47,739 nucleotides of DNA from Candidatus Avelusimicrobium vaccinum (GTDB lineage Bacteria > Elusimicrobiota > Elusimicrobia > Elusimicrobiales > Elusimicrobiaceae): positions 1 to 47,739 of the forward strand of contig CADBIY010000009.1 of NCBI GenBank assembly GCA_902794895.1, in the 5' to 3' direction. Below, one piece after another: positions 1-47,739 of the stretch. Both the position numbers and the translations under genes were made by a program. Under the pieces are notes generated by a model. The model saw nothing but the letters and a program-made list of their open reading frames with translations. It was not told where the DNA came from and did not search any database. How positions within the stretch are numbered: position 1 is the first letter of the stretch; each line of letters begins with the position of its first letter.

Positions 1-51
1 ATTGTTTCTATATCGTTAAAAACGGGAATCAATTCCGGGTATGTTGCTAAA

Positions 52-60
52 TTATCCACA
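52..60 (+). promoter_or_regulatory. DnaA box-like 9-mer
   Basis: TTATCCACA is identical to the consensus DnaA box and lies at the edge of the AT-rich stretch, about 5 kb from parAB and the parS-like sites. A perfect 9-mer is expected by chance about 0.4 times in a window this size counting both strands, so one copy alone is weak evidence for an origin. Confidence 0.3.
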
Positions 61-128
61 AAAATCCACCTGATATTAATTTACTATATCATACTACTTA
101 TTTAAAATGCAGGTCAACTAAAAAAATC

Positions 129-159
129 TAAAAATGCGTTTAAATGATTAAAAATGCGT
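129..159. repeat. Two 11-bp direct repeats, 20-bp period
   Basis: TAAAAATGCGT occurs at 129-139 and 149-159, spaced by about two helical turns, upstream of the tpx operon. The arrangement would suit a tandem operator for an oxidative-stress regulator or an origin iteron. No regulator gene is adjacent. Confidence 0.4.
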
Positions 160-367
160 AAATTTTGTTATTTTTAAATTTTTGGCTATTTTGATATTAA
201 AATCATAAATAAACTTTATTTTGGTTAATTTTAACTAATCAAATCAAAATTTACAGAATTAATTATATTTTATACTTGATTTCATACATAATTTTTAAAA
301 GAATAAAAAAGACCTATTAAGATAAAATTTTATATACTTTCTTCATACTATATTTAAGAGGTACAAA

Positions 368-874
368 ATGGCTCAACCAATTCAAATGAACGGCCTTCCG
401 GTGGTAATTCATGGAAAAACCTTAAAAATAGGGGATAAAGCACCCGATTTTAAATTAGTAGGTAATTCTTTAGAATTAATTCAAAAAAAAGATTTTGAAG
501 GAAAAATTCTGATTCTTTCTTGTGTGCCGTCGGTAGATACTCCGGTATGTGATGTGGAAACACGCCGTTTTAATGTATTAGCCGGTAAATTGTCCGACCA
601 AGTACGTATTGTAACAGTCAGTAAAGATCTTCCTTTTGCTCAAGCACGTTGGTGTGCTGCGGCCGGGATTCAACAAGTGTTAACGGCTTCCGATTACCGA
701 AATTTCGGTTTTGCAACCGATTATGGGGTATTATTAGAAGATTTAGGGCTATTAACCCGTGCTGTATTCATTATTGATAAAGAAGGAATAATCCGGTATA
801 TACAATTTGTACCGGAAATATCTCACGAACCTAATTATGACGAGATTTTAGCAGAAATAAAAAAATTATTATAG
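368..874 (+). CDS. tpx: Thiol peroxidase (Tpx)
   Basis: Atypical 2-Cys peroxiredoxin that reduces hydrogen peroxide and alkyl hydroperoxides in the cytoplasm using thioredoxin. The 168-residue length is normal for Tpx. The peroxidatic cysteine is C61 in SVDTPVCDVETRRFN and the resolving cysteine is C96 in ARWCAAAG, the spacing typical of Tpx rather than AhpC or Bcp. ATG at 368 is preceded by AAGAGG (356-361). It is the first gene of a five-gene run in the same direction (gap 12 bp to the next), so it is probably co-transcribed with the superoxide reductase and flavodiiron genes. No frameshift is seen. Confidence 0.95.
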   Translation: MAQPIQMNGLPVVIHGKTLKIGDKAPDFKLVGNSLELIQKKDFEGKILILSCVPSVDTPVCDVETRRFNVLAGKLSDQVRIVTVSKDLPFAQARWCAAAGIQQVLTASDYRNFGFATDYGVLLEDLGLLTRAVFIIDKEGIIRYIQFVPEISHEPNYDEILAEIKKLL

Positions 875-886
875 GGGGAATGATAT

Positions 887-1270
887 ATGTCTAAATTACA
901 CGAAATTTATACTTGTTCCGTTTGTGGTAACCGTGTAGAAGTAGTCCATGAGGGGGCCGGCCAACTGGTTTGTTGCGGACAGCCTATGAAATTACAGATA
1001 GCCGGTACTTCTGACGGTGCAGCCGAAAAACATGTTCCGGTTATTGAAAAAGTAACCGGCGGATACCGTGTGCAGGTAGGAAGCGTAGAACATCCGTCAA
1101 CAGAAGCCCATTATATTGAATGGATTGAATTAATCTGCCCATGCGGTAAAGTACAGCGGAAATATTTAAAACCCGGCGATAAACCGGAAGCATTTTTTGC
1201 GACGGATGCTGAAAAAGTAACCGTTCGTGAATATTGTAATTTACACGGTTTGTGGCAAGCCGAAAATTAG
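887..1270 (+). CDS. dfx: Desulfoferrodoxin (2Fe superoxide reductase)
   Basis: Reduces superoxide to hydrogen peroxide without releasing oxygen, a hallmark defence of anaerobes; electrons usually come from rubredoxin. The protein has 127 residues with an N-terminal desulforedoxin domain (FeCys4 centre from C10, C13, C29, C30) and a C-terminal catalytic neelaredoxin domain whose ligands are visible: H49, H69, H75, C117 and H120 (CNLHGLW). So it is the two-centre class. The GGGGGAATGAT just before the ATG supplies a ribosome site. The peroxide it makes would be removed by the upstream Tpx, and a rubredoxin donor is encoded three genes downstream. Confidence 0.95.
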
Positions 1271-1296
1271 TTATTATCAAAGAGGAAATATAAGTT

Positions 1297-2490
1297 ATGC
1301 AAGCAGTTAAAGTATCGGAAAAAGTCTATTGGGTAGGTGCAATTGATTGGAATATACGCGATTTTCATGGTTATTCCACAAAACGTGGTACCACGTATAA
1401 CGCGTTTTTAATTTTAACAGATAAAATTACACTCATTGATACGGTAAAAAAAGAATTTTATCCGGAAATGATGGAACGTATTTCCAGTGTGATTGATCCT
1501 AAAAAAATAGAAATTATTATTTCTAATCACTCCGAATTAGACCATTCCGGTGCATTACCGCAAACAGTTGCTGCCGTGGAACCGGCGGAAGTATATGTTT
1601 CTGCGATGGGACTAAAGAATTTAACGGGTCATTTTCACCGGGATTTAAAATTAAAGGTAGTTAAAACCGGGGACAAAATTGATATTGGCGGAGATACTAT
1701 TTCTTTCGTTGAAGCCCGTATGTTGCATTGGCCGGATAGTATGTTTTCTTATTTAGAAAAAGAAAATATTTTATTTAGCAATGATGTTTTTGGTATGCAC
1801 TATGCCACCAATCGACTGTTTGATGATGAAAATGATGAACGTATTTGGCTGACTCAAGCGGAAAAATATTACGCTAATATTGTGTTACCGTATAGTGATA
1901 TTGTGTTGCGATTCTTAGAGCAAGTGAAAAAAATGGGTTTATCGCCGAAAATTATTGCGCCGGACCATGGGTTTTTATGGCGGAAGGATCCTTCAAAAAT
2001 CGTACAACTGTATGCAAAATGGGCTGCGCAAGCACCTAAAAATAAAGCGGTGGTTGTATACGACACAATGTGGGGAAGCACGGAACAAATGGCACGTCAA
2101 ATTGCAGACGGTCTGCGTGCCGGAGGAAGCGAAGTAAAAGTGCTTTCTATGCATAGCAACGACCGTAGCAAAGTGGCATTAGAATTATTAGATTCCTCTG
2201 CTCTTGTGATTGGATCCCCTGTGTTAAACAGTCAAATTTTCCCGTCGATGGCAGATGTTCTGTGTTACTTAAAAGGATTACGCAAAAAAGGCCTTATCGG
2301 GGCGGCGTTTGGATCTTTTGGTTGGAACGGATCTCCTATCGATAGTTTGACGAAAACATTGGAAGAAATGGGCGCAGAAGTTATTTGCCCGGCGGTCAAA
2401 AGTCCTTTTGTACCCGATGAAAATAATAAAAAAGAATGTTTTGAATTAGGTCAACAAATCAGCAAAAAACTGAGTGAAAAAATAAAATGA
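1297..2490 (+). CDS. fprA: Flavodiiron protein (rubredoxin:oxygen oxidoreductase, FprA/Roo type)
   Basis: Reduces oxygen to water (or nitric oxide to nitrous oxide) with electrons from rubredoxin. The 397 residues comprise an N-terminal metallo-beta-lactamase-like diiron domain (ligands H78, E80, D82 in NHSELDH, then H144, D163 and H224) and a C-terminal flavodoxin domain from about residue 252 (VVVYDTMWGSTEQMA, the FMN phosphate loop). Length matches two-domain FDPs with no fused rubredoxin, consistent with a separate rubredoxin gene downstream. It has AGAGGA before its ATG and overlaps the next gene by 4 bp (ATGA). Substrate preference between O2 and NO cannot be read from the sequence. Confidence 0.95.
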   Translation: MQAVKVSEKVYWVGAIDWNIRDFHGYSTKRGTTYNAFLILTDKITLIDTVKKEFYPEMMERISSVIDPKKIEIIISNHSELDHSGALPQTVAAVEPAEVYVSAMGLKNLTGHFHRDLKLKVVKTGDKIDIGGDTISFVEARMLHWPDSMFSYLEKENILFSNDVFGMHYATNRLFDDENDERIWLTQAEKYYANIVLPYSDIVLRFLEQVKKMGLSPKIIAPDHGFLWRKDPSKIVQLYAKWAAQAPKNKAVVVYDTMWGSTEQMARQIADGLRAGGSEVKVLSMHSNDRSKVALELLDSSALVIGSPVLNSQIFPSMADVLCYLKGLRKKGLIGAAFGSFGWNGSPIDSLTKTLEEMGAEVICPAVKSPFVPDENNKKECFELGQQISKKLSEKIK

Positions 2491-3002
2491 CGACGGAAGA
2501 ATTAAATCAAGGCTTGGGGTATATTACATACGGTTTGTATATTGTAACGACAAAGTATGAACATCAATATAACGGAATGATTGTAAACACTGTTTTGCAG
2601 GTTACAGCACAGCCGGCACAGGTTGCTATTTCCGTTAATAAATTATGTTTAACCCATGAATTGATTCTAAAAAGCCGTGTGTTTGCGGCCATGCCTTTAG
2701 ACGAAACAGCCACACTCCCGTTTATTGGAACTTTTGGTTTTCGGACCGGGCGTACTTTTAACAAATTTGAAAAAATACCTTTTGAACAGGGTTTTTTAGG
2801 GTGTCCGATAGTGAAGCAACATACGCTGTCGTATTTAGAAGTGAAGGTAAATAAAACCGTTGATGTTGGGACGCATACTCTTTTTATTGGGGAAGTAAAA
2901 AATGTTGGTATAATTAATCCCGGCGCACGTGCAATGACGTATGAATATTATCATCACGTGATTAAAGGAAAGACGCCGGCAGGTGCCACACATGCATCTT
3001 AA
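2487..3002 (+). CDS. Flavin reductase-like FMN-binding protein (Hrb-type flavin domain)
   Basis: A 171-residue protein of the flavin reductase (split-barrel FMN-binding) family, resembling the N-terminal half of high-molecular-weight rubredoxin (Hrb), the NAD(P)H-dependent electron donor to flavodiiron proteins in acetogens. Recognisable features are [15 protein letters not shown] at the N-terminus and the [11 protein letters not shown] strand near residue 130. Hrb normally carries a C-terminal rubredoxin; here the protein stops and a free rubredoxin follows 23 bp later, so the Hrb function looks split. Translation is coupled to fprA through the ATGA overlap. The electron-transfer role is inferred from family and context. 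Confidence 0.82.
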
Positions 3003-3025
3003 AATTTATCAGTGAGGAAAATAAT

Positions 3026-3187
3026 ATGGTAAAGTATGTTTGTGAAATTTGCGGATATGTGTATGATCCGGCAGTAGGGGATCCGGACAACGGAATTCCG
3101 GCCAATACGGCATGGGAGAATGTAAAAGAGGACTGGGTATGCCCGGTTTGTGGGGTAGGAAAGGACCAGTTTAAGCCGGAAAATTAA
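3026..3187 (+). CDS. rub: Rubredoxin
   Basis: A 53-residue protein, the standard rubredoxin size. Two CxxC-G knuckles give the FeCys4 site: [12 protein letters not shown] (C6, C9) and [13 protein letters not shown] (C39, C42), with the conserved aromatic and acidic residues between them. ATG at 3026 follows GAGGA (3014-3018). It is the likely small electron carrier for the superoxide reductase and flavodiiron protein encoded upstream, and it is the last gene of the operon, followed by a terminator. Confidence 0.96.
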
Positions 3188-3241
3188 ATTTTGGGCCAAT
3201 TTTTAAAAAAATGCTTAAAATTTAATGATTTTTTTATAAAT

Positions 3242-3271
3242 AAACGGGTCTGTGCTATGGCCCGTTTTTTT
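3242..3271 (+). terminator. Rho-independent terminator of the oxidative-stress operon
   Basis: AAACGGG (3242-3248) pairs with CCCGTTT (3261-3267) around a 12-nt loop and is followed by more T residues. It lies 55 bp after the rubredoxin stop codon. Confidence 0.8.
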
Positions 3272-3284
3272 AAGTAAAAAATTT

Positions 3285-3315
3285 TTGTGTTTTCTATAGA
3301 CGTATATAATATAAT
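3285..3315 (+). promoter_or_regulatory. Promoter of the glycosyltransferase gene, possibly leaderless
   Basis: A TATAAT at 3310-3315 ends seven bases before the ATG at 3323, with TTGTGT at 3285-3290 (19-bp spacer). A second TATAAT at 3305-3310 overlaps it. There is no Shine-Dalgarno sequence, so transcription may start at or next to the start codon. Confidence 0.5.
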
Positions 3316-3322
3316 TTAACAT

Positions 3323-4444
3323 ATGAAGATTCTTTATATTACTACTTCCACTGAAATGGGGGGTGCTGAAAAAGTATTGGAGAGATTAGCCTTACAAACG
3401 GCTGTCAATCATTGTGTTCAAATTATTAGTTTGCGGCCGATTGGGGAAATTGGTGCGATTTTACAGCAAAAAGGCATAGAAGTTAAATCACTCAATCTTA
3501 AAAAAGTCTCTTGGCCTGGAAAGATAATTAAGAATCTTCAACATAGCATAAATGCATTTCAACCGGATTTGATTCATGCATTTTTATACTGGGGGATAGA
3601 AAGTGCGCGTTTAGCGTGTATGGGAAAAAACTTCCCGTTAATTTGTACCCCCCATTTTGATTTTTCAAAACGAAAATTTTATCAAAAAATACTAGATTTT
3701 TTATTGAAAGACAAAGATCAATTAACGATTGCTGAATCGGTATCTACTGCCAATTATTTAATTAAAACACTAAAATATAACAAAAATAAAGTTTATTTAC
3801 TGCCCAATCAAGTTGCTTCTTCCGCATTCTATCCGGATAAACAATTAAGAAAACAAATGCGTCGTGCTCATCATTATCATGAAAATGATCTTGTTATTAT
3901 GCAGGTTAGTCGTTTAGAACCGATAAAAAATCCGTTAGTACTACTAAAAGCTTTTCGTAATTTAGTACGCAATTGTCCGCAAGCACGTCTTGTTTATGTA
4001 GGGGAAGGAAGCGAGCGTACAAAGATAGAAAATTTTATACAAGAATGTAAATTAGAAAACTTTGTTAAATTAGTTGGTATGCAAGAAAATATTAATGCTT
4101 GGCTGAATATGGCTGATATTTTTGTTCTACCTTCCCTGGAGGAAAGTCTTCCTTTGGCCTTATTGGAAGCTATGCGAGTGGGATTGCCTTGTATTGTTAG
4201 CCATGCAGGGGATATGCCTTTATGGGTGTCTCATGGAGAGAATGGTTTTGTGTTTAATCCACAGGATATCACGATTCTAAGTTGTTTTTTAACAGAATTG
4301 TGTTTGCAACCGGATATTCGTCGTACACAGGGAGAAAAATCCCTTAAAAAAATGCATAGCCAACAAGATACTTTTCCACAATATCAACAACTTTATAACA
4401 AAATTCAAAACGGAGAGTTTTCACGTGAAAACACAAAGTGTTAA
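3323..4444 (+). CDS. GT4-family glycosyltransferase
   Basis: A 373-residue GT-B fold glycosyltransferase of CAZy family 4, likely transferring a nucleotide-activated sugar onto a cell-surface glycan or lipid carrier. The N-terminal Rossmann half starts ILYITTSTEMGGAEKVLERL; the C-terminal donor half has VSRLEPIKNPLVLLKAF and the EX7E-type signature in EESLPLALLEAM (about residues 273-285). No signal peptide; cytoplasmic or membrane-associated. It is not in a polysaccharide cluster, so acceptor and sugar are unknown. The last codons contain a full parS-like palindrome (4417-4432), so the C-terminus NGEFSREN is partly dictated by a DNA-binding site. Confidence 0.85.
   Translation: MKILYITTSTEMGGAEKVLERLALQTAVNHCVQIISLRPIGEIGAILQQKGIEVKSLNLKKVSWPGKIIKNLQHSINAFQPDLIHAFLYWGIESARLACMGKNFPLICTPHFDFSKRKFYQKILDFLLKDKDQLTIAESVSTANYLIKTLKYNKNKVYLLPNQVASSAFYPDKQLRKQMRRAHHYHENDLVIMQVSRLEPIKNPLVLLKAFRNLVRNCPQARLVYVGEGSERTKIENFIQECKLENFVKLVGMQENINAWLNMADIFVLPSLEESLPLALLEAMRVGLPCIVSHAGDMPLWVSHGENGFVFNPQDITILSCFLTELCLQPDIRRTQGEKSLKKMHSQQDTFPQYQQLYNKIQNGEFSRENTKC
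4417..4432. promoter_or_regulatory. parS-like palindrome, copy 1
   Basis: GTTTTCACGTGAAAAC, a perfect 16-bp palindrome lying inside the 3' end of the glycosyltransferase gene. Its central 12 bp (TTTCACGTGAAA) match the bacterial parS consensus; only the two outer bases on each side differ. Copy 2 starts exactly 42 bp downstream. Confidence 0.8.
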
Positions 4445-4458
4445 AATTGCGGTATCAT

Positions 4459-4474
4459 GTTTTCACGTGAAAAC
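4459..4474. promoter_or_regulatory. parS-like palindrome, copy 2
   Basis: Same 16-bp palindrome as copy 1, placed between the glycosyltransferase stop and the AAGGAG ribosome site of lepB. ParB bound here could influence lepB expression. Confidence 0.8.
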
Positions 4475-4489
4475 TGTTAAGGAGAATAT

Positions 4490-5458
4490 ATGGAACAACG
4501 TTTATTTATAGTAGCTGTTATTATGTATCTATTTTCTATTTTATCACGAAAATGGGAGAAACAAGGTTTTTTGTCTGGTGCAAAATCTTTTGCAAAATGG
4601 CATAGTGTTTATTTGGTGTGTATTTTGCTTTGTGCCCTTTACTTGTATTTGTTTGTGGCAGGGGGCGGCGGAGGCGAAGTTTTTGCTTGGAAAAAATTTA
4701 TTATAGGAGGTTTGCTGATTTTTGGTTTTAGCCTTTTCCGTTATTTTAAAGTGCTAAAAGCGGATGAGGAAAAACGCTCGCTATTAAAAAAATCGGCTTT
4801 TGATTGGTGTAATACGGTTTATTTTTCCGGTTTTGCGGCTTCCATTATTATGTTTTTCTTTATACAGGCATTTAAAATTCCTTCTGCCTCTATGCGGGAT
4901 ACTTTTTTGGAAGGTGATCATTTATTTGTAAATAAAGCCGTTTATGGGTTTCGTCTTCCCTTCACAAAAAACTTTTTTGGGGCCTTTAAAACGATACAAC
5001 CGGAAGATATTATTATTTTCCAATTTCCTGCTAAAGACCGTACGCAAGAAAATTGCGGCGGAAGCCAATATGGGCGCGATTTTGTAAAAAGGGTCATTGC
5101 TTTACCCGGAGATACGGTTGAAGTCAAAGATTCTAAAGCCTACGTAAATGGACAATTGGTAGGACCTTACCCTTATGAAAAATATGAAGAAATAGAAAGA
5201 TTTCATTATGAGGAGGAACTTCCTTCGGATTTGTATCAACAACTTTGGCAAGAACATAAGTTGGATTCTTTTTATGGGATGTATTTGAGAGACCAGTTCG
5301 GACCGGTGGTAGTACCGGAAAATACGTATTTTGTTATGGGGGATAATCGTGATAATTCCTGCGATTCCCGCTTTTGGGGCCCTGTCCCGCGCGAGAATAT
5401 TAAAGGCAAAGCATGGTTTATACATTGGCCGTTAAAGCGCGCACGTATTATAGATTAG
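4490..5458 (+). CDS. lepB: Signal peptidase I
   Basis: Membrane-bound S26 serine peptidase that removes Sec and Tat signal peptides on the outer face of the inner membrane. At 322 residues it is long for the family. Membrane segments are visible near residues 5-19, 38-57, 68-82 and 110-126, followed by the catalytic box IPSASMRDTFLEGDHLF (nucleophile S134), the general-base box DFVKRVIALPGDTV (K200) and box E MGDNRDNSCDSRFWGPV. AAGGAG sits 5 bp before the ATG. The gene is bracketed by parS-like sites, and copy 3 overlaps its stop codon; parA follows 72 bp later. Confidence 0.95.
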   Translation: MEQRLFIVAVIMYLFSILSRKWEKQGFLSGAKSFAKWHSVYLVCILLCALYLYLFVAGGGGGEVFAWKKFIIGGLLIFGFSLFRYFKVLKADEEKRSLLKKSAFDWCNTVYFSGFAASIIMFFFIQAFKIPSASMRDTFLEGDHLFVNKAVYGFRLPFTKNFFGAFKTIQPEDIIIFQFPAKDRTQENCGGSQYGRDFVKRVIALPGDTVEVKDSKAYVNGQLVGPYPYEKYEEIERFHYEEELPSDLYQQLWQEHKLDSFYGMYLRDQFGPVVVPENTYFVMGDNRDNSCDSRFWGPVPRENIKGKAWFIHWPLKRARIID

Positions 5459-5473
5459 TTTTCACGTGAAAAC
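5458..5473. promoter_or_regulatory. parS-like palindrome, copy 3
   Basis: Third identical GTTTTCACGTGAAAAC. Its first base is the last base of the lepB stop codon, and it ends 57 bp before the parA start, inside the parAB promoter region. ParB binding here could give autoregulation. Confidence 0.8.
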
Positions 5474-5530
5474 TATTGATTTTTATCATTAATTTATGTT
5501 TAATATATCTATATACTTGTTGGAGGAATT

Positions 5531-6364
5531 ATGGCAGAAATTGTCGTAGTGGCAAATCAAAAAGGCGGTGTCGGTAAGACAACAACTTCTATTAATTTAG
5601 CATATGCGTTGGCTTGTTTAGACCAAGAAGTTTTATTAGTTGATTTTGATCCGCAAGGTAATGCCGGATCCGGTTTGGGTGTAAATGTAGCGGATGGGGA
5701 TAAATCGGTTTATCATTTTTTGACAAAAACGGCCCCTTTTGAACAAGTGGTCCGGCAAACTTCCAGCGAAATGCTAGAAGTTCTTCCGGCTTGTAAGCAT
5801 TTGGCAGGGGCAGAAGTGGAACTGGTTAATGTACGTGGCCGTGAAAATATGTTAAAAGATGCGCTCGCACCGATAAAAAAAATGTACAAATACATTATTA
5901 TTGATTGTCCGCCTTCTTTGGGGTTGCTTACCTTAAATGCGCTCATGGCAGCCGACAGCGTAATAACGCCTGTTCAATGTGAATTTTATGCCATGGACGG
6001 GTTGGCCCATTTTATGAGTACGATTGCCAAAATCAAACAATTTCTGCATCCGAAATTACAAATGGACGGCGGGGTACTGACCATGTATGATTCCCGTATG
6101 AATTTATCCAAACAAGTATTTGCGGAAGTGAGCCGTTTTTTTGGAGATAAAGTATATAAAACCCCGATTCCCCGTAATATTCGTTTAGCGGAAGCCCCCA
6201 GTTTTGGGCAATCTATTTTTGATTATGATCCGGCCTGCCGGGGGGCAAATGCCTACATCCAACTTGCCATTGAATTTTTAGTTCGTCGCGGAGCAGATGC
6301 TGCTATGTATCGCGATTTTAAGATGACGGGTGGTGCACCCATTAATTATGATTTTGGAGGCTGA
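5531..6364 (+). CDS. parA: Chromosome-partitioning ATPase ParA (Soj)
   Basis: Deviant-Walker ATPase that binds DNA non-specifically and moves ParB-parS complexes to segregate the chromosome origin. The 277 residues include the P-loop KGGVGKTTTS (11-20, with the signature lysine K11), a Walker A' region VDFDPQGNAGSGL near 39-51 and the Walker B region YIIIDCPPSLG. No N-terminal HTH is present, as in chromosomal Soj. GGAGG precedes the ATG. It is 5 bp from parB and downstream of three parS-like palindromes, so the full ParABS set is local. Confidence 0.96.
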   Translation: MAEIVVVANQKGGVGKTTTSINLAYALACLDQEVLLVDFDPQGNAGSGLGVNVADGDKSVYHFLTKTAPFEQVVRQTSSEMLEVLPACKHLAGAEVELVNVRGRENMLKDALAPIKKMYKYIIIDCPPSLGLLTLNALMAADSVITPVQCEFYAMDGLAHFMSTIAKIKQFLHPKLQMDGGVLTMYDSRMNLSKQVFAEVSRFFGDKVYKTPIPRNIRLAEAPSFGQSIFDYDPACRGANAYIQLAIEFLVRRGADAAMYRDFKMTGGAPINYDFGG

Positions 6365-6369
6365 TTTTT

Positions 6370-7272
6370 ATGACCAGACAAGCATTAGGTAAAGGGTTGG
6401 ATGCTTTAATTAAACAAACCCAAGAAATTTCTCAAATGACGACGGATGAAGTAGTACAAACAGCTCCGCAAACGGGTATTTCCGTTCATAAAATTGAAAT
6501 TAGTAAAATTGTTCCCAACCGTTTTCAGCCGCGCCGTGTATTTGATGAAGAAAAATTACAAGAGTTAGCACAATCTATTAAAGAACACGGCCTTACACAA
6601 CCCATTGTGGTGGTGTATGATGCCGGATTGGATAAATATGAAATTGTCGTCGGAGAACGCCGTTTCCGTGCTACACAATTGGCCGGACTTACAGAAATTG
6701 ATGCGATTGTCCACAAACACTTGGGTGATCAAGAAATGTGTGCATTGGCGCTGATTGAAAATATTCAACGGGAAGATTTAAACCCCATTGAAACAGCGCT
6801 CGGTTACCGCAATTTAATGAGTAAGTTTTCCATTACGCAAAGCAATTTGGCTAATTATTGTGGTAAATCAAAAGCAGCCGTATCCAATGCATTGCGGTTG
6901 TTGGAGTTAGAGCCGGAAATTCAAGAAGCCTTGCAAAACGGAACGATTACCGAAGGGCACGGACGCGCTTTATTGATGGTAACCAATCCCACCCAACGCG
7001 GTATTCTGTTCAAAAAGATGGCCGCAAGTAAAATGTCGGTCCGTCAAGCCGAAAATGCGGCGCGCGCTTTGTTATTCCCGGATAAAAAAGCCAATAAAGG
7101 CGCAAAACCGGCCGAAGTAGTTAGTTTTGAAAGCGATCTGCAATCCGCCCTGGGAACAAAAGTGGAAGTGAAATACGGGCGAAATATGAAAAAAGGAACG
7201 CTGGTCATTCACTATCATTCGCTGGATGAACTGGACAATATTGCCAGCCGCCTTAAAAATAAGATGTTGTAA
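6370..7272 (+). CDS. parB: Chromosome-partitioning protein ParB (Spo0J)
   Basis: CTP-dependent DNA clamp that loads at parS and spreads. The 300 residues start with the typical ALGKGLDALI ParA-interacting tail, then the ParB/Srx CTPase domain with GERRFRATQLAGL (95-107, the CTP-binding arginine patch) and ENIQREDLNPIE (130-141), then the HTH region (about 155-177) that reads parS, and a C-terminal dimerisation domain. It is immediately downstream of parA and is the presumed reader of the GTTTTCACGTGAAAAC sites. Whether its HTH differs from that of canonical ParB needs an alignment. Confidence 0.96.
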   Translation: MTRQALGKGLDALIKQTQEISQMTTDEVVQTAPQTGISVHKIEISKIVPNRFQPRRVFDEEKLQELAQSIKEHGLTQPIVVVYDAGLDKYEIVVGERRFRATQLAGLTEIDAIVHKHLGDQEMCALALIENIQREDLNPIETALGYRNLMSKFSITQSNLANYCGKSKAAVSNALRLLELEPEIQEALQNGTITEGHGRALLMVTNPTQRGILFKKMAASKMSVRQAENAARALLFPDKKANKGAKPAEVVSFESDLQSALGTKVEVKYGRNMKKGTLVIHYHSLDELDNIASRLKNKML

Positions 7273-7300
7273 AAAAGCGCATTTTTGATTTGGTAATGCA

Positions 7301-7338
7301 AAAAGTAAACTGCCACGGGCTCCCGCCCGTGGCAGTTT
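7301..7338 (-). terminator. Strong hairpin between parB and the DegT gene
   Basis: A 14-bp perfect stem (7307-7320 with 7325-7338) around a TCCC loop. On the minus strand it is followed by CTTTTT, so it fits a terminator for the minus-strand DegT gene; on the plus strand it could also stop parB transcripts, although the following T-rich run starts 15 bp later. Confidence 0.75.
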
Positions 7339-7358
7339 GCAAGAGATAAAGACTCTTT

Positions 7359-8489
7359 TTATTTTTTTTCGTAGAATTCGCGAATTGTATCACAGACCCG
7401 CGCTACTTGCTCCTCGGTAATTTCCGGGAACATCGGGATAGAAAGCACTTCCTTTGCCGCTTTTTCCGCTTGCGGATAATCTGTGGCTTTAAAGCCCAGG
7501 TGTTTATACGCCGGTTGCTTGTAGAGCGGAACCGGATAATAAACGGCAGAGCCGATACCGTGTTCTTTTAAATAGGCTTGTAATTCGTCACGGTGTTCGC
7601 AGCGAATCGTATAGACGTAATACGATTGGGAATATCCGGCCGGCGGAGTGGGAGGCAATACGACCGGTACTCCGGCAAGTCCTTCGGCATACCAGGCGGC
7701 GGCTTTGCGGCGTTTTTCCGTCCATTCTGCTAAATGCGGAAGTTTTACGCGCAAAATAGCGGCTTGGATTTCATCCATACGTAAAGTAGATCCTTCTAAA
7801 TCGTATTCGTACGCTTTGCCTAAAGCACGTCCGCTATGGCGCAACGAGCGGCAACGGGCGGCAATTTCATCATCATTAGTAGTAATACACCCGGCATCGC
7901 CGCAGGCACCTAAATTTTTGCTGGGATAAAAACTAAAACATCCGGCATCCCCGATACCGCCCACCATTACCCCGTCAGCCGTAGCCAAATGGGCTTGCGC
8001 GCAATCTTCAATTACTTTTAGTCCGTGTTCATTGGCCAAGTGCATGATGGCATCCATATTGGCCGGATAACCGTATAAATGTACGGGTAAAATGGCTTTT
8101 GTATTTTTGGTGATTTTGCGTTCTACGTCGGCCACATCAATATTGTAAGTAACGGGATCAATGTCGGCAAATACAAATTTGGCCCCCGTTAAAGAAACGG
8201 AAGAAGTCGTAGCAATAAAGGTAAACGGCGTAGTAATTACTTCATCGCCTTCCCCGATACCGGCGGCTTTAAGGGCAATTTGAATCGCACTCGCTCCCGA
8301 GGAACACGTAATACAATGTTTTACGCCAATTGTTTTAGCAAATTCGGCTTCGAATTGTTCGGTTTGCGGTCCCAACAGCCAATGCATGGAATTTAAGGCT
8401 TCGGTAGCGGCGGCATTAATTTCTTGCTTTAAAGAGTCATGTTGTTCTTTTAAGTTAAAAAGAGGAATTGGTTTTAGTTCATCTGTCAT
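7359..8489 (-). CDS. DegT/DnrJ/EryC1/StrS-family PLP aminotransferase
   Basis: Probable sugar aminotransferase that makes amino sugars on nucleotide-sugar carriers. Start chosen at the ATG giving [11 protein letters not shown] (376 residues), because the family begins there and AGGAG lies just upstream; the 38 extra in-frame residues before it would overlap the mgtC gene and look unrelated. Family motifs seen: [30 protein letters not shown] (PLP-ring aspartate) and [15 protein letters not shown], whose lysine forms the Schiff base. It lies 19 bp after mgtC on the same strand. The sugar is not identifiable from context. Confidence 0.88.
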
Positions 8490-8508
8490 AGCATCATTTT
8501 CTCCTAAA

Positions 8509-9138
8509 TTATTTATACAAACTATGTACTTGGGGCATAGCCAGTAATTCTTTCGTAATTTTTTGAAATTCTGTTTCGGTAAAAGTTGCAATAATATATA
8601 CATGGAAAAGGTTGTCTTGCTTGGTTACTTCTTGCTTGAGGACAGTAACATGTTGGCTTTCCAAGGAATAAGCAATTTTTTCGACGGTGTTCCAATTGGG
8701 TTCACAAACAATATTAATACTGTCGTAATGTCTTAACCCTTCTACCCATTTAATTGTTTTACGTGCACCGAGTTGAAACAGTAAAATCGCACAAGCGGTT
8801 AACATGGCTAAAATATATTGTCCATAGCCAATCGTCATCCCGATGGCAGCAACTAACCATACCCCAGCAGCCGTTGTTAAACCGGAAATTTTATTGCCGT
8901 CGCGCAAAATAGATCCGGCCCCAATAAAACCGACACCGGTTACTACTTGTGCCGCAATACGGCCCGGATCTCCGCCGAAGTGTCCCATATATTCCGATAA
9001 AATGGTAAAAAGCATGGCTCCCACACAGATAAGACAGTTGGTCGCGTATCCGGCCGGTTTATCGTGGTATTGGCGTTCCATGCCTAGAGCGCCGCCTAGT
9101 ACGATTGCAAGAAAAATCTTAGTTAAAATTTCTTCCAT
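8509..9138 (-). CDS. MgtC/SapB-family membrane protein
   Basis: A 209-residue inner-membrane protein with the MgtC N-terminal domain: [20 protein letters not shown], the cysteine-containing LICVGAMLF segment and the [11 protein letters not shown] loop, over about four transmembrane helices, then a soluble ACT-like C-terminal domain (about 145-209). MgtC proteins are linked to Mg2+ limitation, acid survival and ATP-synthase modulation in pathogens; the role in gut commensals is unclear. The ATG at 9138 has no Shine-Dalgarno but follows a good promoter by six bases, suggesting a leaderless mRNA. Confidence 0.88.
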
Positions 9139-9144
9139 ATACTA

Positions 9145-9173
9145 ATCATACAATACGTAAGACGAAAAATCAA
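9145..9173 (-). promoter_or_regulatory. mgtC promoter, leaderless type
   Basis: On the minus strand: TTGATT (9168-9173), 17-bp spacer, TATGAT (9145-9150), six bases, then the mgtC ATG (9138). With normal -10 to +1 spacing the transcript would begin at the start codon. Confidence 0.65.
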
Positions 9174-9403
9174 ACATATGGGCTATGTTTAACGATCTGT
9201 GTGCGGACTGTTTTTGAAGGGTTTAGTCTATATAAACAACTAAATCTAACCATTTCCCAGCAATTTACAGTCCAATCCATATCATCACTTAAATCCTGTT
9301 TTTTTGTCCGTTATCAGATGCTATGCTGGGGCACAACTCCTTAATAACAATCTTTTTTATAACGATATGATAGCGGTTTTATTAGAAACACCAGGTTCAA
9401 AAA
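9174..9403. other. Intergenic region with no recognised feature
   Basis: Between mgtC and the barrel gene terminator. No ORF with a ribosome site, no tRNA-like fold and no repeat of note was seen; only a weak TTTAGT/ACTAAA inverted repeat near 9220-9246. Confidence 0.4.
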
Positions 9404-9433
9404 AAAGACTGCCGTTTGGTAGCGGCAGTCTTT
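9396..9433 (-). terminator. Rho-independent terminator of the OM barrel gene
   Basis: Minus-strand stem of 11 bp (9433-9423 with 9414-9404) around an 8-nt loop, followed by a run of T residues (complement of the A-run at 9399-9406). It lies 20 bp after the stop of the gene at 9454. Confidence 0.88.
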
Positions 9434-9453
9434 AAAAGTAAAGGTCGAACCGA

Positions 9454-10074
9454 TTAGAAACGGCAGCCCAGTTTTAACATCACGAGAAAATGATGATAAC
9501 GGCTTTTACCGAAAGCATCTTTAAACTCATCAGCGGCTTCGATGAGATAATAGCGGCCTTCTACGCCAAAGATGATTGTTTCATCAATGTCAAATTCCAA
9601 TCCTAAACCGAGCATTTGTGCCAGGTCGGTTCCGTCCGTAGTAAGGTGGGAACCGTCGCTATTTTTCTTGCGGGCGAATGTATGCCCAATCCCGGCCCCG
9701 AAAGGAATGTACAAGCGGGTTGCTTGAGAAGGGAAGAAACTAAAACGTCCGGTTACAAGCCCGGTTGCAATCCCGGTGCGGTAGTAAGATTTGGCTGCAT
9801 CCTTTTCGCCATCTCCTAATTGGGCATAGTTAGCATCCAATCCTACACCGAAAAAAGGAACAATGTTGCGGGTAAAACCAATCCCGGCAGTCCATCCGGT
9901 AGTTCCTAATTTGTTACCGTGCGGTTCCCAATTATCTTGTGGTAACACCATGCCGCCATACAACTCTACACGGGTTGTATTTTTGCGCAAGCCATATTCT
10001 TGCAAGCCATAGTAGTCTTGCGCAATGGCGGGTACAGCGATCAGTAAAGCACACATCACTAATAATTTTTTCAT
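9454..10074 (-). CDS. Outer-membrane beta-barrel protein (opacity/OmpW-like)
   Basis: A 206-residue secreted protein. The signal peptide MKKLLVMCALLIAVPAIAQ ends with an AIA-type cleavage site; the remainder alternates hydrophobic and polar residues as in an eight-stranded barrel and ends in an aromatic residue (KLGCRF), the usual BAM recognition end. The YIPFGAGIGHTFA and FGVEGRYYLIEA segments are shared with the protein at 13655, so the two are paralogues. AAGGAG precedes the ATG and it is monocistronic with its own promoter and terminator. Function beyond an OM location is unknown. Confidence 0.75.
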   Translation of the reverse strand: MKKLLVMCALLIAVPAIAQDYYGLQEYGLRKNTTRVELYGGMVLPQDNWEPHGNKLGTTGWTAGIGFTRNIVPFFGVGLDANYAQLGDGEKDAAKSYYRTGIATGLVTGRFSFFPSQATRLYIPFGAGIGHTFARKKNSDGSHLTTDGTDLAQMLGLGLEFDIDETIIFGVEGRYYLIEAADEFKDAFGKSRYHHFLVMLKLGCRF

Positions 10075-10102
10075 AAGACTCCTTAAAATAGAATTCTATT
10101 AT

Positions 10103-10131
10103 ATTGTAAAAATTTTAGGTTATTTTGACAA
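10103..10131 (-). promoter_or_regulatory. Promoter of the OM barrel gene
   Basis: Minus strand TTGTCA (10126-10131), 17-bp spacer, TACAAT (10103-10108), about 28 bp before the ATG, which has an AAGGAG site. It is divergent from the csgG-like promoter, 25 bp apart. Confidence 0.6.
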
Positions 10132-10154
10132 TACATGTATCTTTAGAAGGATCC

Positions 10155-10184
10155 TTGGGTAGTATGCTTTAAAAATTATATAAT
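10155..10184 (+). promoter_or_regulatory. Promoter of the CsgG-like lipoprotein gene, leaderless type
   Basis: TTGGGT (10155-10160), 18-bp spacer, TATAAT (10179-10184), six bases, then ATG (10191). No Shine-Dalgarno is present between them. Confidence 0.65.
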
Positions 10185-10190
10185 AACCCT

Positions 10191-10871
10191 ATGAGAAAAT
10201 TTTTATTTCTTTTGTGCACGTTAAGCAGTTTGTTTTTGGGATGTACCCCTAAAACAGTGATTAGCCCGTCGTACAATTTTGATCAGATGAACCGTATAGG
10301 TATTATGTCCTTTACGACACCGTGGTCAAGCGTGCAAGGGGTAGAAAATTTATTTGCTAAATATTTAATACGTTCCGGCTTTAAAGTAGTGGAGCGTGCC
10401 CAGTTAGAAAGTATCCTGCAGGAACACGGATTATCTGTTTCGGGGCATCTATTACCGGAAACTACCCGTGAAATCGGCCGAATTTTAGGGGTGGATGCTA
10501 TTTTAATCGGGGAAGTGAGTTCTTACTCGCCACCCCGTACGGAAATGACCACCACTACTTCGCGCCGGACGGAATCTCGGCCGGTCTATACCGAAGAGAT
10601 CGTTACGTTACCGGACGGAACAAAAACCAGTTATATGCGCAACTCGGGTACACAAATAATGCGGTCTATGGATGTGCGCCCAACTTCATATACAATCAAT
10701 GCGCAAGTGGGCGTGATTGCTAAACTGGTAGATGTGGAAACGGGGGAAATTGTTTGGATCGGTTCTTTAAATGAATCTTCCGGTAATGCATTGGATGCGG
10801 CGGATATGATCGCTCGCCGTTTAGTTAAAAGTTTTACAAAAGAACTGGCAAAACTTCAGGAGCAGCAATGA
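10191..10871 (+). CDS. CsgG/HfaB-like lipoprotein
   Basis: A 226-residue lipoprotein with a lipobox ending at C18 (SLFLGC). The body resembles the CsgG family: an N-terminal GIMSFTTPW strand, FAKYLIRSGFKVVERAQLESIL and IGRILGVDAILIGEVSSY, the usual CsgG core for curli-type secretion channels and related OM assembly proteins. It lacks neighbours of a curli operon, so it could equally be one of the many solitary CsgG-like lipoproteins that stabilise envelope complexes. A Thr/Arg-rich insertion lies near residues 120-135. It overlaps the next gene by 4 bp. The family call is good, the function is unknown. Confidence 0.75.
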   Translation: MRKFLFLLCTLSSLFLGCTPKTVISPSYNFDQMNRIGIMSFTTPWSSVQGVENLFAKYLIRSGFKVVERAQLESILQEHGLSVSGHLLPETTREIGRILGVDAILIGEVSSYSPPRTEMTTTTSRRTESRPVYTEEIVTLPDGTKTSYMRNSGTQIMRSMDVRPTSYTINAQVGVIAKLVDVETGEIVWIGSLNESSGNALDAADMIARRLVKSFTKELAKLQEQQ

Positions 10872-11119
10872 AGGAACAGCCCGGTTTTTTCGCCCAGCAA
10901 TCCGTGGAGGTACTAACAAAAGTTTTTTTTGCGTTAGTTAAAATGACGTTTGTTTTATTAGTATTGGTTGTTGGAGCATTAGTGGCGGCACAAAGTTCGG
11001 TTGCACCCGTAAGCGTGCGATTGCTGACTTCTTATGGCATAGAGTATGCAGTATTTACGCTAAAACCGATTCGCCCGTATTTTCCCGCTCCTTATCTGGT
11101 AGAAATTGAAACACATTAA
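10868..11119 (+). CDS. Small single-pass membrane protein, unknown
   Basis: An 83-residue protein not recognised. One long hydrophobic segment (about residues 20-42, VFFALVKMTFVLLVLVVGALVAA) is followed by a short extramembrane tail rich in Pro and Tyr. Start/stop ATGA overlap with the csgG-like lipoprotein gene implies translational coupling, and serS starts 11 bp later. A partner role with the lipoprotein is an inference from the overlap only. Confidence 0.6.
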   Translation: MKEQPGFFAQQSVEVLTKVFFALVKMTFVLLVLVVGALVAAQSSVAPVSVRLLTSYGIEYAVFTLKPIRPYFPAPYLVEIETH

Positions 11120-11130
11120 AAGAGGCATAT

Positions 11131-12420
11131 ATGTTAGACATTAAACAAATCGTTGCAAACCCGGAAGAAGTAAAAAGACGTCTTTCCTTGCGTAAGCCGG
11201 AATTGGCTTTACAAATTGATGAAGTGTTACATAAATATACAGCCTATAAGGCAGTTTTGGCACAAGTGGAAGAATTGCGTGCCAAACGTAATGAGATGTC
11301 TAAATCTATCGGCAAAATAAAAAAAGAACAAGGCGACGAAGCCGCCAAAGTGGCTATGGCCGAAGTGGGCAAACTCAAAGAAGAAATGACCGCTAAAGAA
11401 GCGGAAATGGAACCCCTTAAAAACGCCATTGATGATCTCTTGCTTTCCATTCCCAATTTACCGAATGAAAAAATCCCGGTCGGCACCAGCGACGCGGACA
11501 ACCCGGAAGTTATTCCCTGCACCATTCCCTTGCCGAAATTTGATTTTAAACCGCTGGACCACCAAGCCGTCGGCGAAAAATTAGGAATTTTGGATTTTGA
11601 AGCCGCCGCCGCGCTGTCCGGCAGCCGGTTTGCTTTGTTCAAAGGCGACGGGGCCCGCTTGGAACGTGCTATTATTGCCTTTATGCTGGACTTGCACGCT
11701 AAAAAAGGATACACCGAAATTATGCCGCCGGTCATTGTAAACGAAAACATTTTAATCGGCACGGGGCAACTGCCTAAATTCCGCGAAGATATGTACGAAT
11801 TACTGGGCGAGCCGAAACAATTTTTAATTTCCACCGCCGAAATTCCGCTGACCAATTTAAACCGTATCCGCGTGGTGCCGGAAGCGGAATTACCGATTAA
11901 ACTAACGGCCTATTCTCCCTGTTTTCGCAAAGAATCCGGCGCGTACGGGAAAGACACGCGCGGGCTTATCCGCAACCACCAATTTGATAAAGTGGAACTG
12001 GTAATGCTTTCCAAGCCGGAAAATTCTTATGAAATGCTGGAGCAAATGGTGTCTGATGCACAAGACGTATTAAAAACGCTTGAAATACCGTACCACGTTG
12101 TAGAACTGTGCAGCGGGGATATTGGTTTTTCATCCGCCAAAACGTACGATATTGAAGTGTGGATGCCCAGCGAAAATAAATTCCGCGAAATTTCTTCCTG
12201 CTCCAACTGCTTGGACTTCCAGGCCCGCCGCATGGGTCTTCGCTTTAAAAACGCACAAGGTAAGCAAGAATATGTGCATACGTTAAACGGAAGCGGCTTA
12301 GCGGTCGGACGGACGTTTGCGGCTATTTTGGAAAACTTCCAACAGGCCGACGGCTCCGTCATTATCCCCAAAGCGTTGCGCCCGTATTTTGGCAAAGATA
12401 AAATTGAGGCCAAAAAATAA
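11131..12420 (+). CDS. serS: Seryl-tRNA synthetase
   Basis: Class II synthetase charging tRNA-Ser (and tRNA-Sec). The 429 residues are the normal length: an N-terminal long coiled-coil arm (about 30-105) that grips the tRNA long variable arm, then the catalytic core with motif 2 (CFRKESGAYGKDTRGLIRNHQF) and motif 3 (GLAVGRTFAAILENFQ). AGAGG precedes the ATG. G+C is higher here than in neighbours. The stop codon shares a base with the start of the following TPR gene. Confidence 0.97.
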   Translation: MLDIKQIVANPEEVKRRLSLRKPELALQIDEVLHKYTAYKAVLAQVEELRAKRNEMSKSIGKIKKEQGDEAAKVAMAEVGKLKEEMTAKEAEMEPLKNAIDDLLLSIPNLPNEKIPVGTSDADNPEVIPCTIPLPKFDFKPLDHQAVGEKLGILDFEAAAALSGSRFALFKGDGARLERAIIAFMLDLHAKKGYTEIMPPVIVNENILIGTGQLPKFREDMYELLGEPKQFLISTAEIPLTNLNRIRVVPEAELPIKLTAYSPCFRKESGAYGKDTRGLIRNHQFDKVELVMLSKPENSYEMLEQMVSDAQDVLKTLEIPYHVVELCSGDIGFSSAKTYDIEVWMPSENKFREISSCSNCLDFQARRMGLRFKNAQGKQEYVHTLNGSGLAVGRTFAAILENFQQADGSVIIPKALRPYFGKDKIEAKK

Positions 12421-13616
12421 TGCGTAAGGTGTTACCTATTTTAGTGGCGGTGATCTTTTGCATCACCGCCTTTTTACCCGGCTATGCGGAGATAAAACTT
12501 CCGCCGGATGTAATGCAACACGCACGGGAAGGGATTAACGGCGTATATAGTTTGGATTTTCCTACCGCCCAAAAAAATATCCAATGGGTGTTTAAAGAAT
12601 ACCCTGACCATCCGTTTGCCCATTTTGGCAACGCTATGATTGCTTGGAGCCGCTACGAATATGAGTTTGAAACCAGCGACGACAAACAACGCAAAGTGTT
12701 TGAAAAAATTTTAGATGATTCTATTTCCGGCATCCACCGTTGGATGAAAAAAAATCCGAAAGACCCCAACGCCTATATGGGCATTGGTGCGTTGTATGGG
12801 TTGCGTGCATTGTTTGCGATGCGTAACCGCAGTTGGGTAACGGCGTATTTCTCCGGTCGCAAAGCCATTAAAAATTTGGAAAAATCATTGGAACTGGACC
12901 CGACATATTATGATGCTTATTTTGGTTTAGGTATTTACCAGTATTTTGCCGGAACACTTCCGGCGGTAATTAAAGTGCTCGCTAAAATTGTAGCCATTAA
13001 AGGCAACCCGGACGAAGGTGTAAAACAACTTAATTTGGCCCGCGAAAAAGCCACTTTTACTTCAGATAGTGCCAAACTTATTTTAATTGAAGTACAAAAT
13101 ACGCGCGGCAGTAAATTCTACAATCCGGCAAAATCGCTGGAGTTCATCCGCCAGTTGCGGGCTAAATATCCCAATAACCCGTTGATGCGTTACGTAGAAG
13201 TAATTTGCTTGTACGAAACGGGCCAATTTGATGAAGTAACCGCACAGGCTAACGAGTTTTTAAACCTGATCGGCACCGATCCTTTTTATAAAGATATTTA
13301 TATTGCCCGCGCGTACACCGCGTTGGGAACTTCCCAAATGGCTAAAGGTAATTGGCAAGAAGCCCGCGAACTTTTTGAACAAGGTGCCGCGGCCGTAAAA
13401 AACCAAGAACCCAGCCGCTGGGGTGTGTGGAACGCGCTGCGTTTAGGGCAAGTTTATGATTTGCTGGGCGAGCGGAAAAAAGCATTGACACAATATAAAT
13501 ATGTGTTATCATTTAAGGATAAGTGGGGCTTTGATGAACGTGCAAAGGCGTTACTCAAAAAACCCTATGAAGTCCCGGCAGACGGAGTAGGCCCGCTGCC
13601 GCCGAAAGCAGAATAA
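12420..13616 (+). CDS. Secreted TPR-repeat protein
   Basis: A 398-residue protein with an N-terminal signal peptide (hydrophobic to about residue 22, ending near GYAE) and at least three tetratricopeptide-like helical repeats, for example PFAHFGNAMIAWSRYEYE, PTYYDAYFGLGIYQYFAG and GTSQMAKGNWQEARELFEQGA. Likely periplasmic and a protein-protein interaction scaffold. No enzymatic domain is visible. It starts on the last base of the serS stop codon, so it is coupled to serS, and it is followed by an OM barrel gene 38 bp later. Specific function is unknown. Confidence 0.75.
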   Translation: MRKVLPILVAVIFCITAFLPGYAEIKLPPDVMQHAREGINGVYSLDFPTAQKNIQWVFKEYPDHPFAHFGNAMIAWSRYEYEFETSDDKQRKVFEKILDDSISGIHRWMKKNPKDPNAYMGIGALYGLRALFAMRNRSWVTAYFSGRKAIKNLEKSLELDPTYYDAYFGLGIYQYFAGTLPAVIKVLAKIVAIKGNPDEGVKQLNLAREKATFTSDSAKLILIEVQNTRGSKFYNPAKSLEFIRQLRAKYPNNPLMRYVEVICLYETGQFDEVTAQANEFLNLIGTDPFYKDIYIARAYTALGTSQMAKGNWQEARELFEQGAAAVKNQEPSRWGVWNALRLGQVYDLLGERKKALTQYKYVLSFKDKWGFDERAKALLKKPYEVPADGVGPLPPKAE

Positions 13617-13654
13617 AAGTTCTGCTTCCCCAACATAACAAAAGGAGATAATAC

Positions 13655-14320
13655 ATGAAAAAACTATGGATGGTAGTAGGTTTTTGCTTGAGTTTAGCGG
13701 TTTTTTCAAACGCTCAAGGAATTGAAGCCGGCGATAATATGTTTAGTATGTTTGCCGGAGTTGGCGGTGGATTGCAAGATTCCGGCCTTAAATGGCAAGG
13801 GGAAACCGTAGATTGGGGAGCCGCGGGAGCGACGATTGGCCTTTCTTATATGGTGTTTCCGAGTGAGTATTTCGGTGTGGGTTTAGAAATTAATGACGGC
13901 ATCTTCGGGGACGAAGAACACGATGTCCATACGGGCGGCAATCATTATGAAATGGAAAACGCTATGAACGTTTTTAATGCCATGGCTTCCTTCCGTTTCA
14001 ATTTTAATCCGCAATCGCGCGTACGCTTTTATATCCCGTTCGGGGGTGGGTTATCTTCTTCCACCGGTGTAATTAAACAAACCATAAACGGTTGGGAAAA
14101 GACGGATAGAGCCAACTACAATTCGCTGGGTTGGTTTGCCGGCGCGGGTTTAGAAATTGCCATCGGGTCCGAAGGGCGTTGGGCCTTAGGCGCGGAAGGA
14201 CGCTATAATGCCTTCCAATATGATACCGATAAGTTAATGCAAAAAGTCGGAACAACCGGAGTCGGTAAAAAAGACTACAGTTATGTTTCAGTTGCTTTTA
14301 AAGCCAGTTATCGCTTCTAA
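13655..14320 (+). CDS. Outer-membrane beta-barrel protein, paralogue of the 9454 protein
   Basis: A 221-residue protein with signal peptide MKKLWMVVGFCLSLAVFSNAQ and a C-terminal aromatic end (FKASYRF) typical of barrels. It shares the YIPFG-G-G and LGAEGRYNAFQ blocks with the minus-strand protein at 9454. AAAGGAG lies before the ATG, and a strong terminator follows. Location is inferred as outer membrane; ligand or transport role unknown. Confidence 0.75.
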   Translation: MKKLWMVVGFCLSLAVFSNAQGIEAGDNMFSMFAGVGGGLQDSGLKWQGETVDWGAAGATIGLSYMVFPSEYFGVGLEINDGIFGDEEHDVHTGGNHYEMENAMNVFNAMASFRFNFNPQSRVRFYIPFGGGLSSSTGVIKQTINGWEKTDRANYNSLGWFAGAGLEIAIGSEGRWALGAEGRYNAFQYDTDKLMQKVGTTGVGKKDYSYVSVAFKASYRF

Positions 14321-14336
14321 CTAAAATCAGAAAAAT

Positions 14337-14368
14337 AAAACCCCGGGGTTATTGCCCCGGGGTTTTTT
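14337..14368. terminator. Bidirectional terminator between barrel gene and speB
   Basis: Perfect stem AAAACCCCGGGG (14337-14348) with CCCCGGGGTTTT (14355-14366), six-base loop, T-run on the right and the complementary T-run on the left strand. It serves both convergent genes. Confidence 0.93.
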
Positions 14369-14380
14369 GTTAGAAAAATT

Positions 14381-15259
14381 TTATTTTTTCTTAACAGCCA
14401 AATATCCCATTAAGCGGTAAATTAACTTAGAAACGTTAAATTCCGTAATAGGATCTGCTTTGCGTTGGCAGGCTTCCACCACGTCAACTGCTACGATTTT
14501 TTTATGCTTAATTACTTCGCGGAACAAATCCAACGCTTCATACCACATAAATCCGCCGGGTTGCGGTGTGCCGGTAGCCGGAATGACGGACGGATCAAAC
14601 CCGTCCACATCAATCGTGATATATACGGTATCGGTTAGTTTTTTTAATACTTGCGGAATGAGTTTTTTTACATCCCGGTTTTCGTGCATTAAAAAAGTGG
14701 TTACTTTGCCGGCGTTGCAGTATTTTTTTTCTTCGCTGGCTACACTGCGGATGCCCACTTGTACCACCGGTACTTGGCGCGAGGCCGGATACAAGGCACA
14801 CGCGTGCGATTTGGGAGTGCCTTCGAAGGTTTCGCGCAAGTCGGCATGGGCATCAAAGTGCAGGATACTCAAATTCTTATATTTTTCAATATAAGGTTGT
14901 GCCAACGCTTGCGTAACGGTATGTTCGCCGCCAATATAAAACGGAATTGCTTTATATTGCATTAAGTTGCGTACGGTTTTATCAATATTTTTAAAAACAG
15001 TATTGGTGGAACCTTTGCAGTTAACGGCGGGTTGTGTATTAATGCCCAGTTCCCAAGTTTCCGTTTTGGTTTCTTCGTCCCAAAGTTCAATTTGGGTAGA
15101 GGCTTCAATTACCGCGGCAGGGCCTTTGGCAGTACCATGCCCGTAACAAACCGTTTTTTCAAACGGTACAGGCACGACTACGAATTTACAAAGGGGCAGA
15201 GAACTTGTTTTGCTCTCTAGCCCCATAAACTTATCGGTTTGTACGTTATCTTCGCTCAC
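14381..15259 (-). CDS. speB: Agmatinase
   Basis: Ureohydrolase family enzyme converting agmatine to putrescine plus urea with a binuclear Mn centre. The 292 residues contain all metal ligands: GGEHT (H113), HFDAHADLR (D136, H138, D140) and TIDVDGFDP (D217, D219). Agmatinase rather than arginase is favoured because the gene follows an arginine decarboxylase with a 16-bp gap on the same strand. The start is GTG at 15259 with a GGACGAG-like site upstream; the next in-frame ATG is 11 codons later. A bidirectional terminator lies just after the stop. Confidence 0.92.
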   Translation of the reverse strand: MSEDNVQTDKFMGLESKTSSLPLCKFVVVPVPFEKTVCYGHGTAKGPAAVIEASTQIELWDEETKTETWELGINTQPAVNCKGSTNTVFKNIDKTVRNLMQYKAIPFYIGGEHTVTQALAQPYIEKYKNLSILHFDAHADLRETFEGTPKSHACALYPASRQVPVVQVGIRSVASEEKKYCNAGKVTTFLMHENRDVKKLIPQVLKKLTDTVYITIDVDGFDPSVIPATGTPQPGGFMWYEALDLFREVIKHKKIVAVDVVEACQRKADPITEFNVSKLIYRLMGYLAVKKK

Positions 15260-15275
15260 AACTCGTCCGTGTTAA

Positions 15276-15842
15276 TTAACTGACAAATACGGCCGCGGCA
15301 ATAACGGTTGTCCAAACACCGTTGGCGCATACGGCAGATTGGGTAATGTTGGAAGTGCGGACAATTTTGCCGCTCATTTTCCAAATTTCTTCTTTTTGAT
15401 CCCAAGTCGTATCGTTATCAAAATCCACCCCTAAGGTGGTGGACAGCATCAAGGCTGCCAAATCTTCCGCGTAGTCGCCGGCTTGTTTGTCGGTTTCGCC
15501 GAAACTATGGTGTTCAGACAGATACCCGTGGTGGGTTCTGTCTTTCGGAATGGCCACCCCAACGGAAGCCGCAATCATACGGCGGTATTCGTTGCTGGTA
15601 TTTCTGCTAATTACGCAGTGCAGAATTTGGCCCGGGTGCAGTTTTTTGATTCCTTTTTCAACGGGAATTGTTTTGCATCCGGGAGGAAAAATACTGGAAA
15701 CAGGCACCAAATTATAACTGGCAATCTTGGCGTCGCGCAAGGCTTCTTCAAAGCTTGCGAGTTTTTCTTTATGTCTACCGATTCCTTTGGTAAGGAATAT
15801 TTCTTTAGGTACAAACGCTTCGTACATGGTTGTTTTTTCCAC
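15276..15842 (-). CDS. pdaD: Pyruvoyl-dependent arginine decarboxylase
   Basis: Converts arginine to agmatine using a pyruvoyl group made by self-cleavage, as in archaeal and chlamydial enzymes. The 188-residue size fits. The self-processing Ser-Ser is visible in [12 protein letters not shown] (S49-S50), giving a beta chain and an alpha chain beginning with pyruvoyl. The later [17 protein letters not shown] and YAEDLAALM blocks are also family features. GTG at 15842 has AAGGA four bases upstream; ATG at 15827 is an alternative start. With speB it makes the two-step arginine to putrescine route, which can also consume protons as an acid-resistance device. Confidence 0.93.
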
Positions 15843-15876
15843 TCATTCCTTTTTAGAATAATTTGAGTATGTATAT

Positions 15877-15903
15877 ATTATAACAAATAACCCCTTTTGT
15901 AAA
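15877..15903 (-). promoter_or_regulatory. pdaD-speB promoter (tentative)
   Basis: Minus strand TATAAT at 15877-15882 with a TTTACA at 15898-15903 (15-bp spacer, a little short), about 35 bp before the GTG start. It is divergent from the M3 peptidase promoter. Confidence 0.4.
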
Positions 15904-15940
15904 CGGTATTTTTAATTTTTTATTTCTTTTTGATAAATGC

Positions 15941-15946
15941 TATGAT
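15941..15946 (+). promoter_or_regulatory. -10 element of the M3 peptidase gene, leaderless type
   Basis: TATGAT ends six bases before the ATG at 15953. No convincing -35 (only T-rich sequence near 15918) and no Shine-Dalgarno. Confidence 0.45.
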
Positions 15947-15952
15947 ATGGGT

Positions 15953-17989
15953 ATGAAGAACAAAATCATATTTATCTCTTTTTTTATACTTTTTACAACG
16001 GGGGTTTTTGCGATGCCGAATATGTTTAATAAAGACGGAGTCCTTCATTTTAATTATCAAGCAGAGGATTTGGTTCCGACAGAGCAAAAAGCGCGTGAAC
16101 GGTTAGAAAAAGAACTGGCCGATTTAATTGCCATTCCCAAAGAAAAACGTACCTTTGAAAATACCATTATGGGGTACGAACGTGCTTTTGATCACTACGG
16201 GGAAGCATTAGGAATGAGCGGATTTTTATCGTACGTGTCTACCGATAAAAAATTTCGGGATGCTGTACACGAACTGGAAATGAAAACCAGCCAGTATATG
16301 GTGGACGTGGCAACTCGGCGCGACGTATATCAGGCCATCCGCGAATATACCGATACCAATCCCCAATTAGGCCCAATTGAAGCAAAACTTGTTAAAGAAA
16401 TGTTAATCGGGTTTAAAAACAGCGGTATGGATCTTAACGACGAAGATTTGGAAACTTTCAAAAAATTAAATAAACAGAAAGCCGAATATGTAATTGAATT
16501 TGATAAAAACATCCAAGAGTATAAAGATCCTTTACCTGTAACAAAGGAACAATTAAAAGGTTTGGGGGAAGATTATATCAGTAAACTTGAAAAAACAGAA
16601 GACGGAAAATATTTAGTTACGTTGGACTATCCCGACTATGTTCCGTTTATGTTAAATGCAGAGGATGAGAACGCACGCAAAGAATTGGAATATAAATATA
16701 ACCGCCGCGGCGGACCCAAAAATGTGGAACTGTTGGAAAAAACAGTAACACTTCGCCGTGAGGTGGCACACCTGCTTGGATATCCAACCCATGCGGATTT
16801 AAAATTGGAAAAAAGAATGGCTAAAAACCCGCAAAACGTCATGAAGTTTTTAAAAGATTTACAGAAAAAATTAAAACCGCTTGGCAAAAAAGAAGATAAA
16901 CAAATGATTGCCTACAAAAATGAAAAAACAGGGAAAAAATCCCGCACAATTTATCCCTGGGAATCGGGTTATTGGAGCAATAAATACCGGAAAGAATACC
17001 TAGATTTAGACAGCGAAAAAATTAAGGAATATTTCCCTTCCCAGGTTGTTATTGATGGCATGCTGGATTTATTCGGCAATTTGTTCGGTATTACGTTTGA
17101 ACCGGCTCAAATTCCTACCTGGCACGAAGATGTAAAGGCTTTTCAAATTAAAGACACAGCCGACGGGCATCTCATTGCATATTTTTATATGGACTTATAT
17201 CCGCGGGAAGGAAAATATAAACACGCGGCCTGTTTTGATTTGGTCGGCGGGGAAGAAAAAGAAGACGGCTCTTGGCAAATTCCATTTGTGGCCATTGTTG
17301 CCAATATGAATAAACCCTCGGAAACAACCCCTTCTTTATTAAAACACAGCGAAGTGGAAACGCTGTTTCACGAATTTGGACACGTATTGCACAATGCTCT
17401 TACCAAATCAAAATACGGCGCGTTTGCCGGAACCAGTGTTAGTTGGGATTTTGTAGAAGCCCCTAGCCAACTTTTAGAACGCTGGGCCTGGAATCCACAA
17501 GTGCTCAAAAAGATTAGCAAACATTATAAAACGGGCGAAGCATTGCCGGATGATTTGATTAAGCGTATGATCGCGGCTAAAAACTTCGGTTCGGGCGGGG
17601 CTTATTTACGCCAGAACTTTTTTGCCCAGTATGATATGATACTTCACACCGCCGAAAAAACGCCGGATTCTACCAAACTGTACTTTGATTTAACCAAAAA
17701 AATCCGTGCCTTGCCGCTTACTAAAAATACCATTCCGCAAGCCTCTTTTGGGCATATTATGGGAGGGTATGATGCCGGCTATTATGGTTATTTATGGTCG
17801 GAAGTGATTGCGGAAGATTTCTTTAGCGAATTTGAAAAATACGGCATTTTTAATTCACAAATTGGCTTAAAATACCGTCGTGAAATTTTGGAAAAGGGCG
17901 GTACGGAAGAGGAAGAAACCTTGGTGCAAAATTTCCTCGGCAGACCGGTCAATAATGAGCCGTTCTTAAAATCTATTGGGTTACAATAA
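15953..17989 (+). CDS. M3-family zinc oligopeptidase, exported
   Basis: Thimet-oligopeptidase/Dcp family metallopeptidase that cleaves short peptides. The catalytic HEXXH is LFHEFGHVLH (H473-H477 counted from ATG 15953) and the third Zn ligand glutamate lies in SWDFVEAPSQLLE. Total 678 residues, normal for the family. Unlike cytoplasmic PrlC, it carries a signal peptide (KNKIIFISFFILFTTGVFA), so it probably acts in the periplasm. I prefer ATG 15953 to ATG 15947 because the -10 TATGAT then gives the usual six-base spacing for a leaderless transcript, and the signal peptide starts cleanly. It is 10 bp from coaW. Confidence 0.9.
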   Translation: MKNKIIFISFFILFTTGVFAMPNMFNKDGVLHFNYQAEDLVPTEQKARERLEKELADLIAIPKEKRTFENTIMGYERAFDHYGEALGMSGFLSYVSTDKKFRDAVHELEMKTSQYMVDVATRRDVYQAIREYTDTNPQLGPIEAKLVKEMLIGFKNSGMDLNDEDLETFKKLNKQKAEYVIEFDKNIQEYKDPLPVTKEQLKGLGEDYISKLEKTEDGKYLVTLDYPDYVPFMLNAEDENARKELEYKYNRRGGPKNVELLEKTVTLRREVAHLLGYPTHADLKLEKRMAKNPQNVMKFLKDLQKKLKPLGKKEDKQMIAYKNEKTGKKSRTIYPWESGYWSNKYRKEYLDLDSEKIKEYFPSQVVIDGMLDLFGNLFGITFEPAQIPTWHEDVKAFQIKDTADGHLIAYFYMDLYPREGKYKHAACFDLVGGEEKEDGSWQIPFVAIVANMNKPSETTPSLLKHSEVETLFHEFGHVLHNALTKSKYGAFAGTSVSWDFVEAPSQLLERWAWNPQVLKKISKHYKTGEALPDDLIKRMIAAKNFGSGGAYLRQNFFAQYDMILHTAEKTPDSTKLYFDLTKKIRALPLTKNTIPQASFGHIMGGYDAGYYGYLWSEVIAEDFFSEFEKYGIFNSQIGLKYRREILEKGGTEEEETLVQNFLGRPVNNEPFLKSIGLQ

Positions 17990-17999
17990 AGGGGAATCT

Positions 18000-18845
18000 A
18001 TGAGCATTGTTATTGGGATTGATGTAGGGGGATCTACTACTAAAATTGTGGGATACACCGAGAGCGGGAAACGGATCTCTATGCTTAAAGTAGAAGCGGC
18101 CGATCCGCTAACTTCTGCGTTTGGTGCTTTGGGTAAATTTATTAATGAAAATAAACTTTCCCTAACAGATGTGCGTCAAATTATTTTAACAGGAGTGGGG
18201 GCCTCTTTATTCAAACAAAAAATCTATGGAATCCCTACTTCCCGGGTAGATGAGTTCCGTGCGATTGGTTTGGGCGGGTTGGCTCTTTCCAAAAAGAAGG
18301 AAGGATTGATTATTAGTATGGGCACCGGAACGGCATTTGTGCGTGCCGGGAAAGAAGGTATCCGCCATATTGGAGGATCGGGCGTAGGTGGCGGCACAGT
18401 GGTTGGACTGTGCAGTAAATTATGCGGGGCTTCTTCCTTTAGCACGGTGGAAGAAATGGCGGAGCAAGGATCGCTCAAAAAGGTAGATTTAAATATTGAA
18501 GATATTAGTACAGGGGAAATCCCCACACTTCCGCCGGATACCACTGCTTCCAACTTCGGGAAAATGGAAGACGGTGCCAGTAGTGAGGACTTAGCGCTTG
18601 GCGTGCTGAATATGACGTTTCAAACCGTGGGCATGATGGCAGTTTTTGCATGCCGCAACGACCGGATTAAAGATGTGATTTTAACCGGTACGTTAGCACA
18701 AGTTCCGTTTGCAAAGAAAGTTTTTCAAATGTTACATAAAATGTACGGAATCAATTTTATTATTCCACAGCATGCGATTTATGCCACGGCCACAGGGGCG
18801 GCCTTGTCGTATTTACTGGAAAAGAGGAAAAATGTCCGCAAATAA
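18000..18845 (+). CDS. coaW: Type II pantothenate kinase
   Basis: Phosphorylates pantothenate, the first committed step of CoA synthesis. The 281 residues match the eukaryote/Staphylococcus-type (CoaW) ASKHA fold rather than CoaA or CoaX: IGIDVGGSTTKIVG (phosphate-1 loop), LIISMGTGTAFV and GGSGVGGGTVVGLC, then DVILTGTLAQVPF near the C-terminus. ATG at 18000 with AAAGGGGA upstream is preferred over an upstream in-frame start that overlaps the M3 gene. The 3' end overlaps the next gene by 14 bp. Confidence 0.88.
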   Translation: MSIVIGIDVGGSTTKIVGYTESGKRISMLKVEAADPLTSAFGALGKFINENKLSLTDVRQIILTGVGASLFKQKIYGIPTSRVDEFRAIGLGGLALSKKKEGLIISMGTGTAFVRAGKEGIRHIGGSGVGGGTVVGLCSKLCGASSFSTVEEMAEQGSLKKVDLNIEDISTGEIPTLPPDTTASNFGKMEDGASSEDLALGVLNMTFQTVGMMAVFACRNDRIKDVILTGTLAQVPFAKKVFQMLHKMYGINFIIPQHAIYATATGAALSYLLEKRKNVRK

Positions 18846-19650
18846 ATCGTATCAAAAATCCAGTTTTGGGCCGGCGTTTCTTTTTCTTACAAAACGTCAG
18901 CGTATTGCTTTGGCTAATTATTACGAATTTTGCCGTTTAATGGATGATATTGCAGATGAACCTACCGTAGTAGAACCGGCAAAAGCCCTGGATTATTGGA
19001 AAGAAGAAATAGAGCGTATGTTTCAAGGAAAGGCTCAAACCCCGTTAAGCCGTCTGTTAACCTTGGATATTCAGGAATTTTCTTTATCTAAAGACTGTTT
19101 TTTGCTACTCATTGAAGGGATGCGGGCGGACCTTCAAGGCAAACAATATGCTTCTATTCAGGAATTGGAATGGTATTTGTATCGAGTTGCGGTGGTTGTG
19201 GGATTAACGACCCTGGATATTTTGGGAATCAAAGGCCCCCAAGCAGAAAAATTGGCAAAGGATTTAGGGGGAGCCGTGCAATTGACCAATATCATTCGGG
19301 ATGTATCTGCGGACGTACAACTTGGCCGGGTTTACTTGCCGGAAGATTGGTTAGCCAAAGAAGGATTGACCCGGGAGGATATATTGGCCGGGCGTGAAGT
19401 AGAAAAAACATCACGCGTTTTAACCAGATTAAGTAGGCTGGCTGAGAAATTATACAAACGGGCAGAAGTGCAGATGCAACAATTACCCCGGTTTAAAATG
19501 TTACCTTGCCGCTTAATGAAATGCATCTACAGCCAAAATCTTGCTAAAATAAAAAGGAATAAATTTCAGTTTGCAGAACCGGTTAAGTTGACAAAAATGG
19601 AGAAACTGCAGGGAGTTTTGTATGCGTTTAAAAATACTTTTTTTGCTTAG
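18832..19650 (+). CDS. Squalene/phytoene synthase-family protein
   Basis: Head-to-head prenyl synthase (trans-isoprenyl diphosphate synthase) family, 272 residues. The two Asp-rich Mg-diphosphate motifs are present: MDDIADE (first) and NIIRDVSADVQLGRVYLP (second). Similarity in style is closest to bacterial HpnC/HpnD and CrtB proteins. No cyclase, desaturase or oxidoreductase partner is nearby, so the product (squalene, hydroxysqualene or phytoene) cannot be assigned. ATG at 18832 is chosen because AAGAGG precedes it and the family begins there. It overlaps coaW by 14 bp and the next gene by 29 bp, suggesting one transcription unit. Confidence 0.82.
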   Translation: MSANKSYQKSSFGPAFLFLTKRQRIALANYYEFCRLMDDIADEPTVVEPAKALDYWKEEIERMFQGKAQTPLSRLLTLDIQEFSLSKDCFLLLIEGMRADLQGKQYASIQELEWYLYRVAVVVGLTTLDILGIKGPQAEKLAKDLGGAVQLTNIIRDVSADVQLGRVYLPEDWLAKEGLTREDILAGREVEKTSRVLTRLSRLAEKLYKRAEVQMQQLPRFKMLPCRLMKCIYSQNLAKIKRNKFQFAEPVKLTKMEKLQGVLYAFKNTFFA

Positions 19651-20956
19651 TTTGTTGTTTTGTTTCGCGGACTTTGCGCAAAACACCTTTGCAGCTAATA
19701 ATACGGTCTGTTTGGAAAAAGGTAAAAAGTTATTTGCCGCAAAAGAGTATACCCAGGCCAAAACTACTTTTGAGCAATGCGTAAAAGAAGACCCTGCCAG
19801 CGTAGATGCTTTATTGTCTTTAGCAGGAGCGGATTTGACATTGGAAAACCTGGACGAAGCCGAAAAAAATTTCCAAGCAGCACTCAAAAAGATGCCCCGC
19901 ACTTCTCCGTATATTTCCTATACGTATTCCATGCTGGGAGATATTGCCCTTAAAAAACAAAAAAACGCTGACGCGCTTTCTTTTTACAGCAAATCGTTGG
20001 AAAGCAATGCTGCCAATGTAAATTCCCTGGTTGGTAAAGGAGTAATTACAGAATATCAGGGAGATAAAGAAGAAGCCGCTGAATTTTACCGGTCGGCATT
20101 AGCGGTAGAACCGCTAAATTTAATAGCCCGCCAACGGCTTATTAATTTAGAGCCGGATTATTTCACAGATGCGGAAATTCTCACTGCGTTAAAGCAACGC
20201 TATGCAGTCCCGCCGGATACCCAAAAACTGACAGACGAACAACGCCAACTATTTGCGGACATTCATTCGGCCGAGCAACGCAAAGGGGTGGATTATTTAA
20301 AAAATAAATATACAAAAGTGCCGGTGGACTATACTGTTACCCTCAACAAAGGAACGGAATTTGAACGTAATCTTTTAACGTTGGAAGGATATAAAGCATT
20401 AGAAAAACATATCGGGCAAGATGCTATTGCCGTGTTTCAGCGTATCGGCGTGCCTATTCAATCCGTATTTTCGTTACGCGATTTGAAAGGGGAAAAAATA
20501 TTTAAAGAAGATAGTACCCTTACCAAAAGCGGATTTTTTGTCTATACCGAGGCTTTGCAAAACAGAAAAGCGTTTCTGCTTCCAAACGAAGATGTCCCGC
20601 CTACTTCTGCTAAAATAGAACAGGTAAACCGCAAAATAGAAGAATTACGTAAGCAGGGCTATATCCAAATTTCTCTTTCTGAAAAAAGAAAAATTGAAAA
20701 GGAAACTTTCTGTTCCGATGAAACACTTCGTAAGGAATTAGGTTTAGTGGTCATTCCCGTAACTAAAAAACACCGATATTATTTTGTGAGACCGGACGAC
20801 CCGGCAGATGCCAAAAAGAGTGTGTCTTACTATTATGTAATGAAAAACCGCGCCAAACGAAATCCATCTGTTAAAGTTCCGAGCAACTCCTGGGTAGAGA
20901 GTTTACAATATTATAACTATACCGTTTGTTTGGAAGGCGACGGAAAAACATTGTAA
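19622..20956 (+). CDS. Secreted TPR-repeat protein with unknown C-terminal domain
   Basis: A 444-residue protein. Signal peptide MRLKILFLLSLLFCFADFAQ, then three or more TPR repeats (about 30-175; for example ALLSLAGADLTLENLDEAEKN and YSMLGDIALKKQKNADALSF), then a C-terminal half (about 190-444) I do not recognise, with several charged stretches and a DVPPTSAKIEQVNRKIEELR coiled segment. Likely periplasmic. AGGGAG lies upstream of the ATG, within the 3' end of the prenyl synthase gene, which it overlaps by 29 bp. Confidence 0.7.
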   Translation: MRLKILFLLSLLFCFADFAQNTFAANNTVCLEKGKKLFAAKEYTQAKTTFEQCVKEDPASVDALLSLAGADLTLENLDEAEKNFQAALKKMPRTSPYISYTYSMLGDIALKKQKNADALSFYSKSLESNAANVNSLVGKGVITEYQGDKEEAAEFYRSALAVEPLNLIARQRLINLEPDYFTDAEILTALKQRYAVPPDTQKLTDEQRQLFADIHSAEQRKGVDYLKNKYTKVPVDYTVTLNKGTEFERNLLTLEGYKALEKHIGQDAIAVFQRIGVPIQSVFSLRDLKGEKIFKEDSTLTKSGFFVYTEALQNRKAFLLPNEDVPPTSAKIEQVNRKIEELRKQGYIQISLSEKRKIEKETFCSDETLRKELGLVVIPVTKKHRYYFVRPDDPADAKKSVSYYYVMKNRAKRNPSVKVPSNSWVESLQYYNYTVCLEGDGKTL

Positions 20957-20957
20957 A

Positions 20958-20987
20958 TTGGACGTCCTGCTGTCTTTTTGGTATAAT
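20958..20987 (+). promoter_or_regulatory. glmU promoter
   Basis: TTGGAC (20958-20963), 18-bp spacer, TATAAT (20982-20987), directly after the stop codon of the upstream TPR gene. Confidence 0.7.
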
Positions 20988-20993
20988 ATTCAT

Positions 20994-21030
20994 ATCTAAT
21001 AATTTGTTTGAACAAATTAGATTCTTTTTT
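20994..21030 (+). terminator. Hairpin with T-run at the start of the glmU leader
   Basis: AATTTGT (21001-21007) pairs with ACAAATT (21012-21018), extendable with a bulge through ATCTAA/TTAGAT, and is followed by TTCTTTTTT (21022-21030). It may terminate the upstream TPR transcript, or attenuate glmU, since the predicted start site (about 20994) lies at its 5' edge. Confidence 0.55.
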
Positions 21031-21048
21031 AGGCAAGAGTTAAACAAA

Positions 21049-22452
21049 ATGGTAGCCCAAAAAAATCTGTGCATTCTTATTCTCGCGGCCGGTAAAGGCA
21101 CGCGGATGAAATCTTCTCTTCCAAAACCGCTTCACGCGGTTTGCGGAACCCCTATTTTAGGACATATCTTAAAAGCCGCCCAACAATTAAACCCGGCCGC
21201 TATAGGGCTTGTGGTAGGCCATGGCGCGCAAACGGTTATTACGACGGTAAAGGAACAATTGCCGGTTTGGCAAATTTCTGCGCCGGTTGTATTTGCGGAA
21301 CAAACGGATTTATCCGGTTCCGGTTCTGCTGTTAAAGCGGCCTTACCCCTTTTACAAAAGTTTGATACGGTGATGATTTTAAATGGGGATACGCCTCTTT
21401 TACGCGCAGAAACCTTGGCCCAAATGCTGCAATGTTTTGAACAAGAAAAAGCAAGCGCGCTTGTTTTAGGGGTTACAGTTCCTAACCCGCAAGGATATGG
21501 TCGTATTTTGCGGGAAGCCGACGGATGTTTCCAAAATATTGTGGAAGATGCCGATGCGGATGAAGAAACAAAAAAAGTAAAAGAAATTAATAGCGGAATG
21601 TATATTTTTAGTTCTAAAGAATTACAAACCGCGCTTACCCAACTGACTCCGCAAGGGGCGAAAAACGAATATTATTTAACGGATACTCTTTCGCTGATTA
21701 AACAAATGAACCAGCGGGTTGTTGTTTTTAACAGCGAAGATTATCAGCAAGCATTAGGCGTAAATAGTAAAGCCCAGTTAGCCGAAGCGCAACAAATTAT
21801 GCGGGCGCGGGTTGCCCAGGAATTGATGGACCAGGGGGTTACGTTACTTCAACCTTCCCAAACCTATATTGATCCGGGTGTTAAGATTGGGGCAGATACG
21901 GTTATCTGCCCAGGGTGTTATATTTTAGGAAATACTACGATTGGTGAAAACTGCGTGTTAGAAGGCGGTGTTTATATTAAAGATTCAACGATCGGCGACC
22001 GGGTAACATTAAAAATGGGTACCTATGTAGAAGAATCTACGGTCGCAGAGACTTGTCAGTTAGGGCCGTACGCGCATTTGCGTCCTAAATCGGTATTATG
22101 TAAAGGGGCGAAGGTCGGCAATTTTAGTGAAATAAAGAAGGCTGTAATCGGCGAAGGTTCTAAGGTAAACCACTTAAGTTATATTGGAGATACGCAAATG
22201 GGTGCCGGTGTCAATGTCGGAGCCGGGACGATTACTTGTAACTACGACGGAAAAAATAAACATCAAACGGTTATTGAAGACCATGTTTTTATTGGTTCCA
22301 ACGTAAATTTTGTAGCACCAGTTACGGTGCGTGAATATGCAAAAATCGGCGCAGGGTCTACCATTACAAAAGAGGTTCCGGCGGAATCTTTAGGTATTGC
22401 CCGGGCGCGCCAGGTCGTATTAGAAAACAAAGGTGTCAAAAAAAATGACTAA
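21049..22452 (+). CDS. glmU: Bifunctional UDP-GlcNAc pyrophosphorylase / glucosamine-1-P acetyltransferase
   Basis: Makes UDP-GlcNAc for peptidoglycan and LPS: acetylates GlcN-1-P, then transfers UMP. The 467 residues have the N-terminal nucleotidyltransferase (LAAGKGTRMKSSLPKPLH near residues 12-29; LNGDTPLL) and a C-terminal left-handed beta-helix of hexapeptide repeats with the acetyltransferase block GAGTITCNYDGKNKHQT. The start MVAQKNL is chosen since AAGAG precedes it and an upstream extension would cover the promoter. It overlaps prs by 8 bp. Confidence 0.97.
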   Translation: MVAQKNLCILILAAGKGTRMKSSLPKPLHAVCGTPILGHILKAAQQLNPAAIGLVVGHGAQTVITTVKEQLPVWQISAPVVFAEQTDLSGSGSAVKAALPLLQKFDTVMILNGDTPLLRAETLAQMLQCFEQEKASALVLGVTVPNPQGYGRILREADGCFQNIVEDADADEETKKVKEINSGMYIFSSKELQTALTQLTPQGAKNEYYLTDTLSLIKQMNQRVVVFNSEDYQQALGVNSKAQLAEAQQIMRARVAQELMDQGVTLLQPSQTYIDPGVKIGADTVICPGCYILGNTTIGENCVLEGGVYIKDSTIGDRVTLKMGTYVEESTVAETCQLGPYAHLRPKSVLCKGAKVGNFSEIKKAVIGEGSKVNHLSYIGDTQMGAGVNVGAGTITCNYDGKNKHQTVIEDHVFIGSNVNFVAPVTVREYAKIGAGSTITKEVPAESLGIARARQVVLENKGVKKND

Positions 22453-23389
22453 AAGTGTAACAGGTGATTTACGTATTTTTTCGGGTAATGCTAACATTGC
22501 ATTAGCACAAAAGATTGCGGAACACTTAAATATGGACTTGGGCAAACTGCGTGTGGAACGGTTTGCAGATGGCGAAATTGATGTGCAGATTCTAGAAAGT
22601 GTCCGCGCACATGATTGTTATATTATTCAACCGACCTGCCCTCCCACCAATGAAAACTTGATGGAACTTTTGATTATGATAGATGCATTTAAGCGCGCCA
22701 GTGCCGGAAAGATTACGGCCGTAGTGCCCTACTTTGGGTATGCCCGTGCGGACCGCAAAGCCTCTCCGCGTGTACCGATTACGGCTAAATTGGCCTCTAA
22801 CTTAATTGCCACTGCCGGAGCGGACCGCGTGATGACGCTTGATTTACATGCCGGTCAAATTCAAGGTTTTTTTGATATTCCGGTAGATCATTTGCGTGCC
22901 CGCAAAGTATTTTTAGATTATTTCCAGAATTTTGACCGCAAAGATTTGGTGGTTATCTCTCCGGATGTAGGTGGAGTAGAACGTGCCCGTAAATTTGCTG
23001 CACGCATGGATGCAGGGTTAGTAATTATTGATAAACGCCGCCCCAAAGCCAATGAAGCGGTGGTTTACAACGTAATTGGGGACGTGGAAGGAAAAGTAGC
23101 CATTATTTTTGATGATATTGTGGATACGGCAGGTACTTTAACCACGGTAGCACAAAAGATTAAAGAACGTGGTGCTAAAGAAATTTATGCGGTATGCACC
23201 CATGGTTTATTATCTCGTAATGCCATGGACCGCATTAACAAGAGCGATATTAAAAAACTCGTGATTTCGGATTCGCTGCCGATTCGCGATTTAGGGCCGA
23301 AAGTGGAAGTTTTATCCGTTTCTTACTTGTTGGCGGATGCTATTAAACGTAACCACGATGGCCGTTCAATCAGCGATATGTTTAACTAA
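22445..23389 (+). CDS. prs: Ribose-phosphate pyrophosphokinase
   Basis: Makes PRPP from ribose-5-P and ATP for nucleotide, His and Trp synthesis. 314 residues, standard class I length. Motifs: SGNANIALAQKIAEHL, FADGEIDVQILESVR, the YFGYARADRKASPR flexible loop and the PRPP-binding IIFDDIVDTAGTLT. The ATG at 22445 overlaps the glmU 3' end. The glmU-prs-rplY-pth order is common in bacteria. Confidence 0.97.
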   Translation: MTKSVTGDLRIFSGNANIALAQKIAEHLNMDLGKLRVERFADGEIDVQILESVRAHDCYIIQPTCPPTNENLMELLIMIDAFKRASAGKITAVVPYFGYARADRKASPRVPITAKLASNLIATAGADRVMTLDLHAGQIQGFFDIPVDHLRARKVFLDYFQNFDRKDLVVISPDVGGVERARKFAARMDAGLVIIDKRRPKANEAVVYNVIGDVEGKVAIIFDDIVDTAGTLTTVAQKIKERGAKEIYAVCTHGLLSRNAMDRINKSDIKKLVISDSLPIRDLGPKVEVLSVSYLLADAIKRNHDGRSISDMFN

Positions 23390-23415
23390 AAAATTTTAAT
23401 TAGTTGGAGGAAACA

Positions 23416-24090
23416 ATGGAAAAAGTAAGCATTCAAGCCGCAACCCGTGAAGGGATCGGCGTCAAAGGGACCCTCTCCCAAATTCGCGCGGAGAAGAAAG
23501 TTCCGGCCGTATTGTACGGCGGCCATAAAGAACCCGTCAGCATTACCGTGAGCGCAAAAGATTTGGATAAAATCGTAAAAGCCGGTAAAAATACCTTAAT
23601 TGAAATTTCTTTAAACGGAGCCGCAGAACTGGCCTTGGTAAAAGAAATTCAATATCATGCCGTAACCGATAATTTCATTCACGCTGATTTTCAACGTGTT
23701 AGCATGAAAGACAAAATGGACGTTGTTGTGCCGCTTAAATTGGAAGGGATGCCTGCCGATGTGGCTAACTACGGAGCCATTATTGAACACATTTTGCGTG
23801 AACTTGAAGTCCGCGCCTTGGTAAGTGCCATTCCGCACGAAATTGTGGTAGATATTACGCCTATGACCATTAACAAAGGGATCTTAGCCGGCGATATTAA
23901 ACTACCCGAAGGTGTTGAATTGATTACCGATAAAGAAGCCCCGGTAGTACACTTGGCTATCCCGAAAGATGATACTCCGGCTCCTGCTGCCGCTGCTGCT
24001 GATGCTGCTGCCGCGCAACCGGAAAGTTCTTCGACCAAAGGTAAAAAGGACGAAGAAGGCAACTTGGCTAAAGACGCCGCTAAGAAATAA
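23416..24090 (+). CDS. rplY: 50S ribosomal protein bL25 (CTC form)
   Basis: 5S rRNA-binding ribosomal protein of the long general-stress (CTC/TL5) type, 224 residues. The N-terminal L25 domain (about 1-92; includes KVPAVLYGGHKEP) is followed by the C-terminal TL5 domain and a low-complexity Ala-rich then Lys/Glu-rich tail (from about residue 190). Start set to ATG 23416, after TTGGAGG; an in-frame TTG at 23404 lies inside that ribosome site. Confidence 0.93.
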   Translation: MEKVSIQAATREGIGVKGTLSQIRAEKKVPAVLYGGHKEPVSITVSAKDLDKIVKAGKNTLIEISLNGAAELALVKEIQYHAVTDNFIHADFQRVSMKDKMDVVVPLKLEGMPADVANYGAIIEHILRELEVRALVSAIPHEIVVDITPMTINKGILAGDIKLPEGVELITDKEAPVVHLAIPKDDTPAPAAAAADAAAAQPESSSTKGKKDEEGNLAKDAAKK

Positions 24091-24093
24091 CCG

Positions 24094-24657
24094 ATGCAAT
24101 ATCTCCTGGCGGGGCTGGGAAATCCCGGTTCCCAATATGCGCGAACACGCCACAATGCCGGTTTCCGGATCGTGGATGCTGTTGCAAGCAAATGGGGGGC
24201 GGAGTGGAAGCCTTGGCAGAATCTGGGAGAATATGCAAAAGTCAACGTGGGCGGAAATGAAGTATTTTTATTAAAACCCACTACCTATATGAATGAATCG
24301 GGCCGGGCTGTTAGCAGCTTGGCCCGGTTCTATAAAATCCCGCCGCAAAATTGCGTAATATGCTTTGATGAAGTGTCGCTCGATACGGGCAAATTACGTT
24401 TGCGAAAAAACGGTTCAGCCGGCGGTCAAAACGGTATGAAAAGTGTGATTGCCCAAATGGGAACGCAAGACATTCCACGATTGCGTATGGGGATTGGGCC
24501 CAAACCGGGACCGTTTGATTTGGCAGATTTCGTTTTATCTAAATTTACTCCCGAACAAGAGGCACTTATTGAGCAAGCGGCATCCCGCGCCGCAGAAGTG
24601 TTGGAAGTGTACTTTACGCAAGGCCTGGAGCGGGCCATGAATGCGTGTAATCAATAA
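24094..24657 (+). CDS. pth: Peptidyl-tRNA hydrolase
   Basis: Recycles peptidyl-tRNA released by stalled ribosomes. 187 residues with family signatures LAGLGNPGSQYARTRHNAGF (N11 and catalytic H21 area), PTTYMNESGRAV and FDEVSLDTGKLRLRKNGSAGGQNGMKS. It starts 3 bp after rplY. No clear terminator follows; the next 400 bp are non-coding. Confidence 0.96.
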   Translation: MQYLLAGLGNPGSQYARTRHNAGFRIVDAVASKWGAEWKPWQNLGEYAKVNVGGNEVFLLKPTTYMNESGRAVSSLARFYKIPPQNCVICFDEVSLDTGKLRLRKNGSAGGQNGMKSVIAQMGTQDIPRLRMGIGPKPGPFDLADFVLSKFTPEQEALIEQAASRAAEVLEVYFTQGLERAMNACNQ

Positions 24658-24664
24658 ATTTTTT

Positions 24665-25005
24665 GTGTTTTTGTGTTCACAAAAGAATTTTCCTTTTTTC
24701 TATTTGCATAAATAATGACGGTACTTTTTGTATCAACAAAAAGTACAAAAAAATTCGCCTCCGTGCCTATAAAAAGCAGTAAAAAGCGTAAAATTGGCTA
24801 AACTCACTCCGTTCAAACATGGCCAATTTTTAAACCGCTTTTTACGCTTTTTATAAACAGGCCAAGTCGGCAAGGCATCCAAAAGGAAACAACTCCTTTA
24901 TTGAACAGCGGTCAAGTTTTTTGCTTGCTTTTTGTCGGCACAATAAAGTACAAAATCTTTTTTTGGGTTATTTTTCTGTTTGCAGAAAAAGGATTCACAA
25001 AACAC
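24665..25005. repeat. Structured non-coding block rich in inverted repeats, candidate MITE-like element
   Basis: About 340 bp with no credible ORF. Contents: an 11-bp perfect inverted repeat GTACTTTTTGT (24721-24731/24736-24746); a long imperfect one with arms 24768-24798 and 24822-24854 enclosing 23 nt; AAAGGA/TCCTTT around 24884-24899; TTTTTCTG/CAGAAAAA around 24971-24990. Near the ends TCCTTTTTTCT (24691-24701) is inverted as AGAAAAAGGA (24984-24993), and TTCACAAAA is directly repeated at 24676-24684 and 24994-25002, which could be a target-site duplication. No transposase. A transcribed structured RNA is an alternative. Confidence 0.45.
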
Positions 25006-25034
25006 TTGACTCGTTTTTTTTTTTTTGATATACT
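25006..25034 (+). promoter_or_regulatory. Pilin 1 promoter with a T13 tract in the spacer
   Basis: TTGACT (25006-25011), spacer of exactly 17 bp (25012-25028), TATACT (25029-25034) with an extended -10 TG at 25026-25027. Thirteen of the spacer bases are an unbroken T tract (25014-25026). Confidence 0.8.
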
Positions 25035-25049
25035 GATTATGTTGTTACT

Positions 25050-25073
25050 ATGAAAAATAAGGAGTGTGTATGA
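25050..25073 (+). other. Seven-codon upstream ORF overlapping the pilin 1 start
   Basis: ATG at 25050 encodes MKNKECV and stops with a TGA that overlaps the pilin ATG (ATGA at 25070-25073). The pilin ribosome site AAGGAG is inside this mini-ORF. TATGAAAAAT is directly repeated at 25049-25058 and 25069-25078. It may couple or dampen pilin translation, or be chance. Confidence 0.35.
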
Positions 25074-25648
25074 AAAATCACAATACTGGCCGTTTAGGCT
25101 TTACGTTAATAGAATTATTAGTTGTTGTATTAATTATCGGTATTTTGGCCAGTGTTGCCTTGCCGCAATACACAAAAGCGGTCGATAAAAGCCGCGTGGT
25201 GCGCTATTTGCCGCTAATGAAAGAAATTGCTGATGACGCAGAAAGATATTATTTGGAGAATGATGCCTATCCCGCTTCTGCCAGCGGTACAGCCATTAAC
25301 AAAGCGCTGGACATCAACTTGCCGGAGAATTTTGTGAGCAATGAGGTTCAGTCTTTCTCATTTACAAATGCCAACTATTCGTCTATTTTACTTGTGTTAA
25401 AAAAACCGAACGTTACGTTGGCGCGGATGTTAAAACATTCTAAATATGCCGGGGAAAAGGACGGATATACGGCTTGTTCCTCTTCCAATGCAAAAATTTT
25501 TAAAAACGTTTGCCAAAGTTTATGCGGACATAAAACCGTGTGTACGCGTATGTTTTATTATGATCAAGGCCCCAGTTGCACGATTGGAAGTGCAGACCCT
25601 ACGTTTTGTTGGCGCGGAATTACAGAGACGGATCCGGCCTATCAATAG
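25070..25648 (+). CDS. Type IV pilin-like protein (pilin 1)
   Basis: A 192-residue class III-signal protein: short positive leader, prepilin-peptidase site G|FTLIELLVVVLIIGILA with the conserved Glu at +5, then the hydrophobic helix and LPQYTKAVDKSR. The globular part has at least six Cys (CSSSNAKIFKNVCQSLC...), probably disulfide-rich. Major or minor pilin or pseudopilin status cannot be decided. ATG 25070 is chosen because AAGGAG (25059-25064) ends five bases before it; a GTG two codons upstream overlaps that site. The other T4P machinery genes are not in this window; ComEC is. Confidence 0.9.
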   Translation: MKNHNTGRLGFTLIELLVVVLIIGILASVALPQYTKAVDKSRVVRYLPLMKEIADDAERYYLENDAYPASASGTAINKALDINLPENFVSNEVQSFSFTNANYSSILLVLKKPNVTLARMLKHSKYAGEKDGYTACSSSNAKIFKNVCQSLCGHKTVCTRMFYYDQGPSCTIGSADPTFCWRGITETDPAYQ

Positions 25649-25662
25649 AAGGATACTTTGAA

Positions 25663-27673
<2,011 letters not shown>

Positions 27674-28084
27674 TTATTTACGTTCTTTTTTTAACTGGTC
27701 TAGTAAACCGTTAATAAATTTGCTGGAGTTTTCGGTTGAATATTTTTTTGCAAGTTCAATGGCCTCATCAATGATCGCAGGGACCGGTGTTTTTTCATGA
27801 CTAAAGATCATTTCGTACGTGGCCATGCGTAAAATCGAACGGTCCACTACCGACATGCGGGCAATCGTCCAATTTTTTGCATACGAGGAAACTAACTGGT
27901 CGATTTTGGGTAGATTTTGCAATGTGCCGGTAATTAAATCTTCACAAAAACTATAACAATCGCCAAGTTCTTTTTTGAAGTCGGCGGCATAAGAGGTCAA
28001 GGAAACGGCATCATTATTTTTGGCACTGTCTGCATAATAAAGAGATTGTAAGGCGCATTCACGGGCCATTCTGCGGTTGCTCAT
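27674..28084 (-). CDS. nusB: Transcription antitermination factor NusB
   Basis: Binds boxA RNA with S10 in rRNA antitermination. 136 residues, normal size, all-alpha, with the typical N-terminus NRRMARECALQSLYY, the RMSVVDRSILRMATYEMIF core and AIIDEAIELAKKYSTENSSKFINGLLD at the C-terminus. It has a GAGGGGAAT site before the ATG and is followed 3 bp later by ligA. Confidence 0.95.
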   Translation of the reverse strand: MSNRRMARECALQSLYYADSAKNNDAVSLTSYAADFKKELGDCYSFCEDLITGTLQNLPKIDQLVSSYAKNWTIARMSVVDRSILRMATYEMIFSHEKTPVPAIIDEAIELAKKYSTENSSKFINGLLDQLKKERK

Positions 28085-28158
28085 AGATTCCCCTCTTAAA
28101 AAAATTGTAAAAGATTTACTCTATTTTAGCAAATTTCACGCAATAGTGGGAGGAGAGA

Positions 28159-28671
28159 TTACAGTTCAACATCTTTATAGATCCAACCTTGATTTTCAAG
28201 AGATTTACAAATGGCGCGGCCCAAATCGGTTGTTTCAGTAATACATATATTTAACCATTTATCGTTAGTTCCTTGTTCTCCCCACGCTTCTTCACTTCCC
28301 TTATATATATAAAAAGCATAGCTGTCACCTTTTCTATATAATTCGCCGTAACATTTAAGAGAATCACAATTCATTTCATATTCAAAGTATTTGGTTGTAT
28401 ACAAATTGTCATCAAATTCTCCACCTTGTAAAGTACCAGCAATATCTAAATTAGGCAAATGTATGCCTTGTGCAGGGAAACCGCCATTTTCCAGTAAAAA
28501 TAAATCTACACTATTTTCAATAGTTTTTACATTCAATAAAAGTTCCGTTAATCGGCTTTTTTCAACCGCTTTGTTATATTGTGGCAAAGCGATGGCGGCC
28601 AAAATGCCGATAATTAAAACAACGACTAATAATTCAATCAAGGTGAAACCTTGAGTCTGTTTTGTGTACAT
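28159..28671 (-). CDS. Type IV pilin-like protein (pilin 2)
   Basis: A 170-residue pilin-like protein: leader MYTKQTQG, then FTLIELLVVVLIIGILAAIA with Glu at +5, and LPQYNKAVEKSR, almost identical to pilin 1 over the first 35 mature residues and then divergent (four Cys, acidic C-terminus). That shape (constant N-helix, variable head) is usual for pilin families. AAGGAG lies six bases before the ATG. Its mRNA has a leader of about 190 nt with elaborate structure. Major or minor status unknown. Confidence 0.9.
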   Translation of the reverse strand: MYTKQTQGFTLIELLVVVLIIGILAAIALPQYNKAVEKSRLTELLLNVKTIENSVDLFLLENGGFPAQGIHLPNLDIAGTLQGGEFDDNLYTTKYFEYEMNCDSLKCYGELYRKGDSYAFYIYKGSEEAWGEQGTNDKWLNICITETTDLGRAICKSLENQGWIYKDVEL

Positions 28672-28686
28672 AGTTTTCTCCTTTTA

Positions 28687-28864
28687 GTCGGACACAAAAA
28701 ACGACGATATCAAAGCATAGAGAGTGGCCTTGATAATCGCCGTCTTACCTACCCCTTGCGGAGTAGGTAAAAAACAGGCGATTATTCTCGGACTCTCTAT
28801 AGAATCTTTCGCAAGATTCCATGCAAAGGCTCGCCCTTTGCATCCGACAATAATCTCAAATTAT
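28687..28864 (-). promoter_or_regulatory. Candidate attenuator or riboswitch-like leader RNA of pilin 2
   Basis: Read on the minus strand, 5' to 3': GTCGG (28848-28844); hairpin ATGCAAAGG/CCTTTGCAT (28843-28835/28829-28821); hairpin GAATCTT-GCGA-AAGATTC (28819-28802); TAGAGAGT (28799-28792) pairing with ACTCTCTA (28725-28718); ATAATCGCC (28785-28777) with GGCGATTAT (28741-28733); 11-bp hairpin capped by GCAA (28770-28745). Alternatively 28742-28728 pairs with 28715-28702 (14 bp), followed directly by T6 (28701-28696): a terminator. The two folds are mutually exclusive. Two GNRA loops appear only on this strand. TCCGAC (28692-28687) can pair with the initial GTCGGA. Not matched to any family I know. 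Confidence 0.7.
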
Positions 28865-28870
28865 AGTTTC

Positions 28871-28901
28871 ATTATACAAATTATTTTTGTTCTGTTATCA
28901 A
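28871..28901 (-). promoter_or_regulatory. Pilin 2 promoter
   Basis: Minus strand TTGATA (28896-28901), 19-bp spacer, TATAAT (28871-28876). A second TATAAT lies at 28860-28865. Either would start the RNA just before the structured leader. Confidence 0.55.
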
Positions 28902-28931
28902 AAAAAGAGGTATTTATGCAGAAAAAACTAG

Positions 28932-28959
28932 TTGCCGGGGTGTTTGTAATTTGTATAAT
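28932..28959 (+). promoter_or_regulatory. Promoter of the small lipoprotein, leaderless type
   Basis: TTGCCG (28932-28937), 16-bp spacer, TATAAT (28954-28959), six bases, ATG (28966). No Shine-Dalgarno. Confidence 0.65.
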
Positions 28960-28965
28960 GAGAAT

Positions 28966-29172
28966 ATGAAGAAACTTTTAATTTTATCGGCCGCTTGCCT
29001 TTTAGGGGCATGCGCTTCGTCAAGTTCTAAACCCTTAGTGGGGGCGGACAGGGACGCGCACGGGTGTATTGGTTCTGCCGGATACATGTGGAGTAAATCC
29101 CTAAAAAAATGTGTTCGTCCTTGGGAGCAAGAGCCGTTGATACAGAAGGAAACGGAGTCCCGTGCAAATTGA
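28966..29172 (+). CDS. Small lipoprotein, unknown
   Basis: A 68-residue protein with an N-terminal lipoprotein signal MKKLLILSAACLLGAC (lipid-attached C16) and a 52-residue mature part with two more Cys (HGCIGSAGYMWSKSLKKC), probably a disulfide. Such small Cys-pair lipoproteins are seen beside many genes in Bacteroidota-like and Elusimicrobiota genomes, without known function. ATG 28966 is used rather than an upstream in-frame TTG because the TATAAT overlaps that TTG. Its stop codon is inside the infC -35 box. Confidence 0.75.
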   Translation: MKKLLILSAACLLGACASSSSKPLVGADRDAHGCIGSAGYMWSKSLKKCVRPWEQEPLIQKETESRAN

Positions 29173-29198
29173 CACATTAAAAGCGAAGTTAGTATAAT
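29169..29198 (+). promoter_or_regulatory. infC-rpmI-rplT promoter
   Basis: Perfect consensus TTGACA (29169-29174), 18-bp spacer, TATAAT (29193-29198). The -35 box overlaps the lipoprotein stop codon. Confidence 0.9.
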
Positions 29199-29200
29199 AT

Positions 29201-29228
29201 AATAGTCCCAAAAAGGGACTATTTTTTG
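29201..29228 (+). terminator. Hairpin with T-run at the 5' end of the infC leader
   Basis: AATAGTCCC (29201-29209) pairs with GGGACTATT (29215-29223) around AAAAA, followed by more T (to 29227). It could end the lipoprotein transcript. For the infC mRNA, whose start should be near 29205, it would be a 5'-terminal stem-loop. Confidence 0.6.
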
Positions 29229-29242
29229 CAAAGAATAACTAA

Positions 29243-29788
29243 ATGGCCAGATTCGATAACAGAAGAACATACAAACAAGATTTGTATTGCCGAAATCACA
29301 ATATCCGCGCGGCCGAAGTGCGCGTGATCGATTCCGACGGCTCGATGATTGGTATTAAACCAATTGCCGTAGCAATTGCGCTTGCGAAAGAGCAAGAGTT
29401 GGACTTAGTGGAAATTTCACCCAACGCCCAACCTCCTGTCTGTAAAATACTTGATTACAACAAGTATGTGTATGAACAGGGTAAAAAAGCCTCCGAAGCG
29501 AAAAAGAAGCAAGCCAAAGTAACCTTAAAGGAGTTGCGCATTAAATCGCGCATTGCTCCGCATGATTTAGACGTAAAAGTCCGCCAGATTGAAGAATTTT
29601 TACGTAAGAAAAACCAAGTACGTTTTGTGGTGGTTTTTCACGGACGTGAGAACCAACATAAAGACCTGGGTATAGAAATTTTAAACGGTACGGCGAAACG
29701 GTTGGAACCGTTAGCCACCGTAGACGGCGGATTACAACAACTTGGGAACCGGATGTCTATGACGTTTGTTCCTAAGATAGAAAAATAG
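29243..29788 (+). CDS. infC: Translation initiation factor IF-3
   Basis: Binds the 30S subunit and enforces start-codon selection. 181 residues with the N-domain (LYCRNHNIRAAEVRVID...GIKPIAVAIALAKEQELDLVEISP) linked to the C-domain (KELRIKSRIAPHDLDVKVRQ). The start is an ordinary ATG, not the AUU seen in many bacteria; the codon just before is TAA, so no longer start exists. No Shine-Dalgarno is visible, which may leave room for autoregulation. First gene of infC-rpmI-rplT. Confidence 0.97.
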   Translation: MARFDNRRTYKQDLYCRNHNIRAAEVRVIDSDGSMIGIKPIAVAIALAKEQELDLVEISPNAQPPVCKILDYNKYVYEQGKKASEAKKKQAKVTLKELRIKSRIAPHDLDVKVRQIEEFLRKKNQVRFVVVFHGRENQHKDLGIEILNGTAKRLEPLATVDGGLQQLGNRMSMTFVPKIEK

Positions 29789-29796
29789 ATTTTTCA

Positions 29797-29863
29797 GGTT
29801 CTTTTTGAAGTGACTGTGTGCGGGGCTTGACCGGCTCCCGGCATAGGTTGTATAAAAAGAATC
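29797..29863 (+). promoter_or_regulatory. Structured infC-rpmI intergenic RNA, possible L20 operator
   Basis: GGTTCTTTTT (29797-29806) pairs with AAAAAGAATC (29854-29863) to close a region containing a second hairpin, CGGGGCT (29821-29827) with GGCTCCCG (29833-29840, one bulge). In other bacteria L20 represses rpmI-rplT through a folded site in this interval; the function here is inferred from position. Confidence 0.45.
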
Positions 29864-29885
29864 AAAACTAATTAAGGATGACAAA

Positions 29886-30092
29886 ATGCCTAAATTAAAA
29901 AATCACAGCGGCGGTAAAAAACGTTTTCGTAAAACCGCCACGGGTAAATTTACCCATCGCAAAGCCGGCAGAAAACACTTACTGACACCTGTTTCTGCCT
30001 CCAGAAAACACGACATGAGAAAGACCGGCGTGATTACGCCCGAGTCCAACAAAGGGAAGATTTTGGAAAAATATCTCCCCATGGCCAAATAA
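29886..30092 (+). CDS. rpmI: 50S ribosomal protein bL35
   Basis: 68 residues, highly basic, with the L35 pattern MPKLKNHSGGKKRFRKTATGK and HRKAGRKHLLTPVS. Standard position between infC and rplT. AAGGATG site immediately upstream of the ATG. Confidence 0.97.
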   Translation: MPKLKNHSGGKKRFRKTATGKFTHRKAGRKHLLTPVSASRKHDMRKTGVITPESNKGKILEKYLPMAK

Positions 30093-30104
30093 GAGGATAG
30101 AAAC

Positions 30105-30452
30105 ATGAGAATTAAATTCAGCGTTCCCAGACACGCAAGAAAGAAAAAAGTACTCAAACGCGCCAGCGGTTACTATGGAGATAAATCCCGCCGCTTACGC
30201 ATGGCTACGCAGCAGTTGGATAAATCCGGCGTGCACGCGTATGTAGACCGCAAAGACAAAAAAACTACTTACCGCCAAACATGGATTATGCGTATTAACG
30301 CAGCCGTACGGGAAGAAGGTTTGTCTTATTCCAAATTCATCAGCGGGTTAGCCAAAGCCAACATTACGCTTAACCGCAAAATGTTAGCCGAAATGGCGAT
30401 TAAAGACCCGGTGTCCTTCAAGAAATTGGTGGACGTGGTAAAAGCGGCCTAG
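30105..30452 (+). CDS. rplT: 50S ribosomal protein bL20
   Basis: 115 residues, an early-assembly 23S rRNA-binding protein and the usual repressor of this operon. Signatures: [19 protein letters not shown] and [25 protein letters not shown]. Starts 12 bp after rpmI with AGAGGA upstream. Ends before a bidirectional terminator. Confidence 0.97.
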
Positions 30453-30476
30453 CAGTAAGTGAAAAATCTGTGAAGC

Positions 30477-30505
30477 AAAAACCCCGGGTACCCCCCGGGG
30501 TTTTT
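30477..30505. terminator. Bidirectional terminator between rplT and queA
   Basis: Stem AAAAACCCCGGG (30477-30488) with CCCGGGGTTTTT (30494-30505), loop TACCC. The queA stop codon (30504-30506) overlaps its right end. Confidence 0.93.
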
Positions 30506-31541
30506 ATAAAATCATCATGCTGTCGCCGAAGGAGTAAAAGCGGTATTTCTTTTCCACGGCTTGCAGATAGGCCTCGTAAATAAAATCTTCCCCGGCAAAG
30601 GCCGACGTCATACATAAAGGCGTAGAATCGGGGAAGTGAAAATTTGTAATCAAGCAATCAATCGCTTTAAATTGGTATCCGGGATAGATAAATAAATCAG
30701 TCCATTTTTTACCCGGGTGCGTGATGTGATTTTCGTCGGTAAAACTTTCCAACGTGCGTGTGCTGGTGGTGCCGCATGAAAAAATACGCTTTCCGGCGGC
30801 GCGGACCGCATTTAACGTGTCTGCCGTTTCCGGCGAAACTTCGCCTAATTCAGCCAACATTTTGTGTTCTTGCGGCTCTCCGCGAAGAGGCTTAAAAGTG
30901 CCCCATCCCACGTGTAGCGTAATGTAGCAAATATGGACGCCTTTATCTTTTAACTTTTGTAAAAGTTCTGGTGTAAAATGAAAACCTGCCGTCGGTGCCG
31001 CAATGGATCCTTTGTATTTGGCATACACGGTTTGGTAGCGGTCTTTATCGGTTTCAATGCTTGCGCTCATGCCGTTATGTTTACGGGCTTTTTCAATATA
31101 TTGTGGTAAAGGCATTAAACCATGTGCATCACAAAACGGTAAAATATCGTCCTGATTAAATTGTAAAATGACTTCGTTCGCTTCGGTTTTCCCGATGGCT
31201 TGGGCTTGCAGTCCATCCCCAAAATCAAGTTGCATCTTTTCTTTATAATCGCGCGTTAACACAGCCCATGTATGCGCGTTTTCCGTCGGGCGCACTAAAA
31301 GCACTTCTACTTTTCCGCCGGTAGGTTTGTGGGCGAATAACTTGGCCGGGAAAACTTTTGTATTATTGATAACAAGTGCATCTCCGGGATTAAAATATTC
31401 ATGAATATCGCGGAAAATACGGTGTTCAATAGTATGAGTATCGCGGTGCAAAACCATTTGGCGCGAAGAATCGCGCGGAGTCGCCGGTTGTTTAGCGATT
31501 AAAGGGTCTAAATCCAGTTGTTTGAAACGTTCAAATGCCAT
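30504..31541 (-). CDS. queA: S-adenosylmethionine:tRNA ribosyltransferase-isomerase
   Basis: Makes epoxyqueuosine in the anticodon of QU(N) tRNAs from 7-aminomethyl-7-deazaguanine tRNA and SAM. 345 residues with family blocks RDSSRQMVLHR, DALVINNTKVFPAKL, AAPTAGFHFTPELL, ITLHVGWGTFKPL and CGTTSTRTLES. One base from the upstream spoIID-like gene, so part of ruvA-ruvB-spoIID-queA. No other queuosine gene is in the window. Confidence 0.95.
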   Translation of the reverse strand: MAFERFKQLDLDPLIAKQPATPRDSSRQMVLHRDTHTIEHRIFRDIHEYFNPGDALVINNTKVFPAKLFAHKPTGGKVEVLLVRPTENAHTWAVLTRDYKEKMQLDFGDGLQAQAIGKTEANEVILQFNQDDILPFCDAHGLMPLPQYIEKARKHNGMSASIETDKDRYQTVYAKYKGSIAAPTAGFHFTPELLQKLKDKGVHICYITLHVGWGTFKPLRGEPQEHKMLAELGEVSPETADTLNAVRAAGKRIFSCGTTSTRTLESFTDENHITHPGKKWTDLFIYPGYQFKAIDCLITNFHFPDSTPLCMTSAFAGEDFIYEAYLQAVEKKYRFYSFGDSMMIL

Positions 31542-31542
31542 A

Positions 31543-32826
31543 TTATTTTAATTCGGTAATTTGTGAACCGGGATAATAATTTTTCAAAATCTGTTTATAA
31601 TTTTTGCCGTTTTTAGCCATTCCGTTGGCGCCGTCTTGACACATTCCGATACCGTGGCCGTATCCTTTTCCTTCGAAATGGACGGTTTGCCCATGTAATG
31701 AAATTTTCGTAATTTTGCAACTGCGAAGGCCGGTTGCTAACCGGAATTTCCCGCACGGAACCTGTTTAATGCCGGACGAAGTACGCAACGTTAAATTCGT
31801 GGCCCGGCCGGTAGAGGTTTTGCGGGCAATAGAAACGCCTTTTAAGGTTCCTTTTAGCCCAACTGTTTTTGCATAACTCATTACTTTGGCAGTAGAAATA
31901 TTCATTTTCCACGAGTAACTTTTGGAATGGGAATCGGTGGAACAGGAGGATCCGGATAAGGGCTTAATGGTTTTTGCCGTGGGATTCCAACTGCGTATAT
32001 CATCGGTCCCTCCGCCGCAGTTTCCATGATAGTAGGTGTAGAAAAGTTGCCCTTCATAAGTAAGAACTTGGTCTTGTGTGGCATCTACCGCCTGTTTAAC
32101 GGAATCGTATTGTTTACCGCCGCCTTTATACATTTGGCTTCGTACGTCGCTATAAAGATCAAAGGTTTTATTTTTAACGTTTTCAATGGTTTTTAGCGTA
32201 TAAGTTCGCGCGGCTACTGCTTGCGCTTTTAATGCTTCAAGTGGCCAGGAATAACTCATTTCGTAGGGAAGTACCCCGTAGAGATAATTTTCTAAATCCA
32301 CATGTTCTATCATGTAAAATGTATTGGTCGCCGGAACAATAAAGAGTCTTCCGGCATAGAGATTGTCATTCCAAGTAAAAAGCGTATTTTTAGCCGGTTC
32401 TAAAATAATCGGTTGTTTAGCGCGGAGCGTACCCACTTGTATCTGCCCATTTCCTAGGGCTTTAACGGCCAGTGTTCCGGCCGCGGAAACTTTATATTTT
32501 TTACTCAAATCTTGCGTGTAAACATAAATACGCCCCGAATGTTTAATTTCCGTAGCGGTTTGATTATCCGTTAATAAAATGCGAACGGTTTTAACGGCCT
32601 GTTCTTGCGGAGATTGATCCGCTAAAGGCGCTTGGGAAGGCGGTTCCGGGTCGGGGAATTCTGCCGTTTGGGGGGCTTCTATTACCGGTGAATCAGCCAA
32701 AGCCGTTGTAATTGCAGTTGTTTTTGAAGTGCTGGAAGTAGTGGGCCGTTTTGCGGAAGGGACTGCACAGGCTGCCAGAAAAATCAAAACGAGTGATAGA
32801 AAAATATTTGCGGTTAATTTGTTCAT
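31543..32826 (-). CDS. SpoIID/LytB-domain lipoprotein
   Basis: A 427-residue lipoprotein (lipobox LIFLAAC, C20) with a Ser/Thr/Pro-rich linker (about 25-75) and a C-terminal SpoIID domain: PYEMSYSWPLEALKAQAVAAR (catalytic E region), YYHGNCGGGTDDIRSW and GYGHGIGMCQDGANGMAK. SpoIID proteins are lytic transglycosylases acting on denuded glycan strands; in non-spore-formers they are relatives used in cell-wall remodelling. It is between ruvB (2 bp) and queA (1 bp), an operon order seen in several phyla. Confidence 0.88.
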   Translation of the reverse strand: MNKLTANIFLSLVLIFLAACAVPSAKRPTTSSTSKTTAITTALADSPVIEAPQTAEFPDPEPPSQAPLADQSPQEQAVKTVRILLTDNQTATEIKHSGRIYVYTQDLSKKYKVSAAGTLAVKALGNGQIQVGTLRAKQPIILEPAKNTLFTWNDNLYAGRLFIVPATNTFYMIEHVDLENYLYGVLPYEMSYSWPLEALKAQAVAARTYTLKTIENVKNKTFDLYSDVRSQMYKGGGKQYDSVKQAVDATQDQVLTYEGQLFYTYYHGNCGGGTDDIRSWNPTAKTIKPLSGSSCSTDSHSKSYSWKMNISTAKVMSYAKTVGLKGTLKGVSIARKTSTGRATNLTLRTSSGIKQVPCGKFRLATGLRSCKITKISLHGQTVHFEGKGYGHGIGMCQDGANGMAKNGKNYKQILKNYYPGSQITELK

Positions 32827-32828
32827 TA

Positions 32829-33851
32829 TTAAAATAATAGGTCCGCGTGCATGTTACGGCCCATATGTTCATACGCTTTGCGCGTTGCCACGCGTCCGCG
32901 CGGTGTGCGAGCGATGAACCCTGCTTTAATTAAGAAAGGTTCGATGACGTCCGTTAATGTATCTACCGATTCGGAAACAGCAATGGCTAAGTTCTCTACC
33001 CCGACGGGTCCGCCGGAGAAGCGATCAATCAAGGCTTCCAAAATCCGCTTATCTACACTATCCAGCCCTTCTGCGTCAATATCCAAGGAATCCATGGCTG
33101 TTTTGGCAATGGTTTGTGTGATAACGCCTTCCCCTTTTACCTGTGCAAAATCGCGTGCGCGGCGCAGTAACCGGTTGGCAATACGCGGAGTTCCCCGCGA
33201 GCGTTTAGCCAATTCGGTTAAGCCCGCGCGGTCGGCTTCAATATTTAGTAAACGCGCGGAACGTTCTAAAATATCGGTAATTTCCGGAACTTCATAAAAC
33301 CCTAAATTAAATACAATTCCAAAGCGGTCGCGTAAAGGACCAGTGAGCAGCCCGGAGCGGGTAGTTGCTCCGACAAGCGTAAAGCGCGGAACGGCTAATT
33401 TTAAGGTGGTGCTTCCGGCTCCTTTGCCAGTGTTGATAAAAAACGTAAAATCTTCCATGGCCGGATAAAGGGCTTCTTCCACCGCCGGATTTAAGCGGTG
33501 AATTTCATCAATAAATAAAATATCCCCTTCGGCCAGTTCGGTAGTGAGCATGGCGGCTAAATCGCCGGGGCGTGCCAACACCGGCCCAGAAGTTACTTTG
33601 ATATTTACACCCATTTCGTGGGCTAAGATATTAGCAAGGGTTGTTTTTCCTAAACCGGGCGGTGCATAAAAAAGGCAATGGTCTAGCGCTTCTTTGCGGG
33701 ATTTGGCGGCTTGAATAAAAATACGTAAATTATCTTTTAACTTTTCTTGCCCGACAAACTCATCCAGTGTGGCCGGGCGCAAAGCCGCTTCCAACCCGGA
33801 TGATTCGTCAGGAAGTTGTGTAACATCTAAAATTTCGTTTTGGTTGCTCAT
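32829..33851 (-). CDS. ruvB: Holliday junction helicase RuvB
   Basis: AAA+ motor that drives branch migration with RuvA. 340 residues: Walker [19 protein letters not shown], Walker [17 protein letters not shown], sensor 1 [11 protein letters not shown], arginine finger [10 protein letters not shown], then a winged-helix domain. Overlaps ruvA by 4 bp. No ruvC gene lies in this window. Confidence 0.97.
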
Positions 33852-34459
33852 TTTTTCAGTACCCGTAAAGCGTGCGTAATAATGGTTTCAATTTTATCGT
33901 TAGGGTTAATTCCTTCTGCTTGTAATTTTTCAAGCGCACGGCGCGCTTCTGCTGCCGAATACCCCAGCGCTCCTAAGGCTTCCAATACGCCGGATAAATA
34001 AGGGGCTTCATCCAATACTTTAATTTTGCTTTCCCCTTGAATAGACACAGCATCCATTTTATCCTTCAGCGAATTGATTAATTTTTCGGCGGTTTTAGAT
34101 GTAAAACCGAAAATACCTGTTAAAATTTTAGGATCGCGTTTTAAAATCGCATTATGAAAATCCGCGACCGACCGTAACGCTTTATTTAAAAACTCGAGTG
34201 CTTTTTTAGGGCCTGTATTAGGAATTGCCGTCTTGAAAAGTTGCCATAATTCTTTATCTTGTTTGGAAGCGAAGCCGTAAAGCACCGTTCCATCGTAAGG
34301 CGAAATGGATTCTGCCACATAAAACGAGGTTTCTTGTCCGGCGGTTAAATCCTGTGCGGTAGCATGGGGAAGATTTACTTCATAACCAATTCCGCCGCAA
34401 AGAATAATAGCCCCGTCTTCTTTTGTTTCTAAAATTTCACCTTTCAAGTACGCGATCAT
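33848..34459 (-). CDS. ruvA: Holliday junction-binding protein RuvA
   Basis: 203-residue protein that clamps four-way junctions. OB domain at the N-terminus ([28 protein letters not shown] region), HhH domain with the [15 protein letters not shown] segment (family usually has GVGPK-AL) and a small C-terminal domain that contacts RuvB. No Shine-Dalgarno; two overlapping TAGAAT boxes (34464-34474, minus strand) end 4 and 9 bases before the ATG, so this may be another leaderless or near-leaderless start. Confidence 0.93.
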
Positions 34460-34496
34460 ATTAATTCTATTCTAGCAAAAAAAACAACAAGATACT

Positions 34497-35642
34497 TTAA
34501 CGGTCTATCCGGGTAACTTGCCCGGTAGTCACATTTAGATCATAGACGAGCATTTTTCGGTAAGTAAAGAGAGAGTTATCGTTTGTAATTATTACACGTA
34601 AAATATCATTTTCCTGAAGATCGAAAAATTTTTCTAAATGAGCAGGGTCCGTCATTGGATTGGTGTAAATCGTTTCTTTTAAAAATCCGTCCCGTAATAA
34701 TTGGACACTGAATAAATGTTGTTTAAAATCCAGATTTGTAATGGGGAATCCGGCAGCATATAAAGTAATGCTGGGGACAATTTCTCCATGCGTTAGATAA
34801 GTTTGCGCTACGGAGATTACGTGTTCAATCGGCGTGGCTTGGTGAAGGGCCGGTAACGGATGATCGTCTATTTTTTCGCGTAACAAAGAGACCCATTCAC
34901 TCGTTTCTAATGCTTGTTTTTGGTAGAAACCTACATATAATGCGGTTACTTTTCCGTTCGCCATAATCGGGGATCCGCACATGCCAGTTAATTCTTCTTT
35001 GGCGGTATTGCGTAAAAGCAAGCGTCGCGGCCCGGTAAAAAGGACCTCTTCGTTGAGAAGCACAAGCGGAGCATTGCGGGCAAAACCGGCCACGGAAACG
35101 GTTTCCAACAAGGAAGGGTTTTGGAGAGCGGGTTCTAAAGGTTGTAAAAAGGAGATTGCTTCTTTGGGAATTTCAAAAACAGCCACATCGGTTCCGTTTT
35201 TATTACTGCTCAACCAGGATTTAATGGGCAGCCTTGTAAATTTTTTTTCTTCGGTTTGAAAAAACATATAGGGCATTTGGCTGATATTTTTCATCACATG
35301 GCCGGCCGTTACGCCCAAAATATGATCGTCTATTTTTAAGGCGAATGCAGAAGCGGTTTTATCGGTAGATTCTTTGCCGATCTGAACACGGAAAGTGATC
35401 GGTTTGGGAAGTGCCGGAATAGAGGATGTTTTGGGAAGGGGAGGTGTTTTGATGGGTTGAAATAAGGTTTTTAAACGCTGATAAAAGATCACATTGGTTT
35501 GCCGTGCTGTAACAGCGGCGGGGGAGATAATTTTTTTGGATAAGGCTCGTTGCAGTGCCGGCAGAGGCACTTTTTGTGCATACAGCGGCAGTAGGCATAC
35601 AATCTGTAATATCAAGATGAAAACGAAAGCAAAAAGTTTCAT
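34497..35642 (-). CDS. Secreted chymotrypsin-fold protein with a Cys at the nucleophile position
   Basis: A 381-residue protein with signal peptide (MKLFAFVFILILQIVCLLPLYA) and a trypsin/S1C-like core: His in LGVTAGHVM (H115), Asp in GTDVAVFEI (D152) and a nucleophile loop TGMCGSPIMANGKVTALYVG (C222). Where serine proteases have GDSGSP or GNSGGP, this has GMCGSP, as in viral 3C-like cysteine proteases. The C-terminal 130 residues are not recognised. A TACACT ends six bases before the ATG and no Shine-Dalgarno is present. Function unknown; active protease or lost activity are both possible. Confidence 0.72.
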   Translation of the reverse strand: MKLFAFVFILILQIVCLLPLYAQKVPLPALQRALSKKIISPAAVTARQTNVIFYQRLKTLFQPIKTPPLPKTSSIPALPKPITFRVQIGKESTDKTASAFALKIDDHILGVTAGHVMKNISQMPYMFFQTEEKKFTRLPIKSWLSSNKNGTDVAVFEIPKEAISFLQPLEPALQNPSLLETVSVAGFARNAPLVLLNEEVLFTGPRRLLLRNTAKEELTGMCGSPIMANGKVTALYVGFYQKQALETSEWVSLLREKIDDHPLPALHQATPIEHVISVAQTYLTHGEIVPSITLYAAGFPITNLDFKQHLFSVQLLRDGFLKETIYTNPMTDPAHLEKFFDLQENDILRVIITNDNSLFTYRKMLVYDLNVTTGQVTRIDR

Positions 35643-35681
35643 ATAGTTAGTGTAGCGTTTTTAAACGGTTAGCAACAGCGT

Positions 35682-35711
35682 CTAAAGGCCCAGTTGTACT
35701 TAGGCCTTTAG
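35682..35711 (-). terminator. Hairpin downstream of glyA
   Basis: CTAAAGGCC (35682-35690) pairs with GGCCTTTAG (35703-35711), 12-nt loop, in the glyA 3' region. No T-run follows on the minus strand, so a Rho-independent terminator is unproven. Confidence 0.4.
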
Positions 35712-35725
35712 GGTAGAGTTGTTTG

Positions 35726-36973
35726 TTAATTTAATTCCGGATATAGCGGAAATTGTGCTAAAAACTGTTTTACTTGGATTGAAATGTTGGCTAAATAGAT
35801 GTCATCTTCGTGATGCGAGAGAGCCTCATCAATAAATGCGGCTACTTGTGCCATGTCTTTTTCCTTCATTCCGCGGGCAGTAATGGCCGGGGTCCCAATG
35901 CGAAGCCCGCTGGTTATAAAGGGTTTTTCCGGGTCAAACGGAATGGTATTTTTGTTGGCCGTAATACCGGCTTTATCTAAGGCGGATTCGGCTATTTTCC
36001 CGGTCATCTTTTTGGAACGTAAGTCCAGACACATCACATGGCTGTCCGTTCCGCCGGCTACTAATCGGTATCCGCGGCTGATCAGTTGTTTGGCAAGTTC
36101 GGCTGCATTTAATTTAATTTGGTGTTGGTAAATTTTAAATTCCGGTTTTAATGCTTCCCCAAAACAAACGGCTTTTCCGGCAATCACATGCATGAGTGGC
36201 CCGCCTTGCACTCCGGGGAATACAGCCGAGTTAATGGTTTTGGCTAAATTTTCTTTGCATAAAATCAGTCCGCCGCGCGGCCCGCGCAATGTTTTATGGG
36301 TGGTTGTTGTAACAACATCTGCATAGGGAACCGGAGACGGATATTCTCCCGCCGCCACAAGCCCGGCATAATGGGCAATATCACAAGCCAAATAAGCACC
36401 GCATGAATCGGCGATTTCGCGCAATTTCTTCCAATCAAAAATGCGGGAATAGTTAGAGGCCCCGGCCATAATGAGTTTGGGTTTGTGTTCTTTTGCCAAT
36501 TTGGCGGCTTCTTCGTAATCAATTTGTTCGGTATCCGGGCGTACGTTCATGGCAATAATATGATACAGTTTTCCGGAGAAATTAAGCGGATGGCCATGGG
36601 TTAAATGTCCCCCATGGGAAAGATTTAACCCCAACACCGTATCCCCGGGTTGTAAAAGGGCAAAGTAAACGGCCATATTGGCTTGGGCGCCGGAGTGGGG
36701 TTGCACGTTAGCATGTTCGGCCCCGAATAATTTTTTGGCACGTTCAATCGCCAGCGTTTCTACTTGGTCTACAAATTCGCAACCGCCATAATAACGTTTG
36801 GCAGGATAACCTTCGGCATATTTATTGGTTAAGATAGATCCTTGTGCTTGCATGACCGCAAGTGAAGTAAAATTTTCGGAAGCGATTAATTCCAGTTTTT
36901 CACGCTGACGCGCAAGTTCGTGTTGTACAGCGTTAAAAATTTCGGGATCGGTTTGTTGTAAGTTTGGGTACAT
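35726..36973 (-). CDS. glyA: Serine hydroxymethyltransferase
   Basis: PLP enzyme interconverting serine and glycine while charging tetrahydrofolate with a C1 unit. 415 residues from MYPNLQQTD; this start has AAAGGAG before it, while 27 in-frame residues further upstream look non-coding. Landmarks: [47 protein letters not shown] (Schiff-base lysine in THK) and [15 protein letters not shown]. Confidence 0.97.
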
Positions 36974-37111
36974 GGGTTGCTCCTTTAAAGGGGGAAGGAA
37001 AAAGCCCCCCGGAATGATAAAAAATTTTAAATAATTTACTATACAATTTTGCAAGTTATTTAATATAATTTACTAAATAGAAGTTAATTCCAGCAAGAGG
37101 TGTGAAAAGAA

Positions 37112-38179
37112 ATGGCAAAATTGACCAAAAAAGACTTCCTCAAAAATACTATCAAGCACATTGATATGAAGAAATACAATGTGGTCCCCATGGTAGAAGC
37201 GTTTGAGGGTATGGCTTATGCTTCCCGCGAAGTGGCCCGCGCGAGTAAAATCTACAACATGATGCTCGCTGATAAAAAATGCTCCGTAATTTTGTGTATT
37301 GCAGGGTCGCTCGTATCCGCCGGGATGAAAAAAGTAGTGGTGGATATGATTCAAAATCACATGGTGGATGCTATTGTCTCTAACGGTGCTAACATTGTAG
37401 ACCAAGACTTTTTTGAAGCCCTCGGTTATAAACACTACATTGGAACCCCCTATAATCAGGACGATAACCTCCTGCGCGATTTACATATTGACCGCATTTA
37501 CGATACTTACATTGATGAAGACCAATTGAAAGAATGTGATGAAACTATTCATAAGATTTGCAATTACCTGGAACCCCGCCCCTATTCTTCGCGCGAATTT
37601 ATTTGGGAAATGGGAAAATGGTTAGAGAAAAAAGGGAAAGGTAAAGATTCTATTGTTTACAATGCTTACAAATATGGTGTTCCGGTATTTGTGCCGGCAT
37701 TTAGTGACTGCTCGGCCGGCTTCGGTTTTGTGGCGCATCAAACCGAACATCCGGGTGCGCATGTTTCTATTGATAGCGCCAAGGATTTCTTGGAACTGAC
37801 AAAAATTAAAATTAAAGCCAAAGAAACCGGACTTATGATGTGGTCCGGCGGCGTACCGAAAAACTTTGCGCAAGACACGGTGGTGGCGGCTGAGATTTTA
37901 GGGGCCGAAATCCCCATGCACAAATATGCGGTACAAATTACCGTTGCGGACGTGCGCGACGGGGCTTTATCCGGCTCTACCTTAAAAGAAGCCTCTTCTT
38001 GGGGAAAAGTATCCACAGCATTGGAACAAATGGTCTATGGGGAATGTACCACATTGATCCCATTAATTATTGGATATGGCTACCATAAAGGTGCGTGGAA
38101 AAAGCGTAAAGCGACGAATTACGTCAAATTCTTGCAGGATGAAGACGCCAAACTCGCGAAAGCCAAAAAAGCAAAATAA
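37112..38179 (+). CDS. Deoxyhypusine synthase-like enzyme (possible homospermidine synthase)
   Basis: A 355-residue member of the deoxyhypusine synthase family, which moves an aminobutyl group from spermidine to an acceptor. Recognised blocks: LCIAGSLVSAGMKKVVVDMI, DAIVSNGANIVDQDFF, VPVFVPAFSDCSAGFG and LSGSTLKEASSWGKVS with the catalytic lysine K299 (equivalent of human K329). Bacteria lack eIF5A, so the acceptor is probably a free amine such as putrescine, giving homospermidine. This fits the arginine to putrescine pair at 14381-15842. AAGAGG precedes the ATG; the stop shares a base with the next gene. Confidence 0.85.
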   Translation: MAKLTKKDFLKNTIKHIDMKKYNVVPMVEAFEGMAYASREVARASKIYNMMLADKKCSVILCIAGSLVSAGMKKVVVDMIQNHMVDAIVSNGANIVDQDFFEALGYKHYIGTPYNQDDNLLRDLHIDRIYDTYIDEDQLKECDETIHKICNYLEPRPYSSREFIWEMGKWLEKKGKGKDSIVYNAYKYGVPVFVPAFSDCSAGFGFVAHQTEHPGAHVSIDSAKDFLELTKIKIKAKETGLMMWSGGVPKNFAQDTVVAAEILGAEIPMHKYAVQITVADVRDGALSGSTLKEASSWGKVSTALEQMVYGECTTLIPLIIGYGYHKGAWKKRKATNYVKFLQDEDAKLAKAKKAK

Positions 38180-39036
38180 TGCGTTTTAAAACCGCAATTC
38201 TTAGTTTGCTGATACTGATCTGCCCGTGTGCATTTTGCTACGGGCAGCTCAGTTTTTCGGGTGTAAACGGAGAACGCGGTTATTCGGCCATGCGCGGTGT
38301 CTTTAAATGGGATTTGGATAATGGCTTTGTGCTTGCTCCCTCTTATGAATATTACCGCATGTCTGATGAAAAGGGAGTGGAAGAAACTGGTACTACCCAT
38401 CGGTATGGTTTAAGAGGTTCTTACGAATGGACCGATAGTTGGATAGTGTTGGCTGGAGTGGCTTGGCAACCCCGTGCGGTAGGATATAATTCAGTGAGGT
38501 ATTATGCCGGGTTGTCATGGATGCCTTTTTATAGGTGGGCATGCCTAAAAGATCCGCAACTAAGTGTACGGGTCGGTCAAGGCCGTTCTAAAACGTATGT
38601 GAATACGTCCGGAGAACGGTTAAAACACATTTTTAAAGAAACGGAAACAAAGTTGCAAACAGAGGCAACCGTTGATGTAGGCCCTTGGAATATCAAAGGG
38701 TCCTGGCAGAAAGTGCTACAATATAGTAGTCCCCCGCAACCGAATATCAGTTTTAGTTGGGCAGATATTCCGTTTATGACGGCGGTTGTTCAAGGCTTTT
38801 TACGGGAAGCCGCCGCTTTACGCGTGAGTTATAAAACTCAATTTATTACGCCGTATGCCTCTCTGGTGCGGTATCAGTACGCTCAGGCATCCAGTCCGGC
38901 CGCGGCAGTAAACGCGGGGCTTCATATCCATTGGGGAGAAACGACACTTTCCGGCGGGGTAGAAGTGTTTGAGCCCCGGCGGGAAATGAACCGAAAAACC
39001 TTTTTTTCCATGTCGGTAGAAATCGAATTTGATTAG
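38179..39036 (+). CDS. Probable outer-membrane beta-barrel protein
   Basis: A 285-residue protein with a signal peptide (to about residue 22, CFCYGQ-like end) and a body of amphipathic strands rich in Tyr, Trp and Ser (FVLAPSYEYYRM, RYYAGLSWMPFYRWAC, PYASLVRYQYAQA), ending in EIEFD rather than a terminal aromatic. The C-terminus makes the barrel call less certain. It starts on the last base of the deoxyhypusine synthase-like stop codon, so it is coupled to that gene; no functional link is known. Confidence 0.6.
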   Translation: MRFKTAILSLLILICPCAFCYGQLSFSGVNGERGYSAMRGVFKWDLDNGFVLAPSYEYYRMSDEKGVEETGTTHRYGLRGSYEWTDSWIVLAGVAWQPRAVGYNSVRYYAGLSWMPFYRWACLKDPQLSVRVGQGRSKTYVNTSGERLKHIFKETETKLQTEATVDVGPWNIKGSWQKVLQYSSPPQPNISFSWADIPFMTAVVQGFLREAAALRVSYKTQFITPYASLVRYQYAQASSPAAAVNAGLHIHWGETTLSGGVEVFEPRREMNRKTFFSMSVEIEFD

Positions 39037-39045
39037 GAGAGACAA

Positions 39046-39486
39046 ATGTCCACTTTTGATTTTCATTGTCAAATTGATGAAGATATGTTCTCGGTAACGG
39101 TGTTTTTAACACGCGTATTGGTGACAATAACGCTGTTTTATGTAGCCGCAGGATGTTTACTTTATTATCGGGATTTTCTTTATAATGCCGCCGCTTTAGG
39201 TTTTCCGTTACCGGTTCCGGTCGGTTTGGGGCTTGCCATCGGGTTACTGTTTTTAGGGCTATTGCTGGTTTTAGGTTGGTTTACCCGGTGGGTTGCCGGA
39301 TTGAGCATCTTGTTTACGGCTGCTTTGGGATTCCTGTTTTTTGCAGGGAATTTTAATAAAATTTATGTAGCACTGATCATTTTGCTGATTGCCGCTTTAT
39401 TGCCGGCCGCTTTGTTAGGGCCCGGAAAAATCAGTTTAGATTATAACCATGCGTTACGGCGTGCGAAAAAAACATTTCGGGGATAA
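39046..39486 (+). CDS. DoxX-like membrane protein
   Basis: A 146-residue inner-membrane protein with about four transmembrane helices (starting near residues 16, 56, 82 and 107) and the DoxX-type ending LLGPGKISLDYNHALR. DoxX proteins are involved in redox or thiosulfate/quinone chemistry in some lineages, but most are uncharacterised. AGGAGA precedes the ATG. It lies between the barrel gene and dnaX with 3-9 bp gaps. Confidence 0.7.
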   Translation: MSTFDFHCQIDEDMFSVTVFLTRVLVTITLFYVAAGCLLYYRDFLYNAAALGFPLPVPVGLGLAIGLLFLGLLLVLGWFTRWVAGLSILFTAALGFLFFAGNFNKIYVALIILLIAALLPAALLGPGKISLDYNHALRRAKKTFRG

Positions 39487-39489
39487 TTT

Positions 39490-41307
39490 ATGCAAGCAAA
39501 AGAAACTTATGTTAGTTTAGCCAATAAATACCGTCCGCAAACTTTTGAAGATATGGTAGGGCAAGAAAGTATTTCTAAAACGTTGCAAAATGCGTTGAAG
39601 TCCGGTCGTATTGCCCATGCTTATTTGTTTTATGGTCCGCGCGGATGCGGCAAAACAACAACGGCCCGTATTTTAGCGAAAGCACTTAACTGTACAGGAA
39701 ATGGGGCCACTAAACCGACCGCATCCCCCTGTGGGAAATGCCCTCAATGTGTAGAAATTGCCCAAAGTGCTGATTTGGACGTGTTGGAATTAGATGCTGC
39801 CAGCAATACGCAAGTTGAAAAAGTACGCGAAGCCATTATCGATACGGTTGCCTTGGCATCCACACGCGATCGTTTTAAAGTTTTTATTTTGGATGAAGTG
39901 CATATGCTTTCCTCAAGTTCTTTTAACGCCTTGCTTAAAACCATTGAAGAACCGCCAGCCCACGTGGTATTTATTTTGGCTACGACGGAAAAACATAAAG
40001 TTCCGGCTACGATTGTCAGCCGTTGCCAAACGTTTCGTTTCCGTCCGTTGACGGTGGATGAAATCACAGACCACTTAGTGGATTTATCCGGGGCCGAAAA
40101 TATCGATTTAACCCCGGCCGCTGCTAAAATTATTGCCAAAAATGCAGGCGGTGCAATGCGGGATGCCCTTACCTTGCTGGACCGTGCGATTGCCTATTCC
40201 GGCAACCGGATTGACGAAAAACTGGTAGGTGAAATGTTGGGGCTTACCCCGAATGATTTAATTAAGCAAACCGTAGAAGCCTTGATTCAAAAAGATCGTA
40301 CTTCTCTGCATCAAGTATTTGAAATCTTAGGGGCGGAAGGCTTTGATGCCAATTCCTTTTTGAAAGATTTAAAAAACACCTTAGGCGATTTATTTTATTT
40401 TGCCTTGGGGCAAGGAAGTGAGCCGTTTGCACAAGCAAAAGAGGTTTTAACAGGCGTCAGTGCCGGTTTGTTGGCGCAACTGTCCCGAAAAATAAATAAA
40501 GTAATAGAAGAAGTAAAATTTGCTGATAATGCGCTTATCAGTGCAGAAGTGGGATTATTTACCGTTATGGAGAGTTGTTTAGACGTGGATTCTTTTATAC
40601 GCCGGTTGGAGGCCTTGGAAAAAGGGGTTTCTCTGCCGGAAACCAAAGGTCCCGCTTCTCCCATGCGTTCAACTTCCCGCGTAAGTACCTCGGCAAAAAC
40701 GGAACCTAAACCGGCTGCCCGTTTTTCCTCCTTAACAACCTCACCCCGTCCGGCTGCCAAACCGGCTCCGGCGGCACAAAATACACCTGCGGATATTATT
40801 GAAGAAGTGGAACCGGAAGACAATATTTCCATGGAATCCCCATCGATTTCAACGGCGGTTTCCAACCGACAAATATGGGAAAAAATGTTAAAGCATTTTG
40901 AAAAAAGTCCGTTTGTGTATGATGTAATGACGAATTGCTCCGTGCGGTTTAATGAAACGGAATGGACGTTAGTTTTTGCGCCCGGAAAAGAGTTCTATCA
41001 AATTCCGGCACAAAATAAATTGGCAGATTTAGAGGCAGCCGCCAAAGAATTTAGCGGTAAAAATATACACATTAAATTGGGAGTAGAAACGCAAGAAAAA
41101 ACAAATGCTAAAATGGCTCCTAAAACTACTGCCCAGGCAACTACACGTCAAAAAAAATCTTCCGTAGAACCGGTTTCTACAGAGGAACCCTTTGTAAATG
41201 ATTCTTTTGAACAAGATATCAAGGCGTTTTCCTCTACAGAAAACGCGCCGGAAGAAGTGAAAGAAATTTTAGATGTTATTCCCGGAGAATTATTAACTAA
41301 TTCATGA
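39490..41307 (+). CDS. dnaX: DNA polymerase III subunits tau/gamma
   Basis: Clamp-loader ATPase. 605 residues: N-terminal AAA+ with Walker A YGPRGCGKTTTARILAKALN, a C4 zinc module (CGKCPQC and the upstream Cys), Walker B VFILDEVHMLSSSSF and sensor 1 LATTEKHKVPATIVSRCQTF; then a Pro/Ala/Thr-rich linker (about 385-455) and a C-terminal tau-like domain. An A8 run at 41150-41157 is near the 3' end, too late to produce a normal gamma. It overlaps recR by 4 bp; the ybaB gene often found between them is absent. Confidence 0.96.
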   Translation: MQAKETYVSLANKYRPQTFEDMVGQESISKTLQNALKSGRIAHAYLFYGPRGCGKTTTARILAKALNCTGNGATKPTASPCGKCPQCVEIAQSADLDVLELDAASNTQVEKVREAIIDTVALASTRDRFKVFILDEVHMLSSSSFNALLKTIEEPPAHVVFILATTEKHKVPATIVSRCQTFRFRPLTVDEITDHLVDLSGAENIDLTPAAAKIIAKNAGGAMRDALTLLDRAIAYSGNRIDEKLVGEMLGLTPNDLIKQTVEALIQKDRTSLHQVFEILGAEGFDANSFLKDLKNTLGDLFYFALGQGSEPFAQAKEVLTGVSAGLLAQLSRKINKVIEEVKFADNALISAEVGLFTVMESCLDVDSFIRRLEALEKGVSLPETKGPASPMRSTSRVSTSAKTEPKPAARFSSLTTSPRPAAKPAPAAQNTPADIIEEVEPEDNISMESPSISTAVSNRQIWEKMLKHFEKSPFVYDVMTNCSVRFNETEWTLVFAPGKEFYQIPAQNKLADLEAAAKEFSGKNIHIKLGVETQEKTNAKMAPKTTAQATTRQKKSSVEPVSTEEPFVNDSFEQDIKAFSSTENAPEEVKEILDVIPGELLTNS

Positions 41308-41897
41308 AAAGTTTAGACCGTTTGATCCGCGCGTTGAGAAGATTACCCGGCGTCGGTCCGCGCCAGGCAGAACGTTTTGCGGCTTATTTTTTGCGTGCTT
41401 CGCAGGGAGAAACGGAAGAATTTATTCATGCCTTAGTGACCGTAAAACAAGATGTAAAACTTTGTCCGGTCTGTTTTGCTTATAGCGAAGGGGGGCTGTG
41501 CCCCATCTGTTCGGATCCGGACAGAGACCATGGGCTAATTTGTGTAGTGGAAGATCCGCAAGATATTGAAGCCTTGGAAAAAACAGAGGCATATAAAGGG
41601 TTGTACCATGTGTTGCATGGGGCTATTTCTCCCTTGGAAGGCCGAAGTGCCGAGCAGGTAAAAGTGCGTGAATTGTTGGCCCGTGTGCATAATTCCGAAG
41701 ATCCGGTACGTGAAGTAATTATCGCTACGGATCCGGATAGTGAAGGCGAAACAACGGCCTTATATTTGGCCGATTTGTTGCGCGGACTGGTTGGTCAAGT
41801 AACGAGAATCGGTTATGGGGTTCCGCTGGGCGGGGACATTGACTACATGGACGAACTGACCTTGGGATATTCTTTAAAAGGGCGTACAAAACTTTAA
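41304..41897 (+). CDS. recR: Recombination protein RecR
   Basis: Works with RecF/RecO in gap repair. 197 residues, the standard length: N-terminal HhH (RRLPGVGPRQAERFAAYFL), C4 zinc finger (CPVCFAYSEGGLCPIC), Toprim domain (ICVVEDPQDIEALEKT; ATDPDSEGETTALYLA) and C-terminal Walker-like tail. Four-base overlap with dnaX and one-base overlap with comEC. Confidence 0.97.
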   Translation: MKSLDRLIRALRRLPGVGPRQAERFAAYFLRASQGETEEFIHALVTVKQDVKLCPVCFAYSEGGLCPICSDPDRDHGLICVVEDPQDIEALEKTEAYKGLYHVLHGAISPLEGRSAEQVKVRELLARVHNSEDPVREVIIATDPDSEGETTALYLADLLRGLVGQVTRIGYGVPLGGDIDYMDELTLGYSLKGRTKL

Positions 41898-43732
41898 TGC
41901 ATCCGGACGTTTATAAAAGGCCGATTTTATGGATTTTAATAGCCCTGTTAGGGGCTCTTTCTTTTTTCTACCGACCTACCCCTTCTGCGCAAGACATTTC
42001 TCACCTTATTTCGAAAAATACGGTTTCTTTAACAGGACGGGTAGAGTCTTTTTCGGTCTCCAGAAATCATACGTATAATTCGGTCGTGGAAATTCTAAGT
42101 GTTGATCACCACAAAGCGAAAGGGCGCGTTTATGCCCGTTTCAGCCAGAAACCGCCGTCGTGGAAAGATATTATTTCTTTTTCGGGGCAATTACAAACTC
42201 CGTATGGAGTTGACCTGCCGGGACAATTTAATTGGCGCCGGCATTTGGCCAACCAATCTGTCTTTTCAGAAGTAAAAAGTGATTCTTTTCAAGTCATAAA
42301 ACCGGCTTGGTTTGGGTGGCGTTGGGTGCGGCAGTTGCGCCGGAGTATATTAAATACATTTTCTGCCGCATTCCCGCCTGAATTAGCGGGAATAGCCGGA
42401 GGAATTTTATTGGGCGAGCGCGGCGATATTTCTTCCGAATTATATACCGCTTTTCAAGATAGCGGTGCCATTCATTTGTTGGTGGCTTCCGGCGGTAATG
42501 TGGGGTTTGTTACGATCATTACGCTTTGGCTGGGAAGTTTCATAGGTTTGCGCCGGCGGTTTTTATTGCTTCTCACCTTGGGCACGGCCGGATTTTATAC
42601 GTTACTGGCCGGCGCGGATGCTCCGCTGGTGCGTGCGTATTTGATGGCAGTCGGAGCCTGTTGCGGCTATTTTTTAGGGAGAAATAGCGGAATATTGCAG
42701 GGACTCCTCTTATCCTGTTTGGTTATTGTTTGTTTCCGTCCGGCTGCTGTTTTTGATACCGGTTTTCAAATGTCTTTTTTGGCCACCTTAGCCATTATTC
42801 TTTGTTTGAGTAATTACACGATATCGCCTAAATGGCCGCGGTGGATACAGTTTTTTCTACAAATCTTTTTAGCCACGTTGGCTTCACAACTGGCACTTCT
42901 TCCTATCTTTTGCAATGTGTTTTATAAAATTTCCGTTACGGGGTTGTTATCCAATATGATTTTGGTTCCGTTGGCATCCGTGTTAATGACTCTGAGTTTT
43001 GCGTATTATGTGGCCACTTTGCTAAAAATGGGAATTTTGTTTTATTTTCCATGTTTGTGGGGATTGGAATTATTTAAAGAGGGAGTAGAATTTTTTGCAG
43101 ATTTTCGTTTTTCCGCACTGCCGGTAACTGCGTGGAACGCGTGGAAGGTAGTTGCCTATTACAGTTTATTGTTTTTAATTTTTCATTTGCCGCAAAAACA
43201 ATTTATCCGTAAAATTTGGAAGGCTTGTGTATCTTTGGCTGTTGTCGCCGGCTTGTTGGGGTGGTACTTCCAAATCCAAAACCGCGGGTGGTTGATTAGC
43301 GAGTGGAATCACCGTGCTGTAATCGTACGCGCAGAACGCAAAACATTTATTTTTAATGATGGTATTTCTGCAGAAAAACTGCAACGGGCGCTTGTTTCTT
43401 TGGGACTTAAACAACCGGAATCTATTTTATCCTTAGGACCGCTTAAAGAATCCCAAGTGGGGGAAAAAGCACCCTTTATAGATATATGGCCCGGCGAAAG
43501 GGTATGTTGGAAAAATACGTGCCTGGAGGCGCAATGGAGTTTGCATCAGACCCGTGACGGAAAAATCTGGCAGGATGTCGGGTATAGCGGACATAAAAAA
43601 GAAGAAATTTCCTACTGTATAAAGATTCGGAAAAAATCGCTTTGTGTCGGTTCACAAGCCCGGTTTGTTTATTTAAACGGACAACGGGTTATCCAAGGGA
43701 AAAATAATCAAACAGTTTCTTTCCGGTGGTAA
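41897..43732 (+). CDS. comEC: ComEC/Rec2-family DNA-uptake channel protein
   Basis: Inner-membrane channel for transformation. 611 residues: short N-terminal TM pair and an OB-like DUF4131 region (VSLTGRVESFSV...), then the Competence domain with many helices and signatures GGILLGERGDIS, HLLVASGGNVGFV and FQMSFLATLAIILCL. The C-terminal ~170 residues sit where a metallo-beta-lactamase-like nuclease domain usually is, but no HxHxDH metal motif is present, so that domain looks degenerate or replaced. The stop abuts the stop of the convergent nagZ gene with zero bases between. Confidence 0.9.
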   Translation: MHPDVYKRPILWILIALLGALSFFYRPTPSAQDISHLISKNTVSLTGRVESFSVSRNHTYNSVVEILSVDHHKAKGRVYARFSQKPPSWKDIISFSGQLQTPYGVDLPGQFNWRRHLANQSVFSEVKSDSFQVIKPAWFGWRWVRQLRRSILNTFSAAFPPELAGIAGGILLGERGDISSELYTAFQDSGAIHLLVASGGNVGFVTIITLWLGSFIGLRRRFLLLLTLGTAGFYTLLAGADAPLVRAYLMAVGACCGYFLGRNSGILQGLLLSCLVIVCFRPAAVFDTGFQMSFLATLAIILCLSNYTISPKWPRWIQFFLQIFLATLASQLALLPIFCNVFYKISVTGLLSNMILVPLASVLMTLSFAYYVATLLKMGILFYFPCLWGLELFKEGVEFFADFRFSALPVTAWNAWKVVAYYSLLFLIFHLPQKQFIRKIWKACVSLAVVAGLLGWYFQIQNRGWLISEWNHRAVIVRAERKTFIFNDGISAEKLQRALVSLGLKQPESILSLGPLKESQVGEKAPFIDIWPGERVCWKNTCLEAQWSLHQTRDGKIWQDVGYSGHKKEEISYCIKIRKKSLCVGSQARFVYLNGQRVIQGKNNQTVSFRW

Positions 43733-45151
43733 TTATAAAGAAACCGGGAAGGAACCAACAGCCTTTTCTAGCCCGCATAAAATCCGCGCTGCCTGTGCTT
43801 GAAATTCTGGGGCCGGGCTAAATGTATATAAACTCGCCGTAGTTTCCAGCACATTTTGTAATGCCCAGGGGCTAGCCAGTAAAATGCTGGCGGTTGTATG
43901 AAATTGCCGGGAGGCTTGCCGTAAAAAATCTTGTTCTTTTTCTTCCAGTTTAATTTTCCCTTGGAATGCCTGATACCGGCGAAAGCATAAAATAAGCAAT
44001 TTTTGGGATTTGTAAGGAAATTTTTTAACCCGAATGCCGGATTTTTGCAGCGTTTGTAAAAAAGGCATGGCGGAAATGGCGGTAGAATTCCCAATTTCTA
44101 AATAGGTGACGGTTTCTCCGGGTTGCAATGGAATCCATGTCCCGGTTTGCACAAGGGCCTTTTGGGCCGTATGAAGGTTTAACTGTTGGGGAGCAAATGC
44201 TTCTTGTAAGGAAGGGCGCGGCATTTGTTGGGCCCGGGCACACAAGTGGTTTTGTATTTGCTCGCTATGCGCAAGGGTTTCCGGCGGCAGTGTGCACGCT
44301 TCTAGATAATCAATTAACGCATGGGGATTTTCCGGAACCAGTAAAATATCCGCTCCCGCTACAAGCGCCTGTATTGCGGCTTGTTTTTCATTTCCAATGG
44401 CTTTCATCAGTAACGCATCTGTTAAAATACACCCTTGATAGTTTAATTCTTTCCGTAATAATTGGGTTGTAATAACCGAAGAGAGCGAAGCGGGAAAATC
44501 AGCATCTACCGATGGAAGAAATAAGTGCCCGGTCATCACGCTGTCGGCCTTGGATAATAATGCCTGAAAAGGTTTTAATTCAAGGTTTTTTAATTGGGCT
44601 AAATTTTTTTGTAAAACCGGTAAGGCTAAATGAGAATCGGTGGTGGTATCTCCATGCCCGGGAAAATGTTTTAAACTGTTTAACGCCCCTCCTTTTTTTA
44701 ATCCGTCTAAAAAGGCCGAGGCCAGCGGAATGACCTGTTGCGCAGTGGCGCCAAAAGCACGTGTGTTGACGATAGGATTTAAGGCATTGTTTGCTAAATC
44801 TAATACGGGAGCAAACACCCAGTCGACTCCTAAACTGCGTGCCTGAAGTGCTGTTAATAATCCTTTTTCGAAGGCAAGTTCCGGATCATTGGCAGCACCC
44901 AATGCCAAATTGGAGGGAAGAAGCGGTGCATCGGATACCCAGCGGCCTAATCCGTCTTCATAATCGGCCGAGATAAGCAAATCGGGCCGGAGAGAATGGC
45001 TTCGTACCGTTTGTACAAAGCGAATAATTTCTTCGCAGGTACCTCCGTATAAACAAAAACCGCCCACCCCACGTTTTGCCAACGAAATTGCTTCAGCAAG
45101 GGGCGTTTTACCAAACCAAAAACCGGGGTGGACGAGTCTGGCTTTATTCAT
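43733..45151 (-). CDS. nagZ: GH3 beta-N-acetylhexosaminidase (NagZ-like)
   Basis: Removes GlcNAc from anhydro-muropeptides. 472 residues from ATG 45151, which forms an ATGA overlap with anmK; 18 in-frame residues upstream would lie inside anmK and are not needed. Landmarks: GVDWVFAPVLDLA, LKHFPGHGDTTTDSHLALP (NagZ Asp-His pair) and nucleophile D245 in YQGCILTDALLMKAIG. About 130 residues longer than E. coli NagZ, with an extra C-terminal domain as in two-domain Gram-positive enzymes. No signal peptide, so cytoplasmic. Last gene of the recycling operon. Confidence 0.92.
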   Translation of the reverse strand: MNKARLVHPGFWFGKTPLAEAISLAKRGVGGFCLYGGTCEEIIRFVQTVRSHSLRPDLLISADYEDGLGRWVSDAPLLPSNLALGAANDPELAFEKGLLTALQARSLGVDWVFAPVLDLANNALNPIVNTRAFGATAQQVIPLASAFLDGLKKGGALNSLKHFPGHGDTTTDSHLALPVLQKNLAQLKNLELKPFQALLSKADSVMTGHLFLPSVDADFPASLSSVITTQLLRKELNYQGCILTDALLMKAIGNEKQAAIQALVAGADILLVPENPHALIDYLEACTLPPETLAHSEQIQNHLCARAQQMPRPSLQEAFAPQQLNLHTAQKALVQTGTWIPLQPGETVTYLEIGNSTAISAMPFLQTLQKSGIRVKKFPYKSQKLLILCFRRYQAFQGKIKLEEKEQDFLRQASRQFHTTASILLASPWALQNVLETTASLYTFSPAPEFQAQAARILCGLEKAVGSFPVSL

Positions 45152-46239
45152 AAAGAAATTTTTCCCAAAATAGAATTTTTTCGTGCACCGGTGGCATGGG
45201 CACAATGGTTGATTTGTCTTTTCCAGGCGAGCCAGGCAAATAAGGCAAAAGCCGCGGCTTCTTTGGCATGCGGATCAATGCCGTAAGATACAGAAGAAAC
45301 AATTTTTGTAGAGGGTAAACAAATTTGCAGATTATGAAGAAGCGTGTGGTTGTAACAACCTCCGCCGGATACAATAATTTCTTGCCGGTCTTTTTTCGGA
45401 ACAAAACGGCGAATCTGGTCAGCAATTGCGGCGGCTGTAAAGAAATTAAGGGTAGCGAGTAAATCGGTCGGATTTTTAAATTTTTGAATAGGGAAAAACC
45501 GCTTTAGGTACGTTATGCCGAACGCATTTTTATCTAAACTTTTTGGTGGTTTTTGCGTAAAGTATTTTTGTTTTAATAATTGTTTTACAAGTTCTATATC
45601 AGCTTGTCCGCGTGCGGCCACCGCGCCGTTTTTATCAAAAGGCCGTTTAAAAAAATGTTGGCAACACAAATCCATGAGTGTGTTGCCCGGCCCGGCATCA
45701 AACCCATCTGTTTTACGGTTTTTACCAACGATAGAAAAATTAGAAATACCACCGATATTAAGTAAAATTTTCGGACTTTTCTTTCCAAAAATATATTCGT
45801 CAAAAAAGGGCATCAGCGGGGCGCCTTCTCCTCCCAAAGCAACGTCTTTTGCACGAAAATCACTGACCACGGGAACGTTCAACTCGGCGGCTAAAAAAGA
45901 AGGTTCTCCGATTTGTAAGGTGTTCGGATAGGTATCATGCGGACCGTGATAAACGGTTTGTCCGTGGGAACCAATCACAACAATTTGTTCCGGCTTGAGG
46001 TTAAATTCTTTCAAAAAACGCTGCACGGTTTTTACATATAAGGTGCCTAATTGATAATGCAGTTGGCTTAATTGGGGGGCTTTTAGATCAAAAGCCTGAA
46101 GTAAACTTTTTTGCAATTTGGCGGGATACGGATAGTTTTTAAAAAAAATAATTTTAAAAGGAACAGGGCGTATCGCACAGATGGTTAAGCCGTCTGCGCT
46201 TGTTCCGCTCATCAACCCTAAAGCCAGTTTATGCATCAA
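45148..46239 (-). CDS. anmK: Anhydro-N-acetylmuramic acid kinase
   Basis: Converts 1,6-anhydro-MurNAc to MurNAc-6-P with ATP and water. 363 residues with the ASKHA-like blocks LGLMSGTSADGL (N-terminus), IGSHGQTVYHGP, SDFRAKDVALGGEGAPL and LLNIGGISNFS, plus DAGPGNTLMD. It overlaps murQ by 11 bp and nagZ by 4 bp. Confidence 0.96.
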   Translation of the reverse strand: MMHKLALGLMSGTSADGLTICAIRPVPFKIIFFKNYPYPAKLQKSLLQAFDLKAPQLSQLHYQLGTLYVKTVQRFLKEFNLKPEQIVVIGSHGQTVYHGPHDTYPNTLQIGEPSFLAAELNVPVVSDFRAKDVALGGEGAPLMPFFDEYIFGKKSPKILLNIGGISNFSIVGKNRKTDGFDAGPGNTLMDLCCQHFFKRPFDKNGAVAARGQADIELVKQLLKQKYFTQKPPKSLDKNAFGITYLKRFFPIQKFKNPTDLLATLNFFTAAAIADQIRRFVPKKDRQEIIVSGGGCYNHTLLHNLQICLPSTKIVSSVSYGIDPHAKEAAAFALFAWLAWKRQINHCAHATGARKNSILGKISL

Positions 46240-47131
46240 TGACTCGGGTTAAAAACCCGCGCTCCTTTTTGAGTAATTTTTCAGCCTGTTTACGGTCTGT
46301 CTTTTTACGGTACATGACAACGGCGGTTTTGACCTGCTTACCGGAATCGTTTAAAAGTTGCCGGGCCGTTCGTTCATCGGCACCGGATACCTGGCAAATC
46401 AGACGGATCGCACGAAGTACTAATTTTTCGTTTGTAGGACGGACATCAATCATCAAATTGCCATAGGTTTTTCCGCATAAAGCCATGGCTCCGGTGGTAA
46501 TTGCATTCAGCGTCATTTTAGTAGCAGTGCCTGCTTTCATACGGGTTGAACCGCTTAATGCTTCGGCTCCGGTTTGCAAACAAATATGGATTGCCGCGTT
46601 TGCCGTGTCGGCTTCCGGATTACAGGATACCAAGGCTGTGGCCGCACCGATTTTGCGTGCGGCTTGCAAGGCTCCCATTACATAAGGGGTGCGTCCGCTG
46701 GCAGTAAGGCCGATTACAAAATCGCCTTTGCGGGCTGCGTTGCTAATTTCTGCTCCCCCTTGTTTATCGTCGTCTTCGGCTCCTTCCTTCGCGCGAAAGA
46801 CAGCGCTTCTTCCGCCGGCAATTAACCCGATAATTTGGCTGGGTTTCGTGCCAAAGGTCGGGACGCATTCCACGGCTTCTAAAATTCCCAGCCGTCCGCT
46901 GGTACCTGCCCCAATAAAAATAATTTTATTTCCGGCAGCATATGTTTTTGCCGCCATAATCATGGCCGCCGCGATTTGAGGGGCGGCTTTTTTGACAACA
47001 CGTGCGGCTGTAAAATCTTCGCGGTTAATGGCACGCGCAATTTGCAGGGGCGTCATTTTGTCCAGCCCCTGTGTGCGGGGATTAACTTGCTCCGTTGGGA
47101 GCGGTTTTATAAGAGAATTATTTTTTTTCAT
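46229..47131 (-). CDS. murQ: N-acetylmuramic acid 6-phosphate etherase
   Basis: Cleaves the lactyl ether of MurNAc-6-P to give GlcNAc-6-P and lactate. 300 residues with a SIS sugar-phosphate fold: PTEQVNPRTQGLDKMTPLQI, FIGAGTSGRLGILEAVECVPTFG, EGAEDDDKQGG (catalytic Glu area) and ALSGSTRMKAGTATKMTLN. The start is inside the 3' end of the ampG-like gene (14-bp overlap), no Shine-Dalgarno is evident, so coupled translation is likely. Confidence 0.96.
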   Translation of the reverse strand: MKKNNSLIKPLPTEQVNPRTQGLDKMTPLQIARAINREDFTAARVVKKAAPQIAAAMIMAAKTYAAGNKIIFIGAGTSGRLGILEAVECVPTFGTKPSQIIGLIAGGRSAVFRAKEGAEDDDKQGGAEISNAARKGDFVIGLTASGRTPYVMGALQAARKIGAATALVSCNPEADTANAAIHICLQTGAEALSGSTRMKAGTATKMTLNAITTGAMALCGKTYGNLMIDVRPTNEKLVLRAIRLICQVSGADERTARQLLNDSGKQVKTAVVMYRKKTDRKQAEKLLKKERGFLTRVIDA

Positions 47132-47739
47132 GAACGGGTGGCTCTGCCTGATCTAAAAGTTTAATTTTAAAAGCAAGTGGTACGATTAAGAAAGTTACCA
47201 AACTAATCACGCTTGCAACCCAGAAAAACGTTTGGTAGCCCATCCAGGCTTGCAGTTTTCCCGATAACATAGATGGGATCATCATGCCCAAGGCCATAAT
47301 TCCGGTAGAAATAGCATAATGGGAGGTTTTGTAAGGTCCTTGGGAGACGTACATGATAAATACGGTTAACGCCATCATGGCTAACCCATATCCGAAATTT
47401 TCCAGTGTAATTAATGTGGCAATAATCGCCAGCCCCGGTTTTGCTACCGCTAAATAAACGTAGAAAAAATTAGGTAATACTAGGGCGAAAGCAAAAGGCC
47501 AAATGCATTTTTTAAAACCGAATTTGCCAAGTAGCCATCCTCCCAGCAGATTTCCGGCAATAATCGCCCCTAATCCCAAAGTTCCTTTAATCAGCCCAAA
47601 CTGTTGCATGGATAAAGCGAGTGCGCCTTCGGCGGTAGGCTTTAATAAAAAAAGCGGCACTATTTTTTCTAATAAAGCCTCTCCAAAACGGTAGAGTAAA
47701 ATAAAAAGTAGAATGTAGAGTATATTTTTTTGGGTAAAA
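47118..47739 (-). CDS. ampG: AmpG-like muropeptide permease, MFS (5' end outside window)
   Basis: C-terminal part of a major-facilitator transporter, open without a stop to the right edge (FTQKNILYILLFILLYRFGEA continues upstream), so the true start lies outside. At least six hydrophobic helices can be counted here. The LYRFGEALLEKIVPLFLLK stretch and its place directly before murQ-anmK-nagZ point to AmpG, which imports GlcNAc-anhydroMurNAc peptides. The exact substrate is inferred from context; the ORF interior GTG at 47660 is not the real start. Confidence 0.8.
   Translation of the reverse strand, partial: FTQKNILYILLFILLYRFGEALLEKIVPLFLLKPTAEGALALSMQQFGLIKGTLGLGAIIAGNLLGGWLLGKFGFKKCIWPFAFALVLPNFFYVYLAVAKPGLAIIATLITLENFGYGLAMMALTVFIMYVSQGPYKTSHYAISTGIMALGMMIPSMLSGKLQAWMGYQTFFWVASVISLVTFLIVPLAFKIKLLDQAEPPVHEKK

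What the first reader, a model, noticed from the sequence alone, without database searches (positions are those of the whole stretch)
25006..25034. T13 homopolymer in the pilin 1 promoter spacer: candidate phase-variable switch
TTGACT and TATACT are separated by exactly 17 bp, of which 13 are one T run (25014-25026). Established: slipped-strand changes in homopolymers between -35 and -10 switch surface genes in Neisseria (porA, opc) and similar dinucleotide tracts switch Haemophilus fimbriae. Loss or gain of one or two T would move the spacer away from the optimum. The target is a surface pilin, a usual phase-variable class. The current allele reads as ON.
Basis: partly seen in the sequence, partly recalled or inferred. 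Interest (0 to 1): 0.78.

Follow-up and report, generated by a model that had tools for sequence, protein, structure and literature searches.

The report
Pilin promoters with poly-T spacers
The run of 13 T's is one copy of a promoter design that this group of gut bacteria places, almost exclusively, in front of dozens of surface-pilin genes; the run can lengthen or shorten and so probably turns single pilins on or off, but natural selection mostly holds it at the working length and true back-and-forth switching is not yet shown.

Summary
It is not an isolated oddity. Of the 18 runs of at least 11 T in this 1.45-Mb gut Elusimicrobium-type genome, 14 lie upstream of pilin genes on the same strand; the other four sit at contig ends, two of them in the same promoter. 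The same core (TTGACT-[CT][GA]-T12-GA-TA[AC]A[TC]T) stands before up to about 40 pilin genes per genome in two genera of the family and is nearly absent elsewhere in the phylum. Total spacer length is under selection: flanks of 1, 2 or 3 nt go with T13, T12 or T11, all giving 16 bp. In eight other sampled genomes 16 bp is the commonest length. Off-length alleles still make up 0-48% per genome, mostly before intact genes; near-identical promoters here carry T12, T12 and T14. So: a dedicated poly-T-spacer promoter regulon, slippage-prone, ON by default. Phase variation is plausible but unproven: MutS is present, matched tracts in sister species are mostly equal, and no second strain or reads could be examined.

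The parts
25006..25011 (+). -35 hexamer TTGACT
   Evidence: mostly TTGACT in 104 non-redundant promoters (the search pattern itself required TTG)
25012..25013 (+). 2-nt flank CG between -35 and the T run
   Evidence: consensus [CT][GA] in relatives; its length trades off against T-run length
25014..25026 (+). T13 homopolymer filling the promoter spacer
   Evidence: one of 18 T>=11 runs in the genome, 14 of them upstream of pilin genes
25027..25028 (+). GA dinucleotide between T run and -10
   Evidence: A after the required G in 94 of 104
25029..25034 (+). -10 hexamer TATACT (spacer 17 bp)
   Evidence: one search lists the pair with spacer 17, 10 of 12 consensus matches
25041..25069 (+). inferred 5' untranslated leader (start site near 25041 is inference); ribosome-binding site AAGGAG 25059-25064
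   Evidence: sequence; leader similar in paralogous T-run pilins
25070..25648 (+). prepilin gene (192 aa, leader MKNHNTGRLG / FTLIELLVVVLIIGILA), target of the promoter

Best explanation
The T13 run is the spacer of a dedicated sigma-70-type promoter class that drives a large set of type IV pilin-like genes in gut Elusimicrobiaceae. Shown: the core is conserved (TTGACT, 1-5 nt, about 10-13 T, GA, TANANT), it is found almost only before pilin genes, and selection acts on total spacer length (16-17 bp) rather than on T number as such. Shown by comparison: T number changes by one or a few units between similar promoters, giving spacers of 10-21 bp. Inferred: 16-18 bp alleles are ON, and alleles of 14 bp or less, or 19 bp or more, are OFF or weak, so slipped-strand gain or loss of T's turns individual pilins up or down from an ON-by-default state. 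Inferred and least certain (about 50%): that this is reversible and frequent enough within a population to count as phase variation rather than slow evolutionary turnover. The window allele (17 bp) should be ON.
For: Genome-wide placement of T>=11 runs. In relative G050, 23 of 23 runs of at least 10 T in a 400-kb sample are upstream of pilins and none elsewhere. 49 of 66 congeneric genomes carry TTGAC-T10+-TAWA, reversed control 0; genus g11 of the same family also has it, while other families of the phylum have 0 in nearly all genomes and at most 4 in any. A scan of 84,980 species genomes found 39 stretches, nearly all gut Elusimicrobium/Elusimicrobiales MAGs with a pilin downstream. Spacer compensation: flanks of 1, 2, 3 nt with commonest runs T13, T12, T11, all 16 bp (flank 1 rests on one case). 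Interrupted tracts mostly keep 16-18 bp, for example T7-C-T5 = 17. Length variants: 128 promoters of relatives, 16 bp 63%, 15 bp 12%, 14 bp or less 11%; near-identical leaders with T12, T12, T14; off-length promoters mostly before intact ORFs.
Against: Tract length is nearly constant in some species (23/23 T12 in the G050 sample) and in most matched pairs of sister species, which argues for stabilising selection and low effective slippage. MutS is present. The largest contractions (T7-T8) are too short to slip back easily, so some OFF alleles may be dead ends; three T-run pilins in this genome are truncated (75, 102 and 71 aa; spacers 11, 14 and 16). No expression data. Some spread may be assembly error in short-read MAGs.
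Confidence: 0.6

Rival explanations
1. Fixed promoter architecture: the T run is a structural or regulator-recognised element (rigid A-tract DNA between -35 and -10, or the site of a T-tract-binding factor) that co-regulates all pilins. Length changes are harmful accidents removed by selection, not a switch.
For: Purity and length constancy (T12 in 80 of 104 non-redundant promoters; 23/23 in the G050 sample); spacer compensation at 16 bp; equal tracts in matched sister-species loci; MutS present.
Against: Off-length alleles are common in several genomes (12 of 25 outside 16-18 bp here, 11 of 23 in G024) and mostly sit before intact genes. A purely structural role might be expected to tolerate interruptions, yet pure runs dominate.
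Confidence: 0.3
2. Recent duplication or gene conversion: the pilin cassettes (promoter plus signal peptide) multiplied or exchange recently, so the T run is shared by descent and its uniformity says nothing about selection or switching.
For: Promoter plus 5' coding region is homologous between paralogs while the rest diverges; at matched chromosomal sites in sister species the upstream gene is conserved but a different cassette stands there, with the break next to the -35 box (L213/L041; L231/L251 and L233/L248).
Against: Sequence upstream of -35 is unrelated among the 104 non-redundant copies, and leaders and -10 variants differ by subfamily, yet the T run and total spacer length persist; compensation between flank and T number is not expected from copying alone.
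Confidence: 0.07
3. Chance homopolymer, terminator tail or assembly artefact.
For: A consensus promoter of this quality is expected by chance in a stretch this size (2 found, 2.9 expected).
Against: Genome-wide and family-wide placement; no stem-loop precedes the run on this strand; assemblies by many groups and hosts agree.
Confidence: 0.02

Closest known systems
Mycoplasma hyorhinis vlp promoters (poly-A tract between -35 and -10 of each surface lipoprotein gene)
   Same: A family of surface-protein genes, each with its own homopolymer in the promoter spacer (own knowledge of Yogev, Citti and Wise; those papers were not held; PMC4198240 describes the vlp family and cites Citti and Wise 1995).
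   Different: Here T on the coding strand, tens of pilin genes per genome instead of about 7 lipoproteins, an unrelated phylum, MutS present, and tract length mostly constant; switching not shown.
Neisseria porA and opc, Bordetella pertussis fim promoters (homopolymer spacers)
   Same: Homopolymer between promoter elements of surface-protein genes; spacer length sets transcription (own knowledge).
   Different: Those are poly-G or poly-C tracts of one or a few genes; here poly-T in a whole regulon.
Haemophilus influenzae hifA/hifB (TA)n promoter repeats
   Same: Repeat between -35 and -10 of fimbrial genes (own knowledge).
   Different: Dinucleotide repeat in a divergent promoter pair, chaperone-usher fimbriae, one locus.
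Mutation-prone homopolymers without proven reversibility (M. tuberculosis, as discussed in PMC11868660)
   Same: Homopolymer indels above the neutral rate without demonstrated reversible switching.
   Different: Those are separate loci; here one promoter architecture tied to one gene family.

Membership tests
Promoter-type simple-sequence-repeat phase-variable loci | Simple sequence repeat placed where unit number changes promoter spacing | tested here: met
   T13 makes up 13 of 17 spacer bases; same in other pilin promoters
Promoter-type simple-sequence-repeat phase-variable loci | Repeat number varies between copies of otherwise similar promoters | tested here: met
   Spacers 11-21 bp in this genome; near-identical promoters T12, T12, T14
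Promoter-type simple-sequence-repeat phase-variable loci | Repeat number varies between strains or cells of one species at the same locus | not testable with these tools
   One genome per species; the five older-release loci tested match the held assemblies at 100%; no reads
Promoter-type simple-sequence-repeat phase-variable loci | Repeat number at matched loci varies between sister species | tested here: inconclusive
   Mostly equal (T12/T12, T12/T12, T9/T9 in G000/G077; four pairs T12/T12 in G021/G007); differences coincide with swapped cassettes, a truncated gene, or one T11/T12 pair
Promoter-type simple-sequence-repeat phase-variable loci | High-rate, reversible ON/OFF expression | not testable with these tools
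   Required by the definition in PMC11868660; needs experiment
Sigma-70-type promoter | -35 and -10 hexamers at 16-18 bp, conserved against diverged flanks | tested here: met
   104 non-redundant promoters: high information in both hexamers, near zero upstream (hexamers partly imposed by the pattern); 16-bp mode
Sigma-70-type promoter | Mapped transcription start at this -10 | not tested
   no transcript data
Type IV pilin-like proteins | Prepilin N-terminal methylation motif | tested here: met
   PF07963, E 6.7e-7

The most novel reading that the evidence does not exclude
Gut Elusimicrobiaceae carry an exceptionally large set of promoter-type slippage switches: tens of pilin genes per genome, each behind its own poly-T spacer and each able to go OFF or ON independently, giving combinatorial pilus surfaces, with cassettes (promoter plus pilin) also exchanged between chromosomal sites.
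Probability: 0.4. Interest if true: 0.82.

Novelty: new variant of a known kind. Interest (0 to 1): 0.62.

Why it matters
It links an unexplained feature of uncultured gut Elusimicrobia, their very large pilin repertoires, to a single promoter design, and gives a simple read-level test (tract-length spectra in existing metagenomes) of whether these commensals vary their surface stochastically. It also shows a homopolymer that is at once functionally fixed and mutation-prone, which bears on how contingency loci arise.

Tried and rejected
Terminator tail: no stem-loop precedes the run on its strand. Chance: rejected by genome-wide placement; an order-3 Markov model would predict more T>=11 runs (about 80) than the 18 seen, so the placement, not the number, is what is unusual (a crude model). 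The ortholog of the window locus in the nearest relative (G077) is lost at a contig end. Loss of mismatch repair as the driver: MutS is present. Literature search found no report on Elusimicrobia pilin phase variation in the held library; the E. minutum genome paper and the original vlp paper were not held.

Full report
What is there. TTGACT and TATACT are 17 bp apart, 13 of them one T run, and a 192-aa prepilin gene starts at 25070 behind a good ribosome-binding site. The neighbours are ordinary: peptidyl-tRNA hydrolase upstream, DNA ligase LigA and NusB downstream, and a second pilin on the other strand at 28159-28671. The promoter scanner alone gives no support, since two such sites are found where 2.9 are expected.

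It is one of many. The genome (1.45 Mb, 30 contigs) has about 55-61 pilin-like genes. It contains only 18 runs of 11 or more T. Fourteen are upstream of pilin genes on the same strand, mostly ending 39-47 nt before the start codon. Two more are the same promoter (TTGACTAATCG-T-GGTAAAGT) near contig ends; the other two (C19, C21) are also at contig ends. With T>=7, 25 of 59 tabulated pilins carry a T run at promoter distance.

It is a lineage trait. In 66 genomes of the genus the pattern TTGAC-N1-6-T10+-TAWA occurs in 49, with up to 43 copies in one genome and none for the reversed pattern. Across 294 genomes of the phylum it is frequent only in this genus and a second genus of the same family; in other families nearly all genomes have none. 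A scan of 84,980 species genomes with a stricter form gave 39 stretches. Nearly all are gut Elusimicrobium/Elusimicrobiales MAGs (rumen, reindeer and others), with a pilin directly downstream; the few outsiders (Peptoniphilus, a Bacillota bin, LSA5.bin79) have other genes. In a 400-kb sample of the two-contig relative G050, the 23 runs of 10 or more T all precede pilins, all are exactly T12, and no run of 10 or more occurs elsewhere in the sample. Outside that sample G050 also has a few T11, T13 and T14 copies.

What selection sees. In 104 non-redundant promoters, sequence upstream of the -35 box carries almost no information until the last few bases, while C-TTGACT-[CT][GA]-T-run-GA-TA[AC]A[TC]T is conserved; T12 makes up 80 of them (the search pattern itself imposed part of the hexamers and limited T to 10-14). 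When the flank between -35 and the T run is 2 or 3 nt, the commonest T number is 12 or 11, and the single case with 1 nt has T13, so the spacer stays 16 bp. Tracts broken by another base mostly keep 16-18 bp. This is the signature of selection on spacing, and so of a working promoter.

Does it slip? Yes, on an evolutionary scale. Among 128 promoters of seven relatives, 63% have 16 bp, 12% 15 bp and 11% 14 bp or less; this genome is broader (11-21 bp, 13 of 25 at 16-18). One pilin subfamily here has almost identical leaders with T12, T12 and T14. Genes behind off-length promoters are mostly intact: 10 of 12 at 14 bp or less, 7 of 7 at 15. That fits OFF or weak alleles of live genes. Yet matched loci of sister species usually have equal tracts, G050 is almost invariant, and MutS is intact. 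Several matched sites hold different pilin cassettes in sister species, with homology breaking next to the -35 box, so cassette exchange is a second source of variation.

How it most likely works. Sigma-70-type RNA polymerase reads the two hexamers when they are 16-18 bp apart (established for this promoter type; not tested in this organism). The T run makes this distance mutable one base at a time. Selection keeps most copies ON; slips silence or weaken single pilins. Whether cells switch back at useful rates is not shown. Under the definition in PMC11868660, high rate and reversibility are required, so I do not file it as phase variation; I say it is built like one.

Novelty. Homopolymer spacers that switch surface genes are known (M. 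hyorhinis vlp, Neisseria, Bordetella; own knowledge). I found no report of this in Elusimicrobia in the held library. What is new is the scale, the gene family, the T-run architecture with compensated spacing, and its restriction to one family of gut bacteria.

Noticed in passing
window 28671-28776 (-); G000 C28:7869-7991, C8:30212-30333, C16:5161-5290, C3:73284-73408 and others: A second set of pilin genes without T-run promoters carries a two-hairpin 5' leader (GCCGAATGTTT-stem-AAACTACGGCTGTT..stem..AGCCGTTTTT) with 14 of 28 predicted pairs showing compensatory changes, no Rfam match, 14 model matches in this genome and matches in six congeneric genomes. The second stem ends in a U run, so it looks like an attenuator or riboswitch. 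The window copy matches weakly (25 bits, E 0.0028) but folds strongly (z -5.9).
   Followed up: partly
L187-L206 (G050), G021 and G007 loci: One T-run promoter subclass has an inverted repeat GATAAATTTTG..CAAAATTTATC spanning the -10 box and the start codon (55 of 68 copies), encoding the conserved MxKIYQK leader; a possible operator or RNA hairpin.
   Followed up: partly
L213/L041, L211/L065 (G077 vs G000); L231/L251, L233/L248 (G021 vs G007): At the same chromosomal site in sister species the upstream gene is conserved but a different pilin cassette (promoter plus gene) is present, with homology breaking next to the -35 box.
   Followed up: partly
G000 C2:174859, C25:14017, C2:42362, C7:36361: Some pilins have extra sequence of the type HAELVSAS / NSNNEIPNQVWD inserted in the leader peptide before FTLIELL, resembling palindromic repeat elements inserted in frame.
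   Followed up: no
window 24720-24880: Intergenic inverted repeats (GTACTTTTTGTATCAACAAAAAGTAC and AAAAGCGTAAAATTGGC..GCCAATTTTTAAACCGCTTTTTACGCTTTT); the first has a close relative upstream of a pilin in the nearest relative (L167).
   Followed up: no
G000 C19:24589-24602 (L061) and C21:22645-22661 (L062): Two further long homopolymers (T14 just after an ATG; A17 after GGAG) lie at contig ends; coding or leader tracts, or assembly artefacts.
   Followed up: no
G000 C21:18742 (L039); G041 C48:8577, C86:2528: Runs of N lie inside or beside T tracts, as if assemblies broke there; could reflect tract heterogeneity or masking.
   Followed up: no

Follow-up and report, generated by a model that had tools for sequence, protein, structure and literature searches.

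The leader and its gene

In the window (the whole 47,739-nt stretch of DNA analysed here, from the gut bacterium Candidatus Avelusimicrobium vaccinum), the region 28084-28950 is a variable spot, located between a small lipoprotein gene adjacent to infC and nusB. It includes a gene for a type IV pilin-like protein, preceded by a promoter and a long structured leader (Table 1). A promoter scan gives this leader a score of 10 out of 12, with ATAACA at 28898 and a TATAAT -10 box. A 241-nt region folds at -82.9 kcal/mol, compared to -50.1 +/- 4.2 for dinucleotide shuffles (z -7.7), with none of 200 shuffles as good.

Table 1. Features of the leader and its gene in the window, and loci of two features found in other copies.
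Feature	Position or loci	Strand	Remark	Basis
-10 box TATAAT of the leader promoter	28876-28871	minus		read from sequence
P1 5' strand, GATTATT-G-TCGG	28855-28844	minus	closes the three-way junction; putative anti-antiterminator role	cross-copy comparison
Hairpin H1	28842-28822	minus	8 bp, GCGAG loop	folding and covariation
Hairpin H2	28819-28802	minus	7 bp, GCGA loop	folding and covariation
P4 5' strand, ATAGAGAGT	28800-28792	minus	hypervariable arm of the putative antiterminator; in the junction in the other fold	
Shared strand, P1 3' / P5 5'	28791-28777	minus		sequence and covariation
P1 3' strand, CCGA-G-AATAATC	28791-28780	minus	AATAATC at 28786-28780	
P5 5' strand, ATAATCGCC	28785-28777	minus	second arm, 5' side	
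Hairpin H3	28770-28745	minus	11 bp, GCAA loop	covariation
Shared strand, P5 3' / terminator 5'	28743-28728	minus		sequence and cross-copy comparison
P5 3' strand, GGCGATTAT	28741-28733	minus	pairs with ATAATCGCC at 28785-28777	
P4 3' strand, ACTCTCTAT	28725-28717	minus	terminator loop in the other fold	
Terminator 3' strand, GCTTTGATATCGTCGT	28716-28701	minus		duplex test and sequence
U-run TTTTTT of the intrinsic terminator	28701-28696	minus	kept in nearly all copies	
Shine-Dalgarno AAGGAG of the regulated gene	28683-28678	minus		sequence
Regulated gene, type IV pilin-like protein, 170 aa	28671-28159	minus	ATG at 28671	
Added hairpin of subtype C	L194-L198, L200-L202, L210, L211, L248-L267			
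Upstream AGGAG, examples	L004, L008, L166, L211, L216			

Three competing helices are present in the leader (minus strand 28855-28696), namely P1, a long arm composed of P4 and P5, and a terminator. P1 encloses the hairpins H1 (28842-28822) and H2 (28819-28802), and the strand 28785-28777 has a double use, in P1 or in P5. P5 is extended by P4, which pairs 28800-28792 with 28725-28717 over 9 bp. The strand 28741-28733 is likewise used twice, in P5 or in the terminator helix, where 28743-28728 pairs with 28716-28701, followed by six T. An intrinsic terminator (28743-28696) is therefore present, as a sequence feature kept in relatives, between the promoter and the start codon, together with a conserved and mutually exclusive candidate antiterminator, as P4/P5 and the terminator both use 28741-28733. 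The energies of the two folds are close in the window copy (-73.8 vs -69.7 kcal/mol).

A sequence-only reading of this DNA had proposed an attenuator-type leader with mutually exclusive folds, and on re-reading the sequence all of the pairings and coordinates it gave are present. The P4 arm it described is real, but one pair longer than the eight it listed. The three-way junction, which it closed by pairing GTCGGA with the TCCGA side, is conserved and also longer than noted, with GATTATT-TCGG facing CCGA-AATAATC. The other partner proposed for GTCGGA, a TCCGAC beside the ribosome site, lacks conservation, since every relative has a different sequence downstream of the U-run.

Covariation in the competing helices

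A blastn search in 100 relatives added seven matches from five genomes; six of the seven lie immediately upstream of a pilin gene, L003 being the exception. Two structures were then scored: S2, containing the long arm, and S1, containing the junction and the terminator. On six subtype-A sequences, S2 is 96.0% paired with 16 double-changed pairs, and S1 is 95.7% paired with 14; the covariation scores of both are above those of all 500 shuffles and of slid controls (for S1, 0.329 vs 0.197 shuffled, 0/500). The six sequences were used to build a covariance model, R1; 100 matched regions were fetched, the matches aligned, and a second model, R2, was made from 48 relatives. On these 48 sequences, 93.9% of the cells of S2 are paired and 33 of its 42 pairs have changed on both sides, with a covariation score of 0.676 compared to 0.248 for shuffled alignments (0/500) and 0.08-0.14 for slid controls.

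The strongest covariation signal comes from P4, which is hypervariable with its complementarity retained (8/8 pairs double-changed, 98.2% paired). All 6 core pairs of H1 show double changes (98.6% paired), as do 9/9 pairs of H3 (98.8% paired), these counts and those for P4 being taken from a 48-sequence alignment that was fitted to S2. Because of this fitting, I also tested the bare strands for duplex energy, in segments cut with the S2-fitted alignment but with pairs not scored on it. By this alignment-free measure, cognate P4 strands pair at -8.5 kcal/mol vs -1.3 kcal/mol for non-cognate strands, with a median rank of 0, and cognate strands are likewise favored for the terminator (-24.8 vs -18.0 kcal/mol), P1 (-13.3 vs -10.2) and P5 (-22.7 vs -19.2). 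The covariation that the sequence-only reading had called for in relatives is strong. H1 and H2 have loops that are conserved only loosely, an uncommon trait in a binding pocket for small molecules.

Subtypes

Many pairs of P1 and of the terminator are invariant in subtype A, where their support is cross-type change and not within-type covariation. Subtype C, which surfaced with model R2, is longer (~212 nt), with CTGTTTTTGGA / TCCAAAAACAG as its P1 and ACGGCTGTT / AACAGCCGT as its terminator. From subtypes A/B to subtype C, the changes in P1, P5 and the terminator are concerted. The energies are -10.2 and -13.2 within types and -5.5 and -5.9 between types for P1, -13.4 and -15.0 within and ~-10 between for P5, and -17.0 and -23.6 within and ~-13.4 between for the terminator. 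The strongest evidence for the use of all three competing helices is such a strand change, with a matching change in each.

Subtype C also possesses an added hairpin, whose apical loop of 9 nt is conserved without an obvious partner and is mostly GCUGAUCCC or NCUAAUUAC. A kissing interaction of this loop with the H2 loop was considered and then dropped; judged by eye, it fits a few copies and fails in others. A further subtype, D, is a small group. The short motifs GGAA, TCC, GGGTTA and GGCTC recur in the subtypes.

Distribution

With model R1, the element was detected in 37 of the 90 family genomes and 47 of the 341 phylum genomes. With R2, matches were found in 82 of the 341 Elusimicrobiota genomes and, with more candidates scored in the family, in 65 of 90 (41 of the 51 good genomes), for a total of 225 matches as a sum of rows and up to 19 per genome. 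The genome of the window has six, the weakest at E 0.001. In 30 genomes of unrelated groups, chosen for chance matches to an 18-nt pattern, nothing was found at E <= 0.1, and absence outside the phylum rests on these 30. In genome contigs, an exact 26-mer pattern was not found, while a degenerate pattern returned 43 stretches, of which only four, all from Elusimicrobiota, contain the element. Pattern searches of viral contigs gave 1 and 43 matches, none with the element, and the 16-nt P1 motif in 43 viral stretches is in every case a chance occurrence.

No arrays of the element were found. At one locus, two tandem copies lie 46 nt apart before a TibC/GT9-type glycosyltransferase gene (L177, 1471-1658 and 1705-1893, reverse strand); a tandem arrangement is known for some riboswitches.

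Downstream genes and genomic setting

The copies are oriented with respect to the genes that follow them. Of 127 called downstream genes, 113 run in the same direction as the leader (p = 2e-20, a value that is too small since copies from related genomes are not independent), compared to about half of the upstream genes (66 to 55 in orientation). The possibility of a dispersed repeat, raised in the sequence-only reading, is answered by this: the copies are dispersed but gene-linked. The gene begins a median of 43 nt after the U-run, and in 120 of 143 copies a Shine-Dalgarno sequence and start codon follow the U-run by no more than 130 nt. Many copies have their own promoter, and of 47 copies whose upstream gene is divergent, 31 have an extended -10 box upstream.

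A pilin gene does lie directly downstream in the window, as had been noted, but across copies the leader is not pilin-specific. Pilins stand behind about half (~51) of the first 109 copies and behind 2 of the 6 copies in the window's own genome, where 2 of 58 pilin-type genes carry the leader. The 58 are pilin-type N-terminal matches spread over many contigs of this 1.45-Mb genome, most of them without such a leader; a pilin-type match is also found in the window at 25064-25648 on the plus strand. The other linked genes encode DNA methyltransferases (including EcoRI-type and a type III enzyme), glycosyltransferases (GT8, GT61, LicD, TibC/GT9), a sulfatase-family protein, a radical SAM/SPASM protein, UbiA, an outer-membrane protein, zinc-ribbon proteins, putative lipoproteins and a LeoBC-like defence protein. 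The regulated set, of at least two hundred genes across the phylum, would consist mostly of surface and accessory genes. At L153, the gene behind the leader copy (118-2406, minus strand) encodes a dynamin-like protein that matches the PADLOC LeoBC model at E 1e-86.

At the window locus, 29 relatives have nusB and a similar promoter region without a recognisable pilin upstream, and the few relatives inspected carry another small gene, or no gene, at this position. Leader and pilin are both missing in the 29 relatives, which marks the position of the pair as accessory. Two intact-looking leaders, L003 (1500-1665) and L049 (773-938), have no plausible gene behind them and lie beside a convergent DNA polymerase III alpha gene; they are perhaps remnants after gene loss.

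Two features recur outside of the leader proper. An SD-like AGGAG without a start codon lies ~40-50 nt upstream of P1, ~25 nt after the -10 box, and such a word is present upstream of P1 in 46 of 127 copies, compared to 16% expected from shuffles. In L094, L110, L131, L152, L189, L198 and L202, a second small hairpin, GTAAGCC...GGCTTA or similar, is found just upstream of the leader.

Comparison with known RNA families

At the gathering threshold, the window had no Rfam match, and the only families returned for 15 relatives were 5S rRNA and tRNA; a permissive search of Rfam 15 (E <= 5) gave nothing relevant. The leader thus matches no aptamer family of the known riboswitch classes, and the absence of T-box and c-di-GMP motifs reported in the sequence-only reading agrees with Rfam. 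The literature search found no paper on such an RNA in Elusimicrobiota; a key survey of bacterial RNA motifs lay outside this search, and a prior description is possible. As no known family with the same parts came up, I refer to the leader as a new family of a known kind of device.

The same three-state logic of anti-antiterminator, antiterminator and terminator is found in the Bacillus pyr attenuators, where a 5' helix blocks the antiterminator under the control of PyrR, and so permits the terminator. In contrast to these, the leader has no Rfam match, its 5' element is a three-way junction, and it precedes surface and accessory genes instead of pyrimidine genes. Transcription-terminating riboswitches of the purine and SAM types have a similar 5' domain with a closing helix that shares the antiterminator strand, but the leader has no Rfam 15 aptamer and its loops are loosely conserved. 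T-box leaders exchange terminator and antiterminator upstream of genes in the same way; Rfam finds no T-box in the leader, which does not precede amino-acid genes in the sets examined. The tRNA-sensing role suggested in the sequence-only reading, or any other ligand, finds no support. The c-di-GMP riboswitches (GEMM) occur before pilus genes in other bacteria, and the leader resembles them in its three-way layout with two hairpins, in the pilin genes downstream and in the presence of GGDEF proteins. However, the stem sequences of H1 and H2 vary freely, unlike the GEMM core, and neither the c-di-GMP-I nor the c-di-GMP-II class matches at E <= 5.

Ribosome-mediated attenuation through a leader peptide was rejected, as a Shine-Dalgarno sequence, start and short ORF are found in only 21 of 143 copies. 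Among these 21, the ORFs shown have mostly TTG starts, and the peptides are unrelated apart from those of close homologues.

A model for switching, and its alternatives

Partition functions were computed for the growing transcript of 105 copies, corresponding to equilibrium folding and not kinetics. Before the 3' strand of P5 is made, P1 averages 12 pairs; with P4 complete, it is down to 0.6 pairs and P4/P5 reaches 22, exceeding P1 in 102 of the 105 copies. In the full RNA, the terminator exceeds P4/P5 in 69 copies, while the full-length minimum-energy fold contains the terminator in 79 and the antiterminator in 27, one copy being counted in both. Since both minimum-energy outcomes occur among the copies, energy does not settle the default state.

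The leader is, very probably, a cis-acting transcription attenuator belonging to a new RNA family, confined to Elusimicrobiota as far as tested, and the claim of an unrecognised attenuator-type leader is thereby supported, by the lack of an Rfam match, the strong covariation and the gene linkage. The three helices, their mutual exclusion, their conservation and their linkage to genes are shown by comparing the copies, and a riboswitch-like layout of anti-antiterminator, antiterminator and terminator is the best reading of them. In this layout, the nascent 5' leader would first form the three-way junction of P1, H1 and H2. The later-emerging GGCGATTAT would then invade P1 and pair with its 3' strand, forming P5, which its private arm P4 extends; the long P4/P5 arm would act as the antiterminator. 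The last strand to emerge could pair with ACGGCGATTATCAAGG instead, giving the terminator with its U-run. Without help, the antiterminator would form ahead of the terminator and allow the gene to be transcribed, whereas a signal holding the three-way junction would block P5, let the terminator form and turn the gene off. From established knowledge of attenuators, I infer that termination is conditional in the cell, along with the default state and direction of the switch and the role of the 5' junction as sensor.

What the signal may be can be considered within this attenuator reading. As a special case, the leader could be a true riboswitch, in which a small molecule (for example a nucleotide second messenger) binds the junction and stabilises P1, leading to termination. 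The order of its parts is canonical, as the folded domain comes at the 5' end and is closed by the helix that provides the switching strand; there are several copies per genome and one tandem arrangement, and many copies have GNRA-like loops on H1 and H2. Nevertheless, the junction has few strictly conserved unpaired bases and no similarity to c-di-GMP or other Rfam riboswitches, so that this case appears plausible but somewhat short of an even chance. GGDEF proteins are encoded in 89 of the 90 family genomes, making a c-di-GMP-type signal possible there; as they also occur in genomes where no copy was found, they do not discriminate, and such a signal is not indicated. Alternatively, a protein or other macromolecule could bind the 5' domain or the terminator region and set read-through, in the manner of PyrR and TRAP. 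The three-state layout fits protein-controlled leaders, and both the recurrent short motifs and the conserved 9-nt loop of the subtype-C hairpin speak for this reading; yet the motifs owe most of their conservation to being used twice, in helices that compete, and there is no candidate protein, a CsrA-controlled leader being excluded by the absence of CsrA from all 90 family genomes, with positive controls. I consider a protein signal rather unlikely.

It is also conceivable that there is no dedicated ligand, and that a bistable leader diversifies surface genes by splitting the population or by responding to temperature or the speed of the polymerase. The closeness of the folds in energy and the two minimum-energy outcomes agree with this, as does the resemblance of the linked genes to those commonly phase-variable elsewhere (pilins, LPS-type glycosyltransferases, methyltransferases), but a bare bistable hairpin would not need a conserved 5' junction with H1 and H2, which makes this explanation improbable. 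Finally, the dispersal of copies in accessory spots, and the absence of the nusB-locus leader and pilin in 29 relatives, might be expected of an element acting as DNA and not RNA, such as an attC-like recombination site, a REP palindrome or another dispersed repeat. Against this stand a polarised structure with promoter, U-run, Shine-Dalgarno sequence and start codon, a fixed polarity to downstream genes (113/127), the concerted change of three competing helices, and the lack of arrays and of copies in the viral contigs checked; an attC site or dispersed DNA repeat was rejected on the grounds of this polarity, and a DNA-level element is highly improbable.

Significance

To my knowledge, little is known about gene regulation in Elusimicrobiota. 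The leader described here represents a large and well-supported orphan attenuator family, with 225 matches in one bacterial family and up to 19 in a genome. More speculatively, and with odds against it that are not long, it could be a new riboswitch-like or protein-sensing class of RNA with its own subtypes, governing a phylum-wide regulon of surface and accessory genes in response to a signal that no RNA is known to sense. The base-by-base map of the competing helices makes the switch directly testable in vitro, and a ligand screen can draw on the many copies. A single signal would tie many surface and accessory genes together, and the family suggests a way for a common RNA leader to keep scattered, variable genes under joint control.
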